A stretch of 64,000 nt of DNA from Dehalobacter sp. DCA. GTDB taxonomy: Bacteria > Bacillota > Desulfitobacteriia > Desulfitobacteriales > Syntrophobotulaceae. This document shows positions 1-64,000 of the stretch, piece after piece. Location of the stretch: NCBI RefSeq assembly GCF_000305775.1, contig NC_018866.1, positions 806,001 to 870,000 on the forward strand, given 5' to 3'. The notes beneath the pieces were generated by a model that was not told the origin of the DNA, ran no database searches, and saw only the letters and a program-made list of their open reading frames with translations. Both the position numbers and the translations under genes were made by a program. Position 1 is the first letter of the stretch; the number at the start of each line of letters is the position of its first letter.

Positions 1-799
1 AACGATCCTGCAAAGTTTCCCAGAGCCTTTCAATCCCCCCTTTAGCTTGTGCAGACTTGGCAATGATAAGTAGAATTTTGGTTTCTCTGAGAGCTCTTGC
101 GAAGTGGGGTTGACGCTCGACTTTACCAGTTAGTTCTTCATCTAGTGTCAGTTTCTTTTTTGTTTTACTGTCATAAGCAAAGACTGTTCTACCATCGGTG
201 TAAATTTCCCTTGGCAAATGGCCGTCTTGATTCATCTGAAACATCAACTCACAATACCCTTCAAAGGTTTCTTCCTTTTCGAAATGAAGAGCTAGAATAC
301 GACCTGTGGCATCATCTACAGCACCATGAAGGTGCAGGTAGGAGTCATTGCCCAGCCAATCATAACTGGAAGCATCCATCTGAACGAGTTCTCCTTCACG
401 TTTACGGGCATTTCTTGACCGATGTTTCTTCGGTCTTCGTTTGGCCTTTGGGGATCGAATACCACTGGCTTTTAGATGTCTTGAAACAGTGCTGACAGAG
501 ACAAATATCCCCTTGTCTTCAGCGAGAACATCGGTAGCATGGCAAAAGTTATAGTTGATCAATTCCTTTTCGTAAATCTCAATGATGTTCAAGGCTAACT
601 TTGGATCTAAGGCATTAGCAGGCTTACGTCCTCTGTTTTTATGCAGAATGCTCATGACCCCATTGGCGGTGGCCTCCACTTTCAACCGCTGTACTTGTCT
701 GACGCTGAGATTTAGAAGCCCTGCTGCTTGTTTGTTTAATAAATGGCCTGCCAATAATTCTTCGATAATGGTTACTTTTCTTGCTTCTTGCTTGCTCAT
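1..799 (-). CDS. ISNCY-family transposase, C-terminal part missing at window edge
   Basis: The minus strand is open from about 811 to the left edge with no stop, so this is an intact but partial gene. It starts MSKQEARK (ATG at 799; an in-frame ATG at 811 lies directly on the GGAGG and is less likely). Residues 5-60 form a helix-turn-helix of the type QAAGLLNLSVRQVQRLK followed by HKNRGRKP, typical of ISNCY/IS1202-like transposases. The DDE integrase core follows: VQMDASSYDWL (first Asp), then YTDGRTVF (second Asp), then AKGGIERLWETLQDR (Glu) at the edge. No frameshift is seen in the visible part. Plus-strand reading frames here are shadows. Confidence 0.85.
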   Translation of the reverse strand, partial: MSKQEARKVTIIEELLAGHLLNKQAAGLLNLSVRQVQRLKVEATANGVMSILHKNRGRKPANALDPKLALNIIEIYEKELINYNFCHATDVLAEDKGIFVSVSTVSRHLKASGIRSPKAKRRPKKHRSRNARKREGELVQMDASSYDWLGNDSYLHLHGAVDDATGRILALHFEKEETFEGYCELMFQMNQDGHLPREIYTDGRTVFAYDSKTKKKLTLDEELTGKVERQPHFARALRETKILLIIAKSAQAKGGIERLWETLQDR

Positions 800-913
800 T
801 TCTAATTTCATCCTCCCATTATATCTGTTTTGTGAGGGGATGACATTTTCCTTGAAGAATTATACTATGACATTATCGCAGATCAACAACAGACTGAAAT
901 GTTATCGTTGACA
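1..913 (-). mobile_element. ISNCY-type insertion sequence, right end, cut by window edge
   Basis: The element carries one minus-strand transposase gene that runs off the left edge. Its outer right end is probably at about 913, where the minus strand starts TGTCAACGATAACATTTC. A related motif, GAAAATGTCATCC, recurs between this end and the gene, as subterminal transposase sites often do. The left end lies outside the window, so the terminal inverted repeat and target duplication cannot be checked. The family call rests on the transposase; the exact boundary is inferred. Confidence 0.7.
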
Positions 914-936
914 CAATCAAGTAATTCCGATATAAT
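908..936 (+). promoter_or_regulatory. sigma-A type promoter of tRNA-Trp
   Basis: TTGACA (908-913), a 17-bp spacer, then TATAAT (931-936), a perfect consensus about 30 bases before the tRNA. The -35 box falls within the proposed outer end of the neighbouring insertion sequence, so the promoter may be a hybrid of element and host DNA. Confidence 0.8.
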
Positions 937-967
937 AGCTTTCGTCGTCAACTGTAGGAAAACACCC

Positions 968-1041
968 AGGGGATTAGTTTAATGGTAGAACAGCGGTCTC
1001 CAAAACCGTCAGTGAGGGTTCAACTCCTTCATCCCCTGCCA
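968..1041 (+). tRNA. tRNA-Trp (CCA anticodon)
   Basis: The acceptor arm AGGGGAT (968-974) pairs with ATCCCCT (1031-1037), followed by discriminator G and an encoded CCA (1039-1041). The anticodon loop CTCCAAA carries CCA at 1000-1002, reading UGG. The T arm contains GGTTCAACTCC. All four arms fold normally. Confidence 0.97.
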
Positions 1042-1050
1042 AGTGAATTT

Positions 1051-1073
1051 AAGGCTCAGAGGCCTTTTTTTAT
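1051..1073 (+). terminator. intrinsic terminator after tRNA-Trp
   Basis: AAGGC/GCCTT stem with a six-base loop followed by a run of seven or more T. Confidence 0.75.
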
Positions 1074-1128
1074 TTTTGTATTTATGCTTTGGGGCAGATT
1101 TTGGATAGTTTTTTTAACCGGAGAAAAA

Positions 1129-1165
1129 AAATAAGGGAATCGGAATTATCCGACTCCCTTATTTT
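1129..1165 (-). terminator. bidirectional hairpin terminator
   Basis: AAATAAGGGA-TCGGA pairs with TCCGA-TCCCTTATTT around ATTA, with one mismatch. A/T tracts on both sides allow termination either way; it sits just after the stop of the minus-strand gene at 1184. Confidence 0.75.
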
Positions 1166-1183
1166 TATTTCTATTTCTTTAGG

Positions 1184-1438
1184 TTATGATCTTTTTGATT
1201 TCAGATCATTTTGATATGTATCACTTGATTCACTTGATTTATTGCTTTTCTTTAAGCTTTTACTATTAAGTCTAAGATGAAATAGCACTAAAGCAACTAA
1301 TAAGAAACCGGGAATAACATGGACGCTTTCAAAGATTTCTTTGGGGATTATTTCATTTGTTAGCGCGGTAATCACCAAGATCAGAAGATCAATACAGAGC
1401 AATACATTAACAATTTTTTTTCCTTTATCCGTATCCAA
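1184..1438 (-). CDS. small two-helix membrane protein, DUF4405-like
   Basis: About 84 residues with two predicted membrane helices (IVNVLLCIDLLILVITAL, then a helix starting at VIPGFLLVALVLFH) and a Lys/Ser-rich cytosolic tail. The second helix has two histidines spaced as HVIPG...LFH, resembling the haem- or quinone-contacting helices of DUF4405-type proteins, but the protein is too short for a confident family call. An ATG at 1456 is in frame, but the AAAGGAG Shine-Dalgarno lies inside that extension and sits 8 bases before a TTG at 1438, so the TTG start is preferred. No operon partner. Confidence 0.6.
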   Translation of the reverse strand: MDTDKGKKIVNVLLCIDLLILVITALTNEIIPKEIFESVHVIPGFLLVALVLFHLRLNSKSLKKSNKSSESSDTYQNDLKSKRS

Positions 1439-1673
1439 TTCAATCACTCCTTTCATTAATAGATAGGTAATATATTAACAATCAATTATGTCCTTTATGT
1501 GAAATAATGGTGACAGTTATGTGAAATTCGAATGGACAAGGTGAATTTGATATGCTCCCTGTTTCTTTTAATTTGCAATTTTTCTGTATTTTTGATCACT
1601 TGGGAACATCTACAAAATTGAAACGGTATAAAAAGATTTTGTAATCCCATACTAAAATTAAAGGAGGGTTAAT

Positions 1674-2186
1674 ATGAGCTGGAGAGAATCACGATTTATG
1701 CAGGTTGTGTGGACTGTTATTCGCGTATATATTGGTTGGGAGTGGCTGAGTGCCGGTATCAGCAAAACTTTTGGAGCAAGTGCTGCAGCCTGGGTAGGCC
1801 CGAACGCAGGAGCGGCAGTTACAGGTTTTTTACAAGGAGCCCTCGCCAAAACTGGCGGCCAGCATCCTGATGTATCCTGGTGGTATGCATCATTTATTCA
1901 AAATATTGCTCTTCCAAATGCCAAAGTGTTTGGTTATGTGATTGCCTGGGGAGAACTTCTGGTTGGCTTGGGATTAATCCTCGGTTGCTTCACGACCATC
2001 GCTTTACTTGCGGCAGTCTTTCTAAACATGAGTTACCTACTGGCTGGTGCAGTCAGCACCAATCCGATGTTATTATTCTGGGAAGCTTTACTGCTTTGGG
2101 CCGGCGCAGCTGCCTACTACTGGGGAGTGGACAGAATACTTATACCCCAGTGGAAAAAACGACGACTCAAGCAAGGTATAGCGTAA
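1674..2186 (+). CDS. DoxX/DoxD-like integral membrane protein
   Basis: 170 residues with about four membrane helices: residues 10-28 (VIRVYIGWEWLSAGISK), about 78-100 (GYVIAWGELLVGLGLILG), 103-122 and 128-148. The WEWLSAG and WGELLVGLGLILG signatures are those of the DoxX superfamily, which includes the small subunit of thiosulfate:quinone oxidoreductase; many bacterial members have no assigned substrate. A strong AAAGGAGG lies before the ATG. It is a single-gene unit ending at the hairpin at 2210. Quinone-linked redox activity is family inference only. Confidence 0.8.
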   Translation: MSWRESRFMQVVWTVIRVYIGWEWLSAGISKTFGASAAAWVGPNAGAAVTGFLQGALAKTGGQHPDVSWWYASFIQNIALPNAKVFGYVIAWGELLVGLGLILGCFTTIALLAAVFLNMSYLLAGAVSTNPMLLFWEALLLWAGAAAYYWGVDRILIPQWKKRRLKQGIA

Positions 2187-2209
2187 CAAAGTTTTTGAAT
2201 TGGAATATT

Positions 2210-2239
2210 AAAGACACAGATTCTTGATCTGTGTCTTTA
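2210..2239 (+). terminator. intrinsic terminator of the DoxX-like gene
   Basis: AAAGACACAG/CTGTGTCTTT perfect 10-bp stem with a nine-base loop, 24 bases after the stop codon. Confidence 0.8.
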
Positions 2240-2521
2240 ATAGTTTCTCGTTTTATAACAAAAACAAAGATTTTTCAAATTCCTTTTAGAAAAAATCTTT
2301 TCCCTTTTGGGCTTTTCATCAAACGTTTTTCTAGCCCTTTTTGTTCCTCATAAAAACCATTGACTCCTCAAGAGATCAATGGTATATTTGAATTTGATAG
2401 ATAATTTTTATATTTGCATACAATATTTCTATTTTACTATATCACATATCTTTTTGATTGTCAATATCCTCTTGGCATAATCCTCTGATTAAATCAATAC
2501 AACAGTGAAAGGGTGTCGGAA
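2240..2521. other. AT-rich gene-free region with one hairpin
   Basis: No reading frame or RNA is recognised. An 8-bp inverted repeat ACCATTGA/TCAATGGT spans 2356-2383. It probably contains the promoter of the 2522-4383 gene pair, but no consensus pair of boxes stands out. Confidence 0.4.
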
Positions 2522-3016
2522 ATGGAACCATTTATGCTGCTCCCTCCTGCCATGATCAACAAGATGGCCGTGCATGAGATCCTGGAATGCAACGAACAGA
2601 CGGCCCGCTTTGGTTTACAGCTTTCAGCATCAGAAGCCTTGGAGCTTGTAGAAACACGGGCTCATTCTCTTCGCAGCTTCGGACGGGTTGAATTTGCAGG
2701 CGGCATGATTAATAAGCTCATTCTCCGCTTTTGTGATTCCCCTTTTCTCTCCTGTCACAATTATGCCTCTGCCTTAAATGACCTGATTGAGACATTTTAT
2801 TATTTTAAGAATGAGACGCTTGATGAAATAAGCGACGACGAGTTAATCGGACTGATGAAGGTTTATTTTGACGGGAACTGTCAGGGCTCGCTTGAGCTGC
2901 TGCAAAACCGCGAACTGGAAACGCTTGCCCGTAATATCCGCTATGGCCTGACGGATTATTGGAACGTATATCTAGACAAAGATGATCAGGAAGATGAGGA
3001 GGCAGATGCATGGTGA
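2522..3016 (+). CDS. DUF6323 family protein
   Basis: 164 acidic residues with no signal peptide or membrane helix, so probably cytosolic. The central GRVEFAGGMINKLILRF and the pattern of acidic helices recall DUF6323. The C-terminus is very acidic (DKDDQEDEEADAW). An upstream in-frame GTG at 2513 is possible, but AAAGGG lies 8 bases before the ATG at 2522, which I prefer. The next gene overlaps its end by 7 bases, so the two are translationally coupled. Function is unknown; the pairing with a DUF6179 protein suggests a complex (inference). Confidence 0.7.
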   Translation: MEPFMLLPPAMINKMAVHEILECNEQTARFGLQLSASEALELVETRAHSLRSFGRVEFAGGMINKLILRFCDSPFLSCHNYASALNDLIETFYYFKNETLDEISDDELIGLMKVYFDGNCQGSLELLQNRELETLARNIRYGLTDYWNVYLDKDDQEDEEADAW

Positions 3017-4383
3017 ATATCCGGAGAAAGAACGCAGAATTGAATACGCATCTTGATGAAACTACTGTATTACAGTCATTCTTGGAACAGGCTTATCAGT
3101 ATGGATTATTGACAGATGTTGAAGTGCAGAATATTCAAATACAAATCATTGCGCTCCTGACGAAACAACTGAAAAGGTTTACACATGGCGACAGCTGCTC
3201 CGTAAAGTCGGAAACAGCGCAAAGTATCATGCTGTCCATCCTGTATACGATCGGTATCTATCTGAAAAGCCTGTCTGATCCCGATCTCTGTCTGAATTGT
3301 CTCAGGCAAAACCAAATAAACAATCTGTTTCAGGAAGGCATAAATATTATTGATCTTCGAATCAGCGAAGCTAAGACACTTCTGTCTGCAATTGTTCATG
3401 ATCGTTTGACCTTTGATAATCAGGCCTACAGCGATACGCTCGAGAATGGCATTCCGGCATTTTTTACAGCTTATGATCCGGAATTCGCTGCGCACGAAAC
3501 TCCCGGTTCAATCGATTACCCGCTAAGCAATGATCAGATGGATTTAACAGGGATTGTCTATATTCATCATTACTTGCAGCAATTATACCGCGAGGATACT
3601 TTCTGTCTGAATTTCCCCGGTGATGACATCCATTGTTTGCTGCGCGGGTATCACAATCATTCCGAGGACTTGCTGCTGAATGTTTTTGACCTGGTATTTG
3701 CTCAATCGCTTGGTTCGGTACTGGCTGGTAAACCTGCGCGTCAATTAAATATCAGTCATCAGGACCGGGAATACCTTCAGCAGAGATTAGCAAATCTTCC
3801 AGACCAAGAACTTGATCTTGAGCTGCAGCATGCTTTGACGCAAGTCAGCGACGACCTCAGGCTCGATGACTGTAGCTTGGTTCAGCTACTGGAAGAAAGT
3901 ATAATTCCATTTGCTATAAGACTCAAAAATGCTTTGAGCAATGAGACGTTAGAAGCAGTCTTTATTACTTTAAAGTCACAATCGGAGCGTTCTTCCTTCG
4001 TTTTTGAAGACGGGCCTAGATTAGCAGATGACGTATTCCGGGACATTACCGAAGAAATCCGACAATGCCGTTATATTGAAGACAAGCTTACAATCATCCG
4101 GAGAGAAATCCGCAGTGTCGCCGACCTGGCAGACATTCTCGAAGCATCCTGTCTTTTTGAAGATGAATATGACAGTGTTTATCATTCTTTAACCTCACTG
4201 GAACTTGCACTGCTGATCAAATCATTCCCGGCTCCCGATCCGTCATTATTTATCCGTTCCGGACACGCAGCCACTGAAGAAATAAAAGAATGGCAGGTTC
4301 GGCTGATTTCTTTTTTAGACCGTCTTGTGCCGTCTGAACTGTCTACCCTGCTTCATCTTGCTGAAGGTATAACAATTATTTAA
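3010..4383 (+). CDS. DUF6179 family protein
   Basis: 457 residues, soluble and mostly alpha-helical, with no recognisable catalytic motif, P-loop or membrane segment. The start ATG overlaps the end of the DUF6323 gene (ATGGTGA). From memory this is the usual partner of DUF6323 in clostridia and Desulfitobacterium relatives. A terminator hairpin follows at 4441. No function can be assigned from the sequence. Confidence 0.7.
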   Translation: MVNIRRKNAELNTHLDETTVLQSFLEQAYQYGLLTDVEVQNIQIQIIALLTKQLKRFTHGDSCSVKSETAQSIMLSILYTIGIYLKSLSDPDLCLNCLRQNQINNLFQEGINIIDLRISEAKTLLSAIVHDRLTFDNQAYSDTLENGIPAFFTAYDPEFAAHETPGSIDYPLSNDQMDLTGIVYIHHYLQQLYREDTFCLNFPGDDIHCLLRGYHNHSEDLLLNVFDLVFAQSLGSVLAGKPARQLNISHQDREYLQQRLANLPDQELDLELQHALTQVSDDLRLDDCSLVQLLEESIIPFAIRLKNALSNETLEAVFITLKSQSERSSFVFEDGPRLADDVFRDITEEIRQCRYIEDKLTIIRREIRSVADLADILEASCLFEDEYDSVYHSLTSLELALLIKSFPAPDPSLFIRSGHAATEEIKEWQVRLISFLDRLVPSELSTLLHLAEGITII

Positions 4384-4440
4384 GCGTGTACTTCTCAACA
4401 GCTTAAAGGCTCGTGATCATTCGAATGCTTCGTGCCTCAG

Positions 4441-4473
4441 CAAAAAAAGCAGGGCCTCTGCTCTGCTTTTTTT
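4441..4473 (-). terminator. bidirectional terminator between DUF6179 gene and structured RNA
   Basis: AAAAAAGCAG/CTGCTTTTTT stem with T runs on both strands. It can stop the plus-strand gene pair and also the minus-strand transcript of the structured region at 4474-5022. Confidence 0.85.
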
Positions 4474-5022
4474 GTTAATAAGACTGCATTCTTCATTATT
4501 CTTTTTTCTGCTATGTATCTTGGTCTGAAAAGAGCACGCAATGATCTACCTTGCACCACCATAGATGGTTGATTACCTAGCCATGATCTTTCGACCATAA
4601 CCAAGCAGGTCGCCACCTATGATCATGGTTTGTTCGACCATGCAAGATATCTTAACAGCTGACAGCAACCTCACGGCTGCAGCCAACCATTAATTCTATA
4701 ACTTTGTAACGAACTTACAAACTCATAGAATATACGACACCCGGCATAATCTTAGCTCGACCCTTAACGATAGGTTGGAACCCTAAAACAATAAAAATTA
4801 ATCGACTGCCTTAAAGCTTTTCCCAACCGTTAAAAATCTTCCCTCCGACTGCCTGAAAGCCTTTGACCTTCAGCCAATCTTTGGCCGACCCGGTTACACC
4901 CCCGAAAGAGCATAACAGAATCTTGGCTCAACCATTACGTACCCTTTTACGATCTTAGAATTCGCATTTTTGCTGTTTTTTATCCAGGCAATAAATTCCT
5001 CACTTTTTCGTTGAGGGATGGA
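4474..5022 (-). ncRNA. candidate large structured non-coding RNA (about 550-580 nt)
   Basis: The stretch has no reading frame but many hairpins. In plus coordinates these are 4693-4731 (ATTCTAT/ATAGAAT plus inner TTTGTAA/TTACAAA around GTTCG), 4665-4680 (a GCAGCC-GTGA-GGTTGC GNRA-loop hairpin on the minus strand), 4581-4628 (CCATGAT/ATCATGG with inner stem), 4853-4873, 4873-4885, and a longer-range stem 4766-4778 with 4823-4831. Two hairpins need G-U pairs that exist only on the minus strand, where the plus strand would have A-C mismatches. That fixes the orientation. The minus strand then ends in a strong terminator at 4441. Size and habitat fit OLE, ROOL or GOLLD-class RNAs; I cannot tell which, or whether it is new. 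Confidence 0.65.
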
Positions 5023-5337
5023 TCAGTCACCGCCAAAGTCGAACAAATCACTTAAAAAAGATCCCCTGCGGTGCTTCGAATTTTTGCCGTAATGGTCACG
5101 ATCATACTCATGCTCATGTTCACGATCATGTTGTTTGTCTTCATGCTCATAATTTCCGTATTCATTCACATATCCAGGTCTGCGTTCCTGCGTACTGCTC
5201 TCGGATTGAGATTTTTCGATAATTTTGTCCAATTCGCCGCGATCGAGCCAGATCCCGCGGCACTGCGGGCAGTAATCAATTTCTACTCCTTTGCGTTCCG
5301 TCATCTGCAAATTCACATGACACACCGGACAATCCAT
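5023..5337 (-). CDS. zinc-ribbon protein of the zf-TFIIB family
   Basis: 104 residues. Residues 1-35 form a zinc ribbon: MDCPVCHVNL, then DYCPQCRGIWLDRGELDKI, the classic TFIIB-like signature with two CPxC knuckles. The remainder is a highly charged His/Glu/Asp-rich linker (HEDKQHDREHEHEYDRDHY) that might bind metal, then a short FLSDLFDFGGD tail. An in-frame GTG at 5352 exists, but GGAGG lies 8 bases before the ATG at 5337. The function of this family is unknown. It lies just 5' of the proposed large RNA and could share its transcript. Confidence 0.8.
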   Translation of the reverse strand: MDCPVCHVNLQMTERKGVEIDYCPQCRGIWLDRGELDKIIEKSQSESSTQERRPGYVNEYGNYEHEDKQHDREHEHEYDRDHYGKNSKHRRGSFLSDLFDFGGD

Positions 5338-5383
5338 GAACAACACCTCCACAAGAATTTATTTATAGGATAAGCTTATATGC

Positions 5384-5926
5384 TTAATATTTGTTTAGAA
5401 ATTCTGTTCCGTATTGATTGACAAATATATTTTGATATTGCAAATCTTGCTCCGTCCTGCGTAATTTTTGTTCAGCAGGATATCCAAGCCCAATCATACA
5501 TTCCACTTTTAAGCCCCGAGGTATGTTCAGCACTTCCTGGATATATTCTTCCGTGGTCTTTCCCTCGGACTGATTTCTGTTTCTGACCTGAACCCAGCAG
5601 GAGCCTAGTCCCATCGATTTTGCGGCCAATTGAATAATGATTGCAGCTATGGATGCATCTTCGGTCCAGACATCGGTCAGACTGCTGTCCGCCAGGACCA
5701 CAATGGACAAAGGGGCTCCGCTTAAGAAAGCTGATCCGTGCTCTCTGGCCAAGGAAAGTTTCTGAAGTAGGTCATGATCTTCCACAATGATGAAACGCTG
5801 CGGCTGAATCCCTCTACCGGAAGGAGCCAACAAAGCAGCCTTGACCAGGTTTTGGATTTTATCTTTTTCGATTGCGGCCGGACTGTATTTACGGATACTT
5901 CTTCTATCATATAATAAATCAAGCAT
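5384..5926 (-). CDS. nitroreductase family protein
   Basis: 180 residues, the usual size of a compact FMN-dependent nitroreductase that reduces nitro, quinone or flavin substrates with NAD(P)H. Hallmarks are the N-terminal DLLYDRRSIRKY, ALLAPSGRGIQPQRFIIV (FMN phosphate and ring contacts), AAIIIQLAAKSMGLGSCW, and MIGLGYPAE near the C-terminus. The start is set at the ATG (MLDLLYD) preceded by GAAAGAGGG. An upstream in-frame ATG at 5953 lacks a good Shine-Dalgarno. Substrate unknown. Confidence 0.88.
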   Translation of the reverse strand: MLDLLYDRRSIRKYSPAAIEKDKIQNLVKAALLAPSGRGIQPQRFIIVEDHDLLQKLSLAREHGSAFLSGAPLSIVVLADSSLTDVWTEDASIAAIIIQLAAKSMGLGSCWVQVRNRNQSEGKTTEEYIQEVLNIPRGLKVECMIGLGYPAEQKLRRTEQDLQYQNIFVNQYGTEFLNKY

Positions 5927-6022
5927 TTTTATCCCTCTTTCCTGTATATTCATTGGCTTCTAATACACAAACTAGGATCTATCAGCTCTAGATAAAAACT
6001 TTACCCGTCTCAAACGCTCGCC

Positions 6023-7960
6023 TTATTTTTTTGAATATTGCTTCCCAAATAACAGGTCATATTCCAGCAGCCAGTAATCTTTTTCTGCTTCCTGAAATGA
6101 TGAAGGAAGCTCGTTGTACGTCTGCCCATATTGGTCAACGAAGACCGATTTGCCGTAAACGGGCAGTACATCTGCCATCCGGCTGGTATACTCAAAAATA
6201 GTATTCCCTGGATAATTCAACTGTTTCAACAAATAGGCCCCTAGAAATGACGGGCTGATAAGTCCCAAATCTGTGGTACTTCGTATCGTTTTGGCTGCGT
6301 CCGCAGAACTTGTATCTGCATCTGTATCTGCATTTGTTTCAACCGTGTCCTGTTGATCGTTTGACCAGATGATCAGCGGAACCGATTTCATTTTTAAGGT
6401 GTCCCCCGTTGACCATTCGTTTTCATTCTCGGTAATATAGCCGGTTTCTTTATAGACTTCATAATCCTTACCTAAAAAAGGCAGGTGGTCCCCAAAATAA
6501 ACAACGATTGTCGGCCTATCCGATTTCCGCAAATAGTCAGTCAGATAAGCCAGCGATGCATCTGCATCTCGTACGCCTTCCGCATAGGTGTCTAAAATCC
6601 CTTTTCCTTCGGATGTAAGACTGCCGGATGTACTGACCGTATGATCACTGTAACGGTCCGCCGGATAAGGACCGTGATTTTGCATCGTTACAGCAAAAAT
6701 GAATTCCGGCTGATCGGCTGTTTGAAGCTCTTGAATAATTTTTTTACTGACTTCGATATCTGCGATATATTCACCGTCAATTTTGGCCCCGTTGAAATCT
6801 TCCAGACTATAAAAGTGCTGAAAACCCAGCAGCGGGTAAATCTTGTCCCTGTCATAGAACCAGCCGTGGTAGGGATGAATGGCCGTCGTCTCGTAGCCGT
6901 AACGCTGAAGTAAGTTCGGCAAAGCAGGCAGGGATTTTGTGACATACTGCTGGTAAGCAATCGCTCCCTGTGGCAGGAAATTGGTCGATAATCCTGTCAA
7001 AAACTCAAATTCCACATTAGCCGTACTTCCTCCAAACACCGGGGATAATATCTCGCCAGAAGCGCCTTCGTTACCTAATTCTCGAAAATTCGGCAGCGGA
7101 TCTTCAGAAAAAGCAACCTTCGGAAGCCTGGTAGGATCCCAGAAAGATTCATCCAGAATGACAACAATATCCGGCTTCATTCCGCTGTCCTGAACATTGG
7201 CAGCCGCCGCTGACAAACCGGCTTTGTCCTCAGCCGTGATCTTGCTAATGGTTTCTTCACTGTAGCCGGCTGGCTTCAAAACCATGATATATTCCGTGTT
7301 CATCATGAAACCCAGAAGAAAACCGTTCTGTAAGCTGTTTTGGGTTTGGACCCAGTAGATATGTTCGATTTCGGCCATTTTAAACAACGTCTGGATCGGC
7401 GTATGCCGGTAAAAAACCAGTAATGGAATCAGAATAGCGACGCCCACAAGAACGCCCATCCTGGTCCTTAAGCGTAGGCGATATTTCGGAATAAAGAATG
7501 TCCCGGCCAGAATGAGGACGATAATCATCATGCCAAGAAAAAAAAGGACCGGCAGCACTTCTCCAGAAATCTTAGGCAGCAGATTATAAACCTGATCGAA
7601 TCTCCCAAAATCCCAGGGAAACAAAGGATCCCCTAAAAACTGTTTCTTCACCATATTTGTTAACGAAAGTAAAATCAGCAGGACGGATGAAGAAATGACC
7701 GTAAGCCGCAGATTACCTGTAAGAAAAAGAAAAAAACACAGAAGTACAATTGCCAAAAAATCGTTAATTAAAAATACCAGGAGATTGGAATAGATCCATA
7801 CAAAAGCTGATTTAAAATCTCCCCGTTGGATAATTTCAGCAATAATGACCTGGATGAATGCTGTGGCTGCAATCCAGATCAGAAAGCCCTTAGCTGATAA
7901 TTCCCTGGTTCTCAAAGGGCTTCTAACAAATCCTTGGAAGGCCTTCACCATATAAGACAT
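6023..7960 (-). CDS. LTA synthase-like membrane sulfatase (phosphoglycerol transferase family)
   Basis: 645 residues. About five membrane helices fill residues 25-195, then an extracellular alkaline-phosphatase/sulfatase fold. The latter shows IVVILDESFWDPTRL (metal-binding Glu region), GGSTANVEFEFLTG with the likely catalytic Ser/Thr, AIHPYHGWFYDRD, MQNHGPYP and VVYFGDHLPFLG (metal-binding Asp-His). Family members transfer glycerol phosphate from phosphatidylglycerol to cell-wall polymers outside the membrane. Its start overlaps hypE by 38 bases, so it is the last gene of the ech-hyp transcript. A paralogue lies at 42079. Substrate is inferred from family only. Confidence 0.85.
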   Translation of the reverse strand: MSYMVKAFQGFVRSPLRTRELSAKGFLIWIAATAFIQVIIAEIIQRGDFKSAFVWIYSNLLVFLINDFLAIVLLCFFLFLTGNLRLTVISSSVLLILLSLTNMVKKQFLGDPLFPWDFGRFDQVYNLLPKISGEVLPVLFFLGMMIIVLILAGTFFIPKYRLRLRTRMGVLVGVAILIPLLVFYRHTPIQTLFKMAEIEHIYWVQTQNSLQNGFLLGFMMNTEYIMVLKPAGYSEETISKITAEDKAGLSAAAANVQDSGMKPDIVVILDESFWDPTRLPKVAFSEDPLPNFRELGNEGASGEILSPVFGGSTANVEFEFLTGLSTNFLPQGAIAYQQYVTKSLPALPNLLQRYGYETTAIHPYHGWFYDRDKIYPLLGFQHFYSLEDFNGAKIDGEYIADIEVSKKIIQELQTADQPEFIFAVTMQNHGPYPADRYSDHTVSTSGSLTSEGKGILDTYAEGVRDADASLAYLTDYLRKSDRPTIVVYFGDHLPFLGKDYEVYKETGYITENENEWSTGDTLKMKSVPLIIWSNDQQDTVETNADTDADTSSADAAKTIRSTTDLGLISPSFLGAYLLKQLNYPGNTIFEYTSRMADVLPVYGKSVFVDQYGQTYNELPSSFQEAEKDYWLLEYDLLFGKQYSKK

Positions 7961-8912
7961 CGATAACTCTTTTCCCTCCGAGTCTTGTTTTCACTGTTAC
8001 GAGAGGTCTTCCGGTCTCTGCAACGCTGCCAATCAGTCTCGCCTTGGTGCCAAGAGAATTTTGCTTTAGAATATTCAGAGCCCGTTCCGCATGTTCCTGA
8101 GCAGTGATACAGAGAAACTTTCCTTCATTGGCCATATAGAGCGGATCCAGGCCTAAAATGTCACAGAAGGATTTGACTTCCGGATCCACAGGAATTCTTT
8201 TTTCCTCTATTTCTACAGCATGGTTCGAAGCTTCGGCAATCTCATTCAGAACCGTGCCCAAGCCCCCCCGTGTAATATCCCTCATCGCGCGGACCTCAAT
8301 ACCAGCCTGAAGCAAATCCTCAACCATTGGTCCAAGATTTGCACAGTCACTTTGGATTGAATTGATAATTTCCATGCGCTGAGACATGATGCAGGCATGA
8401 TGGTTGCCCAAATCACCGCTAACGATGAGTGCATCTCCCTCACGGATCACATCTGTGCCAATGTTCCTGCCGCTTTTTCTGAAACCAAGACCGGCTGTAT
8501 TGATATACAAACCGCCATTTCCCTGAACGACTTTGGTATCTCCGGCAACAATTTTGATGCCTGCTTCCTTAGCCGTTCTGCTCAGTGAAGCAACGACGCG
8601 GTCAAGCAAATCCATATCGAGGCCTTCTTCGAGAATAAATCCGGCTGTCAGATACTGAGGCTCGGCTCCTGCCATCCAGAGATCGTTTACCGTTCCACAG
8701 ACAGCAAGCTTGCCGATATCCCCGCCCGGAAATTCCAGAGGCGTGACCACAAAAGAATCGGTTGTCATCGCTAGCGGATATTCGGAAACAGGCAGGATTG
8801 CCGAATCTTCCATTTTATCAAGGTAATCGTTGGCTAAATATTTATGAAAAAGATCTTTGATAAGCTCCCTGGTAGCATTGCCACCGCTTCCATGCGCCAT
8901 TACAATCTTCAC
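7923..8912 (-). CDS. hypE: hydrogenase expression/formation protein HypE
   Basis: 329 residues, normal length. HypE dehydrates its C-terminal thiocarboxamide to thiocyanate, supplying the CN ligands of the [NiFe] site with HypF. The N-terminal MAHGSGG, TTDSFVVTPLEFPGGDIGKLAVCGTVNDL split as AIR-synthase fold motifs, RDITRGGLGTVLNEIA, and the essential C-terminal PRIC with terminal Cys are all present. It closes the hypABCDE series; the LtaS-like gene begins within its last 38 bases. Confidence 0.97.
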   Translation of the reverse strand: MKIVMAHGSGGNATRELIKDLFHKYLANDYLDKMEDSAILPVSEYPLAMTTDSFVVTPLEFPGGDIGKLAVCGTVNDLWMAGAEPQYLTAGFILEEGLDMDLLDRVVASLSRTAKEAGIKIVAGDTKVVQGNGGLYINTAGLGFRKSGRNIGTDVIREGDALIVSGDLGNHHACIMSQRMEIINSIQSDCANLGPMVEDLLQAGIEVRAMRDITRGGLGTVLNEIAEASNHAVEIEEKRIPVDPEVKSFCDILGLDPLYMANEGKFLCITAQEHAERALNILKQNSLGTKARLIGSVAETGRPLVTVKTRLGGKRVIDVLYGEGLPRIC

Positions 8913-9072
8913 TAACTCACCTACTCATTTTTCATTACAGGCTGCTTATCCTGAGTACATCGGCAAACTATATTTCTTTATCTATCTTCTTTTTATCTAT
9001 CTTCTTATTATATTTTTCCAACTTATTTTCTGCCATACTCACATTTAAACGTTTGTTAAATTCTTGAATGGA

Positions 9073-10119
9073 TTACTTTTTGGTAAACCGAAACCAAATG
9101 CCGCAGGTGCCCTCAGACGATACCATACAGGGTCCCTGCGCTTTAGCCGGTGTACAGGCCTTCCCAAACATCGGACACTCATCAGGGTTGATCTTACCAA
9201 GGATAACCTCGCCGCAGCGGCAGTTCGTCGTTTTTTGAGCAGCATCACCGGCAAGGTCGGCCGAACCGGCATCGTATTTCCGGTATTTTTGATTCAGATA
9301 TAAACCGGAATCCTCAATAACGCCGATCCCGCGCCAAAAAGCCGGTCCAGACTCAAAATAATTGCTGATATAGGCTAAAGCAACCGCGTTCCCTTCGGGC
9401 TTAACCACGGAAGGATAAAGATTATGCACTTCGTGTTTATGATTTTCGACTTGTTTGACCAAATCATATATTGCGATCAGGATATGTTCCCCTTCAAAGC
9501 CGGCTACGGCAAAAGGCTTCATGTACTGCTCCGCCAAATCAGCATAGGCCTGCGAACCAAGAATTGTGCTGACATGCCCCGGCGCAATAAACGCTGATAT
9601 TTCATTATCCGTGGCGCAGATAAAATCAAGAGCCGGCATAACCTTGCGCAGCGCAGTTAAAAACTTAATATTCGTCAGACCGGAACGCTCCGTCTGCTCA
9701 ATAACTAGCGCATAAGATGGAATCGTGGTCTCAAAGCCGACACAGGCGATCACATACGTAAGTTCCGGGTTAGCTGCGGCCTTTTTGAGCGCTTCCTGCG
9801 GTGAGTACATGATCTCGACCCTGGCCCCGTCTGCTTTGGCTTCACTTAAAGATTTCTCCGAGCCCGGCACTTTCATCATATCGCCAAAGGTAAGCAGCAC
9901 ACAGTTCGGTGTTAAGGCCCATTCAATGGCTTTATCAATATAGGAAGCCGGAGTTACGCACACCGGACAGCCAGGGCCGGATATAAGCCTGATCTCTGGA
10001 GAAAGCAGACTGCGTATGCCGTTTTTAAAGATTGAGGAAGTATGAGTTCCGCATACTTCCATGATTTTAAGCTCCTGATGATCGCCGGCAAGCTCTTTCA
10101 GTATCTTGTCAAGATTCAT
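9073..10119 (-). CDS. hypD: hydrogenase maturation iron-sulfur protein HypD
   Basis: 348 residues, normal length. HypD is the scaffold with HypC on which Fe(CN)2CO is built. Visible motifs are MEVCGTHT, SGPGCPVCVTP, FGDMMKVPGS, VGFETT, GFEGEHIL and the C-terminal [4Fe-4S] cysteines in CPMFGKACTPAKAQGPCMV. The start ATG lies within the last 11 bases of hypC, indicating coupled translation of the two partners. Confidence 0.97.
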   Translation of the reverse strand: MNLDKILKELAGDHQELKIMEVCGTHTSSIFKNGIRSLLSPEIRLISGPGCPVCVTPASYIDKAIEWALTPNCVLLTFGDMMKVPGSEKSLSEAKADGARVEIMYSPQEALKKAAANPELTYVIACVGFETTIPSYALVIEQTERSGLTNIKFLTALRKVMPALDFICATDNEISAFIAPGHVSTILGSQAYADLAEQYMKPFAVAGFEGEHILIAIYDLVKQVENHKHEVHNLYPSVVKPEGNAVALAYISNYFESGPAFWRGIGVIEDSGLYLNQKYRKYDAGSADLAGDAAQKTTNCRCGEVILGKINPDECPMFGKACTPAKAQGPCMVSSEGTCGIWFRFTKK

Positions 10120-10333
10120 ATTTCAGTGACTCCAATTCTGCAAATAACTCCAAAATCTCATCAGCAGTGTCCTTCTGAATTACTTCAATAGCACATCCTG
10201 CATGAACCAGTACGTAATCACCTGCTTGGGCATCCACCAGGGCCATATTGACATCGATAATATTTCCCTGGAAATCAACCTTGCCGGTAAAATCGTTTAC
10301 TTCCACTACTTTTCCAGGAACAGCCACACACAT
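10109..10333 (-). CDS. hypC: hydrogenase assembly chaperone HypC
   Basis: 74 residues. HypC carries the Fe(CN)2CO unit from HypD to the hydrogenase large subunit. The protein starts MCVAVPGKVVEV, and Cys2 must become N-terminal after Met removal. This decides the start: a GTG four codons upstream would bury the cysteine, whereas AGGGTGG lies 8 bases before the ATG at 10333. The central GDYVLVHAGCAIEVI signature is intact. Confidence 0.96.
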   Translation of the reverse strand: MCVAVPGKVVEVNDFTGKVDFQGNIIDVNMALVDAQAGDYVLVHAGCAIEVIQKDTADEILELFAELESLKYES

Positions 10334-10407
10334 TTCGTTCACCACCCTGTTTAAATGCCGCTAGTAGTTATTCTATTACGGTTCACCTAAAAAAGCAAAG
10401 AATGTCC

Positions 10408-11058
10408 TTAGCCTTTCCTCTGCAGCAGCCATTCCGCAACATCTTCAAAACCTTGTCCGGTTTTGGCGTTGACTTCAAAGACCGGTGCAGTTTTATTCAG
10501 CGCTCTAACACCTTTAAGAAAAAATTCATCGTTAAAATCAACATACGTTTTTAAATCACATTTCGTAAGCAAAATCACATCAGCTTTTTCAAAAGCCAAA
10601 GGATATTTATATGGCTTATCGCTGCCCTCGGCTGCTGAACAAATCAGCATTTTGATATGCTCACCAATTTGGAATTCTGCCGGGCAGACCAAATTACCAA
10701 TATTTTCAATGAACAACAGGCCGGGCTTGTCGAAAGACAATCCGTCCAAGGAACTCTGGATCGTAGGTGCATCCAGATGACATGCTCCATTCGTGTTGAT
10801 CTGGATCGCTTCAATACCTAACTCTTTAAGCTTGACCGTGTCAATATCCGATTCGATATCTCCTTCGATCACATATACTTTATTTTCGGAAAGCTGCTGG
10901 ATTAGATTAATAATGCTCGAAGTCTTTCCTGCTCCGGGAGCCCCCATGATATTAACAACAAAGACTCCCATCTCGCCCAGTTTTTCCTGCGTCGCAAAGG
11001 CTATCCTGTCATTTTCATCAAAAATGTTCTGGACAACCTGAATTTCTTTTTCAGCCAC
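10408..11058 (-). CDS. hypB: hydrogenase nickel incorporation GTPase HypB
   Basis: 216 residues. HypB is a SIMIBI-class GTPase that hands Ni to the apo-hydrogenase with HypA. The P-loop is MGAPGAGKTSS (residues 38-48), with VIEGDIESDID, a CPAEFQIGEH metal-site loop, and TKCDL for guanine recognition. It lacks the N-terminal CxxCGC site and any His-rich nickel-storage stretch, so it is the minimal form. Confidence 0.96.
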   Translation of the reverse strand: MAEKEIQVVQNIFDENDRIAFATQEKLGEMGVFVVNIMGAPGAGKTSSIINLIQQLSENKVYVIEGDIESDIDTVKLKELGIEAIQINTNGACHLDAPTIQSSLDGLSFDKPGLLFIENIGNLVCPAEFQIGEHIKMLICSAAEGSDKPYKYPLAFEKADVILLTKCDLKTYVDFNDEFFLKGVRALNKTAPVFEVNAKTGQGFEDVAEWLLQRKG

Positions 11059-11073
11059 TTAAGGCCCCCCTTT

Positions 11074-11421
11074 TTATTCTGTTTCTATTTCTATATCTTT
11101 AACATAGAATTCTTTTCCAATGTTTGTTGGCATGCCATCATTGCCGCAGTCAGGGCAGGCAAAAGAAAACGGCTGACGCGCATAATGAATATTGCAGTCC
11201 GGGCAGTACCACTTGGCTTTAATATTCTCCATTTCGAGAACAGCCCCCTCGCAGAGCGTGTCTTTCGAAATAATGTCAAAATACATCTGAATGGATTCGC
11301 CAATAAAGCCGGACTGTTCCCCGACAACCAAGGTAATGCGCGTAATACTACGCGCATTATTCTCCTTGGCTTTTTCAGAAGCAATTTTTATGATTTGTTC
11401 AGTAATCGGATATTCATGCAT
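11074..11421 (-). CDS. hypA: hydrogenase nickel chaperone HypA
   Basis: 115 residues. HypA binds Ni through His2 and neighbours (MHEYPITEQIIKIA) and has a structural zinc site of two CPDC pairs (YCPDCNIHYARQP and ACPDCGND). It overlaps echF by 8 bases and is 15 bases from hypB, tying maturation genes to the structural ech genes in one transcript. Confidence 0.96.
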   Translation of the reverse strand: MHEYPITEQIIKIASEKAKENNARSITRITLVVGEQSGFIGESIQMYFDIISKDTLCEGAVLEMENIKAKWYCPDCNIHYARQPFSFACPDCGNDGMPTNIGKEFYVKDIEIETE

Positions 11422-11836
11422 CTTCTTCTGCTGTTCCCACCTGTGTATGATTTTCCTGAGCAGCTGTCCCGGAATTAACTTCCTGGACTACAGGCCCATA
11501 TGCAGTAGACAACTTACTCGATTTATCTCTCATTGGTGCAGTATAACTTCTTTGGGTATTCAGGCAGTTTTTCGGGCATACCTGAACACAGAAATTGCAA
11601 ACAATACAGCGGGTACGATCGATTTCCCACTTTTTATCGGATTTGCCGACCTCAATAGCTGTGGCCGGACATCTTTTAGAACAAATGCCGCAGAACGAGC
11701 AATTTTCTATCTTAGCCATCTCAATGCTGCCGCGCGTATTGGGATAAAACTCATTTTTGATGACCGGATACATCGCTGTAGCGGGTTTGCTGAATAAACT
11801 TTTCATAATCGTCTTATTAATAACATTAAAAGCCAT
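11414..11836 (-). CDS. echF: Ech-type hydrogenase ferredoxin-like subunit EchF
   Basis: 140 residues. A NuoI-like polyferredoxin that passes electrons between soluble ferredoxin and the small subunit. Two [4Fe-4S] sites are CSFCGICSKRCP (residues 46-57) and CIVCNFCVQVCPKNC (75-89). The C-terminal 45 residues are a polar extension without a known domain. It is 10 bases downstream of echE and overlaps hypA. The N-terminus is short, without the long helix of NuoI. Confidence 0.9.
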   Translation of the reverse strand: MAFNVINKTIMKSLFSKPATAMYPVIKNEFYPNTRGSIEMAKIENCSFCGICSKRCPATAIEVGKSDKKWEIDRTRCIVCNFCVQVCPKNCLNTQRSYTAPMRDKSSKLSTAYGPVVQEVNSGTAAQENHTQVGTAEEDA

Positions 11837-11846
11837 GCGTCTCTCC

Positions 11847-12926
11847 CTACCTTTCCGTACAGCTGATACAAGGATCGATGGTCAATGCCAGCACCGGAAC
11901 ATCTGCAAGGTCTGCGCCTGGCAGTATTTTCAACAGCGTCGGGATATTCGCAAACGTTGGTGTTCTGACTCTGAACCTCTCCAAGTATTTTGTACCGTTG
12001 CCTTTAGCGTAGTAGAAAGTCTGACCGCGGGGCTGCTCCATACGTGAAATATATTCTCCGCTCGGATTGCCTTTTACCTTCATATCCACCTCGCCGTCAG
12101 GTATTTTCTCAATACACTGGCGAATGAGATCCAGAGACTGGTATACTTCACGCACCCGAACCACGGTGCGGGCGTAGCAGTCACCGTCTTTTTCGACGAT
12201 TGGCTCAAAATTCAGATCACCGTAAGCGGCATAGCCTAAGGTACGCATATCCTGAACAACACCACTGCCCCTCAGGGTTGGACCAACGGCACCCAGATCG
12301 ATCGCTTCCTGATAAGTCACGACGCCTATGCCCCTGGTTCTCTTCTGAACGGAATAGTCCCGTACAAATACATCCGTCACCGCTTTGGCTTCCTCCCCGA
12401 TGTCTTTGACAATAACTTTTATTCTATTCAATGTGTCGTTGTCAATATCCTTCCAGACCCCGCCAATTTTACATACACTAAATATAACCCTGCCGCCGGT
12501 GGTCTCTTCAAAAATATCGAGTACTTTCTCCCGGATCCGCCAGCAATGCATAAACAGGCTTTCAAAGCCATAAGCATCGGCCATGAGACCGAGCCAGAGC
12601 AAGTGGCTGTGTACCCTGGAAAGTTCCGCCCAGATGGTACGCAGATATTTGGCACGGGGCGGAATGTCCACACCCATCATGCCTTCCAGCGTCTGGGCAT
12701 AGGACTGTCCGTGAATAAAACTGCAAATCCCGCAGATACGTTCAATGACATAAATCATTTCATTAAAATCTCTTTTTTCAACCAGCTTTTCCAAGCCCCT
12801 GTGCACAAACCCGATCGAAGGAACTGCGCCAACTACTTTCTCATCTTCCATAATAAGATCGAGATGGAGCGGTTCAGGCAGTACCGGATGCTGAGGGCCA
12901 AATGGAATTATTGTTCGCTCACCCAT
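11847..12926 (-). CDS. echE: Ech-type [NiFe] hydrogenase large (catalytic) subunit EchE
   Basis: 359 residues, homologous to NuoD. The Ni-Fe site cysteines are intact: L1 motif RICGICSFIHG (residues 62-72) and C-terminal L2 motif DPCISCTER. N-terminal PFGPQHPVLPEP and HRGLEKL match group 4 hydrogenases. The protein stops at the L2 motif, so it lacks the C-terminal peptide that a protease removes in most [NiFe] hydrogenases. That matches the absence of a protease gene in the operon. It makes or oxidises H2 at the cytoplasmic face. Confidence 0.95.
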   Translation of the reverse strand: MGERTIIPFGPQHPVLPEPLHLDLIMEDEKVVGAVPSIGFVHRGLEKLVEKRDFNEMIYVIERICGICSFIHGQSYAQTLEGMMGVDIPPRAKYLRTIWAELSRVHSHLLWLGLMADAYGFESLFMHCWRIREKVLDIFEETTGGRVIFSVCKIGGVWKDIDNDTLNRIKVIVKDIGEEAKAVTDVFVRDYSVQKRTRGIGVVTYQEAIDLGAVGPTLRGSGVVQDMRTLGYAAYGDLNFEPIVEKDGDCYARTVVRVREVYQSLDLIRQCIEKIPDGEVDMKVKGNPSGEYISRMEQPRGQTFYYAKGNGTKYLERFRVRTPTFANIPTLLKILPGADLADVPVLALTIDPCISCTER

Positions 12927-12941
12927 ATTACCATCCCTCTC

Positions 12942-13304
12942 CTATTCTTTCATATCTGCGGCAGTTATGTTGAATGGCTGCTTAACTGCCGTCTCGTAAA
13001 ATGTCCCCTGAAAATCAACCGCCATTCCACTGACATTGATACCATAGAGATCATGAATCTCGTTTTCATAAAGAAACGCGGCAAAATACACATCACTGAT
13101 ACTCGGAATAGTATCGCCAGACTGGACATCCAATCTCAGATTTTCCAAAGTCAAATCAAGCTTTTCAAACGAATAAAGCAAATACATTTCCGATGGCGTT
13201 TTGGTACAGCAGATTTGGATCAGGCGATACCCATTCTGCAGATACTGCTTCGCACGATCAACAAGCTCTTCAGCTGTAACCGGATTAATGATACGTTCCG
13301 TCAT
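12942..13304 (-). CDS. echD: Ech-type hydrogenase subunit EchD
   Basis: 120 residues, NuoC-like. It has FEKLDLTLENLRLDVQ and then IPSISDVYFAAFLYENEIHDLYGI, matching the conserved NuoC region that includes E-x-E-x-x-D-x-x-G-I. No cofactor is bound; it packs against the large subunit. The stop is followed directly by... echC lies immediately upstream with no gap, and echE 15 bases downstream. Confidence 0.9.
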   Translation of the reverse strand: MTERIINPVTAEELVDRAKQYLQNGYRLIQICCTKTPSEMYLLYSFEKLDLTLENLRLDVQSGDTIPSISDVYFAAFLYENEIHDLYGINVSGMAVDFQGTFYETAVKQPFNITAADMKE

Positions 13305-13742
13305 CTATTTCGCCACCTTCCTCAAGTTCTGATATTTTTCCTCAAGAACTCCCAAAGCCTGAACGACACCGTCAATGATTGCTTCAGGTCTGGCAGCACA
13401 CCCAGGGACATACACGTCTACCGGAATGACGTTATCGATTCCGCCCTGGACATTGTAGCATTCACGGAAGATTCCTCCGGAAGTAGCACAGGCTCCGATC
13501 GCCACAACAACTTTCGGATCCGCCATCTGGTTATAAATATTTTTAATGACCTCTTTATTTTGTTCATTGACAGATCCTGTCACGACGAAAATATCGGCAT
13601 GCTTTGGATTGCCAATATTCAGAACGCCAAAACGCTCGACATCATATAAAGGCGTCAGACAAGCCAGTACTTCGATGTCACAGCCATTGCAGCTGGAGGC
13701 GTCGTAATGGACCAACCAAGGAGACTTCGGCAAGTATGACAA
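13305..13742 (-). CDS. echC: Ech-type hydrogenase small subunit EchC
   Basis: 145 residues, NuoB-like. It holds the [4Fe-4S] cluster nearest the Ni-Fe site, through SSCNGCDIEVLA (two Cys), VVAIGACATSGG and VYVPGCAARPEA. Position between echB and echD and the short length match group 4 small subunits, which lack the extra clusters of group 1 enzymes. Confidence 0.94.
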   Translation of the reverse strand: MSYLPKSPWLVHYDASSCNGCDIEVLACLTPLYDVERFGVLNIGNPKHADIFVVTGSVNEQNKEVIKNIYNQMADPKVVVAIGACATSGGIFRECYNVQGGIDNVIPVDVYVPGCAARPEAIIDGVVQALGVLEEKYQNLRKVAK

Positions 13743-13772
13743 ATCATTTCACTCCAATCAGTATAAGGTTTT

Positions 13773-14630
13773 TCATCTGAGTGCCAGATAGGCGATGTTG
13801 CCTACGCCGAGCACAAGTGCAACGATCCAGGCGCTTCCGAGCACGGACTGCCATTTAAGACGGGAATAGTTGTTATCGATCCAGATCTCCAGGAAATAAA
13901 CGACGATCGCCAGGATCAAGGCAATGACCGGGCTCGACGCGAAGAACAGACAGACAATACCCAGCAGGAAGACATTTTCATACCAGTGGGCAATCTCGAT
14001 CAGCGCTAGATCCGTCCCGGAAAATTCCGTGATAATCCCGCGGACAATCTCCTGGTGCGCATGATGAGACATCGATATATCAAAAGGTGATTTACGGAAT
14101 TTAATGGTTAGGATAAACAGGAATCCAAGAAAAATACCTGGCAGACTGTAAAGCAGCGGTTGGTCATACATTGCGATGTCCCAGACATTAAAACTTTTCG
14201 TCACCATGTACATTCCTACAGTCGTTAAAATGACCATCGGCTCATAGGCCATGATCTGCAGCATTTCTCTTTCTGCACCGATATAGGCGTACGGCGAAAA
14301 AGTAGAGTAGGCCGCAATGATTAGGAAGATACTGGCCAGCGTCAAAGCGAAAATCGCCAGCAGCAAGTCTCCGCCGCCAAAGAATATCGCTCCCGAGATA
14401 ATTACAAAAACGATGAAACAGATGATGTACAGTCTCTGCTGCGGATTTACCGCAATACTGCTTTTGTTCATCAATTTAAAAATATCATAGAAAGGCTGCA
14501 GAATCGGCGGACCGTATCTGCTCTGCATCCTGGCAGATATTCTGCGGTCCACCCCGGTAATCAAACCACCGATGAACGGGGCCAGAATGATATAGAGAAT
14601 GACCATTAACCATGCATAATTTCCACTCAT
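13773..14630 (-). CDS. echB: Ech-type hydrogenase membrane subunit EchB
   Basis: 285 residues with about eight membrane helices, homologous to NuoH. Conserved features include the cytosolic loop with RRISARMQSRYGPPILQPFYD (given here in part: RMQSRYGPP), AYIGAEREMLQIMAYEP, and KFRKSPFDISMSHHAHQE near the quinone-like cavity. It joins the proton-pumping arm to the hydrogenase module. It overlaps echA by 4 bases (ATGA). Confidence 0.94.
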   Translation of the reverse strand: MSGNYAWLMVILYIILAPFIGGLITGVDRRISARMQSRYGPPILQPFYDIFKLMNKSSIAVNPQQRLYIICFIVFVIISGAIFFGGGDLLLAIFALTLASIFLIIAAYSTFSPYAYIGAEREMLQIMAYEPMVILTTVGMYMVTKSFNVWDIAMYDQPLLYSLPGIFLGFLFILTIKFRKSPFDISMSHHAHQEIVRGIITEFSGTDLALIEIAHWYENVFLLGIVCLFFASSPVIALILAIVVYFLEIWIDNNYSRLKWQSVLGSAWIVALVLGVGNIAYLALR

Positions 14631-16516
14631 ATGATCCCCACCCCAAACATTATGATGATTAGAACAATACTGATCACAACACCAAGTTTAAACAGTTTGC
14701 TCTCACCGAAAATATTTTCCAGATAGAAACTCCTCATCGTTATTTCTCTTGTAAGACCCAGAGAACCATAAAACTTCTCTTTTTCGGGAGTATTGAGTCC
14801 CGCCAGGTATTGAGGCTTATACTGAACATTCTTGTGAGTGAGCGACAGACCCACAGGCAGAACGACCATCAGGCCGACCATAATCAGCAGAATGATGACA
14901 TTTCCCTGATCCAGTAGGTATGTCTGATTATAGATGGACGCAATAAACGGCTCCAAAGAATATTTCGAGATGAGCGGGAACAGCAGACAAACTCCAACTG
15001 TCAAAACAGCAAGCGTAGTCAGCGTGAAGCGTTCTGTCCGTGGGACCTTTGACTGGAATTCCAGCGGTCTTTCTTTCACCATCAAAAGCTTACCAAGCCA
15101 CTTTGTCCAGAAGAATAAAGTTGCGGCACTTCCAAAGGCCACAAATACCGTGAGTACCGGATTTGCTGTAACCAGCCCTTCGAGCGCTGCCCACTTACTG
15201 ATCAGCATACCGAATGGAGCAAGAAACATTCCAGCAATCCCGATGACCATACCAATCGCAATCTTCGGCATTTTGGTAATCAGTCCGTCCATGGACTCGA
15301 TGATACGATCACCGATGTTATGCTCGACTGTACCAACAGACAGGAAGAGCAAAGACTTGGCAATCGCATGGAAGATCATAAGCATGATCGCAGCCCACAT
15401 CAATTGATAGGTTCCAATGCCCGCGCAAACAATAATCAGGCCAAGATTGGAAATCGTCGAATACGCGAGTACACGTTTGGCATCCGACTGGGAGATGGCC
15501 ATAAATGCTGTCAGGACAAATGTCACCGCCCCAACCATCGCGACAAACAGTCCGACCATTGAACCACCGTCAACAAAAGCAAAAACCGGTGAAAGTCTGA
15601 TGATTAAGTACACGCCGGCTTTAATCATGGTACTGGAATGGAGCAGTGCGGAAACAGGGGTCGGCGCAACCATCGCACCGAGCAGCCAGGAAGAAAACGG
15701 CATCTGGGCAGATTTCGTCATCCCGGCAAACGCAAGTAACGCTGTCGGCAGAAGCACTACGGTAGACGCAAGCTCCGGCAGCATGTTCAGCTCAATCGTA
15801 TGCGCATTGATAAATAAGTAAACAATGGCGATGGAAAAACCAAGTCCGCCAAGCAGGTTCATGTTTAAAGCCCTGAACGCATTCTTAACCGCAATTTCTT
15901 CACGGCTGTAGCCGATCAGGAAGAATGAACTGAATGTGGTGATTTCCCAAAAGAAATAGAGCCACATCAGATTGTTGGCAAAAACAACCCCATACATCGC
16001 TCCTAAAAAGACGAAGACAACAAAAAAGAAAAATGGGGTCCTGTCTTTTACTTCCTTGTGATGATGATACTCCTTCATATAGCCGATAGCAAATACGGCT
16101 ATCAAACTACTGATGATTCCAATGATCAGTGTCATGATCAAAGAGAGGTTATCAACAAATAAATTATACGATGTCTGGATCTCTTCCCCATAAGAACCTT
16201 CAAACCATATCATAATTGCAGCACTGGTTAGCATCAAAAGCCCAGCCAGATACTGTTTGTATTTCAGCGAAATCCCAATGACAATGACTGCAAGAATGAT
16301 CTCAATAGCAAATATTCCAAGATCAATATATTGATTATCCAGATTAAAAAATACTGTCCCTGTGTTAAAATACTGAACAACCAGATATACTGATGCTACA
16401 GTCAGAATGATTGTTGACAGCACCACAATGACTTTCCGGACAGCCGGCTGCGGCAAGATAAGCAAAAGCAGTGCAACAACAATTGGAAACAAAATAAGAA
16501 ATAGCACTGTGTTCAT
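14627..16516 (-). CDS. echA: Ech-type hydrogenase proton-pumping subunit EchA
   Basis: About 629 residues with roughly 16 membrane helices, homologous to NuoL/MrpA antiporter subunits. Motifs include MWLYFFWEITTFSSFFLIG, MTKSAQMPFSSWLLGAM (lysine of the proton path), TPVSALLHSSTMIKAGVYL split around TPVSALLHSSTM, and SDAKRVLAYSTISNLGLI. An upstream in-frame ATG at 16561 is listed by a plain scan, but GAAAGAGG lies 5 bases before the ATG at 16516 (MNTVLFL). First gene of the operon. Confidence 0.93.
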   Translation of the reverse strand: MNTVLFLILFPIVVALLLLILPQPAVRKVIVVLSTIILTVASVYLVVQYFNTGTVFFNLDNQYIDLGIFAIEIILAVIVIGISLKYKQYLAGLLMLTSAAIMIWFEGSYGEEIQTSYNLFVDNLSLIMTLIIGIISSLIAVFAIGYMKEYHHHKEVKDRTPFFFFVVFVFLGAMYGVVFANNLMWLYFFWEITTFSSFFLIGYSREEIAVKNAFRALNMNLLGGLGFSIAIVYLFINAHTIELNMLPELASTVVLLPTALLAFAGMTKSAQMPFSSWLLGAMVAPTPVSALLHSSTMIKAGVYLIIRLSPVFAFVDGGSMVGLFVAMVGAVTFVLTAFMAISQSDAKRVLAYSTISNLGLIIVCAGIGTYQLMWAAIMLMIFHAIAKSLLFLSVGTVEHNIGDRIIESMDGLITKMPKIAIGMVIGIAGMFLAPFGMLISKWAALEGLVTANPVLTVFVAFGSAATLFFWTKWLGKLLMVKERPLEFQSKVPRTERFTLTTLAVLTVGVCLLFPLISKYSLEPFIASIYNQTYLLDQGNVIILLIMVGLMVVLPVGLSLTHKNVQYKPQYLAGLNTPEKEKFYGSLGLTREITMRSFYLENIFGESKLFKLGVVISIVLIIIMFGVGII

Positions 16517-16971
16517 AGTGTCCTCTTTCCCCTCAATTATTAAATCATTTATTAACCTCAATCATGAACTTGATAGCAAAATAAGGTGCCCAGTTCTTAT
16601 TCTGCTTTCTGCAAATTATTATGTCCCCCTTTCCAAATAATATAAAATATGGTTTCATACTCATTTCAAACCAAGTTTAGTATTTAGTATAAGGACTTGC
16701 TTCGATAATTTCAACAATATTGCAACAATTTTCTAAACTTTTTTGAGAATATATTAAATTATTCTGAATTTTCTGCCTCTTTGTGCTCCGATATATCCCT
16801 TGGAATCTCTCTGCTATCTTCTGGATCCTTCCGTATGCTTTACTATGCTATTTCATGCTCTTCTCTTCAGTTACCTGAAATACAGGGCGAACCAAACCAA
16901 CAGTACAGCCTCATACTACACCGTTATTTGGTTCAAAAATATCTATTATAACTTTCTCAGAGCAGTATCAA
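16517..16971. other. gene-free region holding the ech operon leader and promoter
   Basis: No protein gene is supported. The part next to echA is a leader of about 165 bases, then the promoter at 16686-16714. The rest, to 16946, shows nothing recognisable. A tandem duplication of the end of the aminotransferase gene begins at 16947. Confidence 0.5.
16686..16714 (-). promoter_or_regulatory. probable promoter of the ech-hyp operon
   Basis: On the minus strand TTGAAA (16714-16709), a 17-base spacer and TATACT (16691-16686). The palindrome CAATATTG and repeats of TTGTTG/CAACAA lie just upstream and could bind a regulator. It is the only good match before echA. Confidence 0.6.
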
Positions 16972-16998
16972 CTATAACTTCCTCAGAGCAGTATCAAT
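16947..16998. repeat. 26-bp tandem duplication at the aminotransferase stop codon
   Basis: Two adjacent 26-bp copies (16947-16972 and 16973-16998) differ at two positions. The shared core is CTCAGAGCAGTATCAA. The right copy encodes the C-terminal residues of the aminotransferase; the left copy lies beyond its stop. Confidence 0.85.
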
Positions 16999-18141
16999 TT
17001 GGCTTACAGCTTTTTCAAGATTCTCCAGGGAATTTGCATAGGAAATCCTCAGATATCCTTCGCCGTATTCCCCGAACGAACTGCCCCAGAGGGTCGCAAC
17101 ACCTGCTTCGTTTAACAGGTACTCGGCCATCTCCTTGCTAGTTTTTCCAAAAGCTTTGATATTCGGAAACACGTAAAAGGCACCGCGTGGTTTCAGACAG
17201 GTAACCCCACTGATGGCATTCAGTCCGTCAACGATCCGATCCCTTCTGATTCTGAACTGCTCTGCTCTTCTCAAAACTTCATCCTGCGGTCCTGTCAGGG
17301 CCTCAATACAAGCCATCTGTGTAAAACCTGCCAGACAGGAAGTACTGTTCACAACGAGCTTGCCAATTTGCTGAGCGGCTTCCTTCGGCATGATGCCGTA
17401 CCCGGCGCGCCAGCCGGTCATCGCATAGGTCTTCGAGAATCCGTTCAGTATGATTGTTTTTTCTCTCATATGCGGCAGCGAAGAGATCGAAAATGACGGC
17501 TCTTCATAGACGACATTTTCATAAATCTCATCCGATAGAATCACAATATTACGATCGGCCAGAAAATCAGCGATTTCCTGATAGTCTTCTTTCGTCAGCA
17601 TCCCACCGGTTGGGTTTTGCGGCGAGTTGATAATCACCATTTTGGTTTTGTCTGTCACGAGGGATTTGAATTCTTGGATATCCATTCTGAACTCATTCTC
17701 TTCACGCAGCGGGATCGGTACCGGTACCCCGCCAACGAACTTAATGACGGATTCATAAATTGGGAAACCCGGATTCGGATAAATGACCTCATCTCCGGGG
17801 TTAACCGTAGCCAAAATGGCGTAAAACATGATCGGCTTTCCGCCCGCCGTCATGACCACTTCCTGAGGGTCGATTTCATAGCCTCTTTTTTTGCCCGCAT
17901 AATCCGCAACCGCCTGTCTTGCCTCCAGCAGGCCTGAAGAAGGTGTGTATTTTGTCATGCCGGCCCGCAGGCATTCCATCCCTTTTTCTATGATATTGGG
18001 CAACGTCGGAAAATCCGGTTCACCAATCTCAAGGTGAACAATTTCCCTTCCCTGCGCTTCCAAAACATTGGCCTTCGCCAGCATTTCAAAAGCCGTCTCA
18101 CTGCCCAGTCTGTTCATCCGGTCTGCAAATATCATACGCAT
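16972..18141 (-). CDS. PLP-dependent class I/II aminotransferase
   Basis: 389 residues, normal for a fold-type I aspartate/aromatic aminotransferase or succinyldiaminopimelate-type enzyme. Visible motifs are GEPDFPTLPNI, TKYTPSSGLLEAR, NSPQNPTGGML, ILSDEIYENVVYE (Asp and Tyr that contact PLP) and GFSKTYAMTGWRAGY with the Schiff-base lysine, then FYVFPNI and LRISYANS. It transfers an amino group between an amino acid and a 2-oxo acid; the substrate cannot be told. Single gene; ATG RMI... preceded by GGAG about 10 bases away. The 3' end was duplicated in tandem. Confidence 0.9.
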   Translation of the reverse strand: MRMIFADRMNRLGSETAFEMLAKANVLEAQGREIVHLEIGEPDFPTLPNIIEKGMECLRAGMTKYTPSSGLLEARQAVADYAGKKRGYEIDPQEVVMTAGGKPIMFYAILATVNPGDEVIYPNPGFPIYESVIKFVGGVPVPIPLREENEFRMDIQEFKSLVTDKTKMVIINSPQNPTGGMLTKEDYQEIADFLADRNIVILSDEIYENVVYEEPSFSISSLPHMREKTIILNGFSKTYAMTGWRAGYGIMPKEAAQQIGKLVVNSTSCLAGFTQMACIEALTGPQDEVLRRAEQFRIRRDRIVDGLNAISGVTCLKPRGAFYVFPNIKAFGKTSKEMAEYLLNEAGVATLWGSSFGEYGEGYLRISYANSLENLEKAVSQIDTALRKL

Positions 18142-18239
18142 AATACTATATCTCCATCCTCAAGTTGATCATTTCATTATATTTTACCTGAAAAAGCGGG
18201 ATGAAATCAACCTAAAAAAATATGCTCATCATACAAATA

Positions 18240-20780
18240 CTATTCCGCTTCCCGCAGCCGCTCCACGATACTTTGCTTGTCCGTCATGGCATACGATACC
18301 AAAGGAATCATCATACCAAGCATAAACAGGAAAGGAAGTACGATCAAAAGCGGCCACAGGATAAAATGATAACTAAAGAACCACAGCAGACCACAAAAAG
18401 ATTTGACAATCAAAAGTGAAAATAATGTGCTAAATACGAGCGACAGTGTGCAAGTACCAAGCGTATAATAGAATCCTTCAAACATTAATATACGGCGCAG
18501 CTGCCTTCGTGTCATGCCTATGCTTTGCAGCATGGCAAATTCTTTGCGTCGGGTCAAAATGCTGGTGAGAATGGCATTGACAAAATTGAGGATGCCAATC
18601 AGCCCGATGATAAAGCTGAGTGCGCCGCCAATCATCACAACGGTGCTCTGCATACCGGAAAACTCCTTGAGAGAGGTAAACTTAGAAACGTAATTCATGA
18701 CTGGTTCCACTGAATCGGTGTAGCTTTGCAAAAAACGCTCCATTGCCGTCTCTTGATCTTCGGAAACATTGAAGGCATAGCTCATTACAGCGGGCTGTAC
18801 TACCATTGTTTTATAGACATCCGCTGGGAGATAGAAGTTATAGTCCCATCCGGTACGGTCGGAATTGGAATAATGTTTGATGGCCACATGACCCAGCATG
18901 ATAAACTCCTGCGTCGTGTACTCCCTACCAGCAAATGTTTCCGACGTTCCTTTATAGTTGTGAAGTGTTACCGTATCACCAACCTCATAATGCTTGTTCT
19001 CCATTTCCGGTACACTGTTATCGTCCAGCGGGACTCCCTCCAGAATGTACTTACCAGTAGCCAGCTTTGCATCATCAAGCTCACCGTCTATAAGCTCCAG
19101 TCGCTGAAGAGGCATACCCTCAAGACCATAGACCGCAGCCATGAAACCGCCGTAGGGATTCCTGTTATATTCCTGGGTGGTGTTCTTTTCGTCCTCTGCC
19201 GCAAATCCTTCCGCTCTGCCGCCATACAGTCGCCCACCCGCCTCAAAGCCGGGCTGTGTTTCCACCGCCTGAATAAAGCTCTCGCTGGTCTGGTTTTCGG
19301 GACCGGAGTAGTCATTTTGAAAGTAATCGGCATGGGCAATCAGAAAATCGGTATCCACGAATTTAGAAAGGAACTTGTTCATATCAATGCTCTGAGATAG
19401 CGTAAACACCGTGTTCAGCAAGACAAGGCTCAGGGACAAGCTAATGACTACTAAAACGGTACGTCTTTTGTTCCGCCCTAAATTAGCCAGGGCCATACAG
19501 GGCATTTTCCCGCCATCAGTGGATTTTTTCGGTTTGCAGTTCTGCTTTGTATTTCCATCCGTATACCGCACTGCCTCCACCGGTGAAACAGCGGCGGCTA
19601 TCCTGCCCGGTTTGAAGGTACTGATGAGTACGGTGACCAAAGCAAACAGCGCCGAACCAATAAAAATCCATGGGCTTGGCGATACAGACACCGCACTTCC
19701 GGCATAGGTGGAATTGTTTATGAGGAGAGGAACAAGGGATTTGCCAATAAAGAAACCTGCAATCAATCCGATTGGAATTCCTATGGTGGAAAGGATCAGT
19801 GCCTGTCTGCGGATAATCCGGCGTATCTGTCTCCCGGTTGTACCAATGGTTTTCAGGAGGCCATAAAAACGGATATCCCGAATGACGGAAATCTGAAAAA
19901 TGTTGTAGATAATGAGATAGCCGGTGAACACGATCAATAGCAAGCCGGAAAGCAGTACAATCAGCGTACCTGCGTCCATACCAAAATTCGTGGAGAGATA
20001 GGCCCAACTCACATTATGCTCTAAGTAATTCGGTGCTTTTTCATCCAGAGAATAGCCGCTGTCGGTAATGACCTTTGCCAGTTTTCCCTCCAAATCGATG
20101 CTGTTTTTGAACATAATAGACGCGTTGATAACCCCGGTGAGAGAATTGTCCGCCTTATAGCTGTTTTGCAGTTCGGCCAGATGGGCATCTACATAGGCAC
20201 GGGAGGCCAAGATCTGGCCCACGTTAAAGACGGGATCGCTCTCCCACCAGCCTGCAAGGACAAAATCCCGCTGTACTTCTTCGCCCCGGATGTCAAGTGT
20301 GAGCGTAAGCGACGCGCCAACCTCAAAGGGAACGCCCATCAGCTGCAAGGTCTTGGTATCTGCAATGACTTCGTTTTCAGCTACAGGTTTGTGTCCGCTT
20401 GTTGGTTCGCAAAATCCAAGCTTCATCCCGCTATCATCATCATACCAAAACTCGGCGCGCCGTTTGAGAAATTCCTTGTTTTCCACCCCGTCGCATAGCA
20501 TTCGGTTATAGGAAATTTCTTTAATAAGTACATGATCTTTGATGTTGTTGAATTCCTCGTCAGTGATATATTTAAGCACAGCATGGCCGTCGCCGCCCGC
20601 CTGCCTCATCGTGGCCTGCTGAAGACCCTCCACTGTACCGATCCCCATGGTGAAAAGCGTGGTGAAAAGCACCGCTGTCAAGGCAATGGCGATGATCGCA
20701 ATCAAGTTGCGGACTTTATTGGCCCGATAGCTCTTGTCAGCCAGATTGCGAATCGCTTTTTTGTTTTTTACTTTGATCAT
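18240..20780 (-). CDS. FtsX-like ABC transporter permease
   Basis: 846 residues in the two-unit FtsX/MacB-like layout: a membrane helix at residues 22-45, a large extracytoplasmic region, three helices near 270-400, a fifth helix near 435-455, a second extracytoplasmic region, and three C-terminal helices from about 690. The protein is the membrane half of an ABC exporter; its ATG overlaps the ATPase gene by 4 bases. With the adjacent two-component genes this is the arrangement of antimicrobial-peptide sensing/resistance modules, which is inference from layout. Confidence 0.9.
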   Translation of the reverse strand: MIKVKNKKAIRNLADKSYRANKVRNLIAIIAIALTAVLFTTLFTMGIGTVEGLQQATMRQAGGDGHAVLKYITDEEFNNIKDHVLIKEISYNRMLCDGVENKEFLKRRAEFWYDDDSGMKLGFCEPTSGHKPVAENEVIADTKTLQLMGVPFEVGASLTLTLDIRGEEVQRDFVLAGWWESDPVFNVGQILASRAYVDAHLAELQNSYKADNSLTGVINASIMFKNSIDLEGKLAKVITDSGYSLDEKAPNYLEHNVSWAYLSTNFGMDAGTLIVLLSGLLLIVFTGYLIIYNIFQISVIRDIRFYGLLKTIGTTGRQIRRIIRRQALILSTIGIPIGLIAGFFIGKSLVPLLINNSTYAGSAVSVSPSPWIFIGSALFALVTVLISTFKPGRIAAAVSPVEAVRYTDGNTKQNCKPKKSTDGGKMPCMALANLGRNKRRTVLVVISLSLSLVLLNTVFTLSQSIDMNKFLSKFVDTDFLIAHADYFQNDYSGPENQTSESFIQAVETQPGFEAGGRLYGGRAEGFAAEDEKNTTQEYNRNPYGGFMAAVYGLEGMPLQRLELIDGELDDAKLATGKYILEGVPLDDNSVPEMENKHYEVGDTVTLHNYKGTSETFAGREYTTQEFIMLGHVAIKHYSNSDRTGWDYNFYLPADVYKTMVVQPAVMSYAFNVSEDQETAMERFLQSYTDSVEPVMNYVSKFTSLKEFSGMQSTVVMIGGALSFIIGLIGILNFVNAILTSILTRRKEFAMLQSIGMTRRQLRRILMFEGFYYTLGTCTLSLVFSTLFSLLIVKSFCGLLWFFSYHFILWPLLIVLPFLFMLGMMIPLVSYAMTDKQSIVERLREAE

Positions 20781-21454
20781 TTGCTTCCACCACCCACGAT
20801 TTTTCCATCTTCAATTCGGATGATGCGGTCTGCCAACTGGGCAATTTCCTCGTTGTGGGTAATCATAACAATGGTCTGACTGAACCTTTCGCTTGTAACC
20901 TTGAGCAGTCCCAGGACATCTTGGCTGGTTTTACTGTCGAGGTTTCCTGTCGGCTCATCCGCGAGAACGATAGCAGGCTTAGCGGCTAAAGCTCTGGCAA
21001 TCGCCACCCGCTGCTGCTGACCGCCGGAAAGATTGTTGGGCAGATTGTTCAGTTTGCTTTCAAGCCCCAATGTGCCGATAATTCTGTCCACATAGCGTTT
21101 ATCCGGCTCGTTCCCGTCGAGCTGAATAGGCAGGACAGTATTCTCGTACACATTCAATACAGGAACAAGATTATAATTTTGAAAGACAAAGCCAATTTTT
21201 CTTCGGCGGAAAATCGTCAGTTCTTCGTCTTTCAGTGCAAATATCTCCTTTCCATCGACAGTGACCGTGCCGCTTGTGGGACGGTCAAGCCCACCCAGCA
21301 TATGTAGAAGCGTAGACTTGCCGCTGCCGGATGTGCCTACGATGGCTACAAACTCCCCACTCTCCACGGTGAGGTCGATGCCGTCTAACGCTTTAACCGT
21401 TGTATCCTCGCTGCCGTAATATTTTTTTAATTTTGTTGTTTCAAGTATCGTCAT
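20777..21454 (-). CDS. ABC transporter ATP-binding protein, LolD/MacB type
   Basis: About 225 residues: Walker A GTSGSGKSTLLHMLGG, Q-loop NYNLVPVLNVYEN, signature NLSGGQQQRVAIARAL, Walker B IVLADEPTGNLDS and the switch histidine in MITHNEE. The start is the ATG at 21454, preceded by GGGGAGG; an upstream in-frame ATG at 21502 has no good ribosome binding site. It energises the permease encoded directly downstream. Confidence 0.95.
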   Translation of the reverse strand: MTILETTKLKKYYGSEDTTVKALDGIDLTVESGEFVAIVGTSGSGKSTLLHMLGGLDRPTSGTVTVDGKEIFALKDEELTIFRRRKIGFVFQNYNLVPVLNVYENTVLPIQLDGNEPDKRYVDRIIGTLGLESKLNNLPNNLSGGQQQRVAIARALAAKPAIVLADEPTGNLDSKTSQDVLGLLKVTSERFSQTIVMITHNEEIAQLADRIIRIEDGKIVGGGSK

Positions 21455-21563
21455 TTTGTTTTCCTCCCCAAAGAAAATAGTCAGTATCGCAGTTGCCTGC
21501 AATATTGACTATATCACAACAATCTTTCCACAATCTTTCTAGAATCTAACAGTCTTGAAAGAT

Positions 21564-22481
21564 TTACTTTTCTATTGGCAAAAATACTGAAAAGGTAGAA
21601 CCACTGCCCGGCTGTGATGACACCTTGATATAACCCCCCTCGGCTGAGATGATCTCTCTGGTCAAAAACAGCCCAAGACCAACACCTTCTTGATTCCCAG
21701 CGGTTCCCGAGCGATAGAACCGGGTGAATATTTTGCTTTGTTCATCCTCGGGAATACCCATCCCATTATCGGTTATATCAATACGGCAGAACAACTCATA
21801 GGGTATGGCTTTTATGGTAATACACCCGCCGCTTGTGGTATATTTTACGGCGTTATCCATGATATTATATACGGCTTCTGTCGTCCATTTCAGATCAAAA
21901 TAGGCACGACTCTCCATATCTTCCATGGCAACAGAAATGCCCTTGGCCTCCGCCTTTGGCCTGATCTGTATCCAAACTTCATCCAGCAACCTTTGGAGGG
22001 CTTCCTGTTTCGGTGAAACAGTAATAATACCCGTTTCCAGCCGTGATATTTTCACCAAAGCATTGATGAGAAAATTCAGCTTTTCCGCCTGTGTAGACAA
22101 GGCTTGCACACAAACTTTACAGTCTTCCGGCAATTCGTGTTCACTGAGCAGCTGTGAATAAAGCAGGATATTGGCAAGGGGTGTTTTGGTCTGATGGGAA
22201 ATATCAGAAATCAGCTCTTTTATTTTATCCTTTTCCGCAAGCAAATTCTTGGAGGATACCGCACATTTGGAAAGATACCGTGCAAGCTTAGATTCCACCG
22301 CGGATAAAGCAGATTCATCAAAAACACCTTGGGCAAAGCTACCGTTTATGGCTGTGTCCAACACATCTTCAATTTTTTCAAACGTTTTCTTTGTTCTTTG
22401 ACGGTTAACGACAATCACCATCACGGCCGCGCATACCGCAGCAATGGCAATCCCGATACAGGTGTAATCAAGTGTATTCAT
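21564..22481 (-). CDS. sensor histidine kinase
   Basis: About 305 residues. One N-terminal membrane helix (GIAIAAVCAAVMVIVV) and no real extracellular sensor domain. The HisKA box has the phosphorylated His in ISDISHQTKTPLANI; the HATPase region has NIMDNAVKYT (N box), DITDNGMGIPED (G1), and GVGLGLFLTREI (G2). Start ATG at 22481 is one base past the stop of the response regulator gene. Such sensors often sense through the adjacent ABC transporter (established for Bce-type systems; inferred here). Confidence 0.92.
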   Translation of the reverse strand: MNTLDYTCIGIAIAAVCAAVMVIVVNRQRTKKTFEKIEDVLDTAINGSFAQGVFDESALSAVESKLARYLSKCAVSSKNLLAEKDKIKELISDISHQTKTPLANILLYSQLLSEHELPEDCKVCVQALSTQAEKLNFLINALVKISRLETGIITVSPKQEALQRLLDEVWIQIRPKAEAKGISVAMEDMESRAYFDLKWTTEAVYNIMDNAVKYTTSGGCITIKAIPYELFCRIDITDNGMGIPEDEQSKIFTRFYRSGTAGNQEGVGLGLFLTREIISAEGGYIKVSSQPGSGSTFSVFLPIEK

Positions 22482-22482
22482 C

Positions 22483-23163
22483 TCACTGCACCGCCCAGGT
22501 GTAGCCAATGCCATAGACCGTTTTGATATATTGCGGTGCAGACGGAAGCTCTTCCAATTTATCACGCAGTCTTTTTATCGTAACCGACAAGGCATTCTCG
22601 TCAACATACTCGGCCCCATCTGTCCAAATCCTGTCCACCAAATCTGTACGGGAAATAGTTTTTCCCCTGTTTTCTATTAAGACCCGGAGCAGTTTCTGCT
22701 CGGTTTTGCTGAGTTCAATAGGTTTGCCGCCTCTCCTGAACTCCATCCTTGCAAAGGAAAAGGAAAACCCGTCAATCTTTACGGTATCGCGAACCTGATG
22801 CCTGCCCTTCCGCAGTTGGACGCCCACTCTGGCCCGCAGTACCATCAGACTGAAAGGTTTTGTGATATAGTCATCCGCCCCAAGCTCAAACCCGGTTACA
22901 ATATCAGTTTCCAAATCATTGGCAGTCAGGACAATTACAGGCAAAGCCAATCTCTTACGGATCTCAGCTAGAAGGTCAAGACCGTTTCCATCCGGTAAAT
23001 TGACATCGAGTATCACCAAATGAAAGAAGTTGGTTTTTAGCTGTTTCTTGGCCGCGGCAATGTCATACGCCTGCACAAAGGTGCAATGATCTTCTTTAAG
23101 GGCCAGAACAATACCATTGCTCAGGGCCGTATCATCCTCGACAATTAAAATGTGATTCATCAT
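22483..23163 (-). CDS. OmpR-family response regulator
   Basis: 226 residues. Receiver residues 1-115: acidic pocket VEDD, phosphoacceptor Asp in LVILDVNLPDGNG, and KPFSL lysine. Winged-helix DNA-binding domain at 130-225 with LSKTEQKLLRVLIENRGKTISR, VTIKRLRDKLE and IKTVYGIGYTW. GGAGG lies before tandem ATGs at 23163 and 23160. It leads the four-gene operon regulator-kinase-ATPase-permease and probably regulates the transporter. Confidence 0.95.
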   Translation of the reverse strand: MMNHILIVEDDTALSNGIVLALKEDHCTFVQAYDIAAAKKQLKTNFFHLVILDVNLPDGNGLDLLAEIRKRLALPVIVLTANDLETDIVTGFELGADDYITKPFSLMVLRARVGVQLRKGRHQVRDTVKIDGFSFSFARMEFRRGGKPIELSKTEQKLLRVLIENRGKTISRTDLVDRIWTDGAEYVDENALSVTIKRLRDKLEELPSAPQYIKTVYGIGYTWAVQ

Positions 23164-23414
23164 GCACCTCCTGTCTGTCGACTTGCATCTTCGAAGGGTT
23201 AATTGGTTCTACCTTTTGATCAATACTTTCAAATGATTTAATAGGAATAATACACGCCCCTTGGCCTTATGGTCTAAAATTAGTTGATTAGTCTTGTATG
23301 AAATCTGCAACACATAGCATATGTCATGAAGTAACCCGGGTGAAAGATAGAACAGTGCCCCTTCTCCTTAAATCTATTATTTATGACAAATATCATGCCT
23401 TAATTTCAAACTAA

Positions 23415-24089
23415 TTACCAGATTGACGGAATCAAACGGTAACGTGTCTTTAAACAATAATCGTTGTACCCCGGTAAGCTTTTTAGTAGTACTTCCTCTT
23501 CGCTTTTTATCCTTAGTATTAATGATGGTATTATCATGAGTGAAGGTATTATTGCCCAGTAAGAGCCTAAAGCTAGAGGAGAAAAAAGCGACATTAATAA
23601 CATTCCTAAGTACATCGGATGGCGAACAATGGCGTAGGGGCCTGTTGTTATAACCTGCTGTTCTTGCTCGACCTGGATGACAGTTGAAGCAAAACTGTTT
23701 TCTTTAAAGACAAGGATAATAAATATATAACCTAAGAAAACAATAACATTCGATGTGATAATAATCCATAAAGGCACAGACGACCAATGAAAACGAAAAT
23801 CAAAACCGGGAATTATGAATCCGAGAAAATACAAGTTTAGGATGGCGGGGGGGGTTCGAGTTATTTCTTTTTCGTTAAACTTCATTCTTCTTGCTAGTAA
23901 TTCAGGACTTTTCTTCAAGAAAAAAGCTGTTGTAAAAATCATCAGTACAGATAAACCCAACCACCATATCCATGCCTGCCAAAACCTAAAAGAACCGGCT
24001 GGAAGAAATATGATGACGCCCATCACAATCATCATTATTATCGGAAAAAGATAGGCTTTTCGCTTTGACAGTTTATTACTTCCTTCCAC
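23415..24089 (-). CDS. isoprenylcysteine carboxyl methyltransferase-like membrane protein
   Basis: About 224 residues with five to six membrane helices and the C-terminal ICMT/PEMT signature TGPYAIVRHPMYLGMLL (SAM-binding and catalytic region), followed by KSEEEVLLKSLPGYNDYC. Bacterial homologues have unknown substrates. The start is set at GTG 24089, 8 bases after GGAGG; the ATG at 24113 would precede the Shine-Dalgarno. It is 89 bases downstream of the merR gene, so probably under its control. Confidence 0.8.
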   Translation of the reverse strand: MEGSNKLSKRKAYLFPIIMMIVMGVIIFLPAGSFRFWQAWIWWLGLSVLMIFTTAFFLKKSPELLARRMKFNEKEITRTPPAILNLYFLGFIIPGFDFRFHWSSVPLWIIITSNVIVFLGYIFIILVFKENSFASTVIQVEQEQQVITTGPYAIVRHPMYLGMLLMSLFSPLALGSYWAIIPSLMIIPSLILRIKSEEEVLLKSLPGYNDYCLKTRYRLIPSIW

Positions 24090-24178
24090 TGAAATCGCCT
24101 CCAATCTTAGCAATAATGACTAATGACTTTTTATGACCATGAAACAAAACTTTTCAGAAGTAATGTTGTAATAAAAAA

Positions 24179-24988
24179 TTATGAGTTAAGATATTTTTGG
24201 AAGAGTTGCTTATGTTTCATCCGAGCCGGTGAAATAACGTTGGCTACCATATCATTGTATAAGCTTTCAAGGGGTTTCTTTATACCTGACTGGTTGCATA
24301 ACATCTTTCTTAACTGAGGTATACTTTTAATAAATTCTACAGATTCCCGAGCTAGAATTTCAATCTCCGGATCATCTTCGGATAGTTGGGAAAGGTTGGA
24401 CAGACGCACTCCATAATCCAAAGAAATTTGATATTGCTCAGGGTGATCTTGGAAATATCCGGCCAATGCTCGAAAAGTTTCCTGGTAGTCCTCTCCCCAC
24501 TGGAAATCATCCAAAATGCCAAACAATTTTCGTTGTTGATCGAAGAGTTCCGGGCAGGTTCGCGCATAGTTTTCAATTTGCTCCGGTTTTAATATCTCAG
24601 TGATCATTTGAAAAGAAGGGGAATCATAAATATCCTCATCTAGTCGTACTTTGTCTTCACTCAGCAATAATTCGATTTTTACTATTCGTTCCTCAAGGCT
24701 TTTCTTCTCGTTTAGTAGATCTTTTTGTAAGGATTGTAAGACTTCCCGCAATGTCTTGTTGTAGTGTATATCACCTAATACTTCTTTAATACGTTTCAGA
24801 TCCAGCCCGAGGGATTTCAAGTGATTGATTAATTGCATACGAGTTAGCTCTTCCGGCCCGTATAAGCGGTATCCTCCCTGTGAGCGCTCGGGTTCTTGCA
24901 GTAAACCGATCTTATGGTAATAGATAATTGTTTTCAATGTACTTCCAGTTAATTTAACGAAATCGCCAATTTTTATTCGATTCTTCAC
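24179..24988 (-). CDS. MerR-family transcriptional regulator
   Basis: 269 residues, GTG start after GGTGGGAT. The winged helix at residues 1-72 is typical (IKIGDFVKL, TLKTIIYYHKIGLLQEPERS, YRLYGPEELTRMQLI), then a dimerisation helix and a 150-residue effector domain with no recognisable cofactor site. The promoter at 25010-25040 has the 19-bp spacer that MerR proteins untwist, so autoregulation is likely. Ligand unknown. Confidence 0.9.
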   Translation of the reverse strand: MKNRIKIGDFVKLTGSTLKTIIYYHKIGLLQEPERSQGGYRLYGPEELTRMQLINHLKSLGLDLKRIKEVLGDIHYNKTLREVLQSLQKDLLNEKKSLEERIVKIELLLSEDKVRLDEDIYDSPSFQMITEILKPEQIENYARTCPELFDQQRKLFGILDDFQWGEDYQETFRALAGYFQDHPEQYQISLDYGVRLSNLSQLSEDDPEIEILARESVEFIKSIPQLRKMLCNQSGIKKPLESLYNDMVANVISPARMKHKQLFQKYLNS

Positions 24989-25009
24989 CGTTATCCCACC
25001 TTCACAGTC

Positions 25010-25040
25010 ATTATAAACCCCACCCTAAGGGTCGAGTCAA
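25010..25040 (-). promoter_or_regulatory. MerR-type promoter with 19-bp spacer and dyad
   Basis: On the minus strand TTGACT (25040-25035), a 19-base spacer containing the dyad ACCCTTAGGGT, then TATAAT (25015-25010). The over-long spacer with a central palindrome is the diagnostic arrangement of MerR-family-controlled promoters. It drives merR and probably the methyltransferase-like gene. Confidence 0.85.
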
Positions 25041-25210
25041 TTATTTTGGGGGAGCATTGGAATTAATTATTACTAATTTTCCTTTTATTGTACAAACAAA
25101 GGTTTTGGGAAGCAGGCACTATAAGATGAACCTCCAAATATAATAAGGACGCTCTTTGATAATAATAGATTCCTGCAACTTAGAATTATCACTTCTATAG
25201 CGTTATTGAG

Positions 25211-26116
25211 CTACTCTTTGACAGCTCTAAAACTCATATAATCTTGTTGACCGATCTTCCTTTTATCAAATATACCTCCATGATAGACAATGACATATGC
25301 CTGTTGTTCATCCTTTACTGATGTATCTGAAGTCCAGTAATAGATTACCTTGGAATGTACATCCCATAAAGGTGTTTCTTTATCTGGCGTTCTATCATAG
25401 ACGGCCTTCTCTTCTTCCGGATACCAGACTCCACCTGCATTTTCGTCGTGGAGCATCATAGAACGAACTGCTTCATCCACTGTTGGCAAGCGCCAAATAT
25501 TTTGCTCTTCCTTCATAAGGGTTGTGCCATCCTCTGATAAATACTTGCATATATCTTGCGCCTCTTTCCAGGAAGTCCCTTTATCCGGCCATCCAGGCCC
25601 TCTTGGTGCCCAAGCCAGAGTTACACCATTCCCTTCTACTATTCTCATCCCAAAATTATTATCATTAATTCTTTGGGACACTTTAATAGCTTGAGGGATT
25701 GAAATAACTAAAGTAATAACTAATGGAACAATTATGATTAACCTGTATGCCCATTTCTTAGGCTCAGGCTCCCCAAAATAATAAAGTAGCCCAAGAACAG
25801 CAAAAGGTATAATAATCAATAATCCTAGCACATTAAAACTAGCACCGGAAAAAAAACAAATACAAAAGCCACCAAAAATTAGATGTAGTAGAAAACCTAT
25901 TCTTTTCCATCTTAATATAACTAATGCTAATAATACAAAGATAATAGCGAATAACATATATTGGAACAAAAACATAAAGAGGTTTTCCCAGATGGAAGTT
26001 GAGTACCAGCCTTCATGGAAATTTTCAAAAGCACCCCAATAAGCCCATACACTTGACAATATAACGGTTATGAACACACCTATCCATCCGATAATTACCT
26101 TCTTATTTTTTTCCAT
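25211..26116 (-). CDS. membrane protein with C-terminal DUF1566-like domain
   Basis: About 301 residues. Around five membrane helices occupy residues 8-170. The C-terminal 120 residues read as the DUF1566 (Lcl C-terminal, FGE-sulfatase-like fold) pattern: TSWKEAQDICKYL, IWRLPTVDEAVRSMM, YYWTSDTS, DYMSFRAVK. Function of such hybrids is unknown. A TTG at 26122 is an alternative start; GAGG precedes the ATG region closely, so the start is uncertain by two codons. Confidence 0.7.
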   Translation of the reverse strand: MEKNKKVIIGWIGVFITVILSSVWAYWGAFENFHEGWYSTSIWENLFMFLFQYMLFAIIFVLLALVILRWKRIGFLLHLIFGGFCICFFSGASFNVLGLLIIIPFAVLGLLYYFGEPEPKKWAYRLIIIVPLVITLVISIPQAIKVSQRINDNNFGMRIVEGNGVTLAWAPRGPGWPDKGTSWKEAQDICKYLSEDGTTLMKEEQNIWRLPTVDEAVRSMMLHDENAGGVWYPEEEKAVYDRTPDKETPLWDVHSKVIYYWTSDTSVKDEQQAYVIVYHGGIFDKRKIGQQDYMSFRAVKE

Positions 26117-26204
26117 CCTCAATCAATCTCCTCATTTAAATCACCGCTATAATCTATGTGGATACTCAAACAAAATGTCTCAATGTTATTTCATTCAGAG
26201 TCAT

Positions 26205-26300
26205 GGTAGAGATGCCGGTTGCCCGGCACCCCCCGCACAGATTCCGGCGTGCAGAACTACCGCACCGGGCTCCTCAGGAGTATTCGCTTTCGTAATTGAC
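26205..26300 (-). other. group II intron 3' remnant (domains V and VI)
   Basis: On the minus strand, 26272-26238 reads as a domain V hairpin: GAGCCCGGTGCG at the 5' arm (with the catalytic AGC triad) and GCACGCCGGAATCTG at the 3' arm. It is followed by TGCGGGGGG and a domain VI-like hairpin GTGCCGGGCAACCGGCAT, ending CTCTACC at about 26205. This is the standard 3' end of bacterial group II introns. No reverse transcriptase or 5' domains occur in the window, so it is a fossil. The domain V loop GTAGTTC departs from the usual GAAA type. Confidence 0.8.
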
Positions 26301-26321
26301 AGATTACCTGTCTTAGCTTAC

Positions 26322-27035
26322 TTAGAGTTTGTTATAAAGCCAATTTGGCATGATTTTTAACAACCACGCTATACTCCGCCAACGCTTACTGATATAAGCA
26401 TGCTTTTTCTTCACCACAATCTTCTTATATATTTGCAATGCAGCCTTCTCTGGTGAGGCTACCCAAAAGAGTCCCTCACCCTGAGCCATAGCCGTATCAA
26501 CAAAACCAGGTTGTATGTCTGTAATAATTATCGGTATTCCTAATTTATATGCCTTTTGACGTAACCCTTCTAGATAGTTGGATACAAAAGATTTTGATGC
26601 ATTATATGCTGGGGCACTTCCATTACCTCTAAGAGAAGCAATTGATGATATACCTACAATATGACCTACGCCCCGCTTAACAAAGTATTTAAAAGCCACA
26701 TTAACCATCGCTACGAAACCGGTCACATTGACATCGATTGTTTTTTTCTCTTTATCAAAATCAAGATCAGGATTTATAAATCCACAGCCTGCACTGATGA
26801 TAATTATTTCTACTTCGTTCATTTCCTGAATTAAGTCTTCTAATAATTTCATGGCTTCTGTAGAAGAAACATCAAAGTTTTTAATATATGACTCAGTAAT
26901 AATTTCTTTCTGGAGCTCATGTAGGAGCTCCATTCTTCTACCAGTAAGCCCGACTATATAATTATTTTCAGCTAATATCTTTGCTAATTCTCTTCCTATC
27001 CCAGATGTAGCTCCAATTACAATAGCTTTCTTCAT
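26322..27035 (-). CDS. short-chain dehydrogenase/reductase
   Basis: 237 residues, classical SDR length. NAD(P)-binding GATSGIGRELAKIL at the N-terminus, IISAGCGF (NAG-like position), catalytic Ser in GISSIASLRG and YNASK (Tyr and Lys), then QPGFVDTAM. The C-terminal hydrophobic tail (SIAWLLKIMPNWLYNKL) resembles membrane-associated SDRs acting on lipids. Substrate unknown. A group II intron remnant lies just beyond its stop. Confidence 0.9.
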   Translation of the reverse strand: MKKAIVIGATSGIGRELAKILAENNYIVGLTGRRMELLHELQKEIITESYIKNFDVSSTEAMKLLEDLIQEMNEVEIIIISAGCGFINPDLDFDKEKKTIDVNVTGFVAMVNVAFKYFVKRGVGHIVGISSIASLRGNGSAPAYNASKSFVSNYLEGLRQKAYKLGIPIIITDIQPGFVDTAMAQGEGLFWVASPEKAALQIYKKIVVKKKHAYISKRWRSIAWLLKIMPNWLYNKL

Positions 27036-27160
27036 AGCCAGGCACCATTCCTCAATTTATTAAAACTAATAAATAACCGCACCTAAAATCACAAAAAAGA
27101 AAACCCCAAAACAACTTTATAATCATGGCATCAAATGCGCGATATCAGATTGTGTTTATC

Positions 27161-27313
27161 CTACAATGAATCATCTTTCTTATTTGAAGTAGCATCTAAT
27201 TTTCTCTCAATCGATTTTACATTCTTGTCAATTCTCCAAAGCACTTTAATTACCCACATAACAAGTGCAAAACTCAACATAGCAACCCAAAATCCTGGTG
27301 ATAGAAGCATCAT
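27161..27313 (-). CDS. 50-residue single-helix membrane protein
   Basis: An open frame of 50 codons with GAGGGG 8 bases before the ATG. One hydrophobic helix (PGFWVAMLSFALVMWVIKVL) is followed by a charged amphipathic stretch (RIDKNVKSIERKLDA) and a polar tail, a common layout of small membrane proteins with a cytosolic coiled-coil segment. No family recognised. It lies alone between the SDR gene and the ABC-2 operon. Confidence 0.6.
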   Translation of the reverse strand: MMLLSPGFWVAMLSFALVMWVIKVLWRIDKNVKSIERKLDATSNKKDDSL

Positions 27314-27513
27314 TTTAGCCACCCCTCATTTATATACAGAAAAGGTTATCCACCATAGTAATTAATTGTGCTTGAAAATTTGTTTATAGAAAACAGATTT
27401 CAGCATGCTTTTACAAAATTACTCTTTTGGCAAGTATTCCTTTATTACATATAATTCAACATTATTCAATACATTCCTTGTTTTTCCATAACATCCTTAT
27501 GGGCACATCGAAA

Positions 27514-27541
27514 ACCGCTGCCAAAATATTTTGTCAGCGGT
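27514..27541 (-). terminator. terminator of the ABC-2 exporter operon
   Basis: CCGCTG-CAAAAT/ATTTTG-CAGCGG stem with one mismatch, read on the minus strand into TTTT, 30 bases after the permease stop. Confidence 0.7.
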
Positions 27542-27571
27542 CAATGGAATAACGCATCATCGTACTTTGCC

Positions 27572-28336
27572 TTACAGTTTCTTTTTCCTGAACACTATGA
27601 TTGAGAGAATCAGGCATAACACAATCATCAGCAGCGTCGTCCAAGCTGTTACGGACATGTCGCCAATCTTTTCCGCATTTGTAAGTAGCGTGATGTTATC
27701 CGAGGCAAGCGCGACGGGATTCCATTTTTGAAACACCGGAAATACATTGGCAATCAGCAGGAGCATCATGACTGCGGCTGTCAGAAGAAGTCCCCCGTAA
27801 TTCCCCGATGCAAGTGTGCTGGCCAGCAGAAGGACTGCCAGGAGAAAAGCCCCGAACAGCCATAGGCAAAATAAGGAGAAAAACAGATGAGGCAAGGAGA
27901 AGCTCCCGAACAGATAAACAGTGTATCCGTAATCGGTGATCGCGGCAAGGACATAGCTCACCGTCCATAAAGTCAAAGATGCCAAATATTTTGACATGAT
28001 GACCGCAGATCGAGACAACCCCTTGGCAAGAAGGATGACCAGCGTACCGCGTGTCACTTCCTGGGAGAGTATAACGTTGAAGACAAGCAGCAGGATGATC
28101 AAACCCATTTGGCTCATGTTCTTGAAAAATTGGCCATAGGCATCCAGGACTGTCGGCTCCGGCATGCTGATGGATATTCCCTGAACGGTCAGCTGGGCAA
28201 AAATATCGGGCATCATCTTGGCCAGTAAGGGGCTCATCATGCCGAATAAGAACAGTACTGAAACCATGATAACGGCTTTATAGCTGCGGATTTGCTCCAG
28301 AAATTCTTTTTTAGTAAAAGCGATCAAACCGTTCAT
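27572..28336 (-). CDS. ABC-2 type transporter permease
   Basis: 254 residues with six membrane helices: MVSVLFLFGMMSPLL, MGLIILLLVFNVILS, TLWTVSYVLAAITDY, LFCLWLFGAFLLAVLL, LLLTAAVMMLLLIANV and TTLLMIVLCLILSIIVF. EVTRGTLVILLAKGLSRSAVIMSKY is the cytosolic coupling region (RGT...L...SR). Overlaps the ATPase gene by 4 bases. Substrate unknown. Confidence 0.92.
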   Translation of the reverse strand: MNGLIAFTKKEFLEQIRSYKAVIMVSVLFLFGMMSPLLAKMMPDIFAQLTVQGISISMPEPTVLDAYGQFFKNMSQMGLIILLLVFNVILSQEVTRGTLVILLAKGLSRSAVIMSKYLASLTLWTVSYVLAAITDYGYTVYLFGSFSLPHLFFSLFCLWLFGAFLLAVLLLASTLASGNYGGLLLTAAVMMLLLIANVFPVFQKWNPVALASDNITLLTNAEKIGDMSVTAWTTLLMIVLCLILSIIVFRKKKL

Positions 28337-29250
28337 TGAATAACCTCCAAAAACACATCTTCCAGCGAAGGTTCAAGCACTTCATATTTCAGAACGAAGA
28401 CTTGTTCCCTGAGCAGCAGTTCCAGAATTTTTAGCCCTTCCGTAGCCATGTCCTCAAGGCGGACGGTCAGGGAATTTTCTTTGGCCTCCACTGCAGATAC
28501 AAACGGGAGATTTGCAAGCTTCCCGGCAAGAATAGCAACGCTGTCTTGATCCGCCAACGCTATCCGGAGGGAACTATGGCGATAGCTATTCTTGATATCG
28601 GAGAGTTTTCCTTGTAAAACAAGCTTGCCATCGTCCAGAATCCCAATATGATCACAGAGCCGTTCCACATCGGATAAAATATGGGTGGAAATTAAAATGG
28701 CGGTCTGCTTCCCGGCAATGGACAAAATGTCCAATATTTCTTTTCTGCCAACGGGGTCAAGCGCCGAGGTCGGTTCATCGCAGATCAGGAGCCGTGGCTC
28801 GTTCATCAAAGCCTGCGCAATCCCCAGCCGCTGTTTCATTCCTCGGGAAAAACCGCTTATTTTTCGGTTACTGTTCTCCAGCCCTACAAGGGCCAGCAGT
28901 TCTTCCGTCTTTTTCCGGATTGGGCGAGGCTTCTGCCCGGAGATTTCCCCGCACAGTCTTAAATATTCGACGGGTGTCATGTAACTGTAGAATTCCGGCA
29001 CATCCGGAAGATAACCCACATGCCTGTTGGTTCTTGTGTCTCCGTAAGCGACTTTTTCTCCGCACACTTTGATTTCTCCGGCGTCAGACTTTAAAAAACC
29101 CAAAAGCATTTTCATGGTGGTTGTCTTCCCTGCTCCGTTTTTTCCTATCAGGCCAAAAACGGAGCTTTCGGAGACCGAGAAGCTCAAATCCTGTATGACC
29201 GGAAGACCCCCGAAGTTTTTCTTGACATGTTCCAGCTTCAGAATTTCCAT
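28333..29250 (-). CDS. ABC-2 transporter ATP-binding protein
   Basis: 305 residues. Walker A GKNGAGKTTTMKMLLGF, Q-loop LPDVPEFYSYMTPVEYLR, signature FSRGMKQRLGIAQAL, Walker B LLICDEPTSALDPVGR, H-loop STHILSD. The C-terminal 90 residues match the accessory domain of NatA/CcmA-like exporters. Partner of the permease encoded immediately downstream. Confidence 0.95.
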   Translation of the reverse strand: MEILKLEHVKKNFGGLPVIQDLSFSVSESSVFGLIGKNGAGKTTTMKMLLGFLKSDAGEIKVCGEKVAYGDTRTNRHVGYLPDVPEFYSYMTPVEYLRLCGEISGQKPRPIRKKTEELLALVGLENSNRKISGFSRGMKQRLGIAQALMNEPRLLICDEPTSALDPVGRKEILDILSIAGKQTAILISTHILSDVERLCDHIGILDDGKLVLQGKLSDIKNSYRHSSLRIALADQDSVAILAGKLANLPFVSAVEAKENSLTVRLEDMATEGLKILELLLREQVFVLKYEVLEPSLEDVFLEVIQ

Positions 29251-29450
29251 TAGTCGTCACCTTTTCCTAAGGTAAAATACAAGATAGGGCCGATAATCTG
29301 GAACAGGACGACGACAATTACCCAAAACACCTGATTGCCGATGCGGTAAGTCCTGTGCCGGAAAATATGAACGAGCGCAGCTGCTGCCAGGGCAAGTTCA
29401 ATCACCATGACCGGAATTAGAAAAGGTAAATAGGACATCAAATCTTCCAT
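29250..29450 (-). CDS. PLDc_N domain small membrane protein
   Basis: 66 residues with two membrane helices and the phospholipase D N-terminal motif FWVIVVVLFQIIGPILYF followed by GKGDD. Such proteins are often found in bacteriocin-immunity-type ABC operons and have no known enzymatic activity. It overlaps the XRE gene stop (TAATG) and the ATPase start, so all four genes are coupled. Confidence 0.85.
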   Translation of the reverse strand: MEDLMSYLPFLIPVMVIELALAAAALVHIFRHRTYRIGNQVFWVIVVVLFQIIGPILYFTLGKGDD

Positions 29451-30568
29451 TAGACTTCCTCCTCCATTGATTCAAGTCGTCGCCAAAGTTTCTGATAACG
29501 CTCCTCTGATTTAAGACTTTGAAACGCAGGATTATCTACAACAACGCTCTTTAAATCTTTACGGATGAGTTTATCGCTGCGCGGAGCATCACCTCCCAAA
29601 TTGAGAGATTCAAAATACGGCTGCAGCATGTCAAAAAACGAATTCCCTTTTAGTTTTAGCGGAAAAGTATTCTTTTGAAAAATAATATCCGCGTATGCTT
29701 CCAACATATCCAGCGCTTTCTCGTTTCGGTTTTGCGCTGTGTAAAGCGCGGCTGCTGTGAGATACACCGTGAAATAATGGGCCGGCTGCATCTCTTTGAG
29801 CTGAAACACCTCTCCAAGACTCAGCACCTTTTGCAGACAGGCATCTGTTTTTTCCGGAGCATCTGCATAAAGTGCCATCAGGTCGGGAAAAGCTCCGAAA
29901 AGACTGGCTACATTGGTGTAAATAGATTGCTGGAGATAACGCTTGGCGCGGTCGCTGTCACCTTTCATCGCATAGGCTTTGGCCAGCAGTATTCCCGTTG
30001 ATACCGGTCCTTCCTCGATCCCTTCGAGCAGATCAATAGCTTGGGCAGGCTCCTGCAGGGCCAAGCAACAGTATGCTCTCAAGGAAAGCGCCTCTCTAGC
30101 CAGTGCCGCGTCACCGCTGTTCTTTTCCACACACTCAAAATATCCCGAGGCTTCCCGCAGAACGTCGTTCATCCGGTCTGGTCCGCCGGCAAGCGGTGCG
30201 TGGTTAACCAGCAGCTGCGCGATGGAATTCACCAGATTCCAGCACGAATGATACTTCTTGATAGTCGCCAGGCATTCGGCGTAGGTTTGGTCAAAGGGCT
30301 CAGCAGCAAAAGCATTTGCCAGTCTGCGGTACAGTTTTCTTATATCCTCCCTTGTCATTTGAGCTTCATACCCCAGAAGCTCATCAACGCTTACGTTGAA
30401 GAAGGCCGCCAATACAGGCAAAAGCATAATATCCGGATAGCTTTGCCCTGACTCCCACTTGGAGACCGCCGGTTTGGATACCCCAAGATATTCGGCCAGT
30501 TCTTCCTGGGTGAGCCTTTTTTCTTTTCTTCGGGCTGCAATTATTTTTCCAATGTTGATTTTGGTCAT
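29450..30568 (-). CDS. XRE-family regulator with TPR-like C-terminal domain
   Basis: 372 residues. N-terminal HTH_3 domain: IGKIIAARRKEKRLTQ, EELAEYLGVSKPAVSKWESG, YPDIMLLPVLAAFFNVSVDELLGY split across residues 5-65. The rest is alpha-helical with TPR-like repeats (ALSLRAYCCLALQEPAQAIDLL; LLAKAYAMKGDSDRAK). Resembles regulators of ABC-2 exporters. GAGGTGG precedes the ATG at 30568 by 5 bases. It leads the operon and probably controls it. Confidence 0.88.
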   Translation of the reverse strand: MTKINIGKIIAARRKEKRLTQEELAEYLGVSKPAVSKWESGQSYPDIMLLPVLAAFFNVSVDELLGYEAQMTREDIRKLYRRLANAFAAEPFDQTYAECLATIKKYHSCWNLVNSIAQLLVNHAPLAGGPDRMNDVLREASGYFECVEKNSGDAALAREALSLRAYCCLALQEPAQAIDLLEGIEEGPVSTGILLAKAYAMKGDSDRAKRYLQQSIYTNVASLFGAFPDLMALYADAPEKTDACLQKVLSLGEVFQLKEMQPAHYFTVYLTAAALYTAQNRNEKALDMLEAYADIIFQKNTFPLKLKGNSFFDMLQPYFESLNLGGDAPRSDKLIRKDLKSVVVDNPAFQSLKSEERYQKLWRRLESMEEEV

Positions 30569-30741
30569 AGATCCCACCTCATTTTCAATTCTTAAGTTTT
30601 GATTTTCAAGTTCATTATAGTCTGCTTATTTTTTTTACTCAACGGAATCGTCGTTAACAATTATAAAAAAAGTTAACTATGAGTTAACTTGCTGCAGGTC
30701 TTATCCTCTGCGGAAATGTTGGCGCGGCAAACGACAAGAAA

Positions 30742-30767
30742 CCGCTGACAAAATCATTCGCCAGCGG
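30742..30767 (-). terminator. terminator of the EF-G-like gene
   Basis: CCGCTG/CAGCGG stem (minus-strand loop GCGAATGATTTTGT) followed by TTTCTTGT, 45 bases after the stop. Its stem sequence is the same as in the terminator at 27514. Confidence 0.65.
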
Positions 30768-30812
30768 CTTTAGCTTACCTACAATCATTCAGCTTTATTC
30801 GTGCATTCAGCG

Positions 30813-32792
30813 TTACTCGTGATGCTGGTGCTCTTTCTTGAGCTGGGCGACCAGCGCGTCGGATAATCTTGCCGGAACTTCCTCGTACCCGATGAACTTG
30901 GTCGTGAACGTACCTCTTCCCTGCGTCATAGCCTTGAGGTCAATGGAATAACGCATCATTTCGGATTGGGGTACATGGGCTTTAATCACCTGGCATTTGC
31001 CGTCGGGTTCCATGCCAAGGACCTTGCCGCGTTTGGAGTTCAAATCTCCGATGACATCACCCATGAATGCTTCAGGAACCTTGACCTCGGCCTCTACGAC
31101 TGGTTCCATCAATACCGCGTTGGCCATTTCAGCGCCTTTCTTGAAAGCAAGATGTGCCGCAAGCTTAAATGCCATTTCTGACGAGTCAACGCTGTGATAG
31201 GAACCATCATACAACGTGAATTTCACATTCGTCATCGGATAGCCAGCCAGGAAACCATCAGCAACTGCTTCGCGCAGACCTTTTTCAACAGCGGGGAAAT
31301 AGTTTCTCGGAACCGCTCCGCCGAAAACTTCTTCGTTAAATTCAAAGTCTTTTTCCGGGTTTGGCTGCATCTTAATCCAGACGTGTCCGTATTGGCCATG
31401 GCCGCCGCTTTGTTTCTTGTGTTTGCCTTCAACTTGCACCAATTTTTTGATGGTTTCTCTGTAAGGAACTTTCGGTACTTCGGTCTCAACGGCAACACCG
31501 AATTTTCTGGACAGTTTTTCACCAACAATATCGAGCTGCATTTCACCGAGCCCGCTTAAAATCGTCTGTTTGGTTTCTGTATTTTTACCGACGCTGATGG
31601 TTGGGTCTTCATCGACTAACCTAGCCAGCGCGGATCCGAGCTTATCTTCATCGCCCTTGCTCTTCGGCTTGACGGAAAGCGGCAGCGCAGGTTTTGGAAA
31701 TTCGATTCCGTCCAGCTGGATACCTTTCTCTTTCGTTGTAAAAGTATCTCCTGTTTTTGTCTCCTGCAGTTTCGCAACGACGGCAATATCACCGGCCTGG
31801 ACGCTGGCCGTATTATCCTGGTTCTTCCCTCTCAGATAGAACAGCTGGCCCAGTTTCTCCTCGACTTCCCGGTTCGCATTGTAGACAACGGTCTCACTGG
31901 TAAACGTTCCGCCATAAACTTTGAAGAAAGTCATTTTGCCGAGATAGGGATCAGCAAGCGTTTTAAAGACCAACGCAGCCTTTTTGTCGATAGGCGTAGG
32001 GGCAGGCACATAGTCAGCCAAGAACTGTGCGAATTCCTTTACGCCCAGATTTTTTTCTACCGAACCAAATAAAACCGGAACGATCATATTCTGAGCGAGC
32101 CCTTTGGCTGTGATCGTTTTTAATTCTTCATCATTCAGGGACTCTCCATCCAGATATTTCATTAGGAGTTCATCATCAGCTTCTGCCGCAGCTTCAGCAA
32201 GTGCTTCTTTCAATACGGCAATATCATCTGTATATTGATCAGGTATGTCGGGTTGGAACAGACCAACCACACCTTCGAATGCTGCCTCTTTGCCAACCGG
32301 AATCTGCATTTGAACGAAACGGGTATTCGGGTAAGTTGATTTCAACCGATCCAGTACCTTTTCTGCATTGGAATTTTCTCTGTCCAGTTTATTGATAAAA
32401 ATAACTTTAGGGAGTTGTTTTTCTTCGACCAGATCCCAGATGATCTCAGCCTGAACTTCTAAACCATCAACCCCGCTGATCACAAAAACACTTGTTTCCA
32501 CGACGCGCAAAGTACTGATGACTTCACCGATAAAATCGGAATAGCCGGGTGTATCGAGAACATTAACTTTAACATCCTTATGCTCGATCGGAATCAATGA
32601 AGTGCTAATTGAGATGTGACGTTGTACTTCCTCTTGAAGGTAATCTGATACGGTGTTTCCATCGTTTACTTTCCCGATGCGGTTCGTTACTCCAGCATTA
32701 AAAAGCATGGTCTCAGCCAGCGATGTTTTACCTGAACCTCCGTGCCCTACAAGACAGATATTACGAATACTCTTGGTGTCATAGCTTTTCAA
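30813..32792 (-). CDS. elongation factor G-like GTPase
   Basis: 659 residues, about 30 shorter than canonical EF-G, the usual size of the EF-G2-like group. P-loop VGHGGSGKTSLAE (residues 16-28), DTPGYSDFIGE and FINKLDREN for GTP binding, then domain II, and IV-V motifs such as KKQSGGHGQYGHVWI and MEPVVEAEVKVPE. Start codon is TTG after GGGGAG. Members bind ribosomes but their exact role differs from EF-G and is poorly known. Single gene with its own terminator. Confidence 0.9.
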   Translation of the reverse strand: MKSYDTKSIRNICLVGHGGSGKTSLAETMLFNAGVTNRIGKVNDGNTVSDYLQEEVQRHISISTSLIPIEHKDVKVNVLDTPGYSDFIGEVISTLRVVETSVFVISGVDGLEVQAEIIWDLVEEKQLPKVIFINKLDRENSNAEKVLDRLKSTYPNTRFVQMQIPVGKEAAFEGVVGLFQPDIPDQYTDDIAVLKEALAEAAAEADDELLMKYLDGESLNDEELKTITAKGLAQNMIVPVLFGSVEKNLGVKEFAQFLADYVPAPTPIDKKAALVFKTLADPYLGKMTFFKVYGGTFTSETVVYNANREVEEKLGQLFYLRGKNQDNTASVQAGDIAVVAKLQETKTGDTFTTKEKGIQLDGIEFPKPALPLSVKPKSKGDEDKLGSALARLVDEDPTISVGKNTETKQTILSGLGEMQLDIVGEKLSRKFGVAVETEVPKVPYRETIKKLVQVEGKHKKQSGGHGQYGHVWIKMQPNPEKDFEFNEEVFGGAVPRNYFPAVEKGLREAVADGFLAGYPMTNVKFTLYDGSYHSVDSSEMAFKLAAHLAFKKGAEMANAVLMEPVVEAEVKVPEAFMGDVIGDLNSKRGKVLGMEPDGKCQVIKAHVPQSEMMRYSIDLKAMTQGRGTFTTKFIGYEEVPARLSDALVAQLKKEHQHHE

Positions 32793-33034
32793 GAATAATC
32801 TCCCCTTTGTCTATTCTTTTTAATAACTTGACTTAAACAAGACTATAGCAATAACATCACTAATATTAAATTATAACATGTTTAATTCTCTTTAATTCTC
32901 TGTGGTTTCCACAATTCCTCTAAAAAAAACTGTATCCCTAAAAAAACTTGGAGCATGACCTTCTTTCCCGGTGCATAAGTTGAATAGAAATCAACTATAT
33001 GTACTCTGACAGAGTATCGGCCAGGGAGGAAGCA

Positions 33035-34588
33035 ATGCCCAGAAATAACCTCATTTTCGGTGCAGTCATTCTTTTTGGGGCGAATCTGGTCAATCGTCTG
33101 CTCGGGTTTGTCTACCAATACCTGATTATGCACTATATCGGCAGTGAAGCGTACGGATTGTTTTATATGGTATTTCCGGTCTATATGACTGCACTGGTCT
33201 TAACCACAGCGGGAATACCACTGGCTGTCTCCAAAATGGTTGCCGAAAGAGTCTCTATTGGCCGCTATGCTGAAGCCCGGAGAGTATTCCGGACAGCTTT
33301 CCTGACTTTATTTATTTCCGGTCTGCTGGTTACCGTCACGCTGTACCTGAACAGATCGCTGATTGTTCACAGTTTCTTTGCGGATGAGCGCGTCGGAATT
33401 GTTTTTCAGATCTGTATCCCGTCGATCTTTATCGTATCTGTGGCTTCTGCGTTCCGGGGATATTTCCAGGGACTGCAGAATATGGTCCCTTCAGCGGTCA
33501 GCCAGGTTTGTGAACAAATCTTCCGGATCGGGATCGGCTTTTCTCTTTCCGTATATTTATTAAAGAAAGGCATTGAATGGGCAGCAGCTGGTCTTGCAGC
33601 AGGAATGCTCTGTGGGGAGATCGTTGGTTTGCTTGTGATCCTGATTCAATATCTGATGCAGCGCAAGCACCTGCCTTATGGAAATCAAAACGGCGGACAA
33701 TCCAAACCCGTCATGCCGGAGCTGATCAGTTTGTCCTTGCCCGTAACCGGAAGCAGGCTGATGGCTACAGGGCTGTCTTCTTTGGATACCGTCATTATTC
33801 CCAAACAGCTTCAGCTTGCCGGCTATTCGGCCAGGAACGCCACCTCTCTCTTTGGAGAGTTCAGTGGGACTGCACTTACGCTGCTCTCGTTTCCAAGTGT
33901 CTTTACATTTGCGCTGGCGACATCGCTTGTCCCGGCTATTTCCGAAGCAATGGTCCGAAATGATGTCCGGGCTGCCAGGAATAAAAGCACAGATGCGGTC
34001 CGCTATACCATTATGCTTGGATTGCCGTGTGTCATTGCACTTTATTTTTTTGCTGAACCGCTTACGCACCTATTCAAAAGTGACCATGTATCTGCAGTGT
34101 TGAAGGTCTTAGCCTTGGGCGGGCTGTTTGCCTATATTCAACAGACGACCACAGGAATTCTGCAAGGACTCGGCAAAACCTTTTTACCGCTGGCCCATTC
34201 GGTCATCACGGCAGTATTCCGAATCCCGCTTCTTTTCTACCTGACTGGAATTCCGAAATTTGGTCTCGTGGGTACCGCTTTAACTTATGTATTTGGTTTT
34301 GCCATGATGGCTTTCTTAAACCTTTATGCCATAAACAAGTACATCGGACTACAAGCTGATCTAAAATCCATGATCCTGCAGCCGATCCTGGCCGGACTTG
34401 GTATGACAGCTGTGCTCAAAAGCATCTTATGGCTGGTCCCGGGCCAAACAACGCTGCTTCCGAGTCTTACTGTCCTTCTTGCCGCAATCGTGATTTATTT
34501 TGGGATCCTGATTTCTCAGGGAGGCATTTCAATAAAAGAAATAAAGAAGACCTGGCGGGCTTTTAGGTTTTGGCCTAAAAATAAATAG
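33035..34588 (+). CDS. spoVB: SpoVB-like polysaccharide flippase (MATE/MOP superfamily)
   Basis: 517 residues with about 14 membrane helices. The N-terminal GAVILFGANLVNRLLGFVYQ and IGSEAYGLFYMVFPVY, with TTAGIPLAVSKMVAE, match the SpoVB/MurJ-like family. SpoVB-type proteins move lipid-linked peptidoglycan precursors during spore cortex formation. An in-frame start at 32999 lacks a good site; GGGAGG lies before the ATG at 33035. Paralogues are common in spore formers, so spoVB proper is likely but not certain. Confidence 0.82.
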   Translation: MPRNNLIFGAVILFGANLVNRLLGFVYQYLIMHYIGSEAYGLFYMVFPVYMTALVLTTAGIPLAVSKMVAERVSIGRYAEARRVFRTAFLTLFISGLLVTVTLYLNRSLIVHSFFADERVGIVFQICIPSIFIVSVASAFRGYFQGLQNMVPSAVSQVCEQIFRIGIGFSLSVYLLKKGIEWAAAGLAAGMLCGEIVGLLVILIQYLMQRKHLPYGNQNGGQSKPVMPELISLSLPVTGSRLMATGLSSLDTVIIPKQLQLAGYSARNATSLFGEFSGTALTLLSFPSVFTFALATSLVPAISEAMVRNDVRAARNKSTDAVRYTIMLGLPCVIALYFFAEPLTHLFKSDHVSAVLKVLALGGLFAYIQQTTTGILQGLGKTFLPLAHSVITAVFRIPLLFYLTGIPKFGLVGTALTYVFGFAMMAFLNLYAINKYIGLQADLKSMILQPILAGLGMTAVLKSILWLVPGQTTLLPSLTVLLAAIVIYFGILISQGGISIKEIKKTWRAFRFWPKNK

Positions 34589-34621
34589 TGCCCCACTTGC
34601 AGCATACCCAGCGTTATGCTT

Positions 34622-34873
34622 TCACCGCCAAAAATTTCGGATCTTGCTTCCCCACTGCCAATACGTCAGCAGGGCTACCACCAAAACAATCACAATAAGC
34701 AAGATCTTATAAATAAAATAAATTTTCACCACGGACAGCAGCGTAATAATGACAGCAAGAACAATCGGAATGATAAATAATTTTTTAAGATTATTCTTTC
34801 CACCTTTTTCTCGACTCAGCCAGAAAATAATAATAAACACAGCAAAATAAAAGAAAAAAATCCAAAAGCCCAT
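34622..34873 (-). CDS. small membrane protein of unknown function
   Basis: 83 residues with three hydrophobic stretches: FFFYFAVFIIIFWL, LFIIPIVLAVIITLLSV and IYKILLIVIVLVVALLTYW. A positively charged loop separates the first two. No family recognised. A GGAGGA stretch precedes the ATG. Located 14 bases downstream of surE, so probably co-transcribed. Confidence 0.6.
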   Translation of the reverse strand: MGFWIFFFYFAVFIIIFWLSREKGGKNNLKKLFIIPIVLAVIITLLSVVKIYFIYKILLIVIVLVVALLTYWQWGSKIRNFWR

Positions 34874-34886
34874 ACATTTCTCCTCC

Positions 34887-35642
34887 CTATAGTAAATTTT
34901 CCATGGTCTTTAACCGTTCATAATCGGTCAGGTCACAGTGTAAAGGCGTAACCGAAACATACCCTTCCTGGATTGCCCTGAGGTCGGTATCCTGTTCTTC
35001 TTCAAAAACGAGCGTTCCGGTGATCCAATAATACTCTCTGCCATAAGGAGATTTTCTGTTTTCGAATGCATTGTCGTAAACAGACCTGCCTAGTCTGGTG
35101 ACTCTTTTTCCCTTCCATTCCTCCCTGTCGCAGGGCGGCACATTGATATTGAGCAGGCCGCTCTGATACTGAAGCAAGGGGCTGTTCGTATCAATCAAGC
35201 GTTTGATGAGCAAAGCGCTTGGCATATAGTCTTCGTAATCATAATTGGCAAGTGATACCGCAATGGAACGTATCCCTAACAGGGCACCCTCCATTGCGGC
35301 TGCCACAGTACCTGAGTAGAATACATCCGAACCGAGATTCGGTCCGTGATTAATTCCGGATATGATCAAATCCGGCTTGGCAGGAAGAATATCCCCCTGT
35401 ATTGCCAGTTTGACACAGTCTGTCGGTGTGCCGTTGACAGATACACCGATATGATTGTCCGGCAAGGAATGATGGGTCACGAAGATTGGCTGAAACAGGG
35501 TGATAGACCGTCCAACAGCTGATCGCTGCCCTTCCGGAGCCACAACGTAGATCTCATGCTGATGGTCCGCTGCCAAAGCATCATACATGGTCCTGAGACC
35601 GGCAGCAAAATAACCATCATCATTTGTCAGCAGGATTTTCAT
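34887..35642 (-). CDS. surE: 5'/3'-nucleotidase SurE
   Basis: 251 residues, typical length. N-terminal ILLTNDDGYFAAGL with the Asp-Asp metal site, VVAPEGQRSAVGRSIT, SVNGTPTDCVKLAI, SGINHGPNLGSDVFYSGTV AAA region (residues 94-112). Hydrolyses nucleoside monophosphates and short polyphosphate. Close neighbours are folE upstream and a small membrane protein downstream. Confidence 0.95.
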   Translation of the reverse strand: MKILLTNDDGYFAAGLRTMYDALAADHQHEIYVVAPEGQRSAVGRSITLFQPIFVTHHSLPDNHIGVSVNGTPTDCVKLAIQGDILPAKPDLIISGINHGPNLGSDVFYSGTVAAAMEGALLGIRSIAVSLANYDYEDYMPSALLIKRLIDTNSPLLQYQSGLLNINVPPCDREEWKGKRVTRLGRSVYDNAFENRKSPYGREYYWITGTLVFEEEQDTDLRAIQEGYVSVTPLHCDLTDYERLKTMENLL

Positions 35643-35681
35643 GCAAAACTAGCCTCCGTCATTCTGCCGCTTATTATTGGG

Positions 35682-36254
35682 TTAATGTCTGCCCATAATT
35701 AATGAGAACGCCTCTGCCCTGGTGGCAGCGCTGGTTTCAAACATTCCTCTGACTGCTGATGTAACGGTCTGCGCGCCGGGTTTTTTAATTCCGCGTACGG
35801 TCATGCACATATGCTCAGCTTCAATGACGACAATAACACCGCGCGGATTAAGCATATCATTCACAGTATCCGCAATCTGGCTCGTCAATCTTTCCTGTAG
35901 CTGCGGCCTTCTGGCGTAGTCTTCGGCAACTCTGGCCAGCTTTGACAATCCTGTCACCTTGCCGTGTCTCGGAATATACGCAATGTGGGCCTGTCCAACA
36001 AAAGGAAGCAGGTGATGCTCACACATGGAATAAATCGGAATATCTCTAACCAGTACCATTTCCTCGTGTTTTTCCGAAAACAATACAGACAGGTTCTTGC
36101 TCGGATCTTCATGAAGTCCGGCAAAAGCTTCCTCATAAAATCTGGCAACTCTTTTGGGAGTATCCTTAAGGCCTTCTCTTTCCGGATCCTCTCCAATTGC
36201 TTCCAAAATATCCCTTACAGCTCGTTCTATTTTTGCATGATCTATAGCCATCAT
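35682..36254 (-). CDS. folE: GTP cyclohydrolase I
   Basis: 190 residues. First step of folate (and other pterin) synthesis, GTP to dihydroneopterin triphosphate. Zinc ligands are in [10 protein letters not shown] (Cys and His) and HMCMTVRGI (Cys); also [16 protein letters not shown] and [15 protein letters not shown]. Tandem ATGs follow AGGAGG; either could serve. No other folate genes are adjacent. Confidence 0.96.
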
Positions 36255-36403
36255 GATCGCCTCCTGTTATGGTGTAAATTAGCGGAATATTTTATTAATT
36301 AGGTCAACTTGAATTGTATCATTTATTTTTGATTTGACCAAATTTTTTTTACTATTTTCTGCAGATACGCAATTCTCTCGACAATTTATCATCATAATTT
36401 TAC

Positions 36404-37621
36404 TTAAAGTTTTAATCTGCGTTTTTCAGGCAGCTCCGGCCATTTAAGGATCGGCCCAATTAACTTATACACCAGACTGGATTCCTTGGTCAGTATGGGG
36501 CCTAATATGGCGAGAATAAGCACATACAAGGCAGAAAACGGCTGCAGGACTCCCAGCAAGCCTCCTGATAGGGCCAGTGTGGTGAGTATAATCGAAAATT
36601 CACCACGTGACAGGATCGTTAAGCCAATTCTGAGCGAAGCGCGATGAGACAGCTGAGCTCTCCTTCCGGCTATAAATCCAGCAATCGTATTGCCAAGAAG
36701 CGTCAGCAGTACTGCGCCAAGAACCGGCCAAACAGCGCCCCCCAGCGCAAAAGGATCGATGCTCAGACCAAAACTGAAGAAGAATAATGCGCCAAAAAAA
36801 TCACGAAAAGGAACAATAATATGTTCAATCCGCTCACGGTGCTCCGTCTCCGCCAGTACCAGGCCGAGCAGCATTGCTCCGATGGCCTGGGCAATATTCA
36901 GGGTTTCAGAAATCCCCGCAACCAACGTCACCGCCGCAAAAGTCACCAGTAAAAATGTCTCGTCCGAAGGAATATCCAGCCGGCGGTTCAACCACGGAAC
37001 GAGCTTATGGCCCAAAAACAGAAATGCCCCGATAAATCCAAGTGCAACAGCTGCTGTAAGCAGGACTGTAACAGTCGAAGTCGAACCGGAAAGGACCAAA
37101 CCAGAGACAACGGATAAATAGATTGCTACAAACACATCCTGAAACATCATCAGCCCTAGGATAATTTCTGTCTCATCGTTCGCAGCTCGTTTTAACTCAA
37201 CGATGACTTTAGCCACAATAGCGCTTGACGAAATTGTCATCATCCCTGCTACGACCAGAATCTCTTTAATGGGCCAGCCTAAAAGCAACGGGTACAACAG
37301 CGCAACAGAAAAGTTGATGAGCATATAGATGAGGCCGCTGCGGAGAATCGACGGTCCCGATGCCATCAGCTGTTTGATCGAAAATTCTAATCCGAGAGAG
37401 AAAAGTAAAAATAAAACACCCATCTTTCCCATAAAGTCGATTAGTGCGGCTGACTGAATAAACCTGAAATCAAATACTCCGATATGAGGAGCTTGAGGTC
37501 CAACAACCATCCCCGCAATAATCAGAATAGGCACAATGGAGATCCGCAATTTACCGGCTATCATCCCTGCCAGGGCCGACAAGGCCAGAGCGAGACCAAC
37601 TTCCAGTATCAAATGCTCCAT
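36404..37621 (-). CDS. khtU: K+(or cation)/proton antiporter, KhtU/KefB-like
   Basis: 405 residues with about 12 membrane helices (CPA2 family). The N-terminal LILEVGLALALSALAG, FLLFSLGLEFSI, GMMTISSSAIVAKVIVEL (ion-binding helix-break region) and FFFSFGLSIDP are typical. It has no C-terminal RCK domain of its own, matching Bacillus KhtU (about 410 residues), which uses the separate KhtT subunit. The stop of khtT overlaps this start by one base. Export of K+ in exchange for H+ is inferred from the family. Confidence 0.85.
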   Translation of the reverse strand: MEHLILEVGLALALSALAGMIAGKLRISIVPILIIAGMVVGPQAPHIGVFDFRFIQSAALIDFMGKMGVLFLLFSLGLEFSIKQLMASGPSILRSGLIYMLINFSVALLYPLLLGWPIKEILVVAGMMTISSSAIVAKVIVELKRAANDETEIILGLMMFQDVFVAIYLSVVSGLVLSGSTSTVTVLLTAAVALGFIGAFLFLGHKLVPWLNRRLDIPSDETFLLVTFAAVTLVAGISETLNIAQAIGAMLLGLVLAETEHRERIEHIIVPFRDFFGALFFFSFGLSIDPFALGGAVWPVLGAVLLTLLGNTIAGFIAGRRAQLSHRASLRIGLTILSRGEFSIILTTLALSGGLLGVLQPFSALYVLILAILGPILTKESSLVYKLIGPILKWPELPEKRRLKL

Positions 37622-38121
37622 TAATGAACACTCCCGTGAAACAGGAGTCCCTTAGCAGCTTTCACCTGTTCTTTTTCTCCCAGAATGACAATGGTTGCAC
37701 CTTCCTGAAGAACGATGTCGGGATTGGGATTAATCGTTTTATTTTGGTCTTTTTTCACCATCGCAATAATCGTCCCGCCGGTCCGCTTCCGGACCTGCAT
37801 CTCACCGATTGATTTACCAATCGCATAAGCCCCTGTTTCAATCCTGTACCATTCGAGTACCATATCCCCGATGGCTACCTCAACAGTATCCAGATCTTTG
37901 GGGCGATAGGCCATTCCGCCCAGAATAGAGGCAATACAACGCGATTCTTCATCATCAAGTGTTACCATTGAGATCGATTCGTTCGGATCCTCGAGGTAAT
38001 AGTGATACATTTCCCGGCGCCCGTCATCATGAACGATCACGACCAGCTTATCTCCAGACCGGGTGTCCAGCTGATACTTTTTACCGATCCCCGGCAAGTC
38101 TTTTTCCTTGACTAACTTCAT
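37621..38121 (-). CDS. khtT: antiporter regulatory subunit with RCK_C domain, KhtT-like
   Basis: 166 residues, like Bacillus KhtT (about 165). The N-terminal 70 residues form a KhtT-specific domain. The C-terminal half is an RCK_C/TrkA_C domain with DTVEVAIGDMVLEWY, AIGKSIGEMQVRKRTGGTII and ATIVILGEKEQVKA. In Bacillus this soluble protein gates KhtU and its RCK_C domain binds c-di-AMP. Same order and overlap here. Confidence 0.85.
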   Translation of the reverse strand: MKLVKEKDLPGIGKKYQLDTRSGDKLVVIVHDDGRREMYHYYLEDPNESISMVTLDDEESRCIASILGGMAYRPKDLDTVEVAIGDMVLEWYRIETGAYAIGKSIGEMQVRKRTGGTIIAMVKKDQNKTINPNPDIVLQEGATIVILGEKEQVKAAKGLLFHGSVH

Positions 38122-38254
38122 GCTAAAAAGCCCCCTTTTCCTTTAAATTAACTTTAACAAATCTACGGATATAAGTAAAGAAACGACAGGATCGGATAAA
38201 ATCAGAATTCCCCATTCAGACTATGCCTGGTCAGCTAATTACGACACAAAAAAA

Positions 38255-38282
38255 GACGTAACGAAACTTTAGTTCCGATACG
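38255..38282 (-). terminator. terminator of the methyltransferase gene
   Basis: GACGTA-CG-AAC/GTT-CG-TACGTC stem, read on the minus strand into TTTTTTTG, 65 bases beyond the stop. Confidence 0.8.
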
Positions 38283-38346
38283 TCCTTCTAACTTCTTTTA
38301 TGTGGTGAAATCTTCATTTTGCCATATTGACGTCAATGCTAATCAA

Positions 38347-39120
38347 TTACCGTGTTGCTGTAAAAAATACGCGGTCAAAGGTAAATAAAATTTTACCGTC
38401 TTTCGAGCCGGCATAATACTTCATAATTTCCAGCATCAGATCACTCTCAAATTCTTTTTGCTTTTTGTCTTCATCAAGACAATCCAAGTAGGGTCTCAGC
38501 CCGGTGCTTCGATACAGATCCAGGATATCCTCATAACTGTTCATCAAATGATAATACCTGGTTTCCCATAATTCGATTTCCGGTGTTAATTCACAGAGGA
38601 CATCATAATAATATTCAGGAGTATGGACCTTATAAGGAATCGCAATGTGATCAAAATAACCGGACCACTTCGCAGAGGATACCAGGTCTAGAAGCAGCTG
38701 ATGAATCAGCATTTCATTGACAAATGGAACTTGGACAGCTAATATGCCGCGGGGTTTCAGCATGGCAAACAGTCTGGAGATAAGAAGATCATTATCAGGA
38801 ATCCATTGGAAGACCGCATTAGAAAATATGAGGTCGAACTGGCCCAGATCGGAAATGTCCCGTCCGGCATCTCGTAATAACCAACATACTGACGGATTTG
38901 TTGCTTTGGCAATTTCGAGCATGGCATGTGAATTATCAATGGCTGTGATAGCCGCATTCTTCCATCTCTCCGCTAAAATGCGGGTGCTATTACCCGGACC
39001 GCAGCCCACATCCAGAATGTTTTCAGGCTGTTCAAGCTTAATACGGCTGACTAAATCACGTGACGGTTTGGATCTTTCTTTCTCAAATTTTAAATATGCC
39101 TCTGGATTCCAGTCTGCCAT
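38347..39120 (-). CDS. tam: trans-aconitate 2-methyltransferase-like SAM methyltransferase
   Basis: About 257 residues. SAM site ILDVGCGPGNSTRIL, then DNSHAMLEIA, DLIFSNAVFQWIPD and LKPRGILAVQVP (motif series of Tam). The N-terminal ADWNPEAYLKFEKERSKPSRDLVSRI matches Tam over its length (in parts: WNPEAYLKFEKERSKP). Tam methylates trans-aconitate, a harmful by-product of citrate metabolism. Substrate is by family. Start ATG at 39120 (MADWNP) with GGGGGG upstream; the next in-frame codon is less likely. Confidence 0.85.
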   Translation of the reverse strand: MADWNPEAYLKFEKERSKPSRDLVSRIKLEQPENILDVGCGPGNSTRILAERWKNAAITAIDNSHAMLEIAKATNPSVCWLLRDAGRDISDLGQFDLIFSNAVFQWIPDNDLLISRLFAMLKPRGILAVQVPFVNEMLIHQLLLDLVSSAKWSGYFDHIAIPYKVHTPEYYYDVLCELTPEIELWETRYYHLMNSYEDILDLYRSTGLRPYLDCLDEDKKQKEFESDLMLEIMKYYAGSKDGKILFTFDRVFFTATR

Positions 39121-39197
39121 GGCAATGCCCCCCAAAAACGTTTCTATAATTGTACCAGAAAATAAATGATAATGAAACCTCTTTGGGAAGTCTGATC

Positions 39198-40346
39198 TTA
39201 AATGGCTTTTTTAACCGTTAAACCAAAAGATTTATTGTAACAGTCGACTGCCACCTTCGTGTTGGACATTTCTTCATACGTATTTCCAAGCAGTATCCAG
39301 GCCGCGCTGTTTTTGCTATCCATGGAGACCAGTCGTTCCAGGATAATTTTGGCGTCGTCCCACAGCCCTTTTTCGGTCATGCAGACACTTAAATTATAGA
39401 GCACCGTTTTATTTTCCGGATCAATTTTCAGGGCATTCTGGTAATAATCAATTGCTTTGCGCGTTCTTCCGAGCTGAAAACAGATAAAGCCTAAATTATT
39501 CAGCAGCAATGTGTCGTTATTCTTCAGCGTATAGGCTTTTCTAAGTAATCGGTAGGCCTGGTCGTCCTGCTGGAACTCGTGGTAAATGCCGGCCAGATTG
39601 CATAGGGCATCAAGATCATCCGGGTCATGTTTTAATACTTTCTGGAACAGCTTCCGGGCTTTGCTCTGCTGGCCAGTCTGCGCATAACAGTAGGCCAGCC
39701 TGGACATCAGGCTGAAATTCCCTCCGCATTTGATGGCTTTATAGAAAGATTCGACCGCATCCTCGGTCTGATTCATCTTCAGCTGCATCTCAGCTTTCAT
39801 TTCCCAGTATTCCGGCTGATACGGCTTCACTTTACAGCAGCCGCTGAAACAGTTTAAAGCTTCCCTGTACTGCCCCTGGAACTGATAGATGCTGCCAAGT
39901 CGAAAAAGAATATTGGCATCTCCAGGTGAGGAACGCAGAGACTTGTCCAGACAATTAATAGCTTCCTGCCATTCCCCAAGTTCGAGATAACAATCCGTCT
40001 GCAGATTCCAGTACGTACTGTTCGCTTCCAGCTGAAGCGCATTTTCGAGATGGATCAAAGCATCATTGACAAAACCCTGTCCATGGCAGCAGCGGGCCAG
40101 TAAAAAATGCACTTCAGCCAGCTGTCCGGGCTCTTCGCAATAGATAATTGCTGCTTCCAAATAGGCCTGAGCTTCCTTGAAAACCTTATGATCAATCAGT
40201 GTTTTCACCTCTGCCAAATACAGGGCGTCGGAGATATTTTCTGTGTTTAAGATTCCAAACAGGATTTCTAGAGCCTGCTGTTCTTCACCCGTGAAAAGCA
40301 GCCAATTAATCTGCAGCTTTGTCTTGAGACGCAAGCGGTTTCCCAT
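39198..40346 (-). CDS. tetratricopeptide repeat protein
   Basis: 382 residues made almost wholly of TPR units, about ten (for example DALYLAEVKTLIDHKVFKEA; ALIHLENALQLEANSTYW; EALNCFSGCCKVKPYQPEYW; KAIDYYQNALKIDPENKTV). No signal peptide, no catalytic domain. It is likely a cytosolic scaffold; partner unknown. Single gene. Confidence 0.85.
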   Translation of the reverse strand: MGNRLRLKTKLQINWLLFTGEEQQALEILFGILNTENISDALYLAEVKTLIDHKVFKEAQAYLEAAIIYCEEPGQLAEVHFLLARCCHGQGFVNDALIHLENALQLEANSTYWNLQTDCYLELGEWQEAINCLDKSLRSSPGDANILFRLGSIYQFQGQYREALNCFSGCCKVKPYQPEYWEMKAEMQLKMNQTEDAVESFYKAIKCGGNFSLMSRLAYCYAQTGQQSKARKLFQKVLKHDPDDLDALCNLAGIYHEFQQDDQAYRLLRKAYTLKNNDTLLLNNLGFICFQLGRTRKAIDYYQNALKIDPENKTVLYNLSVCMTEKGLWDDAKIILERLVSMDSKNSAAWILLGNTYEEMSNTKVAVDCYNKSFGLTVKKAI

Positions 40347-40646
40347 ATCAACACCCCTAAATATAAAATCTTCTTTAAAGACGAGTGCCTTGTTAACCTT
40401 AAAATTATTGTATTACAAAAAATATGATGCCAGGATATCTAAGATTCAGGTTAACATGGTACTGGATAGTTATTCTTCCTCTTTCCATCATTTACCTTTT
40501 GTTTGGCTGGAAAACCGCTCATCAAATAGCCTTTCAATCAGATATTTTTCCAATTGGAACTATTTTTTTCGTTATTTATCTCTAAAAATATGTATAATAA
40601 GAGAAGAGTTGCCAAAGCTCAATTTATTGATAAAGAGGCTGATATT
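40347..40646. other. intergenic region, divergent genes
   Basis: No gene is supported in this 300-base stretch. A TATAAT at 40593-40598 is a possible -10 box for the lipoprotein gene, without a good -35. Confidence 0.4.
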
Positions 40647-41681
40647 TTGTCCAAAGCAAAAGTACCCTTCCTGATCATCCTGATGATCATCATGATAGCA
40701 ATACCGACGATGTCCGGATGCAGCAAAATATTCTCGTTTTCCGCTGATGAAGAATCCAATCCAGTATCAAACTTGCCACCTGGTGCGCTTTACATAGACG
40801 GAGCTGCTATCCGTCCGCTAACTTTGAATGTAATTAATCAGGCCAAACAATCCATTTATATCGAGCTGTCCAGTCTGAATGATCAGGAAATCATTAATTT
40901 GCTGATTACAAAAGCGCATTCGGGCATCGAAGTGAGACTGCTGCTCGATCAATGGCAGAGAGATAATACCTCAACCATCAAAGCACTAAAAAATGAAAAC
41001 ATATCGGTCCAATACTATCCTGCTGAAAAAGGACAGTACCAGACAGTACGCTATATGGTTGTTGATCACAAAACGGCTGTTTTTTATGAAAAGGACTGGA
41101 CCGCCAAAGGCTTCGATGCGCACAGCATGGCTGTAAAACTATCCGGAGACTCTGTCGGTGTCATGGACAAATCCTTCGGCAAAGACTGGACCTATACGAC
41201 AACACTGTCGCTTGATTTACCGGATAGTTCCAAATTACCAGAAGACAATATTACCTTTGCCGTTACTGTCAATGTTAAACAGCAGCTTCTTAATTTAATC
41301 AACGCTGCTACATCTGAGATCTTAATAGAAACCGAACAACTAAGTAAAGACGATATAATTGATGCCCTGATGGAGGCAAAAAAAAGAGGCTGTAACGTGA
41401 AAGTGATCGTCAGCCTTTCCAGTGCGATTACCTCGCCCGATGCCATTCAGGAATTAAAGGACGCCCAGATCGAATTGCGCTATTACAATCATCCTGACAA
41501 AAAAGCGATGGGCGCAAATTTCGGTATTTTTGATCAGACAACGCTGTTTTTTTCCAATTCTGCCTGGACATATCCTTCTTTTGTTATTAATCACGAGAGT
41601 TCCTTGACTATCCCTTCCCCTGCTGCCGCCAAAAAAGTTACAGCGCTGTTTGATGAAGAATGGGCTAACAGTACACCTTAA
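40647..41681 (+). CDS. lipoprotein with catalytically degenerate phospholipase-D fold
   Basis: About 344 residues. Start is TTG at 40647, 8 bases after GAGG; it gives an ideal lipoprotein signal (SKAKVPFLIILMIIMIAI, lipobox TMSGC), whereas the ATG at 40554 would add 31 odd residues. Two PLD-like halves follow: residues about 60-180 with INQAKQSIYIELSSLND and VDHKTAVFYE, and 210-340 with LINAATSEILIETEQL, IFDQTTLFFSN. In both, the HxK of the HKD motif is lost (T-x-R and M/N in its place), so it is probably not a phospholipase. Likely a surface binding protein; function unknown. Confidence 0.7.
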   Translation: MSKAKVPFLIILMIIMIAIPTMSGCSKIFSFSADEESNPVSNLPPGALYIDGAAIRPLTLNVINQAKQSIYIELSSLNDQEIINLLITKAHSGIEVRLLLDQWQRDNTSTIKALKNENISVQYYPAEKGQYQTVRYMVVDHKTAVFYEKDWTAKGFDAHSMAVKLSGDSVGVMDKSFGKDWTYTTTLSLDLPDSSKLPEDNITFAVTVNVKQQLLNLINAATSEILIETEQLSKDDIIDALMEAKKRGCNVKVIVSLSSAITSPDAIQELKDAQIELRYYNHPDKKAMGANFGIFDQTTLFFSNSAWTYPSFVINHESSLTIPSPAAAKKVTALFDEEWANSTP

Positions 41682-41709
41682 ATCACAAATACATTAGCTT
41701 TCTTGGGTT

Positions 41710-41818
41710 AATCTCCGTAATGGATGGCCGCTTTCGGCAGATAGCGCCCTCCATGGCGCTAACAGCCGCGCTGCGCAATCAATGCTCCGCTTGGCGCTGA
41801 CGATCCATTACGGAGATT
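41710..41818. repeat. GC-rich element with 16-bp perfect terminal inverted repeats
   Basis: 109 bp bounded by AATCTCCGTAATGGAT and its exact complement ATCCATTACGGAGATT (41803-41818). The interior is GC-rich and self-complementary. A similar end, TCCATTAGGGAGACTAACCC, is at 55696-55714. No reading frame; MITE-like or REP-like. Confidence 0.85.
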
Positions 41819-41859
41819 TAGCCTGGGGTCAAAGCCAGGTTCTAACAAGCATATGATTA

Positions 41860-42014
41860 GTCTGCGTGCCACAGTTTCGCGATGAGCGAAGCCTGGATGG
41901 CGCAGCACGGCCTTTTGACGGCCACGGATGGCCTAATGCCGCGGTGCCATGGACGGCAAGGAGCGGCGTGTCAGGGAGGACACAACGGCCGAAAGTGGAT
42001 TGTGGCACGCAGAC
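41860..42014. repeat. GC-rich element with 14-bp perfect terminal inverted repeats
   Basis: 155 bp bounded by GTCTGCGTGCCACA and TGTGGCACGCAGAC (42001-42014), with a GC-rich interior. The right half occurs in reverse complement at 55633-55700. No transposase gene; similar in build to the element at 41710. Confidence 0.85.
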
Positions 42015-42078
42015 AGGCCCCAAATACTTTAGTCTGACTATTATTTACTTATTTATTTAAAATACGCTCTACTTATAT

Positions 42079-44166
42079 TTATTTAGCATCGACGGAGGCG
42101 CCATCCGCACGCGAGAATGAATACGTGTTTGATTCTGAGATAACATTATTGAGGCTGTCGATCATCTTTAAAAGAAGCTTGACCGGCTCAGTCTCATTCT
42201 GGATTGATTTGGGCAAAGTGGCTGTTAAGACAGTATTACTTACATACTTCGTTTTAACCGGGGTATCATCAATATAAATCTGATAATCCGGCAGGAAGTT
42301 TTCTCCTTGAACCTGAATCACATCTTCACTCAGGCGAAGGACTTTTTCGATCTTGGGAAAACGTTCTCCAAGCAGGTACAAAGCATTCTGGACTGGTTTA
42401 TCCCTTGGTTCCAGCTCATAGGCATACGCATTGCCAATCAGAGAATCATATTGCAGCATTTCATAGTCCGCAGATTCTGTTTCGGTGATTTTTTCATTCT
42501 GCTGATAAAGCGCAGCGGTCATAACGTCCGACCCTTTTTCATATAAGGAATAAAGGAAATCCGTCAGGGTATTTCCTTCTTTTTTGCTTTTTTCCAGAAT
42601 GTAAGGCCCCAAAAAGCTCGAGGAAATACGGATATTTTCTTTATCTTTCGGGCTCGAGAAATTATCCCAGACGATAAAGGGCACCGTATATTTGTTTAAA
42701 TAATCACTGTAATTATTTCGGTCCTGAAAAAAGTCAGCCTCTTTGTATACTTCCGAACTATTGCCGAGCAAGGGCAAATGATCTCCGTAAAAAACGACAA
42801 TCGTTGGTTCATCAATCTTCTTCAGACCTTCAATCAAAGCTTTCAGGGACTGATCGACATCGGAAATTGTATTAACGTAGTTCTCCAGCAAGGTTTTACT
42901 TTTAGCCGAAAAGTTACCCTGGACCTGAATCGTATTTCCGGCATTAGGTTTCTCCGCATAGGGCCCATGAGCCTGCATTGAAATCGCATAGATGAAATCG
43001 GGTTTATCATTCTGTCCAAGCTGCTGCAGAATCTTCTTCGTAAGCTCCGTATCGCGGATATAAGTACCTTTGCACTCCGGATCCGCAAAGAATTCCTTGC
43101 TGATAAATTTGCCAAATCCCATCTCTTCGAAAACAATATTGCGGCGGTAAAACCAGTTATGGTAAGTATGAATTGCCGTAGCCTCATAGCCCTGCTTCTT
43201 GTAAACCGCGGGCAGAGCATCCATATCCCTGGTTGCGTACTGGACATAGGGAATGATCCCTGCCGGGAGAAATTGGCAGGAATACCCTGTTAAAACTTCA
43301 AACTCTGTATTCACCGTTCCTCCGGCAAAGACAGGAACAACCATCTTGCCGCCTGAATAATTTTTTTGCAGATAATGGAAATACGGAATTGGATCTTCGC
43401 TGAAGCTTACTTCTTTCATCAGCGTCGGGTCCCAGAAAGCCTCACTTTGCACAAAGATGACATTTGGGGTAAAATCCGGATCAACCGTGTAATCAGTTTT
43501 GGTCTGAGCAATGATCTTTTCAATTTCTTCTTTTTGGTAAGTAGCCGGAGCATCATCCGAATAGGCTTTATAATTCATCATAAAGCCGATAATCAAGCCA
43601 TTTTCTTCGTAATTGGACTGCTGGCTCCAGTTCACAAGCCGGCAGTTAAAGGTCTTTTGCATAGAAGTATGGGCAACCAGATTAAACAGCAAGAGAAAAG
43701 ACAGTACCGCAATGGGGACTTTTTGAGCCGAAAGGTACTTTTCTCTTGGTATGTAACAAATGATCAGGATGAGTGCAGCGATAAGCAAAATCACGAGTCC
43801 CAACATAAAAGCAATCGGAAGATCCTGAAAGCTCTGGGAAATATTTGCAGCTTCCTTCCCAAGGTTTAAATCCCAGGGCAGCAAAGGCTCTCCTCTTAGG
43901 AGTAGTTTTTCCCTACTGACCAGCGCAATAAAGGAAAGGCCGGTTAAAATGACTGCTGCAATGGACAGGTACAAACGCCGGGGCAAAAGATAAAAAGCAT
44001 TAATCAGTCCAAACAGCATGGCATACGTGGCAACAAATTGATTCGGATAGTGTACGGACCAGACCAGCGTATCGGCGAGACTTCCGCGTGAGACCGTCTC
44101 AAACAATATTAAAACCATTAACGGAATTATAGCCAGAAATTTAGAATTAGACACTTTCTCCTCCAT
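42079..44166 (-). CDS. LTA synthase-like membrane sulfatase with C-terminal IPT/TIG-like domain
   Basis: About 695 residues; a paralogue of the gene at 6023. Five membrane helices (residues 10-165), then the phosphatase/sulfatase fold: VIFVQSEAFWDPTLM, GGTVNTEFEVLTGYSCQF, AIHTYHNWFYRRN, MQAHGPYAEK, VVFYGDHLPLLG. The last 95 residues (IEKVLRLSEDVIQVQGENF, VSNTVLTATLPKS) look like an immunoglobulin-like IPT/TIG domain not present in the other copy. GAGG before the ATG at 44166 sets the start. A hairpin of 13 bp lies 20 bases upstream. Wall-polymer glycerol phosphate transfer is the family activity. Confidence 0.8.
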   Translation of the reverse strand: MEEKVSNSKFLAIIPLMVLILFETVSRGSLADTLVWSVHYPNQFVATYAMLFGLINAFYLLPRRLYLSIAAVILTGLSFIALVSREKLLLRGEPLLPWDLNLGKEAANISQSFQDLPIAFMLGLVILLIAALILIICYIPREKYLSAQKVPIAVLSFLLLFNLVAHTSMQKTFNCRLVNWSQQSNYEENGLIIGFMMNYKAYSDDAPATYQKEEIEKIIAQTKTDYTVDPDFTPNVIFVQSEAFWDPTLMKEVSFSEDPIPYFHYLQKNYSGGKMVVPVFAGGTVNTEFEVLTGYSCQFLPAGIIPYVQYATRDMDALPAVYKKQGYEATAIHTYHNWFYRRNIVFEEMGFGKFISKEFFADPECKGTYIRDTELTKKILQQLGQNDKPDFIYAISMQAHGPYAEKPNAGNTIQVQGNFSAKSKTLLENYVNTISDVDQSLKALIEGLKKIDEPTIVVFYGDHLPLLGNSSEVYKEADFFQDRNNYSDYLNKYTVPFIVWDNFSSPKDKENIRISSSFLGPYILEKSKKEGNTLTDFLYSLYEKGSDVMTAALYQQNEKITETESADYEMLQYDSLIGNAYAYELEPRDKPVQNALYLLGERFPKIEKVLRLSEDVIQVQGENFLPDYQIYIDDTPVKTKYVSNTVLTATLPKSIQNETEPVKLLLKMIDSLNNVISESNTYSFSRADGASVDAK

Positions 44167-44185
44167 AGAATTCCTCATAAATTTT

Positions 44186-44214
44186 AAAGAGGATGTCCGT
44201 TGGACATCCTCTTT
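44186..44214 (-). terminator. 13-bp perfect hairpin upstream of the LtaS-like gene
   Basis: AAAGAGGATGTCC/GGACATCCTCTTT with a three-base loop. On the minus strand it is followed by only a short T run (CTCTTTAAAATTT), so it may be a weak terminator of the RNA above or a leader hairpin of the LtaS-like gene. Confidence 0.6.
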
Positions 44215-44387
44215 CCCGCTTTGCCGTTAGACATCTGGTTTTCTGACCCTGCACATGCAGGTGGGTACCTAGACAGATCTTTCCATCTTCTTTTTACAAA
44301 GCATGATGTACACAACCTGCCACTACTCAGTTCCCGAGAAAAAAATAGGATCAAAACCATGATAGTCCATACAAACAGAGCAGCATC
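44186..44387 (-). ncRNA. candidate structured RNA, possibly 6S RNA
   Basis: A gene-free stretch of about 200 bases between the winged-helix gene and the LtaS-like gene. TATAAT at 44399-44394 (minus) would start a transcript near 44387. The 3' part holds CCTGCATGTGCAGG (hairpin on the 3' side) and then CCAGATGTCTAACGGC, which can pair with TCTGTTT and GCTGT near the 5' end, giving a closing stem around a bubble as in 6S RNA. It ends in the 13-bp hairpin at 44186-44214. The 6S call is tentative; the length fits. Confidence 0.4.
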
Positions 44388-44450
44388 ACAGCTATTATAA
44401 CACCGGGGTGAAGAAAAATCCTCTAGAAACAACTGGAAAACCAATATGTT

Positions 44451-44885
44451 TTAGCGATGCACTCTATCTTCTAAATCAGCAAGTCTGTCCAAAATCACAG
44501 AGATCGTCATCTCCTGGGTACGCACCCTCTGCCGCAGCTGTTCGACGAGACTGGACATATTCTTGATTTGATGCAGTGTCCCTGGATTCACCGTTCCATC
44601 ATCCACTAAAGCAAGCGTTCTTGTTCTATTAGCGGGATCTCTTGAATTGGAATTCAATTTATTTAAGTACCTGATCTTGCCGTATCGGGTATTTCTGCCC
44701 TGGTTAATTTCAATAACCTTGTCGTCTTCCAGCACTTTCAGCGCTTTTTTCAGGGTAATACTTGCTACTCCTGTTTCACGTTGTATTTCGGAATAGGCAA
44801 TCTCAAACTGATCTTCTTCATGTTTCTTGGACACCTTCTCAAAAAATTCCAAGAACTTATTGTACGTCTTATCTTTCAGCTTCAA
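44451..44885 (-). CDS. winged-helix protein with C-terminal coiled coil
   Basis: 144 residues, no named family recognised. Residues 1-75 look like a winged helix (DQFEIAYSEIQRETGVASITLKKALKVLEDDKVIEI, in part SITLKKALKVLEDD). Residues 100-144 (IKNMSSLVEQLRQRVRTQ, ISVILDRLADLEDRVHR) form a heptad coiled coil that probably dimerises it. A TATAAT lies about 60 bases upstream. A DNA-binding regulator is inferred from the fold. Confidence 0.65.
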   Translation of the reverse strand: MKLKDKTYNKFLEFFEKVSKKHEEDQFEIAYSEIQRETGVASITLKKALKVLEDDKVIEINQGRNTRYGKIRYLNKLNSNSRDPANRTRTLALVDDGTVNPGTLHQIKNMSSLVEQLRQRVRTQEMTISVILDRLADLEDRVHR

Positions 44886-45049
44886 TGTTATTCATCCTTC
44901 CAAGCAAAAATAAAACAACCAAATAGTTTATTGTATTATATCATAAATTAATGATTAATTTCACTTAAATTGTAAAAATATATTAATTTTTTAAGAATAA
45001 TATTAAGCCTGCTAAAACTATTTCGAAAAATTAACAAATTATTTGTCTG

Positions 45050-45874
45050 TTAGGTCAGCTTGTTTAAGACCTCTTCCTTCATAGAAAAAGAATGTTTGTC
45101 GGAAGGAAACGCTGTGTCTTTGACTTCCGCGCAATATTTTTGCACAGCATCAACAATTAGAGGTTCAATCATTGCGTATTGTTTGACGAAGGTCGGTACA
45201 GTCTTGTCTGAAGCGCCAATCATGTCATGAATAACCAGGACCTGGCCGTCGCAATGATTCCCGGCACCGATGCCAATGGTCGGCACGGATATCGACTGTG
45301 TGATCTTTGCCGCGAGTAGCGCCGGTATTGCTTCCAGGACCAGCATAAAAACACCGGCTTGAGCCAGCATTCCGGCATCACGCAAAAGTTTGGAAGCGCT
45401 GTGTATTTCTGTTCCCTGGACCTTATATCCGCCCAGCAGGCCGGCCGTTTGAGGCGTCAAACCAATGTGGCCAACAACAGGAATCCCGGCTTTGGTCAGA
45501 AAGCTGATAATCTCGCGGTATTCCTCCCCGCCCTCGAGTTTAACAGCGTCGGCTCCCCCCTCCTGCATCAGCCTTCCGGCATTGCGCAACGCATCTTCAG
45601 GCCTCGCATAGGTCAGATAAGGCATATCCACAATCATGAAAGTACTTGGAGCACCCCGGCGAACAGCTTTGGCATGATGCAGCATATCCTCCATTGTCAC
45701 TGGAACGGTTGAGTCATATCCTAAGACGACCATCCCAAGCGAATCACCCACAAGGATTACATCGACACCGGCTTTTTCAATGATTCGTGCCGTCGGAAAA
45801 TCATAGGCTGTCAGCATCGTGATCTTGTTTTCCTGTTCGCTCATCTTTTTGAAATCTGGAATCATTTTTTTCAT
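45050..45874 (-). CDS. panB: 3-methyl-2-oxobutanoate hydroxymethyltransferase
   Basis: 274 residues, first step of pantothenate synthesis (ketopantoate from 2-oxoisovalerate). VDVILVGDSLGMVVLGY (Mg site), MPYLTYARPEDALRNA, VGHIGLTPQTAGLLGGYKVQG (in part HIGLTPQTAGLLGGY) and VLEAIPALLAAKIT with the active-site Glu, GIGAGNHCDGQVLVIHD. panC and panD are not adjacent. The start ATG has only a weak upstream GGAG. Confidence 0.96.
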   Translation of the reverse strand: MKKMIPDFKKMSEQENKITMLTAYDFPTARIIEKAGVDVILVGDSLGMVVLGYDSTVPVTMEDMLHHAKAVRRGAPSTFMIVDMPYLTYARPEDALRNAGRLMQEGGADAVKLEGGEEYREIISFLTKAGIPVVGHIGLTPQTAGLLGGYKVQGTEIHSASKLLRDAGMLAQAGVFMLVLEAIPALLAAKITQSISVPTIGIGAGNHCDGQVLVIHDMIGASDKTVPTFVKQYAMIEPLIVDAVQKYCAEVKDTAFPSDKHSFSMKEEVLNKLT

Positions 45875-45991
45875 CGTGATCGCCTTCTCCCTAAACCTTT
45901 TTTATTTCAAACTTTGTCTGAGCTTTTAAGTCATAAGTTATATGGGCCAAGCATATGGTGTACAGAAATTGGAGAAAAGGGAGGCTGCCGT

Positions 45992-46360
45992 ATGTCAAAA
46001 CCGTTTCAGCTGTCGTTAGTTACCAAAGGTATAGCGCTGGCCATTGTTATCTCATTTCTGCTGACCGTTGTTCTGAGTCTGGTCTACTTCTTTACTTCGG
46101 TGCAGGAATCTTTCCTTTACTCGCTGCTCGCTGCCGGAATTGGCGTACTCATCGCCAGTTTTTACATTGCGTATCAATCCGGAGCAAGAGGACTTCTGTA
46201 CGGACTGGCTGTTGGAATCGGTTTTTTTGTGGTCACCCTATTGATTTATTACATTTTCTATGCGGGTGATCCTTCTTGGAAAATACTGCTCAAGAAAGTC
46301 CTGATTAGTCCCATAGCGGGTGTGATCGGTGGGAGTGTCGGAGCCGTGATGAAGAAATGA
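45992..46360 (+). CDS. TIGR04086 family membrane protein
   Basis: 122 residues, four membrane helices: residues 10-32, 38-58, 66-86 and 98-115, ending IAGVIGGSVGAVMKK. Family members are small clostridial membrane proteins of unknown role. GGGAGG precedes the ATG at 45992 by 7 bases; an in-frame start at 45914 is not supported. A terminator follows at 46514. Confidence 0.75.
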   Translation: MSKPFQLSLVTKGIALAIVISFLLTVVLSLVYFFTSVQESFLYSLLAAGIGVLIASFYIAYQSGARGLLYGLAVGIGFFVVTLLIYYIFYAGDPSWKILLKKVLISPIAGVIGGSVGAVMKK

Positions 46361-46513
46361 CGCGGTCCATGTAGTGCGTTAAACCGCTCTCCTGAACTAT
46401 TCACCCTCCAGAACATGCTGTTGGGTGAAAAAACGGGACAAGTACGGCTGTTTCCCACTATACTGCTGGGTGTATACTCCTTATCCCTTTCCACCTAGGC
46501 CCTTGGCCTATCG

Positions 46514-46535
46514 CCCCCAGCTGGGGGTTTTCTTT
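46514..46535 (+). terminator. intrinsic terminator
   Basis: CCCCCAGCTGGGGG palindrome followed by TTTTC and a run of T. It lies just beyond the end of the minus-strand FtsA-like gene, and 150 bases after the TIGR04086 stop. Confidence 0.65.
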
Positions 46536-46538
46536 TTT

Positions 46539-48680
46539 TTATCTGGCGAGCGCAAATTTGTTGATCCAGTTGACAATAATACGGTCTCCCTGATTCAGCT
46601 CGGTCGTAAAATGAGCTTCACTGCCATTGACCTGCATTTCCAGTTTTCCGCCCGAAATTGAGTTTTCAGCAAGATTTATATACGGAAATAGTTCCGACAA
46701 AATGGGTTTGCGCGAAAAACCTTCCACTCTGATTTCCATACCGTCTTCGATAGGCTCATCTTCCTGAATGACCCTTCCTTTGCAGTAGATCTTTGCTTCA
46801 AGCGGCGGTAAATTGAACGCTTCTCCGTTAACCGTAAAAATCATCGGTTCGGCTTCCAGCGCCAAATCCCTGATCAATATTTTTTTCTCAAGAATATCGA
46901 TACGGTCGTTGTTATTAATAACACAATCGATGGTTACAGCGTAACCATTGACGATAATCTCCAGATCCGATACCAGTTCCCGGGGCTGGTTGTTGACTTT
47001 GATTTTCTTTTTGTTTATTTTATTGATATTAATGCCTTTCATGGCCAGTAAATCATAGAGCGTTTCATTCATTTTTACAAGCAGGCTGCAGCCATCCTCA
47101 AGCCAGTCTTCTTCATCTGCCGGTTTACTGTTCAGATAGATGAACGGATTGAATTCCTCTTCCTTGCCATCCCAGATAATCTTCTTCACTGCGGGCCGGG
47201 AAATGACATCTTTGACCTGCGCTTTGGCATCTACTCCGGAATGCCCCGGCATAAAGGTGACCACGTCACCCTGACTAAGCCTCTGATCCAGCTTAGCCGA
47301 CTGGCCATTGACTGTAATCACCGCTGGACTTCCCAACTCTCCTTTAATAACCTGAATCTCACCGTTTAGCTTATAGATCAGCGCCGATCCCGGACGTCCA
47401 AAAAACGTTTTCGGCTGGATGCCTGCTGCGAGAAGCCCTTCCGCCACCGTAGCAAGCTGCAGTTCAAACAACGGAATATTCGTGTTATTTACATTGACTG
47501 CATAATAATGGAGACCTCTATTATCCAGCGCGGAAATTGCAATTCCTATCGGCGTAATGACATCCGAACCAAATAAATTTTCTTCCTGGCCGGAGACCGC
47601 GGACAACCTTTCCCGGACTTGAATGCCGATTCTACCCCGGGAAAGATTAATCACCTTTGACAAAATATCTCCCATCAAGGGAGTAAGGCTACCTCCCCCG
47701 ACCATGATCACAGCCTGGGGTGAACAGCTGTTATTCAGCAGCAGGATTTCTCCGCCGATCCTTTCGGCAATCACCTGAACGGTCGGTTTAATGACATCCA
47801 GAATTTCCTGACGTGTGACAGAGGACCTGGCTCCGAAGAAATTGACGATGTCAATCAGGCTGTTTGGATTTGGATCGTTCCCGTTCAGCTGTTTTTTAAT
47901 CCTTTCGCCTTCCTGAAAATCGACCAGATAATTGGAACAGATTGCTTCTGTGACCTCATCGCCGGCCATGGGCACCATTCCATAGGCAAAGAAAGTGCCT
48001 TCCTTGGTAAATGCAATATCTGCAGTCCCTGCCCCGATATCCACGAGGGCCAGATTCAGTCTTCTCATATCTCCGGGAATTGCGGCCAGTCCGGCGGCAA
48101 TCGGTTCCAGCGTCAAACTGGCCATCTCAAGCCCCGCCCTTGCTAAAACTGCAATAAGGCCATCGACAACCGTTCTCGGTAAAAACGAAGAAATAACCGT
48201 GATTTCTGCTTTTTTCCCCCTCTGTCCGACCAGCGTTGTAATCTGCTGGTCTTCGAGCAGCTGCTTCACCGTACTGTATCCGACACAGTAGAATAGGATA
48301 TTATCTGTCTCTTCAGCTGAGATTTTCTTCATGGCCTTTTGGACAGCTTCCATTTCCATGGCCAGGACTTCTTCCTGTTCCCAGTGTGTCGGCAGAACTT
48401 CCTCTCTCGTGACCGTCGCTGTTTCGGTACAAAGCGCCCTGCCTGCTGCAGCCACAGCCACTTTTGTCAATTTGCAGTTTAGTTTATGCTCAAGTTCATG
48501 CTTTACAAATGACACGGCTTTAGCGACTTCGTTCACATCGTGAACCTGTCCGTCATACATCGCTCTTTGCGTATGTTCGATCCGCGCACTGGCTATGACT
48601 TCATATCCCGATTCACTCTTTTGCGCCACAAGTCCAATAACGACTCTGGTGCCGATATCAAGGGCAAAAACAGTCTCCAC
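46539..48680 (-). CDS. FtsA-like actin-fold ATPase with tandem beta-grasp-like repeats
   Basis: About 713 residues, nearly twice the FtsA length. Residues 1-340 are FtsA/MreB-like: phosphate-1 VFALDIGTR, LALVDIGAGTADIAF (phosphate-2), VIMVGGGSLTPLM (adenosine site), with a 1C-like insert near 80-170. From about 430 to the end come at least three repeats of the type VNG...L..GD.I.V (TVNGQSAKL then SQGDVVTFMP; FTVNGEAFNLPP then IEDGMEIRVEG; MQVNGSEAHF then NQGDRIIVNW) that resemble ThiS/TGS beta-grasp units. The GTG at 48680 has AGGTGG upstream; an earlier GTG does not. No FtsZ neighbour. Function unknown. Confidence 0.75.
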   Translation of the reverse strand: METVFALDIGTRVVIGLVAQKSESGYEVIASARIEHTQRAMYDGQVHDVNEVAKAVSFVKHELEHKLNCKLTKVAVAAAGRALCTETATVTREEVLPTHWEQEEVLAMEMEAVQKAMKKISAEETDNILFYCVGYSTVKQLLEDQQITTLVGQRGKKAEITVISSFLPRTVVDGLIAVLARAGLEMASLTLEPIAAGLAAIPGDMRRLNLALVDIGAGTADIAFTKEGTFFAYGMVPMAGDEVTEAICSNYLVDFQEGERIKKQLNGNDPNPNSLIDIVNFFGARSSVTRQEILDVIKPTVQVIAERIGGEILLLNNSCSPQAVIMVGGGSLTPLMGDILSKVINLSRGRIGIQVRERLSAVSGQEENLFGSDVITPIGIAISALDNRGLHYYAVNVNNTNIPLFELQLATVAEGLLAAGIQPKTFFGRPGSALIYKLNGEIQVIKGELGSPAVITVNGQSAKLDQRLSQGDVVTFMPGHSGVDAKAQVKDVISRPAVKKIIWDGKEEEFNPFIYLNSKPADEEDWLEDGCSLLVKMNETLYDLLAMKGININKINKKKIKVNNQPRELVSDLEIIVNGYAVTIDCVINNNDRIDILEKKILIRDLALEAEPMIFTVNGEAFNLPPLEAKIYCKGRVIQEDEPIEDGMEIRVEGFSRKPILSELFPYINLAENSISGGKLEMQVNGSEAHFTTELNQGDRIIVNWINKFALAR

Positions 48681-48711
48681 TTCTCTTCCCACCTCACAAA
48701 GTTATATATCG

Positions 48712-49680
48712 TTAAATAGCCAGCTCGTTAGCCAGCTCATAGAGTTTACGGTTAAACATTTTCTTTTCCTTAAAAGCAAGTTCCAATGGCCTGTCCACAA
48801 TCTCATTTTGAAAATGAGAGATCATCACCTCAGATTTTCCCTCCATCAGTGCCTCAATGGCCTTGCCGCCCATCATTGCTCCGAGCAAAGAATCGGCTGC
48901 CGAGGGTGCTCCTCCGCGTTGAATGTGGCCGAGAATCGTCACTCGGTTTTCCAATCCGGAATATTTCTTTAAGCCTGAAGCAATTTCACGGATATCCCCT
49001 GCTCCTTCAGCACAAATAATAATACTGTGATTTTTTCCTCTCCGATATCCCCGCAGCAGTTTCTCACTAATTTCCTGAAGATCAAAAGGGATTTCGGGCG
49101 TCAGGATCGATTCGGCACCAATCGCGAGTCCTGAGTGGAGGGCAATATCCCCGCAGTTTCTGCCCATGACTTCGACAAGAAAAGTCCGTTCATGGGACGA
49201 AGCGGTGTCTCTTAATTTGCTTACAGCCTCGACAACGGTGTTCACCGCCGTGTCAAAGCCAATCGTTGAATCTGTTCCAGCAATGTCATTGTCAATCGTA
49301 CCGGGCACGCCAATGACTTTGATACCCAATTCAGCAAGTTTTTTTGCTCCGCGGTAAGAACCGTCTCCGCCAATGACCACGAGCGCTTCGATTCCTTTGG
49401 CCTTTAGCTGGTCCGCGGCCAGACGTTGGCCTTCAGCCGTAAACATTTCTTCACATCTGGCAGTTTTCAGAACCGTTCCGCCGCGATGCACAATATCTGC
49501 AACTGAGCCCAGCTCCATTTCTTTTATTTCACCGCGCAGAAGCCCATCATAACCATGGAAAACCCCATATACCCGGAGATCATGGTAAATGCCCTTACGA
49601 ACAATCGCCCGTATCGCGGTGTTCATTCCGGGAGCATCCCCTCCGCTGGTTAAAACTGCAACCTTGCTATCCGCGCCCAT
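48712..49680 (-). CDS. pfkA: ATP-dependent 6-phosphofructokinase
   Basis: About 322 residues. SGGDAPGMN (ATP loop), VIGGDGSYRGAKKLAE with GDGS (ATP-type; PPi enzymes have GDD), PGTIDNDIAGTDSTIGFDTA with the catalytic Asp in TIDND, and EVMGRNCGDIAL. AAAGGAGAG precedes the ATG at 49680; an in-frame ATG at 49728 lies inside the upstream DnaA-like gene. The start overlaps that gene by 14 bases. Confidence 0.96.
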   Translation of the reverse strand: MGADSKVAVLTSGGDAPGMNTAIRAIVRKGIYHDLRVYGVFHGYDGLLRGEIKEMELGSVADIVHRGGTVLKTARCEEMFTAEGQRLAADQLKAKGIEALVVIGGDGSYRGAKKLAELGIKVIGVPGTIDNDIAGTDSTIGFDTAVNTVVEAVSKLRDTASSHERTFLVEVMGRNCGDIALHSGLAIGAESILTPEIPFDLQEISEKLLRGYRRGKNHSIIICAEGAGDIREIASGLKKYSGLENRVTILGHIQRGGAPSAADSLLGAMMGGKAIEALMEGKSEVMISHFQNEIVDRPLELAFKEKKMFNRKLYELANELAI

Positions 49681-50641
49681 AAGATCTCTCCTTTTCAGCA
49701 TTATACAGTTTTTTACATAAAGTTTCAAACAACACCTGTTTTCTCTCCCGTATCTTTTCAGACTGATTTGTCAGACTTCCGGTGTTTTTTCGAAAATAGG
49801 ACGCAATATCGCGATAGGGGTACTGAAATATCTCATGCAGCAGGAGATACACCATCTGCCTTGCTTCCACAACCTCCCTTTTTTTTGTACTGCCCAGGAC
49901 TTTGTCTTTATCCAAACCGCAGCATTCACAAACGATAGAAACGACGAGATCGGCCTGTTCTCCGATGCCGGGAAGGTGAAATAATTTTTCGGACTGAGGT
50001 ACATGGATTTTCTCCTCCGCAAAGTTTGCCGGCTGAATGTCTTTTTTTAGCTGTTCAGCGATCTTTACAGCCTGCTTCATATTTTTAATTCCGGAAAGCA
50101 GCGCCGGCTGGCATGGCCGGATCTCCTGAAACAAATCTCCGGTAAGACGATACGCGATGAAATGCTCGAGCTCCTCGGCTGCCGGGTCCTTCAAATAAAG
50201 GAAAAATCCGCTTTTAAGCCTTGATGCAAACCGCTGGTTCAAAAAGTCAAAGTTGGGTGTACTGCCCTGATATGTAATGACCGTCTTTCCGCCTTGTGCC
50301 AGAATGGTATCTACGGTATGGAACAGTTCTTCAAGCGTTTTCTTCTTTCCTTGCAGCACATTAATATTATCAAGCAGGAAAAGGTCATTGGAACGCACAG
50401 AGCGGCGAAAGCTGTTAAGGCTGCCATTTTGGGCCGCAAACGCAAATTTCTTTGAGAATTTATCCGCATCGATCAGGACAATCCTCACCTTTTGCGGCTT
50501 CATCTTTTGCAGGATACAATTCAGTAGCTGGGTCTTGCCCAGTCCTTCCTGGCCGGCAATTATCGTAACCGGGGGCGCCTTTTGTACTTCATAATTCTCT
50601 ATGTATTGAAAAGCTAATTGGTTGAACTGGCTGATAAACAC
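49667..50641 (-). CDS. DnaA paralogue (AAA+ and DnaA domain IV)
   Basis: 324 residues; chromosomal DnaA has about 450. AAA+ half: VTIIAGQEGLGKTQLLNCI (Walker A), NDLFLLDNINVLQGKKKTLEELFHTVDTI (Walker B LLDN), GKTVITYQGSTPNFDFL (sensor-1 like). The last 90 residues align to DnaA domain IV (VVSIVCECCGLDKDKVL, VVEARQMVYLLLHEIFQYPYRDIA). The GGRDHTTV loop that reads DnaA boxes is replaced by RKNTGSLTN, so DNA recognition differs. GTG start. Domain I/II are absent. Might regulate initiation or be a loading factor; unknown. Confidence 0.75.
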   Translation of the reverse strand: MFISQFNQLAFQYIENYEVQKAPPVTIIAGQEGLGKTQLLNCILQKMKPQKVRIVLIDADKFSKKFAFAAQNGSLNSFRRSVRSNDLFLLDNINVLQGKKKTLEELFHTVDTILAQGGKTVITYQGSTPNFDFLNQRFASRLKSGFFLYLKDPAAEELEHFIAYRLTGDLFQEIRPCQPALLSGIKNMKQAVKIAEQLKKDIQPANFAEEKIHVPQSEKLFHLPGIGEQADLVVSIVCECCGLDKDKVLGSTKKREVVEARQMVYLLLHEIFQYPYRDIASYFRKNTGSLTNQSEKIRERKQVLFETLCKKLYNAEKERSYGRG

Positions 50642-50771
50642 TGTTTAGAATACCCCCTGCGAGAAAACTTACTCACCAATTTTTTATGTTAATGTCATGG
50701 AGGGCCACAGTTCCGCTGTGGGCGGAGCAGGATAGCTAACATAATTCGGCAACACGGTACCAGGGAAGAAT

Positions 50772-50800
50772 AAGGGTTAAGGAATATATCCCTAACCCTT
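50772..50800 (-). terminator. hairpin beyond glnA
   Basis: AAGGGTTA-GGA/TCC-TAACCCTT with one bulge, 48 bases after the glnA stop. The T run on the minus strand is weak (TTATTCTT), so read-through may occur. Confidence 0.55.
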
Positions 50801-50847
50801 GCCTAGGTTGACAATTTTAGCCATCTATCATTACACGTGCTCTGCGG

Positions 50848-52176
50848 CTAATATATTTCGAGATATCTGTCGATTTCCCATTTATGCACGGCGATACGAA
50901 AGCTGTCATATTCTTCGGTCTTTGCTGCAACAAATCGGGAATAGATGTGCTCGCCAAGGGCATCTTTGATGACTTCATCATTGCTTAATAGCGTTAAAGC
51001 CTCTTTGAGATCTCCGGGAAGCGAGTCAATCCCCATCTCTTTTCTTTGCCTGTCATCCATGGCAAAAATATTCAAATCAACAGCTTCGGGCGGGTTAAGT
51101 TTCCGTTTGATCCCATCCAGTCCGGCCTTAATCTGGACCGCTAAAGCCAGATAAGGATTGCAGGAAGGATCCGGGCTTCTTAATTCAATACGGGTTGAAG
51201 AACCCCTCTTGGCCGGAATACGTATCAGCGGACTCCGGTTGCGGCCCGACCAGGCAATATAACAGGGTGCTTCATAGCCCGGAACGAGCCTTTTATACGA
51301 ATTGACCGTAGGATTGGTGATCGCTGTGAAAGCCTTGGCATGCTCCATAATGCCGGCAATATAATGATACGCTTCGCTCGAAAGGTTCATCGGTCCTTCC
51401 TGATCATAGAAAATGTTTTTGCCATTTTTGAATAAGGACTGGTTGACATGCATTCCGGAACCATTGATCCCAAAGATCGGTTTCGGCATAAATGTCGCAT
51501 GCAGTCCGTGCCGCTGGGCAATCGTCCGGACGACAAATCTGAAGGTGACCATTTTATCAGCCATTTCCAAGGCATCGGCATATTTAAAGTCAATCTCATG
51601 CTGTCCGGGAGCAACTTCATGATGGGAGGCTTCAATTTCAAAATTCATCTGTTCCAGCGCCAGAACCATATCTCTTCTGGCGCTCTCCCCTAAATCAACC
51701 GGTGTCATGTCAAAATAACCGGCTTTATCATGGGTAATCAGGGTCGGTCTGCCCTCAGTGTCGACATGGAACAGGAAAAATTCCAGCTCCGGTCCTATGT
51801 AGCATTTGAAACCCATTTCTGAGGCTTCTGCCAGTACTTTTTTAAGTGTATTGCGGGGGCAACCGTTGAATGGCGTCCCGTCAGGATTATAGACATCACA
51901 GATGAGTCTCGCTACCCCGCCTTCAGCAGGCCTCCACGGGAAGACGACAAATGTGTCAGGGTCGGGTCTCAGGTACATGTCCGACTCCTCAATACGCACA
52001 AAGCCTTCAATGGAAGAACCGTCAAACATCATTTCTCCGTCCAGGGCTTTCTCAAGTTGTTCTACCGGAATAGAGACATTCTTTAATACTCCGAAAATAT
52101 CGGTAAACTGAAGTCTCATGAATTTTACGCCCTTTTCATACGCCTCTCGCAAGACATCTTCTTTCGTATAATTCAA
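50848..52176 (-). CDS. glnA: type I glutamine synthetase
   Basis: 442 residues, the shorter GSI-alpha form without an adenylylation tyrosine loop. Motifs include [19 protein letters not shown] (in part FDGSSIEGF), [48 protein letters not shown] split, and [14 protein letters not shown]. Makes glutamine from glutamate and ammonium. Single gene; no glnR neighbour is seen. Confidence 0.97.
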
Positions 52177-52254
52177 TTCTCAGCGCTCCCTTCAATTGTT
52201 TAAAATTTTTACTTCTACAGTGCCATGTTAACCATAAATCTTATATTTAAAATT

Positions 52255-52788
52255 TTATGGTTGACATGGTTCTAAATACTTTTTCAATGCTGGGTGAATA
52301 TATAACAACTGACGGCTTTCCGTAACCGCAGAAAATCTTTGAATATCCTTCCCGTCAAATTGCTGGGAAAAGAACAGTTTAATCGTCGTCCTTTCGTCGT
52401 TTGTCCGCAATTCCACCTTATCAGGATAAAATAAGTAATTATACAGTTCATCGCGCCAGCTAAGCTGTAAATTTCCTGTGGAGATTCTGATAATGCCAAA
52501 TCTTTCCACACGGATGTCCTCTATTCCGGAGAAACCCTGGGTGATATTCTCAGCTTCCACCGCCATCTGACCGGACTTAAATTTCAGGGACAGGATATGC
52601 TCAAGAATAAACCTGGCCGGCAAGGAGATTTCCTCTATCATCATCGCATACGCTTTGATTTCATCTTCCCACTGGCGAATTTTTTCGGCATAAGCCGATT
52701 TGATCTCCGTTAAATTTTGGGTTTCTTTTTCTAAGAGACAATAAATCCGTTCGAAGCTTTCAAGCAGAACCTGATCATTATGATCCAA
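52255..52788 (-). CDS. hypothetical protein with N-terminal coiled coil
   Basis: 177 residues. The first 60 residues are a coiled coil (NLTEIKSAYAEKIRQWEDE), the rest is predicted alpha/beta with ILEHILSLKFKSGQMAVE and ELYNYLFYPDKVEL. No family recognised. 63 bases downstream of glnA on the same strand, opposite... it is upstream of glnA in transcription order, so glnA may be read from this promoter too. Confidence 0.5.
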   Translation of the reverse strand: MDHNDQVLLESFERIYCLLEKETQNLTEIKSAYAEKIRQWEDEIKAYAMMIEEISLPARFILEHILSLKFKSGQMAVEAENITQGFSGIEDIRVERFGIIRISTGNLQLSWRDELYNYLFYPDKVELRTNDERTTIKLFFSQQFDGKDIQRFSAVTESRQLLYIHPALKKYLEPCQP

Positions 52789-52907
52789 GTGAACATCTCC
52801 ACCTTATTTTGGCTTATAATCTATTCTAACCTATTCCCAATTTTTTTCACAGTCCTTTTTCGGTATATCAGAAAGTATAATTACATTCTGAAAGTTCTAA
52901 GACGATT

Positions 52908-54188
52908 TTACCGATAAAGTCGGGAGGTCTTTTTCTGATATCGGATAGTCTGGGACAAATCCTGAATCAGCAGCTCAATTTCTTTTGTTTCATCCTGCAG
53001 CGACCTGGCGTACACCAGCGCGATCCAGCCGCAGCGCAGCGCTTCCATATTTTTACCTTTCTTCATCAAAAGATTGGCAAGCTTTAACATCGCTTCTCCT
53101 TTCGGCAGTTCCGGCTCGTCATAAAACCTTTTGCCGAGCAGTTTGTACAGATTCTCCTGAAACAAAGTATCCTCATAGCGGATAAGATATGTTAATTCCT
53201 CGCTGATTTCGCCGATCTTGGAGCTGTCACCAAAGAACTGGAAATACTTCAGAGCTTCCAGATACTGTTTTTTCGCCTCCGAGTAGTCCTGTTTCATAAT
53301 CAACAGGATGGCCAGACTGTAATAACGCACAGCAAAGCCGAATTCGCTTCCTTGATGGTATTGAATGGACAACTCAAGGCTGCTGATTGCTTCATCCAGC
53401 AATTTCGAACATTGAAGAAGATTACTTAACATGAAATAACTTTCACTGACTTCAGGATCACGTCCGTTTTTCAAATACATCGCGACAACTCTCTGCTGCA
53501 AAAGCAGGGCTTCCGGCAGCCTGTCTTTTTCAAAGTACAAGAAGACGATATATTGCAGCGCATTAGCCAGAGAAACCTGTTCGCCTAACCTGGCATAGAT
53601 CTTCGCGGCATGATAAAATCTTTTCTGCGCCGCAATTCTCTGCGCCTGACTGTAATATATTTCTCCCAAACAGAGGCTGATCTCTGCCTCCCCACTCAGA
53701 TAACCATGTTTCCGGCAGAGATTCTCGGCATGCAGAAAAGTCTCTTCTGCAGCCTGCCACTCTTTAATTTTTATATAAACCTGGCCCAGATCGGAGTACA
53801 AGGCCGCTAAACGCAGGGATGATGCTTCTCTCGGATAGTCCCTGATAGCCTGCTTATATAAATAAATGGCTTTGGCATTTTTCCCCTGGCTGAAATAAAC
53901 GCTGGCCAATCCGGCCCTGGCTTCAGCAATCCCCTTATTGTTATGCAGCTGTTTGCAGCAGGCCAGTGCCCTTCGGAATCCGGCTTCGGCATCATTCAAT
54001 TTGTTATTTTTCATCTGGACCGCTGCGAGCAAGCGCTGGGAAAAAGCGATAATCACCGGTATTTCCAACGCTTCAGCCTCGATAAGGCTTATCTGCAGAC
54101 TTTTTTCAGCTTCTTCAGTGTTTCCGTCACCCAAGCATTTGATTCCATTTTCCAGATACTTCCTCCATACTTCCAGTGTGGTCTCCAT
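52908..54188 (-). CDS. tetratricopeptide repeat protein
   Basis: 426 residues of TPR repeats, around ten (EEAEKSLQISLIEAEALEIP; DAEAGFRRALACCKQLH; KAIYLYKQAIRDYPREASSL; AEETFLHAENLCRKHGYLSG; EAISSLELSIQYHQGSEF). No catalytic or DNA-binding domain. Similar in architecture to tetratricopeptide scaffolds that follow Rap/XRE regulators, but no HTH is present. Tandem 20-bp repeats lie just upstream of its start. Confidence 0.8.
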   Translation of the reverse strand: METTLEVWRKYLENGIKCLGDGNTEEAEKSLQISLIEAEALEIPVIIAFSQRLLAAVQMKNNKLNDAEAGFRRALACCKQLHNNKGIAEARAGLASVYFSQGKNAKAIYLYKQAIRDYPREASSLRLAALYSDLGQVYIKIKEWQAAEETFLHAENLCRKHGYLSGEAEISLCLGEIYYSQAQRIAAQKRFYHAAKIYARLGEQVSLANALQYIVFLYFEKDRLPEALLLQQRVVAMYLKNGRDPEVSESYFMLSNLLQCSKLLDEAISSLELSIQYHQGSEFGFAVRYYSLAILLIMKQDYSEAKKQYLEALKYFQFFGDSSKIGEISEELTYLIRYEDTLFQENLYKLLGKRFYDEPELPKGEAMLKLANLLMKKGKNMEALRCGWIALVYARSLQDETKEIELLIQDLSQTIRYQKKTSRLYR

Positions 54189-54200
54189 GGTATCCCTCCT

Positions 54201-54260
54201 GAATTTTCTTCAAAATATATGAATTTTCTTCACAATACCTGAATTTTCTTTACAATATAT
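54201..54260. repeat. three tandem 20-bp repeats upstream of the TPR gene
   Basis: Copies at 54201-54220, 54221-54240 and 54241-54260, all beginning GAATTTTCTT and ending in a variable AT-rich tail (AAAATATAT, CACAATACCT, TACAATATAT). It sits 12 bases before the TPR start on the minus strand, so it may contain its promoter or operator. Confidence 0.85.
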
Positions 54261-54381
54261 GAGTTGGGGCAACTTCATTTGGTCTATAATATGCTATACT
54301 GAATCTAAGGGAGCAAACCGGTGCTATGAATGTTTTTGCTCTTGAAAAAATGAAGTAAATCATCCTGCAGGAGGGATTGTA

Positions 54382-54633
54382 ATGAGCACAAAAAGCCCAT
54401 CTTCAAAAAATATTCTCTGGATCATCGCCAAAGTCCTGATTTTCATACTCTGCATTTATCTGGCCTACCTTGTTTTAAAACCGCTGCTCGGCATCATCCT
54501 GAGTATCGGCTTTTGGATTATCAAGGTTGCCGTGGCCATTTCCATTTCTTTATTGGTATTACACCTGCTCCTCAGAATCATTTTCAAGATCGATCTGCTG
54601 GAAATCATTTTTGGGGTCCGCTGGCCAAAATAA
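54382..54633 (+). CDS. small membrane protein of unknown function
   Basis: 83 residues, two to three hydrophobic helices (ILWIIAKVLIFILCIYLAYL, LLGIILSIGFWIIKVAVAIS, ISLLVLHLLLRIIFKI). AGGAGGG lies before the ATG. No family recognised. Ends in its own terminator. Confidence 0.65.
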   Translation: MSTKSPSSKNILWIIAKVLIFILCIYLAYLVLKPLLGIILSIGFWIIKVAVAISISLLVLHLLLRIIFKIDLLEIIFGVRWPK

Positions 54634-54684
54634 TGCCGCCGCGATACACGGTGGATAATATCGGACATTTAATCTTTAAATGCT

Positions 54685-54716
54685 GAAAGGAGGCGTCTTT
54701 ATCGACACCTCCTTTT
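54685..54716 (+). terminator. intrinsic terminator
   Basis: AAAGGAGG-GTC/GAC-CCTCCTTT stem with a T run, about 50 bases after the small membrane gene. Confidence 0.8.
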
Positions 54717-54776
54717 TATATTTAACATGATTTACGGCTCCCCGGAATAAGCATGGTTCTAGGGGGGGGATAAACA

Positions 54777-55541
54777 ATGAGCGTCTTTGTGGTGAACAGA
54801 AAAAGGCTGGCGGTGGGGACTGTCATCCTGATGATGATTGCGGTTTTGGCCGTAAACAAAGAACAGGTTGTATCCGTTGTTACCGGAAATTCTAAGCCGA
54901 TTTACTCCGTCAAGACCGAAACAAAGCAGGTTGCGCTTACTTTTGATATCAGCTGGGGCGAAGAAAATGTGCAGCCGATTTTGGATATCCTAAAAAAAGA
55001 AAATATCAAAGCCACTTTCTTTCTTTCATCTCCGTGGGCCGAAACAAAACCGGAGCTAGTCAAGTGCATTGCCGCGGACGGCCACGAAATTGGCTCCCAC
55101 GGGCGGCGTCATGTTGATTTAAACACTATGACAGCTGATATTCTCATGAAAGAGCTCGATACTTCCAAAGAAGTCCTGGAACGTTTAAGCGGCCAAAAAA
55201 TCACTCTGCTGCGCGCTCCGAACGGGGCTTATGACAACCAGGTCATCTCGGTTGCAAACGAGAGAGGCTACAAAGTCATCCAATGGAGCGTTGATTCCCT
55301 GGATTGGAAAAGACCCGGAGCCGACGCCATCGTCAATTATGTGATGAACGGACGCTCCAAAAATAAAGGAGCCTCCCCCGGCGACATTATCCTCTTCCAC
55401 GCTTCTGATTCCGCGCCGGATACGCCCAAAGCACTTCCCACTGTTCTGAAGATGCTCAAAGAGAAGAACTATGAAATTGTGACAGTCGGCAAGCTGCTCA
55501 GCAATGCCCAGGAGAGCTGGCCGCCTGGTTCGAGCCTGTAA
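54777..55541 (+). CDS. pdaB: PdaB-like polysaccharide deacetylase
   Basis: 254 residues. An N-terminal membrane helix (AVGTVILMMIAVLAVN), then the NodB homology domain: TFDISWGEENVQPIL (catalytic Asp-Asp variant), IGSHGRRHVDLN (zinc His), LLRAPNGAYDNQVI, and ILFHASDS. Its end is HAS rather than the classical HD-H last motif. In Bacillus PdaB is needed for late spore cortex maturation. Close match in length and order of motifs. Confidence 0.85.
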   Translation: MSVFVVNRKRLAVGTVILMMIAVLAVNKEQVVSVVTGNSKPIYSVKTETKQVALTFDISWGEENVQPILDILKKENIKATFFLSSPWAETKPELVKCIAADGHEIGSHGRRHVDLNTMTADILMKELDTSKEVLERLSGQKITLLRAPNGAYDNQVISVANERGYKVIQWSVDSLDWKRPGADAIVNYVMNGRSKNKGASPGDIILFHASDSAPDTPKALPTVLKMLKEKNYEIVTVGKLLSNAQESWPPGSSL

Positions 55542-55632
55542 TGAGCACTTGTACCATGTTTTCAATTTACTCGCTAAATCTGTCGACATAACCCTCTTTA
55601 TATTAATATTACAAGGCTATTATCTAGGGCTA

Positions 55633-55714
55633 GTCTGCGTGCCACAATACCGCTTTCGGCCGTTGTGTCCTCCCTGACACACCGCTCCTTGCCGTCCATT
55701 AGGGAGACTAACCC
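55633..55714. repeat. partial copy of the palindromic repeats at 41710 and 41860
   Basis: The left end GTCTGCGTGCCACA and the next 55 bases match the reverse complement of the right half of 41860-42014 (CCGCTTTCGGCC versus CCACTTTCGGCC, GTTGTGTCCTCCCTGACAC). The right end TCCATTAGGGAGACTAACCC matches the left end of 41710 read in reverse complement with two differences. So this copy joins one end of each element. Confidence 0.8.
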
Positions 55715-55764
55715 GAACAAAGCAAACGTTTCTTTGTTGATAACGGGATTTACAAATCGCTGTA

Positions 55765-56622
55765 TTAATGCCCTTTCCAGCTCTGGAAGCCTTCGCCGAC
55801 GACCTCTGAAACATCGCCAATGGCCACAAAAGCATCCGGGTCATATTTGTGGACAATTTCTTTGACCTGGGTCAGTTGTGCTCTATTTACGATACTGTAG
55901 ACCACTCTTTTTTGAAAACGTGAATAAGCTCCTTCGGCCTGAAGATACGTTACGCCTCTGCCGACAATATTGATGATATCCTCAGCAATCTCGTCCGGCT
56001 TTTCTGTGACGACCATAACACTCTTGGAATAATCCAACCCGACCTGGACGAGATCGATCACTTTGGTAGCGATAAACATATAAATCATTGCATACATGGC
56101 CATTTCCGGGCTAAAGATCAGTGCAGCTCCGATAAAGACAACCGCATCGAGGATTAAGATGATCTGCCCGACACTAAATTGGATTCTTTTATTCAACACG
56201 ATCGCCAGAATATCGGTACCGCCTAATGAGCCGCGACAGCGAAAGATGATGCCCATTCCGATACCGGATATAACGCCCCCGAAAATAGAGGCCAGCAGCG
56301 TATCTGTTGTTATCGGAGCCAAAGCATCTGTAAACTTCAGAGCAGCAGATAATGTCCCTACGCCCAGGATACTCCAATAGAACAGCTGTCTGCCGACTGA
56401 CTTGTAGCCGAGAATGAATAACGGAATATTTAGAAGGGCCACCAGAATGCTTATATTCCATTGAAACAGATAATGCAGCAGAATCGCGATTCCTGTGACT
56501 CCGCCGTCAGCAATCTGGTTGGGCAGGATCAATGTATTAATGCTGACAGCTACAATCACTGCGCCTATAATGATTCCAAAAAATCTTTTGAGAAAATGCC
56601 ATGGTATTTTTTTTAGGTTCAT
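55765..56622 (-). CDS. YitT family (DUF2179) membrane protein
   Basis: 285 residues: five to six N-terminal membrane helices (IIGAVIVAVSINTLILP, GGVTGIAILLHYLF, GGTDILAIVLNKRIQ) and a cytosolic C-terminal DUF2179 domain (SVMVVTEKPDEIAEDIINIVGRGVTY, in part PDEIAEDIINIVGRG; PDAFVAIGDVSEVVGEGF). YitT-type transporters have no confirmed substrate. Start at ATG MNLKKIPW. Confidence 0.85.
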   Translation of the reverse strand: MNLKKIPWHFLKRFFGIIIGAVIVAVSINTLILPNQIADGGVTGIAILLHYLFQWNISILVALLNIPLFILGYKSVGRQLFYWSILGVGTLSAALKFTDALAPITTDTLLASIFGGVISGIGMGIIFRCRGSLGGTDILAIVLNKRIQFSVGQIILILDAVVFIGAALIFSPEMAMYAMIYMFIATKVIDLVQVGLDYSKSVMVVTEKPDEIAEDIINIVGRGVTYLQAEGAYSRFQKRVVYSIVNRAQLTQVKEIVHKYDPDAFVAIGDVSEVVGEGFQSWKGH

Positions 56623-56706
56623 GTTCTACCTCAAATTAATCTGGTCATCCAAGCTTTCTCCGACAATTTGCTCTAAGCTCTCTTCAACAACTCTTCAACA
56701 TTATTC

Positions 56707-56735
56707 TTGACAAAAAGAATTCTATTTAGTAAAGT
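56707..56735 (+). promoter_or_regulatory. promoter of tRNA-Arg
   Basis: TTGACA (56707-56712), 17-bp spacer and TAAAGT (56730-56735) 18 bases before the mature tRNA. Confidence 0.7.
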
Positions 56736-56752
56736 AATGTAGCAGTTTTATT

Positions 56753-56828
56753 GCGCTCGTAGCTCAGGGGATAGAGTGACGGTTTCCGAGGCCGCAGGTC
56801 GTTGGTTCGAATCCAACCGGGCGCACCA
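56753..56828 (+). tRNA. tRNA-Arg (CCG anticodon)
   Basis: Acceptor GCGCTCG/CGGGCGC, discriminator A, encoded CCA. Anticodon loop TTCCGAG has CCG, reading CGG. The outermost anticodon-stem pair is A-C rather than Watson-Crick; the other arms are normal, T arm GGTTCGAATCC. Confidence 0.95.
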
Positions 56829-56959
56829 TTAGAAAAAATAGACATTGCAAGTGCTTGCAGTGTTTTTTTAGTATCCTATATTTTTCACGGCATTTTATTG
56901 TTTTAAGCATAAAAACAGATAAATCGTTAAACCTACTATATAAAAAGGAGGATTTAACG

Positions 56960-57496
56960 ATGAATATTCTAGAAAAAGCGACCGCCAAGAGCAATTCTAT
57001 TGTTCAAAATATAATTGATCACGAACCTGCTAATTATATTGAGGCGGGTTTGCAGTATCAGATTGTCTTGATGGGTCGTTTTCAAGCCTCAATTATTACC
57101 ACCCTGTATAATCATGCCGAAGATCCGGAGCTCAGAGTACTGCTTAAAGATGCACGCGAGGCACTGGTAGAAAGAACTGTCGAAATGAGTGAAGATTTTT
57201 TACAATCCGAGGACGTCAAGCTGCCAACCATACAGTTTCCCGAACGGTCCCTGGAAAAATACCAGGATATACCAGACCATTTGCACTTCAGTGATATGGA
57301 AATTGCGTTGCTGCTGCTGGAAATGAACAGTTCCAGCCAAATGGCCTTATTGACAGCCATTAATCAAAGCTATCACCTGGAAATTGGGAATCGTCTCCGC
57401 AAGGAGCTGAACATGGGATTTGATTGGGCTTACCGGCTGGAGCAGCTGATGCTCCAAAGAAACTGGCTTCCCAAAATTGCAAAAATCGTTCATTAA
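56960..57496 (+). CDS. hypothetical all-helical protein
   Basis: 178 residues, GGAGG 8 bases before the ATG at 56960 (an in-frame ATG at 56855 has no site). Four or five amphipathic helices, e.g. FQASIITTLYNHAEDPELRV and LLEMNSSSQMALLTAIN. No cysteine or metal motif; possibly a ferritin-like or DUF3231-type four-helix fold but I do not recognise it. Downstream of tRNA-Arg, transcribed the same way. Confidence 0.6.
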   Translation: MNILEKATAKSNSIVQNIIDHEPANYIEAGLQYQIVLMGRFQASIITTLYNHAEDPELRVLLKDAREALVERTVEMSEDFLQSEDVKLPTIQFPERSLEKYQDIPDHLHFSDMEIALLLLEMNSSSQMALLTAINQSYHLEIGNRLRKELNMGFDWAYRLEQLMLQRNWLPKIAKIVH

Positions 57497-57541
57497 CAAC
57501 AACGTAAAATTCATTTTTTAGTATTCCATATACATTTAATA

Positions 57542-57564
57542 TGCCAGCCTCAAAGAGACTGGCA
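57542..57564. terminator. bidirectional hairpin between 56960 gene and tmk
   Basis: TGCCAG-TC/GA-CTGGCA stem with T-rich flank on both sides. Confidence 0.6.
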
Positions 57565-57603
57565 TTCCTTATATTTTGTGTCCTTTTCAGAATTTAATAA
57601 CAC

Positions 57604-58233
57604 TTACTCCGGAAAATACAATCGGAAAGCCGCAACGATGTCTTGCTGAACCAGCTCCGGCTCCTTTTCCCCATTGATTTCAACAACCGGTTCCCCATTT
57701 TTTTGCCACTGTTTGTACAGCTTTTGGTAATTATCAGCAACGTGCCGCAGCATCTCGCTGTTTTCAAATATTTCAGTCTGGAATCTGCCTGCTGCTATTC
57801 TCTTGAGCGATGTTTCCGGGCTTACCTTTATGAAAAGTGTAAGGTCCGGTTTTACCGCATATTGATTGATTTCTCCAATCCAGGATTCATCATTTTTCAT
57901 TCCCTGATACGCAAACGAAGACCATAGATATCTGTCACAGATCACATAGTTTCCCTGCTCCAGAGCAGGAATGACCAGATTGTTGTTGTGATCAAGCCGG
58001 TCGGCAGCAAACAGCAACGCCAGACAGTTGTCATTCACGCCGTTGATCCGGCCTGAAAGTACCTGGCGGATCGTTGTCCCGAGCGGACCCTGGCTTGGTT
58101 CCCTGGTTAGAACGGTTTTTACTCCGCGTACTGTTTCAAGATATACCTTCAGACGCTCAATCTGCGTTCCTTTGCCTGATCCATCGATGCCTTCGAGCAC
58201 AATGAACTTTCCTTTCACCTGCACGATCTTCAA
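57604..58233 (-). CDS. tmk: thymidylate kinase
   Basis: 209 residues. P-loop LEGIDGSGKGTQI (residues 12-24), TREPSQGPLGTTIRQ (Arg for dTMP), ALLFAADRLDH (Asp/Arg lid-binding motif) and VICDRYLWSSFAYQGM (DRY). Phosphorylates dTMP to dTDP. The longer LID and linker suggest the bacterial type that may accept other nucleotides. Single gene. Confidence 0.93.
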   Translation of the reverse strand: MKIVQVKGKFIVLEGIDGSGKGTQIERLKVYLETVRGVKTVLTREPSQGPLGTTIRQVLSGRINGVNDNCLALLFAADRLDHNNNLVIPALEQGNYVICDRYLWSSFAYQGMKNDESWIGEINQYAVKPDLTLFIKVSPETSLKRIAAGRFQTEIFENSEMLRHVADNYQKLYKQWQKNGEPVVEINGEKEPELVQQDIVAAFRLYFPE

Positions 58234-58273
58234 CTCCTTCAGGATTCATTGTAATCTATTTCAGCGCAAATAA

Positions 58274-58301
58274 AAAGATGCCTCCTCTCTGAGACATCTT
58301 T
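58274..58301 (-). terminator. hairpin between spo0A and tmk
   Basis: AAAGATG-CTC/GAG-CATCTTT with a short loop; on the minus strand it follows the spo0A stop by about 30 bases and is followed by TTTTT. Confidence 0.7.
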
Positions 58302-58330
58302 ATACACTGACTGTTCGTTCGTTCGTTCAT

Positions 58331-59125
58331 TTATCCAACCTTACTCATCACCCGAAGCTTATCAGCGAGCAGTGCAATGAATTCAGAATTGGTAGGTTTT
58401 TGACGTTCTATGTTCATCGAATATCCGAAGATCCGCTTCAGCGTTTCCATATGTCCGCGTTCCCAGGCCAGCTCAATGGCATGTCTGATGCCTCTTTCCA
58501 CCCTGCTGGGAGCCGTATTGTATTTCTTAGCAATTGCCGGGTACAGCTCTTTGGTTACAGCCCCGAGTAACGAAACATCTTCGATTACCATGAGTATTGC
58601 ATCTCTGATGTATTGATATCCTTTGACATGAGCTGGAATACCAAGTTGGTGCATCATTGTCGTTACTTCTACGTTGATATTGACCCCTCTTCCGACCGAC
58701 GTAACAGAGGAACAAGTCTGCAGCAGCGGTGGATTTGTGATTTCCAGATCCTGCGTCAGCGTCCTGATGCGTTTTCCCAGAATTTCCAGGTCAAATGGTT
58801 TCAGGATAAAATAATCAACCCCCATGACCATGGCCTGATGCGTCAGTGTTTCATGCCCGAAAGCCGTTAATAATATGACTTTGGGTTTCCTGACTGATGT
58901 TCTGGCATTGATTCTTTCCAGGACTTCCAAACCATCAAGATTCGGCATCACAAGATCCATAATGACGAGATCCGGGTCATGTTTTTGAATCAAATCCCAA
59001 GCTTCAAGTCCATTGTAGGCTACGCCAGCAAGCTCAAAGCTATCATCCTTTGAAATATAATCCTGAAGGATCTGACATAGATTTCGATTATCCTCGGCTA
59101 CAATAATCTTTACCTTTTTTGACAT
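58331..59125 (-). CDS. spo0A: sporulation master regulator Spo0A
   Basis: About 265 residues. Receiver: IVAEDNRNLCQIL (acidic pocket), DLVIMDLVMPNLDGLEVLE with the phosphoacceptor Asp, LTAFGHE (Thr switch), ILKPFDLE (Lys). C-terminal Spo0A DNA-binding domain: IPAHVKGYQYIRDAILM, YPAIAKKYNTAPSRVERGIRHAIE with the recognition helix. ATG at 59125 has GGGG upstream; the ATG at 59182 does not. No spoIVB neighbour, unlike Bacillus. Confirms that the organism sporulates. Confidence 0.97.
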   Translation of the reverse strand: MSKKVKIIVAEDNRNLCQILQDYISKDDSFELAGVAYNGLEAWDLIQKHDPDLVIMDLVMPNLDGLEVLERINARTSVRKPKVILLTAFGHETLTHQAMVMGVDYFILKPFDLEILGKRIRTLTQDLEITNPPLLQTCSSVTSVGRGVNINVEVTTMMHQLGIPAHVKGYQYIRDAILMVIEDVSLLGAVTKELYPAIAKKYNTAPSRVERGIRHAIELAWERGHMETLKRIFGYSMNIERQKPTNSEFIALLADKLRVMSKVG

Positions 59126-59416
59126 CTCTACATTTCCCCGCTTTATCATATTTTTCCCGGTTCGTTTTTCCGGTAGTATCATTATAAATCAGCGGAGATG
59201 TCGAATTCTTAAAAAATAAGGAACACTTTCTAATTTTGGCATTTATTGCAAACGCCTGTCCCATCTGCAAAAAACGATATTTGAGAATTATTTTTTTTCG
59301 TTAAAATAAGCCAATTTATTTTTCGTCCTACATATTATCCCGAACTTCAAGAGAATTTCAGTGTAAATATTAAAGTTTTGTCTTGTTCTGACGAGTTACC
59401 GTATCTGCATGATGTT
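59126..59416. promoter_or_regulatory. spo0A upstream region with candidate promoter and 0A box
   Basis: 290 bases without a gene. TATAAT (59188-59183, minus) is a possible -10 box for spo0A. The 0A box TGTCGAA is at 59199-59205 on the plus strand, just upstream of that -10. Autoregulation by Spo0A-P is inferred. Confidence 0.55.
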
Positions 59417-59605
59417 TCAGCTGATGATAATTGCTTCCGTCGGACAACCGTCGGCTGCTTCCTGCGCTGATTCTTCAAGAGTCTCCGGAACCTGTTCCTG
59501 ACGCGTTACAGCCAATCCGTCATCATCCATTTCAAAAATGTCCGGGCAAATTGCAGGACATGCTCCACATCCGATACAGGCTTCTTTTTCTACATAGGCA
59601 ATCAT
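59417..59605 (-). CDS. 4Fe-4S ferredoxin
   Basis: 62 residues. CIGCGACPAICP (Cys 11, 14, 17) plus Cys in DGCPTEAI give one [4Fe-4S] cluster. Acidic, soluble; matches the single-cluster clostridial/thermophile ferredoxins that feed Ech and other enzymes. GGGGTGAA precedes the ATG at 59605. Confidence 0.9.
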   Translation of the reverse strand: MIAYVEKEACIGCGACPAICPDIFEMDDDGLAVTRQEQVPETLEESAQEAADGCPTEAIIIS

Positions 59606-59679
59606 GATGTTCACCCCAAATTATTTTTGTCAATCGTCGATTGTATTGTTCCCAAGGTGACTAAAGATATGCAAATTTT

Positions 59680-60099
59680 CTATTCGGGACTCATCTCTAC
59701 GATTTTCAGACCATTGTCTTGTTGTTCTACTATAATCTGGTATGTAAGTACTTTTCTTTGATCAATGGATGATCCCGTCGTAATTTCAACCAAATAACTA
59801 TTTTGCGCAGAAGTGTTTTGAATCTCCACGTTTTGAACACTTAAAAATGGATTATCCTGAAACATCTGCTGCAGTATGCTATTCGTAGCTTCGGCCTGTC
59901 CTGATGCCAGAGCCGAAGCAAGATCAAATTGCCTGTAATCAAGCTTTTCCCAATAATCTTCAATCACTGCCTTCGGATTTGCATAACTTTGCCCATTGGC
60001 TATTGCTGAAACTGCAGTATTCGGATTCTGCCACCAGACAATGACGCCAATAAAAAAAATACTGCAGACAAGTATAAAAAAATGACGGTTCAATAACAT
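59680..60099 (-). CDS. secreted or anchored hypothetical protein
   Basis: 139 residues: a membrane anchor or uncleaved signal (FFILVCSIFFIGVIVWW), then an alpha+beta domain with NPKAVIEDYWEKLDYRQFD and QIIVEQQDNGLKIV, like NTF2-like (DUF4878) folds. No cysteines. Function unknown. It could lie in one transcript with the genes on either side, but no overlap supports this. Confidence 0.6.
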   Translation of the reverse strand: MLLNRHFFILVCSIFFIGVIVWWQNPNTAVSAIANGQSYANPKAVIEDYWEKLDYRQFDLASALASGQAEATNSILQQMFQDNPFLSVQNVEIQNTSAQNSYLVEITTGSSIDQRKVLTYQIIVEQQDNGLKIVEMSPE

Positions 60100-60164
60100 A
60101 ATTTCCCTCCTAGCCCTTTTACTATAATATAGGAGGGAAATTGGAAATTCATGACACCCGGCAA

Positions 60165-60233
60165 TTATTTGTTGAAGATTTTTTTCAGAAGATTAAGTAC
60201 GGACTGAGGCAGCTTGATATAGTACATTTTCAT
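60165..60233 (-). CDS. spoVM: SpoVM-like sporulation peptide, 22 codons
   Basis: An ATG with a strong GGAAGGAGGAG upstream opens a 22-codon frame starting MKMYYIKLP and ending LKKIFNK. Bacillus SpoVM is a 26-residue amphipathic peptide beginning MKFYTIKLP; Pro9, which kinks its helix and lets it sense membrane curvature, is retained, with the K, Y and IKL positions. It recruits SpoIVA to the forespore surface in Bacillus. Four residues shorter than usual. Too short for ordinary gene finders. Confidence 0.8.
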   Translation of the reverse strand: MKMYYIKLPQSVLNLLKKIFNK

Positions 60234-60292
60234 AGGATTTCTCCTCCTTCCAGCACTGCTGTCTTGAGAATAATTTATGCGGCAGCCTGATT

Positions 60293-60646
60293 TTATACAA
60301 CGTGGTAATTTTTAACAGCATCTTCAAGCTGTTTGACTAGTTCGATTTCCTCCGCCGTTTTTGCCGTGAAATAAAGTTTTCCTACGATTGACGTCAGCAT
60401 TTTCAAAACATCTTCAAAGGTCAGTTTATCTGTGAGCGCCAATTTTTCACTTGTTTCAATCATGGCAATTCCAAATTGATGTCCGACACCGTCTTTCATC
60501 ATCTTCGTACAGGATTTTCCCAACAGTTTCATGACAAGTGCAGCTTCCTGCGTATCGAGCTGCCGTACGGCATCAATGGTGGTATAAAATCCCTGGACGA
60601 TCCTGACGCCAACATTGGACCAATCTACCGGCTGAACCATTTCCAT
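60293..60646 (-). CDS. hypothetical helical protein
   Basis: 117 residues, mostly alpha-helical (GFYTTIDAVRQLDTQEAALVM; FEDVLKMLTSIVGKLYFTAK). GGAGGAA before the ATG. No family recognised. It lies 60 bases upstream of spoVM on the same strand. No sign of a membrane helix or signal. Confidence 0.55.
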   Translation of the reverse strand: MEMVQPVDWSNVGVRIVQGFYTTIDAVRQLDTQEAALVMKLLGKSCTKMMKDGVGHQFGIAMIETSEKLALTDKLTFEDVLKMLTSIVGKLYFTAKTAEEIELVKQLEDAVKNYHVV

Positions 60647-60660
60647 TCCTCCTCAAAAAA

Positions 60661-60690
60661 TAACCTGTGCCTTACTATATGCACAGGTTA
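60661..60690 (-). terminator. terminator of the dinG-like gene
   Basis: TAACCTGTGC/GCACAGGTTA perfect 10-bp stem, loop of ten, followed on the minus strand by TTTTTT. Confidence 0.85.
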
Positions 60691-60728
60691 GATGAGGGGT
60701 GAAATCAGTTCCCGAATATTCTGCGTCT

Positions 60729-63446
60729 TTACGCTCTTGAATTGCCGATTACGGGTACCTGAACCGATGAAACCTTTTGGAGGACGCGCTCCGAACTTCC
60801 CTGATAGAAAGAAGTAATCGGCAGGGCCTGCAGAAAATATCGGCCATACCTTTTTTTGATAATCCGGTCATCCAGAACAATCACGACGCCTTTATCCTCT
60901 CTCGTTCGAATCAAACGTCCAAAACCCTGCTTGAAGCGGATAATTGCTTCAGGCAAATTTAACGCATAAAACGGATCAAGTCCCTGACTTTCCAACAGGC
61001 GGGCCTTCGCTTCCAGAATGGGCGTATCCGGCGGCCAAAACGGCAGTCTGACCATGATGACACAGCGCAGCATGTCCCCGGGAAGATCGATGCCTTCCCA
61101 AAAGCTGTTCGTTCCAAGCAGGACACTGCTGTTGTTCTGCATAAACTCCTGTAGAAGGTCTTCCCTGGTGCCGTCAATCCCCTGGGCCAGCACATTCAGG
61201 TACTGGCAGCATTCTTCATTACCCAACAAGTGGTATACCCGCTGCAAATACCGGTGGGAAGTAAATAATACCAGTGTACCTCCATTCATCTCTTCGGCAA
61301 TTCTCCCAATAAATGAAGCAGTCTTTTCTGCGAGCCTATCCTCCGGTAGATTTACAGATAAATCATTGACGACACAGAAAACCATTTGTTTTTCATAATC
61401 AAACGGTGAATCCAGCTTCAGGCTGATATAGTCCTCTACTCCGATATCCCTGGTCAAATACGTAAAATCCTCACCGACACTTAAGGTGGCAGAAGTTAAA
61501 ACCGTACAATTATTTTTACTGAATATTTTTTTATTTAATAACGGAGCAACATTGATCAGCGTGTTTTTTAAATAGACTGTGTTGCTTTTTTCGAGATAGG
61601 TTACACGTTCTTCCTCACTTTTACTAACGATCTTGCCAAATCCGTCAACGATTTGGGTAAGTTCACTTTTTATTCTGCTAATCTCATATCTGGTTTCTTC
61701 CAACTGCTCACTTTCAAGAGCCAGAAAGGTATTAATTCTATCCAGCACCTCCACAATGCCTTTAAACCTGATGATCAGATTTTCCGAGGCCAGCAGGATC
61801 ATCTGCAGGATATCTTCGCCAACCTTTTCTGGGTCTAAGCGAAGACTGAACTGTCGGCCAAGCACGCTTTGCAGCATGCTGAAAAGTTCCTGGGCCTGAT
61901 CCGCAGCCGCCCTGCAGCGATCCGGAATCTCTTCAAGATTGCTTTTAAAATAGGTCCAGTTAAAGGCAGGGAAGACCTCTGCCCAAACAGCATGATTTCT
62001 TTTCAGATAAGCGAATAGATTGCCTTTCCCACCATAGATACTGTCCGTCAGCCGCAGCATCTGTTCGAGGCAAATTTCAAATCCAAGTTGCTTGAGCGCA
62101 GTCTGGTAAATATTATGCGCTTCATCAATGATAAGATTGCTGTATTCCGGCAGAATCTTATAATTCGTTTTGATGTCGGCAAGGAGCAAGGAGTGATTAA
62201 TCACAAGAACATCAGCAGCCTCGGCTCTCTTCCTGGCATTATAAAGGTAACAACGTGAAGTAAAGGAACACTCTCCGGGTTGACAGGCCGGATTATCCGC
62301 GCCAAATTTTCGATAAGTCGGAACGAAGCTTTGATTATTCGGCAGTTCTCCAAAATCCCCGGTTTTCGTTTCAGAAGCCCAGGAAAAGAATGCGGCCTGC
62401 CGGAGTTGTTCATCATGGGTTGTATAATCCGTAAACAGCGATTCCTGATAAAGGCATTTCAGACATAAATAATTGCTCTTACCCTTAAGCAATGCTGTTT
62501 CAAATGGGAAAGGCAGGATCTTCTGCAGCAGCGGAAGGTCTTTGCTGAAGAGCTGCTCCTGCAAAGTGATGGTGTGGGTCGCAACAATCACCTTCTGCTG
62601 ATGCCTTTTGGACCACCAGAGTGCCGGAATCAGATAGGCAAGCGTTTTCCCTGTTCCTGTACCGGCTTCAATCACAACATCTGTCGCTTCGGTAAACCCT
62701 TTCAGAATCTCAGCGGCCATGACGGTTTGAATCTCTCTGTTTTCAAACCCTGGAATATTGCTGGCGAGTAAGCCGTCCTGGCCGAAACACTGCACAGCCC
62801 AAGCCGGCGAATCAGGAATCTCAGCCAAATCATCCATACCGGGGCTAAAAAGATTTTGTGCCGTCTCTCCCCGGTAAGGTGCAATACGGATGGGCCTGTC
62901 CGGATACGTTCGCACGATTTCTTTTTTCAATTCGGTTAGTACAGGCTGACAGGAAAGACCTTTTGTATATTCTTCCAACTTACTCAAGAAACCCAAATCA
63001 GCCTTCATCCCCTTTTCCCAGCACTGCAGAAGCAGGTCATAGGTCAGCCGGACCCTTTTCTGGGCCGTTGATATAAACCTGTGATGTTTCTTTATCTTAA
63101 GTTTATCGGTTATTTCCTCTAAGCTTTGCTGGCTGACTGCTGGGAAAAAAACTGCGGCAAGTTCCTGAACCTCAATCACGTTCTGGTTCAGATTAATTTC
63201 AAAATATTTTTTCAAATCCGGCAGGATTTTCTTATGCTCATAAACAAATATAAGGGCATCATGGGTAAAATCTTCAAGGCTTTTTTTATGCTGCTCCATT
63301 CTGCTTGGGGCTTCACCTTCGCCCTGAAACGAAAATATCAGATATTTTGGGAATACCCCTTTTCCCAAGCGCAGAGCTGCCAGGTACCCGCGTTCTGAGG
63401 GAGTACCCGGATGTATTAGAGATAGGACTACACAAGCCTGATTCAA
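60729..63446 (-). CDS. dinG: DinG/XPD-family ATP-dependent DNA helicase
   Basis: 905 residues. Walker A EAGTGTGKTLAYL (Q-motif region at about 240), DEAH box LIIDEAHNIYQ, TSATLSVGEDF (motif III), and VLLGTNSFWEGIDL plus FKQGFGRLIRTRED (motifs V/VI). Cysteines in YLCLKCLYQ and CQPGECSFTSRC match the iron-sulfur cluster of XPD/DinG enzymes. The N-terminal 230 residues carry no exonuclease signature (no DEDD) and look like a lineage-specific domain. Repairs or unwinds DNA structures. Confidence 0.9.
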   Translation of the reverse strand: MNQACVVLSLIHPGTPSERGYLAALRLGKGVFPKYLIFSFQGEGEAPSRMEQHKKSLEDFTHDALIFVYEHKKILPDLKKYFEINLNQNVIEVQELAAVFFPAVSQQSLEEITDKLKIKKHHRFISTAQKRVRLTYDLLLQCWEKGMKADLGFLSKLEEYTKGLSCQPVLTELKKEIVRTYPDRPIRIAPYRGETAQNLFSPGMDDLAEIPDSPAWAVQCFGQDGLLASNIPGFENREIQTVMAAEILKGFTEATDVVIEAGTGTGKTLAYLIPALWWSKRHQQKVIVATHTITLQEQLFSKDLPLLQKILPFPFETALLKGKSNYLCLKCLYQESLFTDYTTHDEQLRQAAFFSWASETKTGDFGELPNNQSFVPTYRKFGADNPACQPGECSFTSRCYLYNARKRAEAADVLVINHSLLLADIKTNYKILPEYSNLIIDEAHNIYQTALKQLGFEICLEQMLRLTDSIYGGKGNLFAYLKRNHAVWAEVFPAFNWTYFKSNLEEIPDRCRAAADQAQELFSMLQSVLGRQFSLRLDPEKVGEDILQMILLASENLIIRFKGIVEVLDRINTFLALESEQLEETRYEISRIKSELTQIVDGFGKIVSKSEEERVTYLEKSNTVYLKNTLINVAPLLNKKIFSKNNCTVLTSATLSVGEDFTYLTRDIGVEDYISLKLDSPFDYEKQMVFCVVNDLSVNLPEDRLAEKTASFIGRIAEEMNGGTLVLFTSHRYLQRVYHLLGNEECCQYLNVLAQGIDGTREDLLQEFMQNNSSVLLGTNSFWEGIDLPGDMLRCVIMVRLPFWPPDTPILEAKARLLESQGLDPFYALNLPEAIIRFKQGFGRLIRTREDKGVVIVLDDRIIKKRYGRYFLQALPITSFYQGSSERVLQKVSSVQVPVIGNSRA

Positions 63447-63588
63447 TCAGCCAAGCTCCCTTCAAAAAAAATATACGCACTTAACAATAAATCATAACAT
63501 TCCTAATAAACTAAATACAGAGAAGATCATAAAGAAAACTTGACTGGTGCCAAATCGATCAAATCATACGAATTTCAGGAGGAAAAGG

Positions 63589-63903
63589 ATGAAGCCAATC
63601 TATTTGCGAACGGATTTCCCCGACGGCCGCTCTCACATCCTAATCAGGGATCTCACCTCAGCGAATACGGAACTGCATCACTTTATTTTATTTTTGACCA
63701 ATAAGGGGAAGCTCTGGATCGATGTTTTTTGGCCGTATGACGAGGAATCCGAAAAGTATACGGTCAGTATCTCCGAAGAAAAATTCTGGCATACTTTCCG
63801 GGAATGGCGTCTGCATGGACTTGTGCTGGGCAGCAATGAACGCGTGGCTGAAATATTTGCCCAGAGGCATTTGAATAAAAGGACTAAACCAAAATCAGTT
63901 TAA
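63589..63903 (+). CDS. hypothetical protein
   Basis: 104 residues, AGGAGG before the ATG at 63589. The sequence alternates beta and alpha segments (PIYLRTDFPDGRSHILI, GKLWIDVFWPYDEESEKY, FWHTFREWRLHGLVLGSNE). No family recognised. Ends by overlapping the last base of the convergent FlhB-like gene. Confidence 0.6.
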   Translation: MKPIYLRTDFPDGRSHILIRDLTSANTELHHFILFLTNKGKLWIDVFWPYDEESEKYTVSISEEKFWHTFREWRLHGLVLGSNERVAEIFAQRHLNKRTKPKSV

Positions 63904-64000
63904 GGCGTATCCTTCTTCGTCCCCTTCATTTTATCCAAGCGATAAATAAAAGCCAGTACTTCAGCAACCGCCTGATAGAGCTCAGGCGGTATTTCTTTGG
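63900..64000 (-). CDS. FlhB-like C-terminal protein, N-terminal part beyond window edge
   Basis: Minus strand open to the right edge; the visible end reads KEIPPELYQAVAEVLAFIYR then LDKMKGTKKDTP and stop. The pattern EIP..LY..VAEVLAFIY is that of EscU/FlhB C-terminal domains and of the small FlhB-like cytoplasmic proteins. It is probably the short standalone type, but the start is outside the window. Confidence 0.75.
   Translation of the reverse strand, partial: KEIPPELYQAVAEVLAFIYRLDKMKGTKKDTP

Follow-up and report, generated by a model that had tools for sequence, protein, structure and literature searches.

A probable divergent spoVM of 22 codons in Dehalobacter and related spore-forming bacteria

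Does a very small gene in Dehalobacter sp. DCA encode a distant version of the sporulation peptide SpoVM? In Bacillus subtilis, SpoVM lodges in the convex outer membrane of the forespore by means of an amphipathic helix and recruits SpoIVA, which polymerises (PMC7911427). A 2012 survey located spoVM in all bacilli and in only some clostridia, and asks whether distant versions exist (PMC3533761). The gene considered here lies in a 64,000-nucleotide stretch of DNA, the whole of which was analysed and is referred to below as the window; the host genome is a single contig of 3,069,953 bases. Among titles and abstract openings, no earlier report of this locus was found; some of the peptides may already have been listed in supplements (e.g., Fig. 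S4 and Table S3 of PMC3533761), which lay outside the literature search. The features of the locus are collected in Table 1.

Table 1. Features at and around the spoVM-like gene (positions are those of the window)
Feature	Positions	Strand	Remarks
spoVM-like gene	60165..60233	minus	22 codons plus stop; ATG at 60233-60231, stop ends at 60165; product MKMYYIKLPQSVLNLLKKIFNK
Shine-Dalgarno sequence AAGGAGGAG	60241..60249	minus	7 nt before the ATG of the spoVM-like gene
Sigma-E/sigma-K-like -10 box CATAAATT	60272..60279	minus	one mismatch to CATACAHT
Gene for 117-aa helical protein	60293..60646	minus	separated by 59 bases from the start codon of the spoVM-like gene downstream
DinG-type helicase gene	60729..63446	minus	upstream of the 117-aa gene
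Inverted repeat AATTTCCCTCCTA ... TAGGAGGGAAATT	60100..60142	minus	13-bp perfect; would cover the Shine-Dalgarno sequence of the 139-aa gene
Gene for 139-aa protein	59680..60099	minus	downstream of the peptide; hydrophobic N-terminus, fast-evolving
Spo0A	58331-59182		

The initial annotation proposed a 22-codon frame with a very strong Shine-Dalgarno sequence, without naming the strand. The frame is real and is read from the minus strand; the plus-strand reading of the same positions, LFVEDFFQKIKYGLRQLDIVHFH, is irrelevant to it. The window contains 1,672 short open reading frames (16-45 codons after ATG, GTG or TTG, counted over both strands). AAGGAGG stands 5-20 nt upstream of this frame alone, and the shorter AGGAGG precedes just three; the ribosome-binding site of this frame is perfect. 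With so few codons, such a gene readily escapes notice. Two further statements of the same annotation, that the peptide keeps an MKxYxIKLP core with Pro9 and that it lacks four residues relative to the Bacillus peptide, also hold: the core reads M1-K2-x-Y4-x-I6-K7-L8-P9, and there are 22 residues against 26, the last four being those missing here.

The positions that are kept are those known to matter in SpoVM. Pro9 is the only fully conserved residue of that peptide, and mutations of K2, I6 and I15 are harmful in B. subtilis (PMC5607322, Fig. 1 legend); in particular, cortex formation is blocked by K2A and by I15A, and SpoIVA binding is lost with I6A (PMC5607322). When 19 members of the present family were aligned, Pro9 was found in every one of them, together with lysine or arginine at position 2, isoleucine, valine, phenylalanine or leucine at position 6, and a hydrophobic residue at position 15. 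Pro9 also occurs in all 50 named peptides, for which the search pattern required it. The register of the peptide matches SpoVM residue by residue from M1 to position 21, and for residues 10-21 the hydrophobic moment amounts to 0.45, a value that 0.24% of shuffles reach. With SpoVM of B. subtilis and related bacilli (NF033436), the peptide shares the MK-x-Y-x-[IVLF]-[KR]-L-P core with Pro9, the hydrophobic residue 15, an amphipathic C-terminal half, a net charge of +5 and co-occurrence with SpoIVA. Apart from length, it differs in having M, I or V at position 3 and Y at position 5, where the Bacillus peptide has F3 and T5, in missing the curated cut-off, and in the place of its gene, which is found downstream of dinG and not between thiN and rpmB.

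NCBIfam model NF033436 scores MKMYYIKLPQSVLNLLKKIFNK at 14.4 bits (E 0.028), and since this lies below the curated equivalog cut-off of 31 bits, the proposed SpoVM-like identity is supported with the qualification that the peptide is a divergent variant. When all 18,950 NCBIfam models were compared with the 19 family members (E <= 10), just two models matched, both of them SpoVM: NF033436 matched 14 members (best E 4.9e-5) and PRK14741 matched 2. In a search with a profile of 12 SpoVMs drawn from the NF033436 search, MKMYYIKLPQSVLNLLKKIFNK ranked first of the 1,672 short frames (E 0.013), the next distinct frame having E 2.8, and profile-profile comparison with the same 12 SpoVMs gave a probability of 93.6 and E 2e-7 for this single pair. 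A genome-wide NF033436 search of the host genome (E <= 10) did not report MKMYYIKLPQSVLNLLKKIFNK, its sole match being a 10-residue chance match elsewhere. Against PDB chains, the family profile found no SpoVM entry and chance matches alone (orexin receptors, E 0.018), and the single peptide sequence gave no match to a solved SpoVM structure.

It could be argued that this is an unrelated amphipathic peptide whose likeness to SpoVM arose by convergence, such as a toxin or another small peptide acting on membranes, given that it is short and amphipathic and that its single-sequence match is weak. However, convergence does not readily account for a register kept residue by residue over 21 positions or for the intermediates found in other lineages. 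One of these, L064 (MKVYYIKLPRFLLSFLKRVLNK, with its TTG start read as M), is recognised by the canonical SpoVM profile at E 4e-7, and peptides of this type bridge the short family and canonical SpoVM. Co-occurrence with SpoIVA (see below) likewise speaks against convergence, which is considered very unlikely.

Conservation in relatives, raised in the initial annotation as a check on the gene, is extensive. The MKMYYIKLPQSVLNLLKKIFNK query matched 54 of 61 order-level genomes, the host genome included. In a scan for the family of the neighbouring 117-aa protein, with one genome per species, 50 loci were obtained and a peptide of 21-24 residues followed in all 50; the two samples share genomes and are not independent. 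These loci belong to Desulfosporosinus, Desulfitobacterium, Paradesulfitobacterium, Acididesulfobacillus, Gracilibacter, Candidatus Dichloromethanomonas and uncultured relatives. In the record L139 the peptide gene starts with TTG; L026, whose contig has the same length as that of L139, stands outside the counts relying on an ATG start pattern and, together with L040-L043, outside one motif-based listing. In a comparison of 50 distinct coding sequences, synonymous changes made up 55.6% of the codon differences; a random-substitution null gave 15.7%. The coding sequence of 21-24 residues is conserved and under purifying selection.

Selection within the genus bears on a different possibility, namely that the gene is a genuine spoVM in spore-forming relatives and a relic in Dehalobacter, where sporulation would have been lost. 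In the parts available of two publications on Dehalobacter (PMC4751268, PMC3910700), no spores are reported, as would be expected if this were so. However, four of five genomes of the genus encode exactly the same peptide, with synonymous codon changes only (between G004 and the window, for instance, there are three silent codon changes and no others), and even the fifth, G003, differs at twelve codons of which 8 are synonymous and 4 are replacements. Also contrary to a relic, the genome encodes Spo0A (TIGR02875, 363 bits against a cut-off of 200) and a full-length SpoIVA (TIGR02836, 773 bits). Loss of function in Dehalobacter is accordingly regarded as unlikely.

SpoIVA is the partner of SpoVM, and its distribution follows that of the peptide. 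It was found in 54 of the 61 order-level genomes, and its presence agrees with that of the peptide in 59 (both in 53, neither in 6); one genome (G002) has the peptide alone and one (G041) SpoIVA alone. The Fisher p value is 9e-7, with no correction for kinship; a single genus supplies five of the six genomes that lack both. These six (G007, G016, G020, G023 and G024 of that genus, and G055) also lack the 117-aa gene and are probable sporulation losses. In a phylum-wide sample of 299 genomes, SpoIVA was present in all 46 with a family match (E <= 0.01), compared with 257 of 299 overall (p 5e-4, likewise uncorrected for kinship).

The region upstream of the gene was examined for signs of mother-cell (sigma-E) expression. 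CATACAHT is the -10 consensus of sigma-E and sigma-K, and a box of the form CATANNHT was found ahead of the peptide gene in 40 of 55 loci, compared with 4.7 expected from dinucleotide shuffles, although these are not 55 independent observations because the loci are mutual relatives; in the other 15 it was not found. In many Desulfosporosinus the box reads CATACATT. A sigma-E -35 element was sought by eye upstream of the peptide gene, and nothing convincing was seen. In Clostridioides difficile, SpoVM binds SpoIVA, is under sigma-E control and is largely dispensable (PMC5607322). The present peptide is likened to this clostridial SpoVM by description, and the dispensability of the latter cautions against assuming that the former is essential.

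The initial annotation had also considered that a second, better SpoVM might be encoded elsewhere; none was found. NF033436 exceeded its cut-off in none of the 61 order-level genomes. SpoVMs that do exceed it mostly adjoin genes that, judged by eye from their sequences, are rpe, thiN-like and asp23-like. In the host genome the corresponding gene row, which we take to be rsgA-rpe-thiN-rpmB-asp23-yloV (names other than asp23 being assigned by reading the sequences), has a thiN-rpmB gap of 96 bp without a SpoVM-like frame. The rpe-thiN-[spoVM]-rpmB-asp23 place is equally empty in eight other genomes; rpmB was in view at 9 of 32 loci, representing 9 of 21 genomes, so that "empty" means 9 of 9 and not 21 of 21. 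When a group was withheld from the SpoVM profile as a control, its canonical SpoVM was still recovered at E <= 1e-9 from the same type of frame list. Moreover, in the 299 phylum genomes the family matched in 46 and NF033436 exceeded its cut-off in 16, with an overlap of 0 against 2.5 expected. The place between thiN and rpmB is typical of SpoVM and probably not defining. Immediately upstream of four of the over-cut-off SpoVMs (L087, L089-L091) lies a tiny hydrophobic frame of 50-60 residues; it is possibly of the same kind as CD25622, a small C. difficile gene studied alongside spoVM (PMC5607322).

The peptide gene was further described as lying between helical unknowns, which holds for the upstream neighbour, the one that was modelled. 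The 117-aa gene is present in exactly those 54 of 61 genomes that have the peptide, and its product is predicted to be all-helical, with five helices (pLDDT 88.5). No family exceeded its cut-off for this protein, and Foldseek found no fold match to the model in the PDB at E <= 0.001. DAK2 scored 16.2 bits against the protein of the window, short of the Pfam gathering score of 27, and was weakly matched by 12 of 16 members of the 117-aa family (best E 6.3e-5). The protein is a candidate for an unrecognised sporulation protein. The 139-aa protein encoded on the other side was matched in 51 of 61 order-level genomes, and no Pfam family exceeded its cut-off for it.

Outside the order, dinG lies immediately upstream of the family match in 10 of 21 loci (L057-L059, L062, L067, L069-L071, L077 and L078) and within the flank in two more. 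The dinG-linked peptides of these other lineages are similar in length and mostly share an M[KR][VI]YY core; they differ in that no 117-aa gene intervenes and in that Pro9 is often followed by F-L-[RK]. The order-specific 117-aa gene would have come to sit between dinG and the peptide in the present lineage. At three loci (L063, L068 and L079), spoVM-like peptides are found immediately downstream of a gene resembling that for malic enzyme, so named from reading its sequence.

Between the peptide and 139-aa genes, an inverted repeat of at least 6 bp that covers the Shine-Dalgarno sequence of the latter is present in 44 of 55 loci, and in 14 aligned sequences three of its pairs are changed on both sides. 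These features would suit a leader peptide, in which translation of the short frame controls a hairpin over the Shine-Dalgarno sequence of the 139-aa gene and the sequence of the peptide itself matters little. However, selection acts on the amino acids, SpoVM models alone match the family, and related peptides elsewhere in the phylum stand behind dinG or the malic-enzyme-like gene in other surroundings; moreover, the repeat begins 22 nt past the stop codon of the peptide. A role as leader peptide is judged highly improbable. Thermodynamics lend the hairpin alone weak support (z -1.49, with 19 of 200 shuffles as good), and Rfam gave nothing near a gathering score in 59300-60800. The hairpin was also considered as a terminator and rejected, as its second arm reaches the ATG directly, without a T run. 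A conserved ATGAA...TTTCCCTCCTA...ATAGTAAAAG pattern in the region of the repeat may hide a promoter.

The MKMYYIKLPQSVLNLLKKIFNK gene is best explained as a functional, divergent spoVM, to which we assign a probability of about 0.8. Its product is most likely a divergent, short and relocated peptide of the SpoVM type. It would be made by the mother cell during sporulation, from a gene that in this lineage sits downstream of dinG and not at the thiN-rpmB position, and would anchor SpoIVA at the forespore membrane. That it does the same job as B. subtilis SpoVM is suggested because the key positions are kept in kind and residues 10-21 are predicted to form a strongly amphipathic helix. A more far-reaching proposal, that in this order the short SpoVM and the strictly linked, DAK2-like helical 117-aa protein form a two-gene coat anchor at the forespore surface, the 117-aa protein then belonging to sporulation, and that Dehalobacter keeps a working sporulation programme left untriggered in culture, is doubtful.

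If the gene is indeed a spoVM, the question of distant versions is answered for one order: there, SpoVM would take a short form beyond the reach of the curated model and in a different place. Peptides of 21-24 residues would provide a natural minimal SpoVM for studying curvature sensing and SpoIVA binding by so tiny a molecule, and the linked 117-aa gene becomes a candidate for encoding a sporulation protein. A short spoVM-like gene has persisted throughout an order of spore-formers, including a genus never seen to sporulate, and this makes a search for spores in Dehalobacter more worthwhile.
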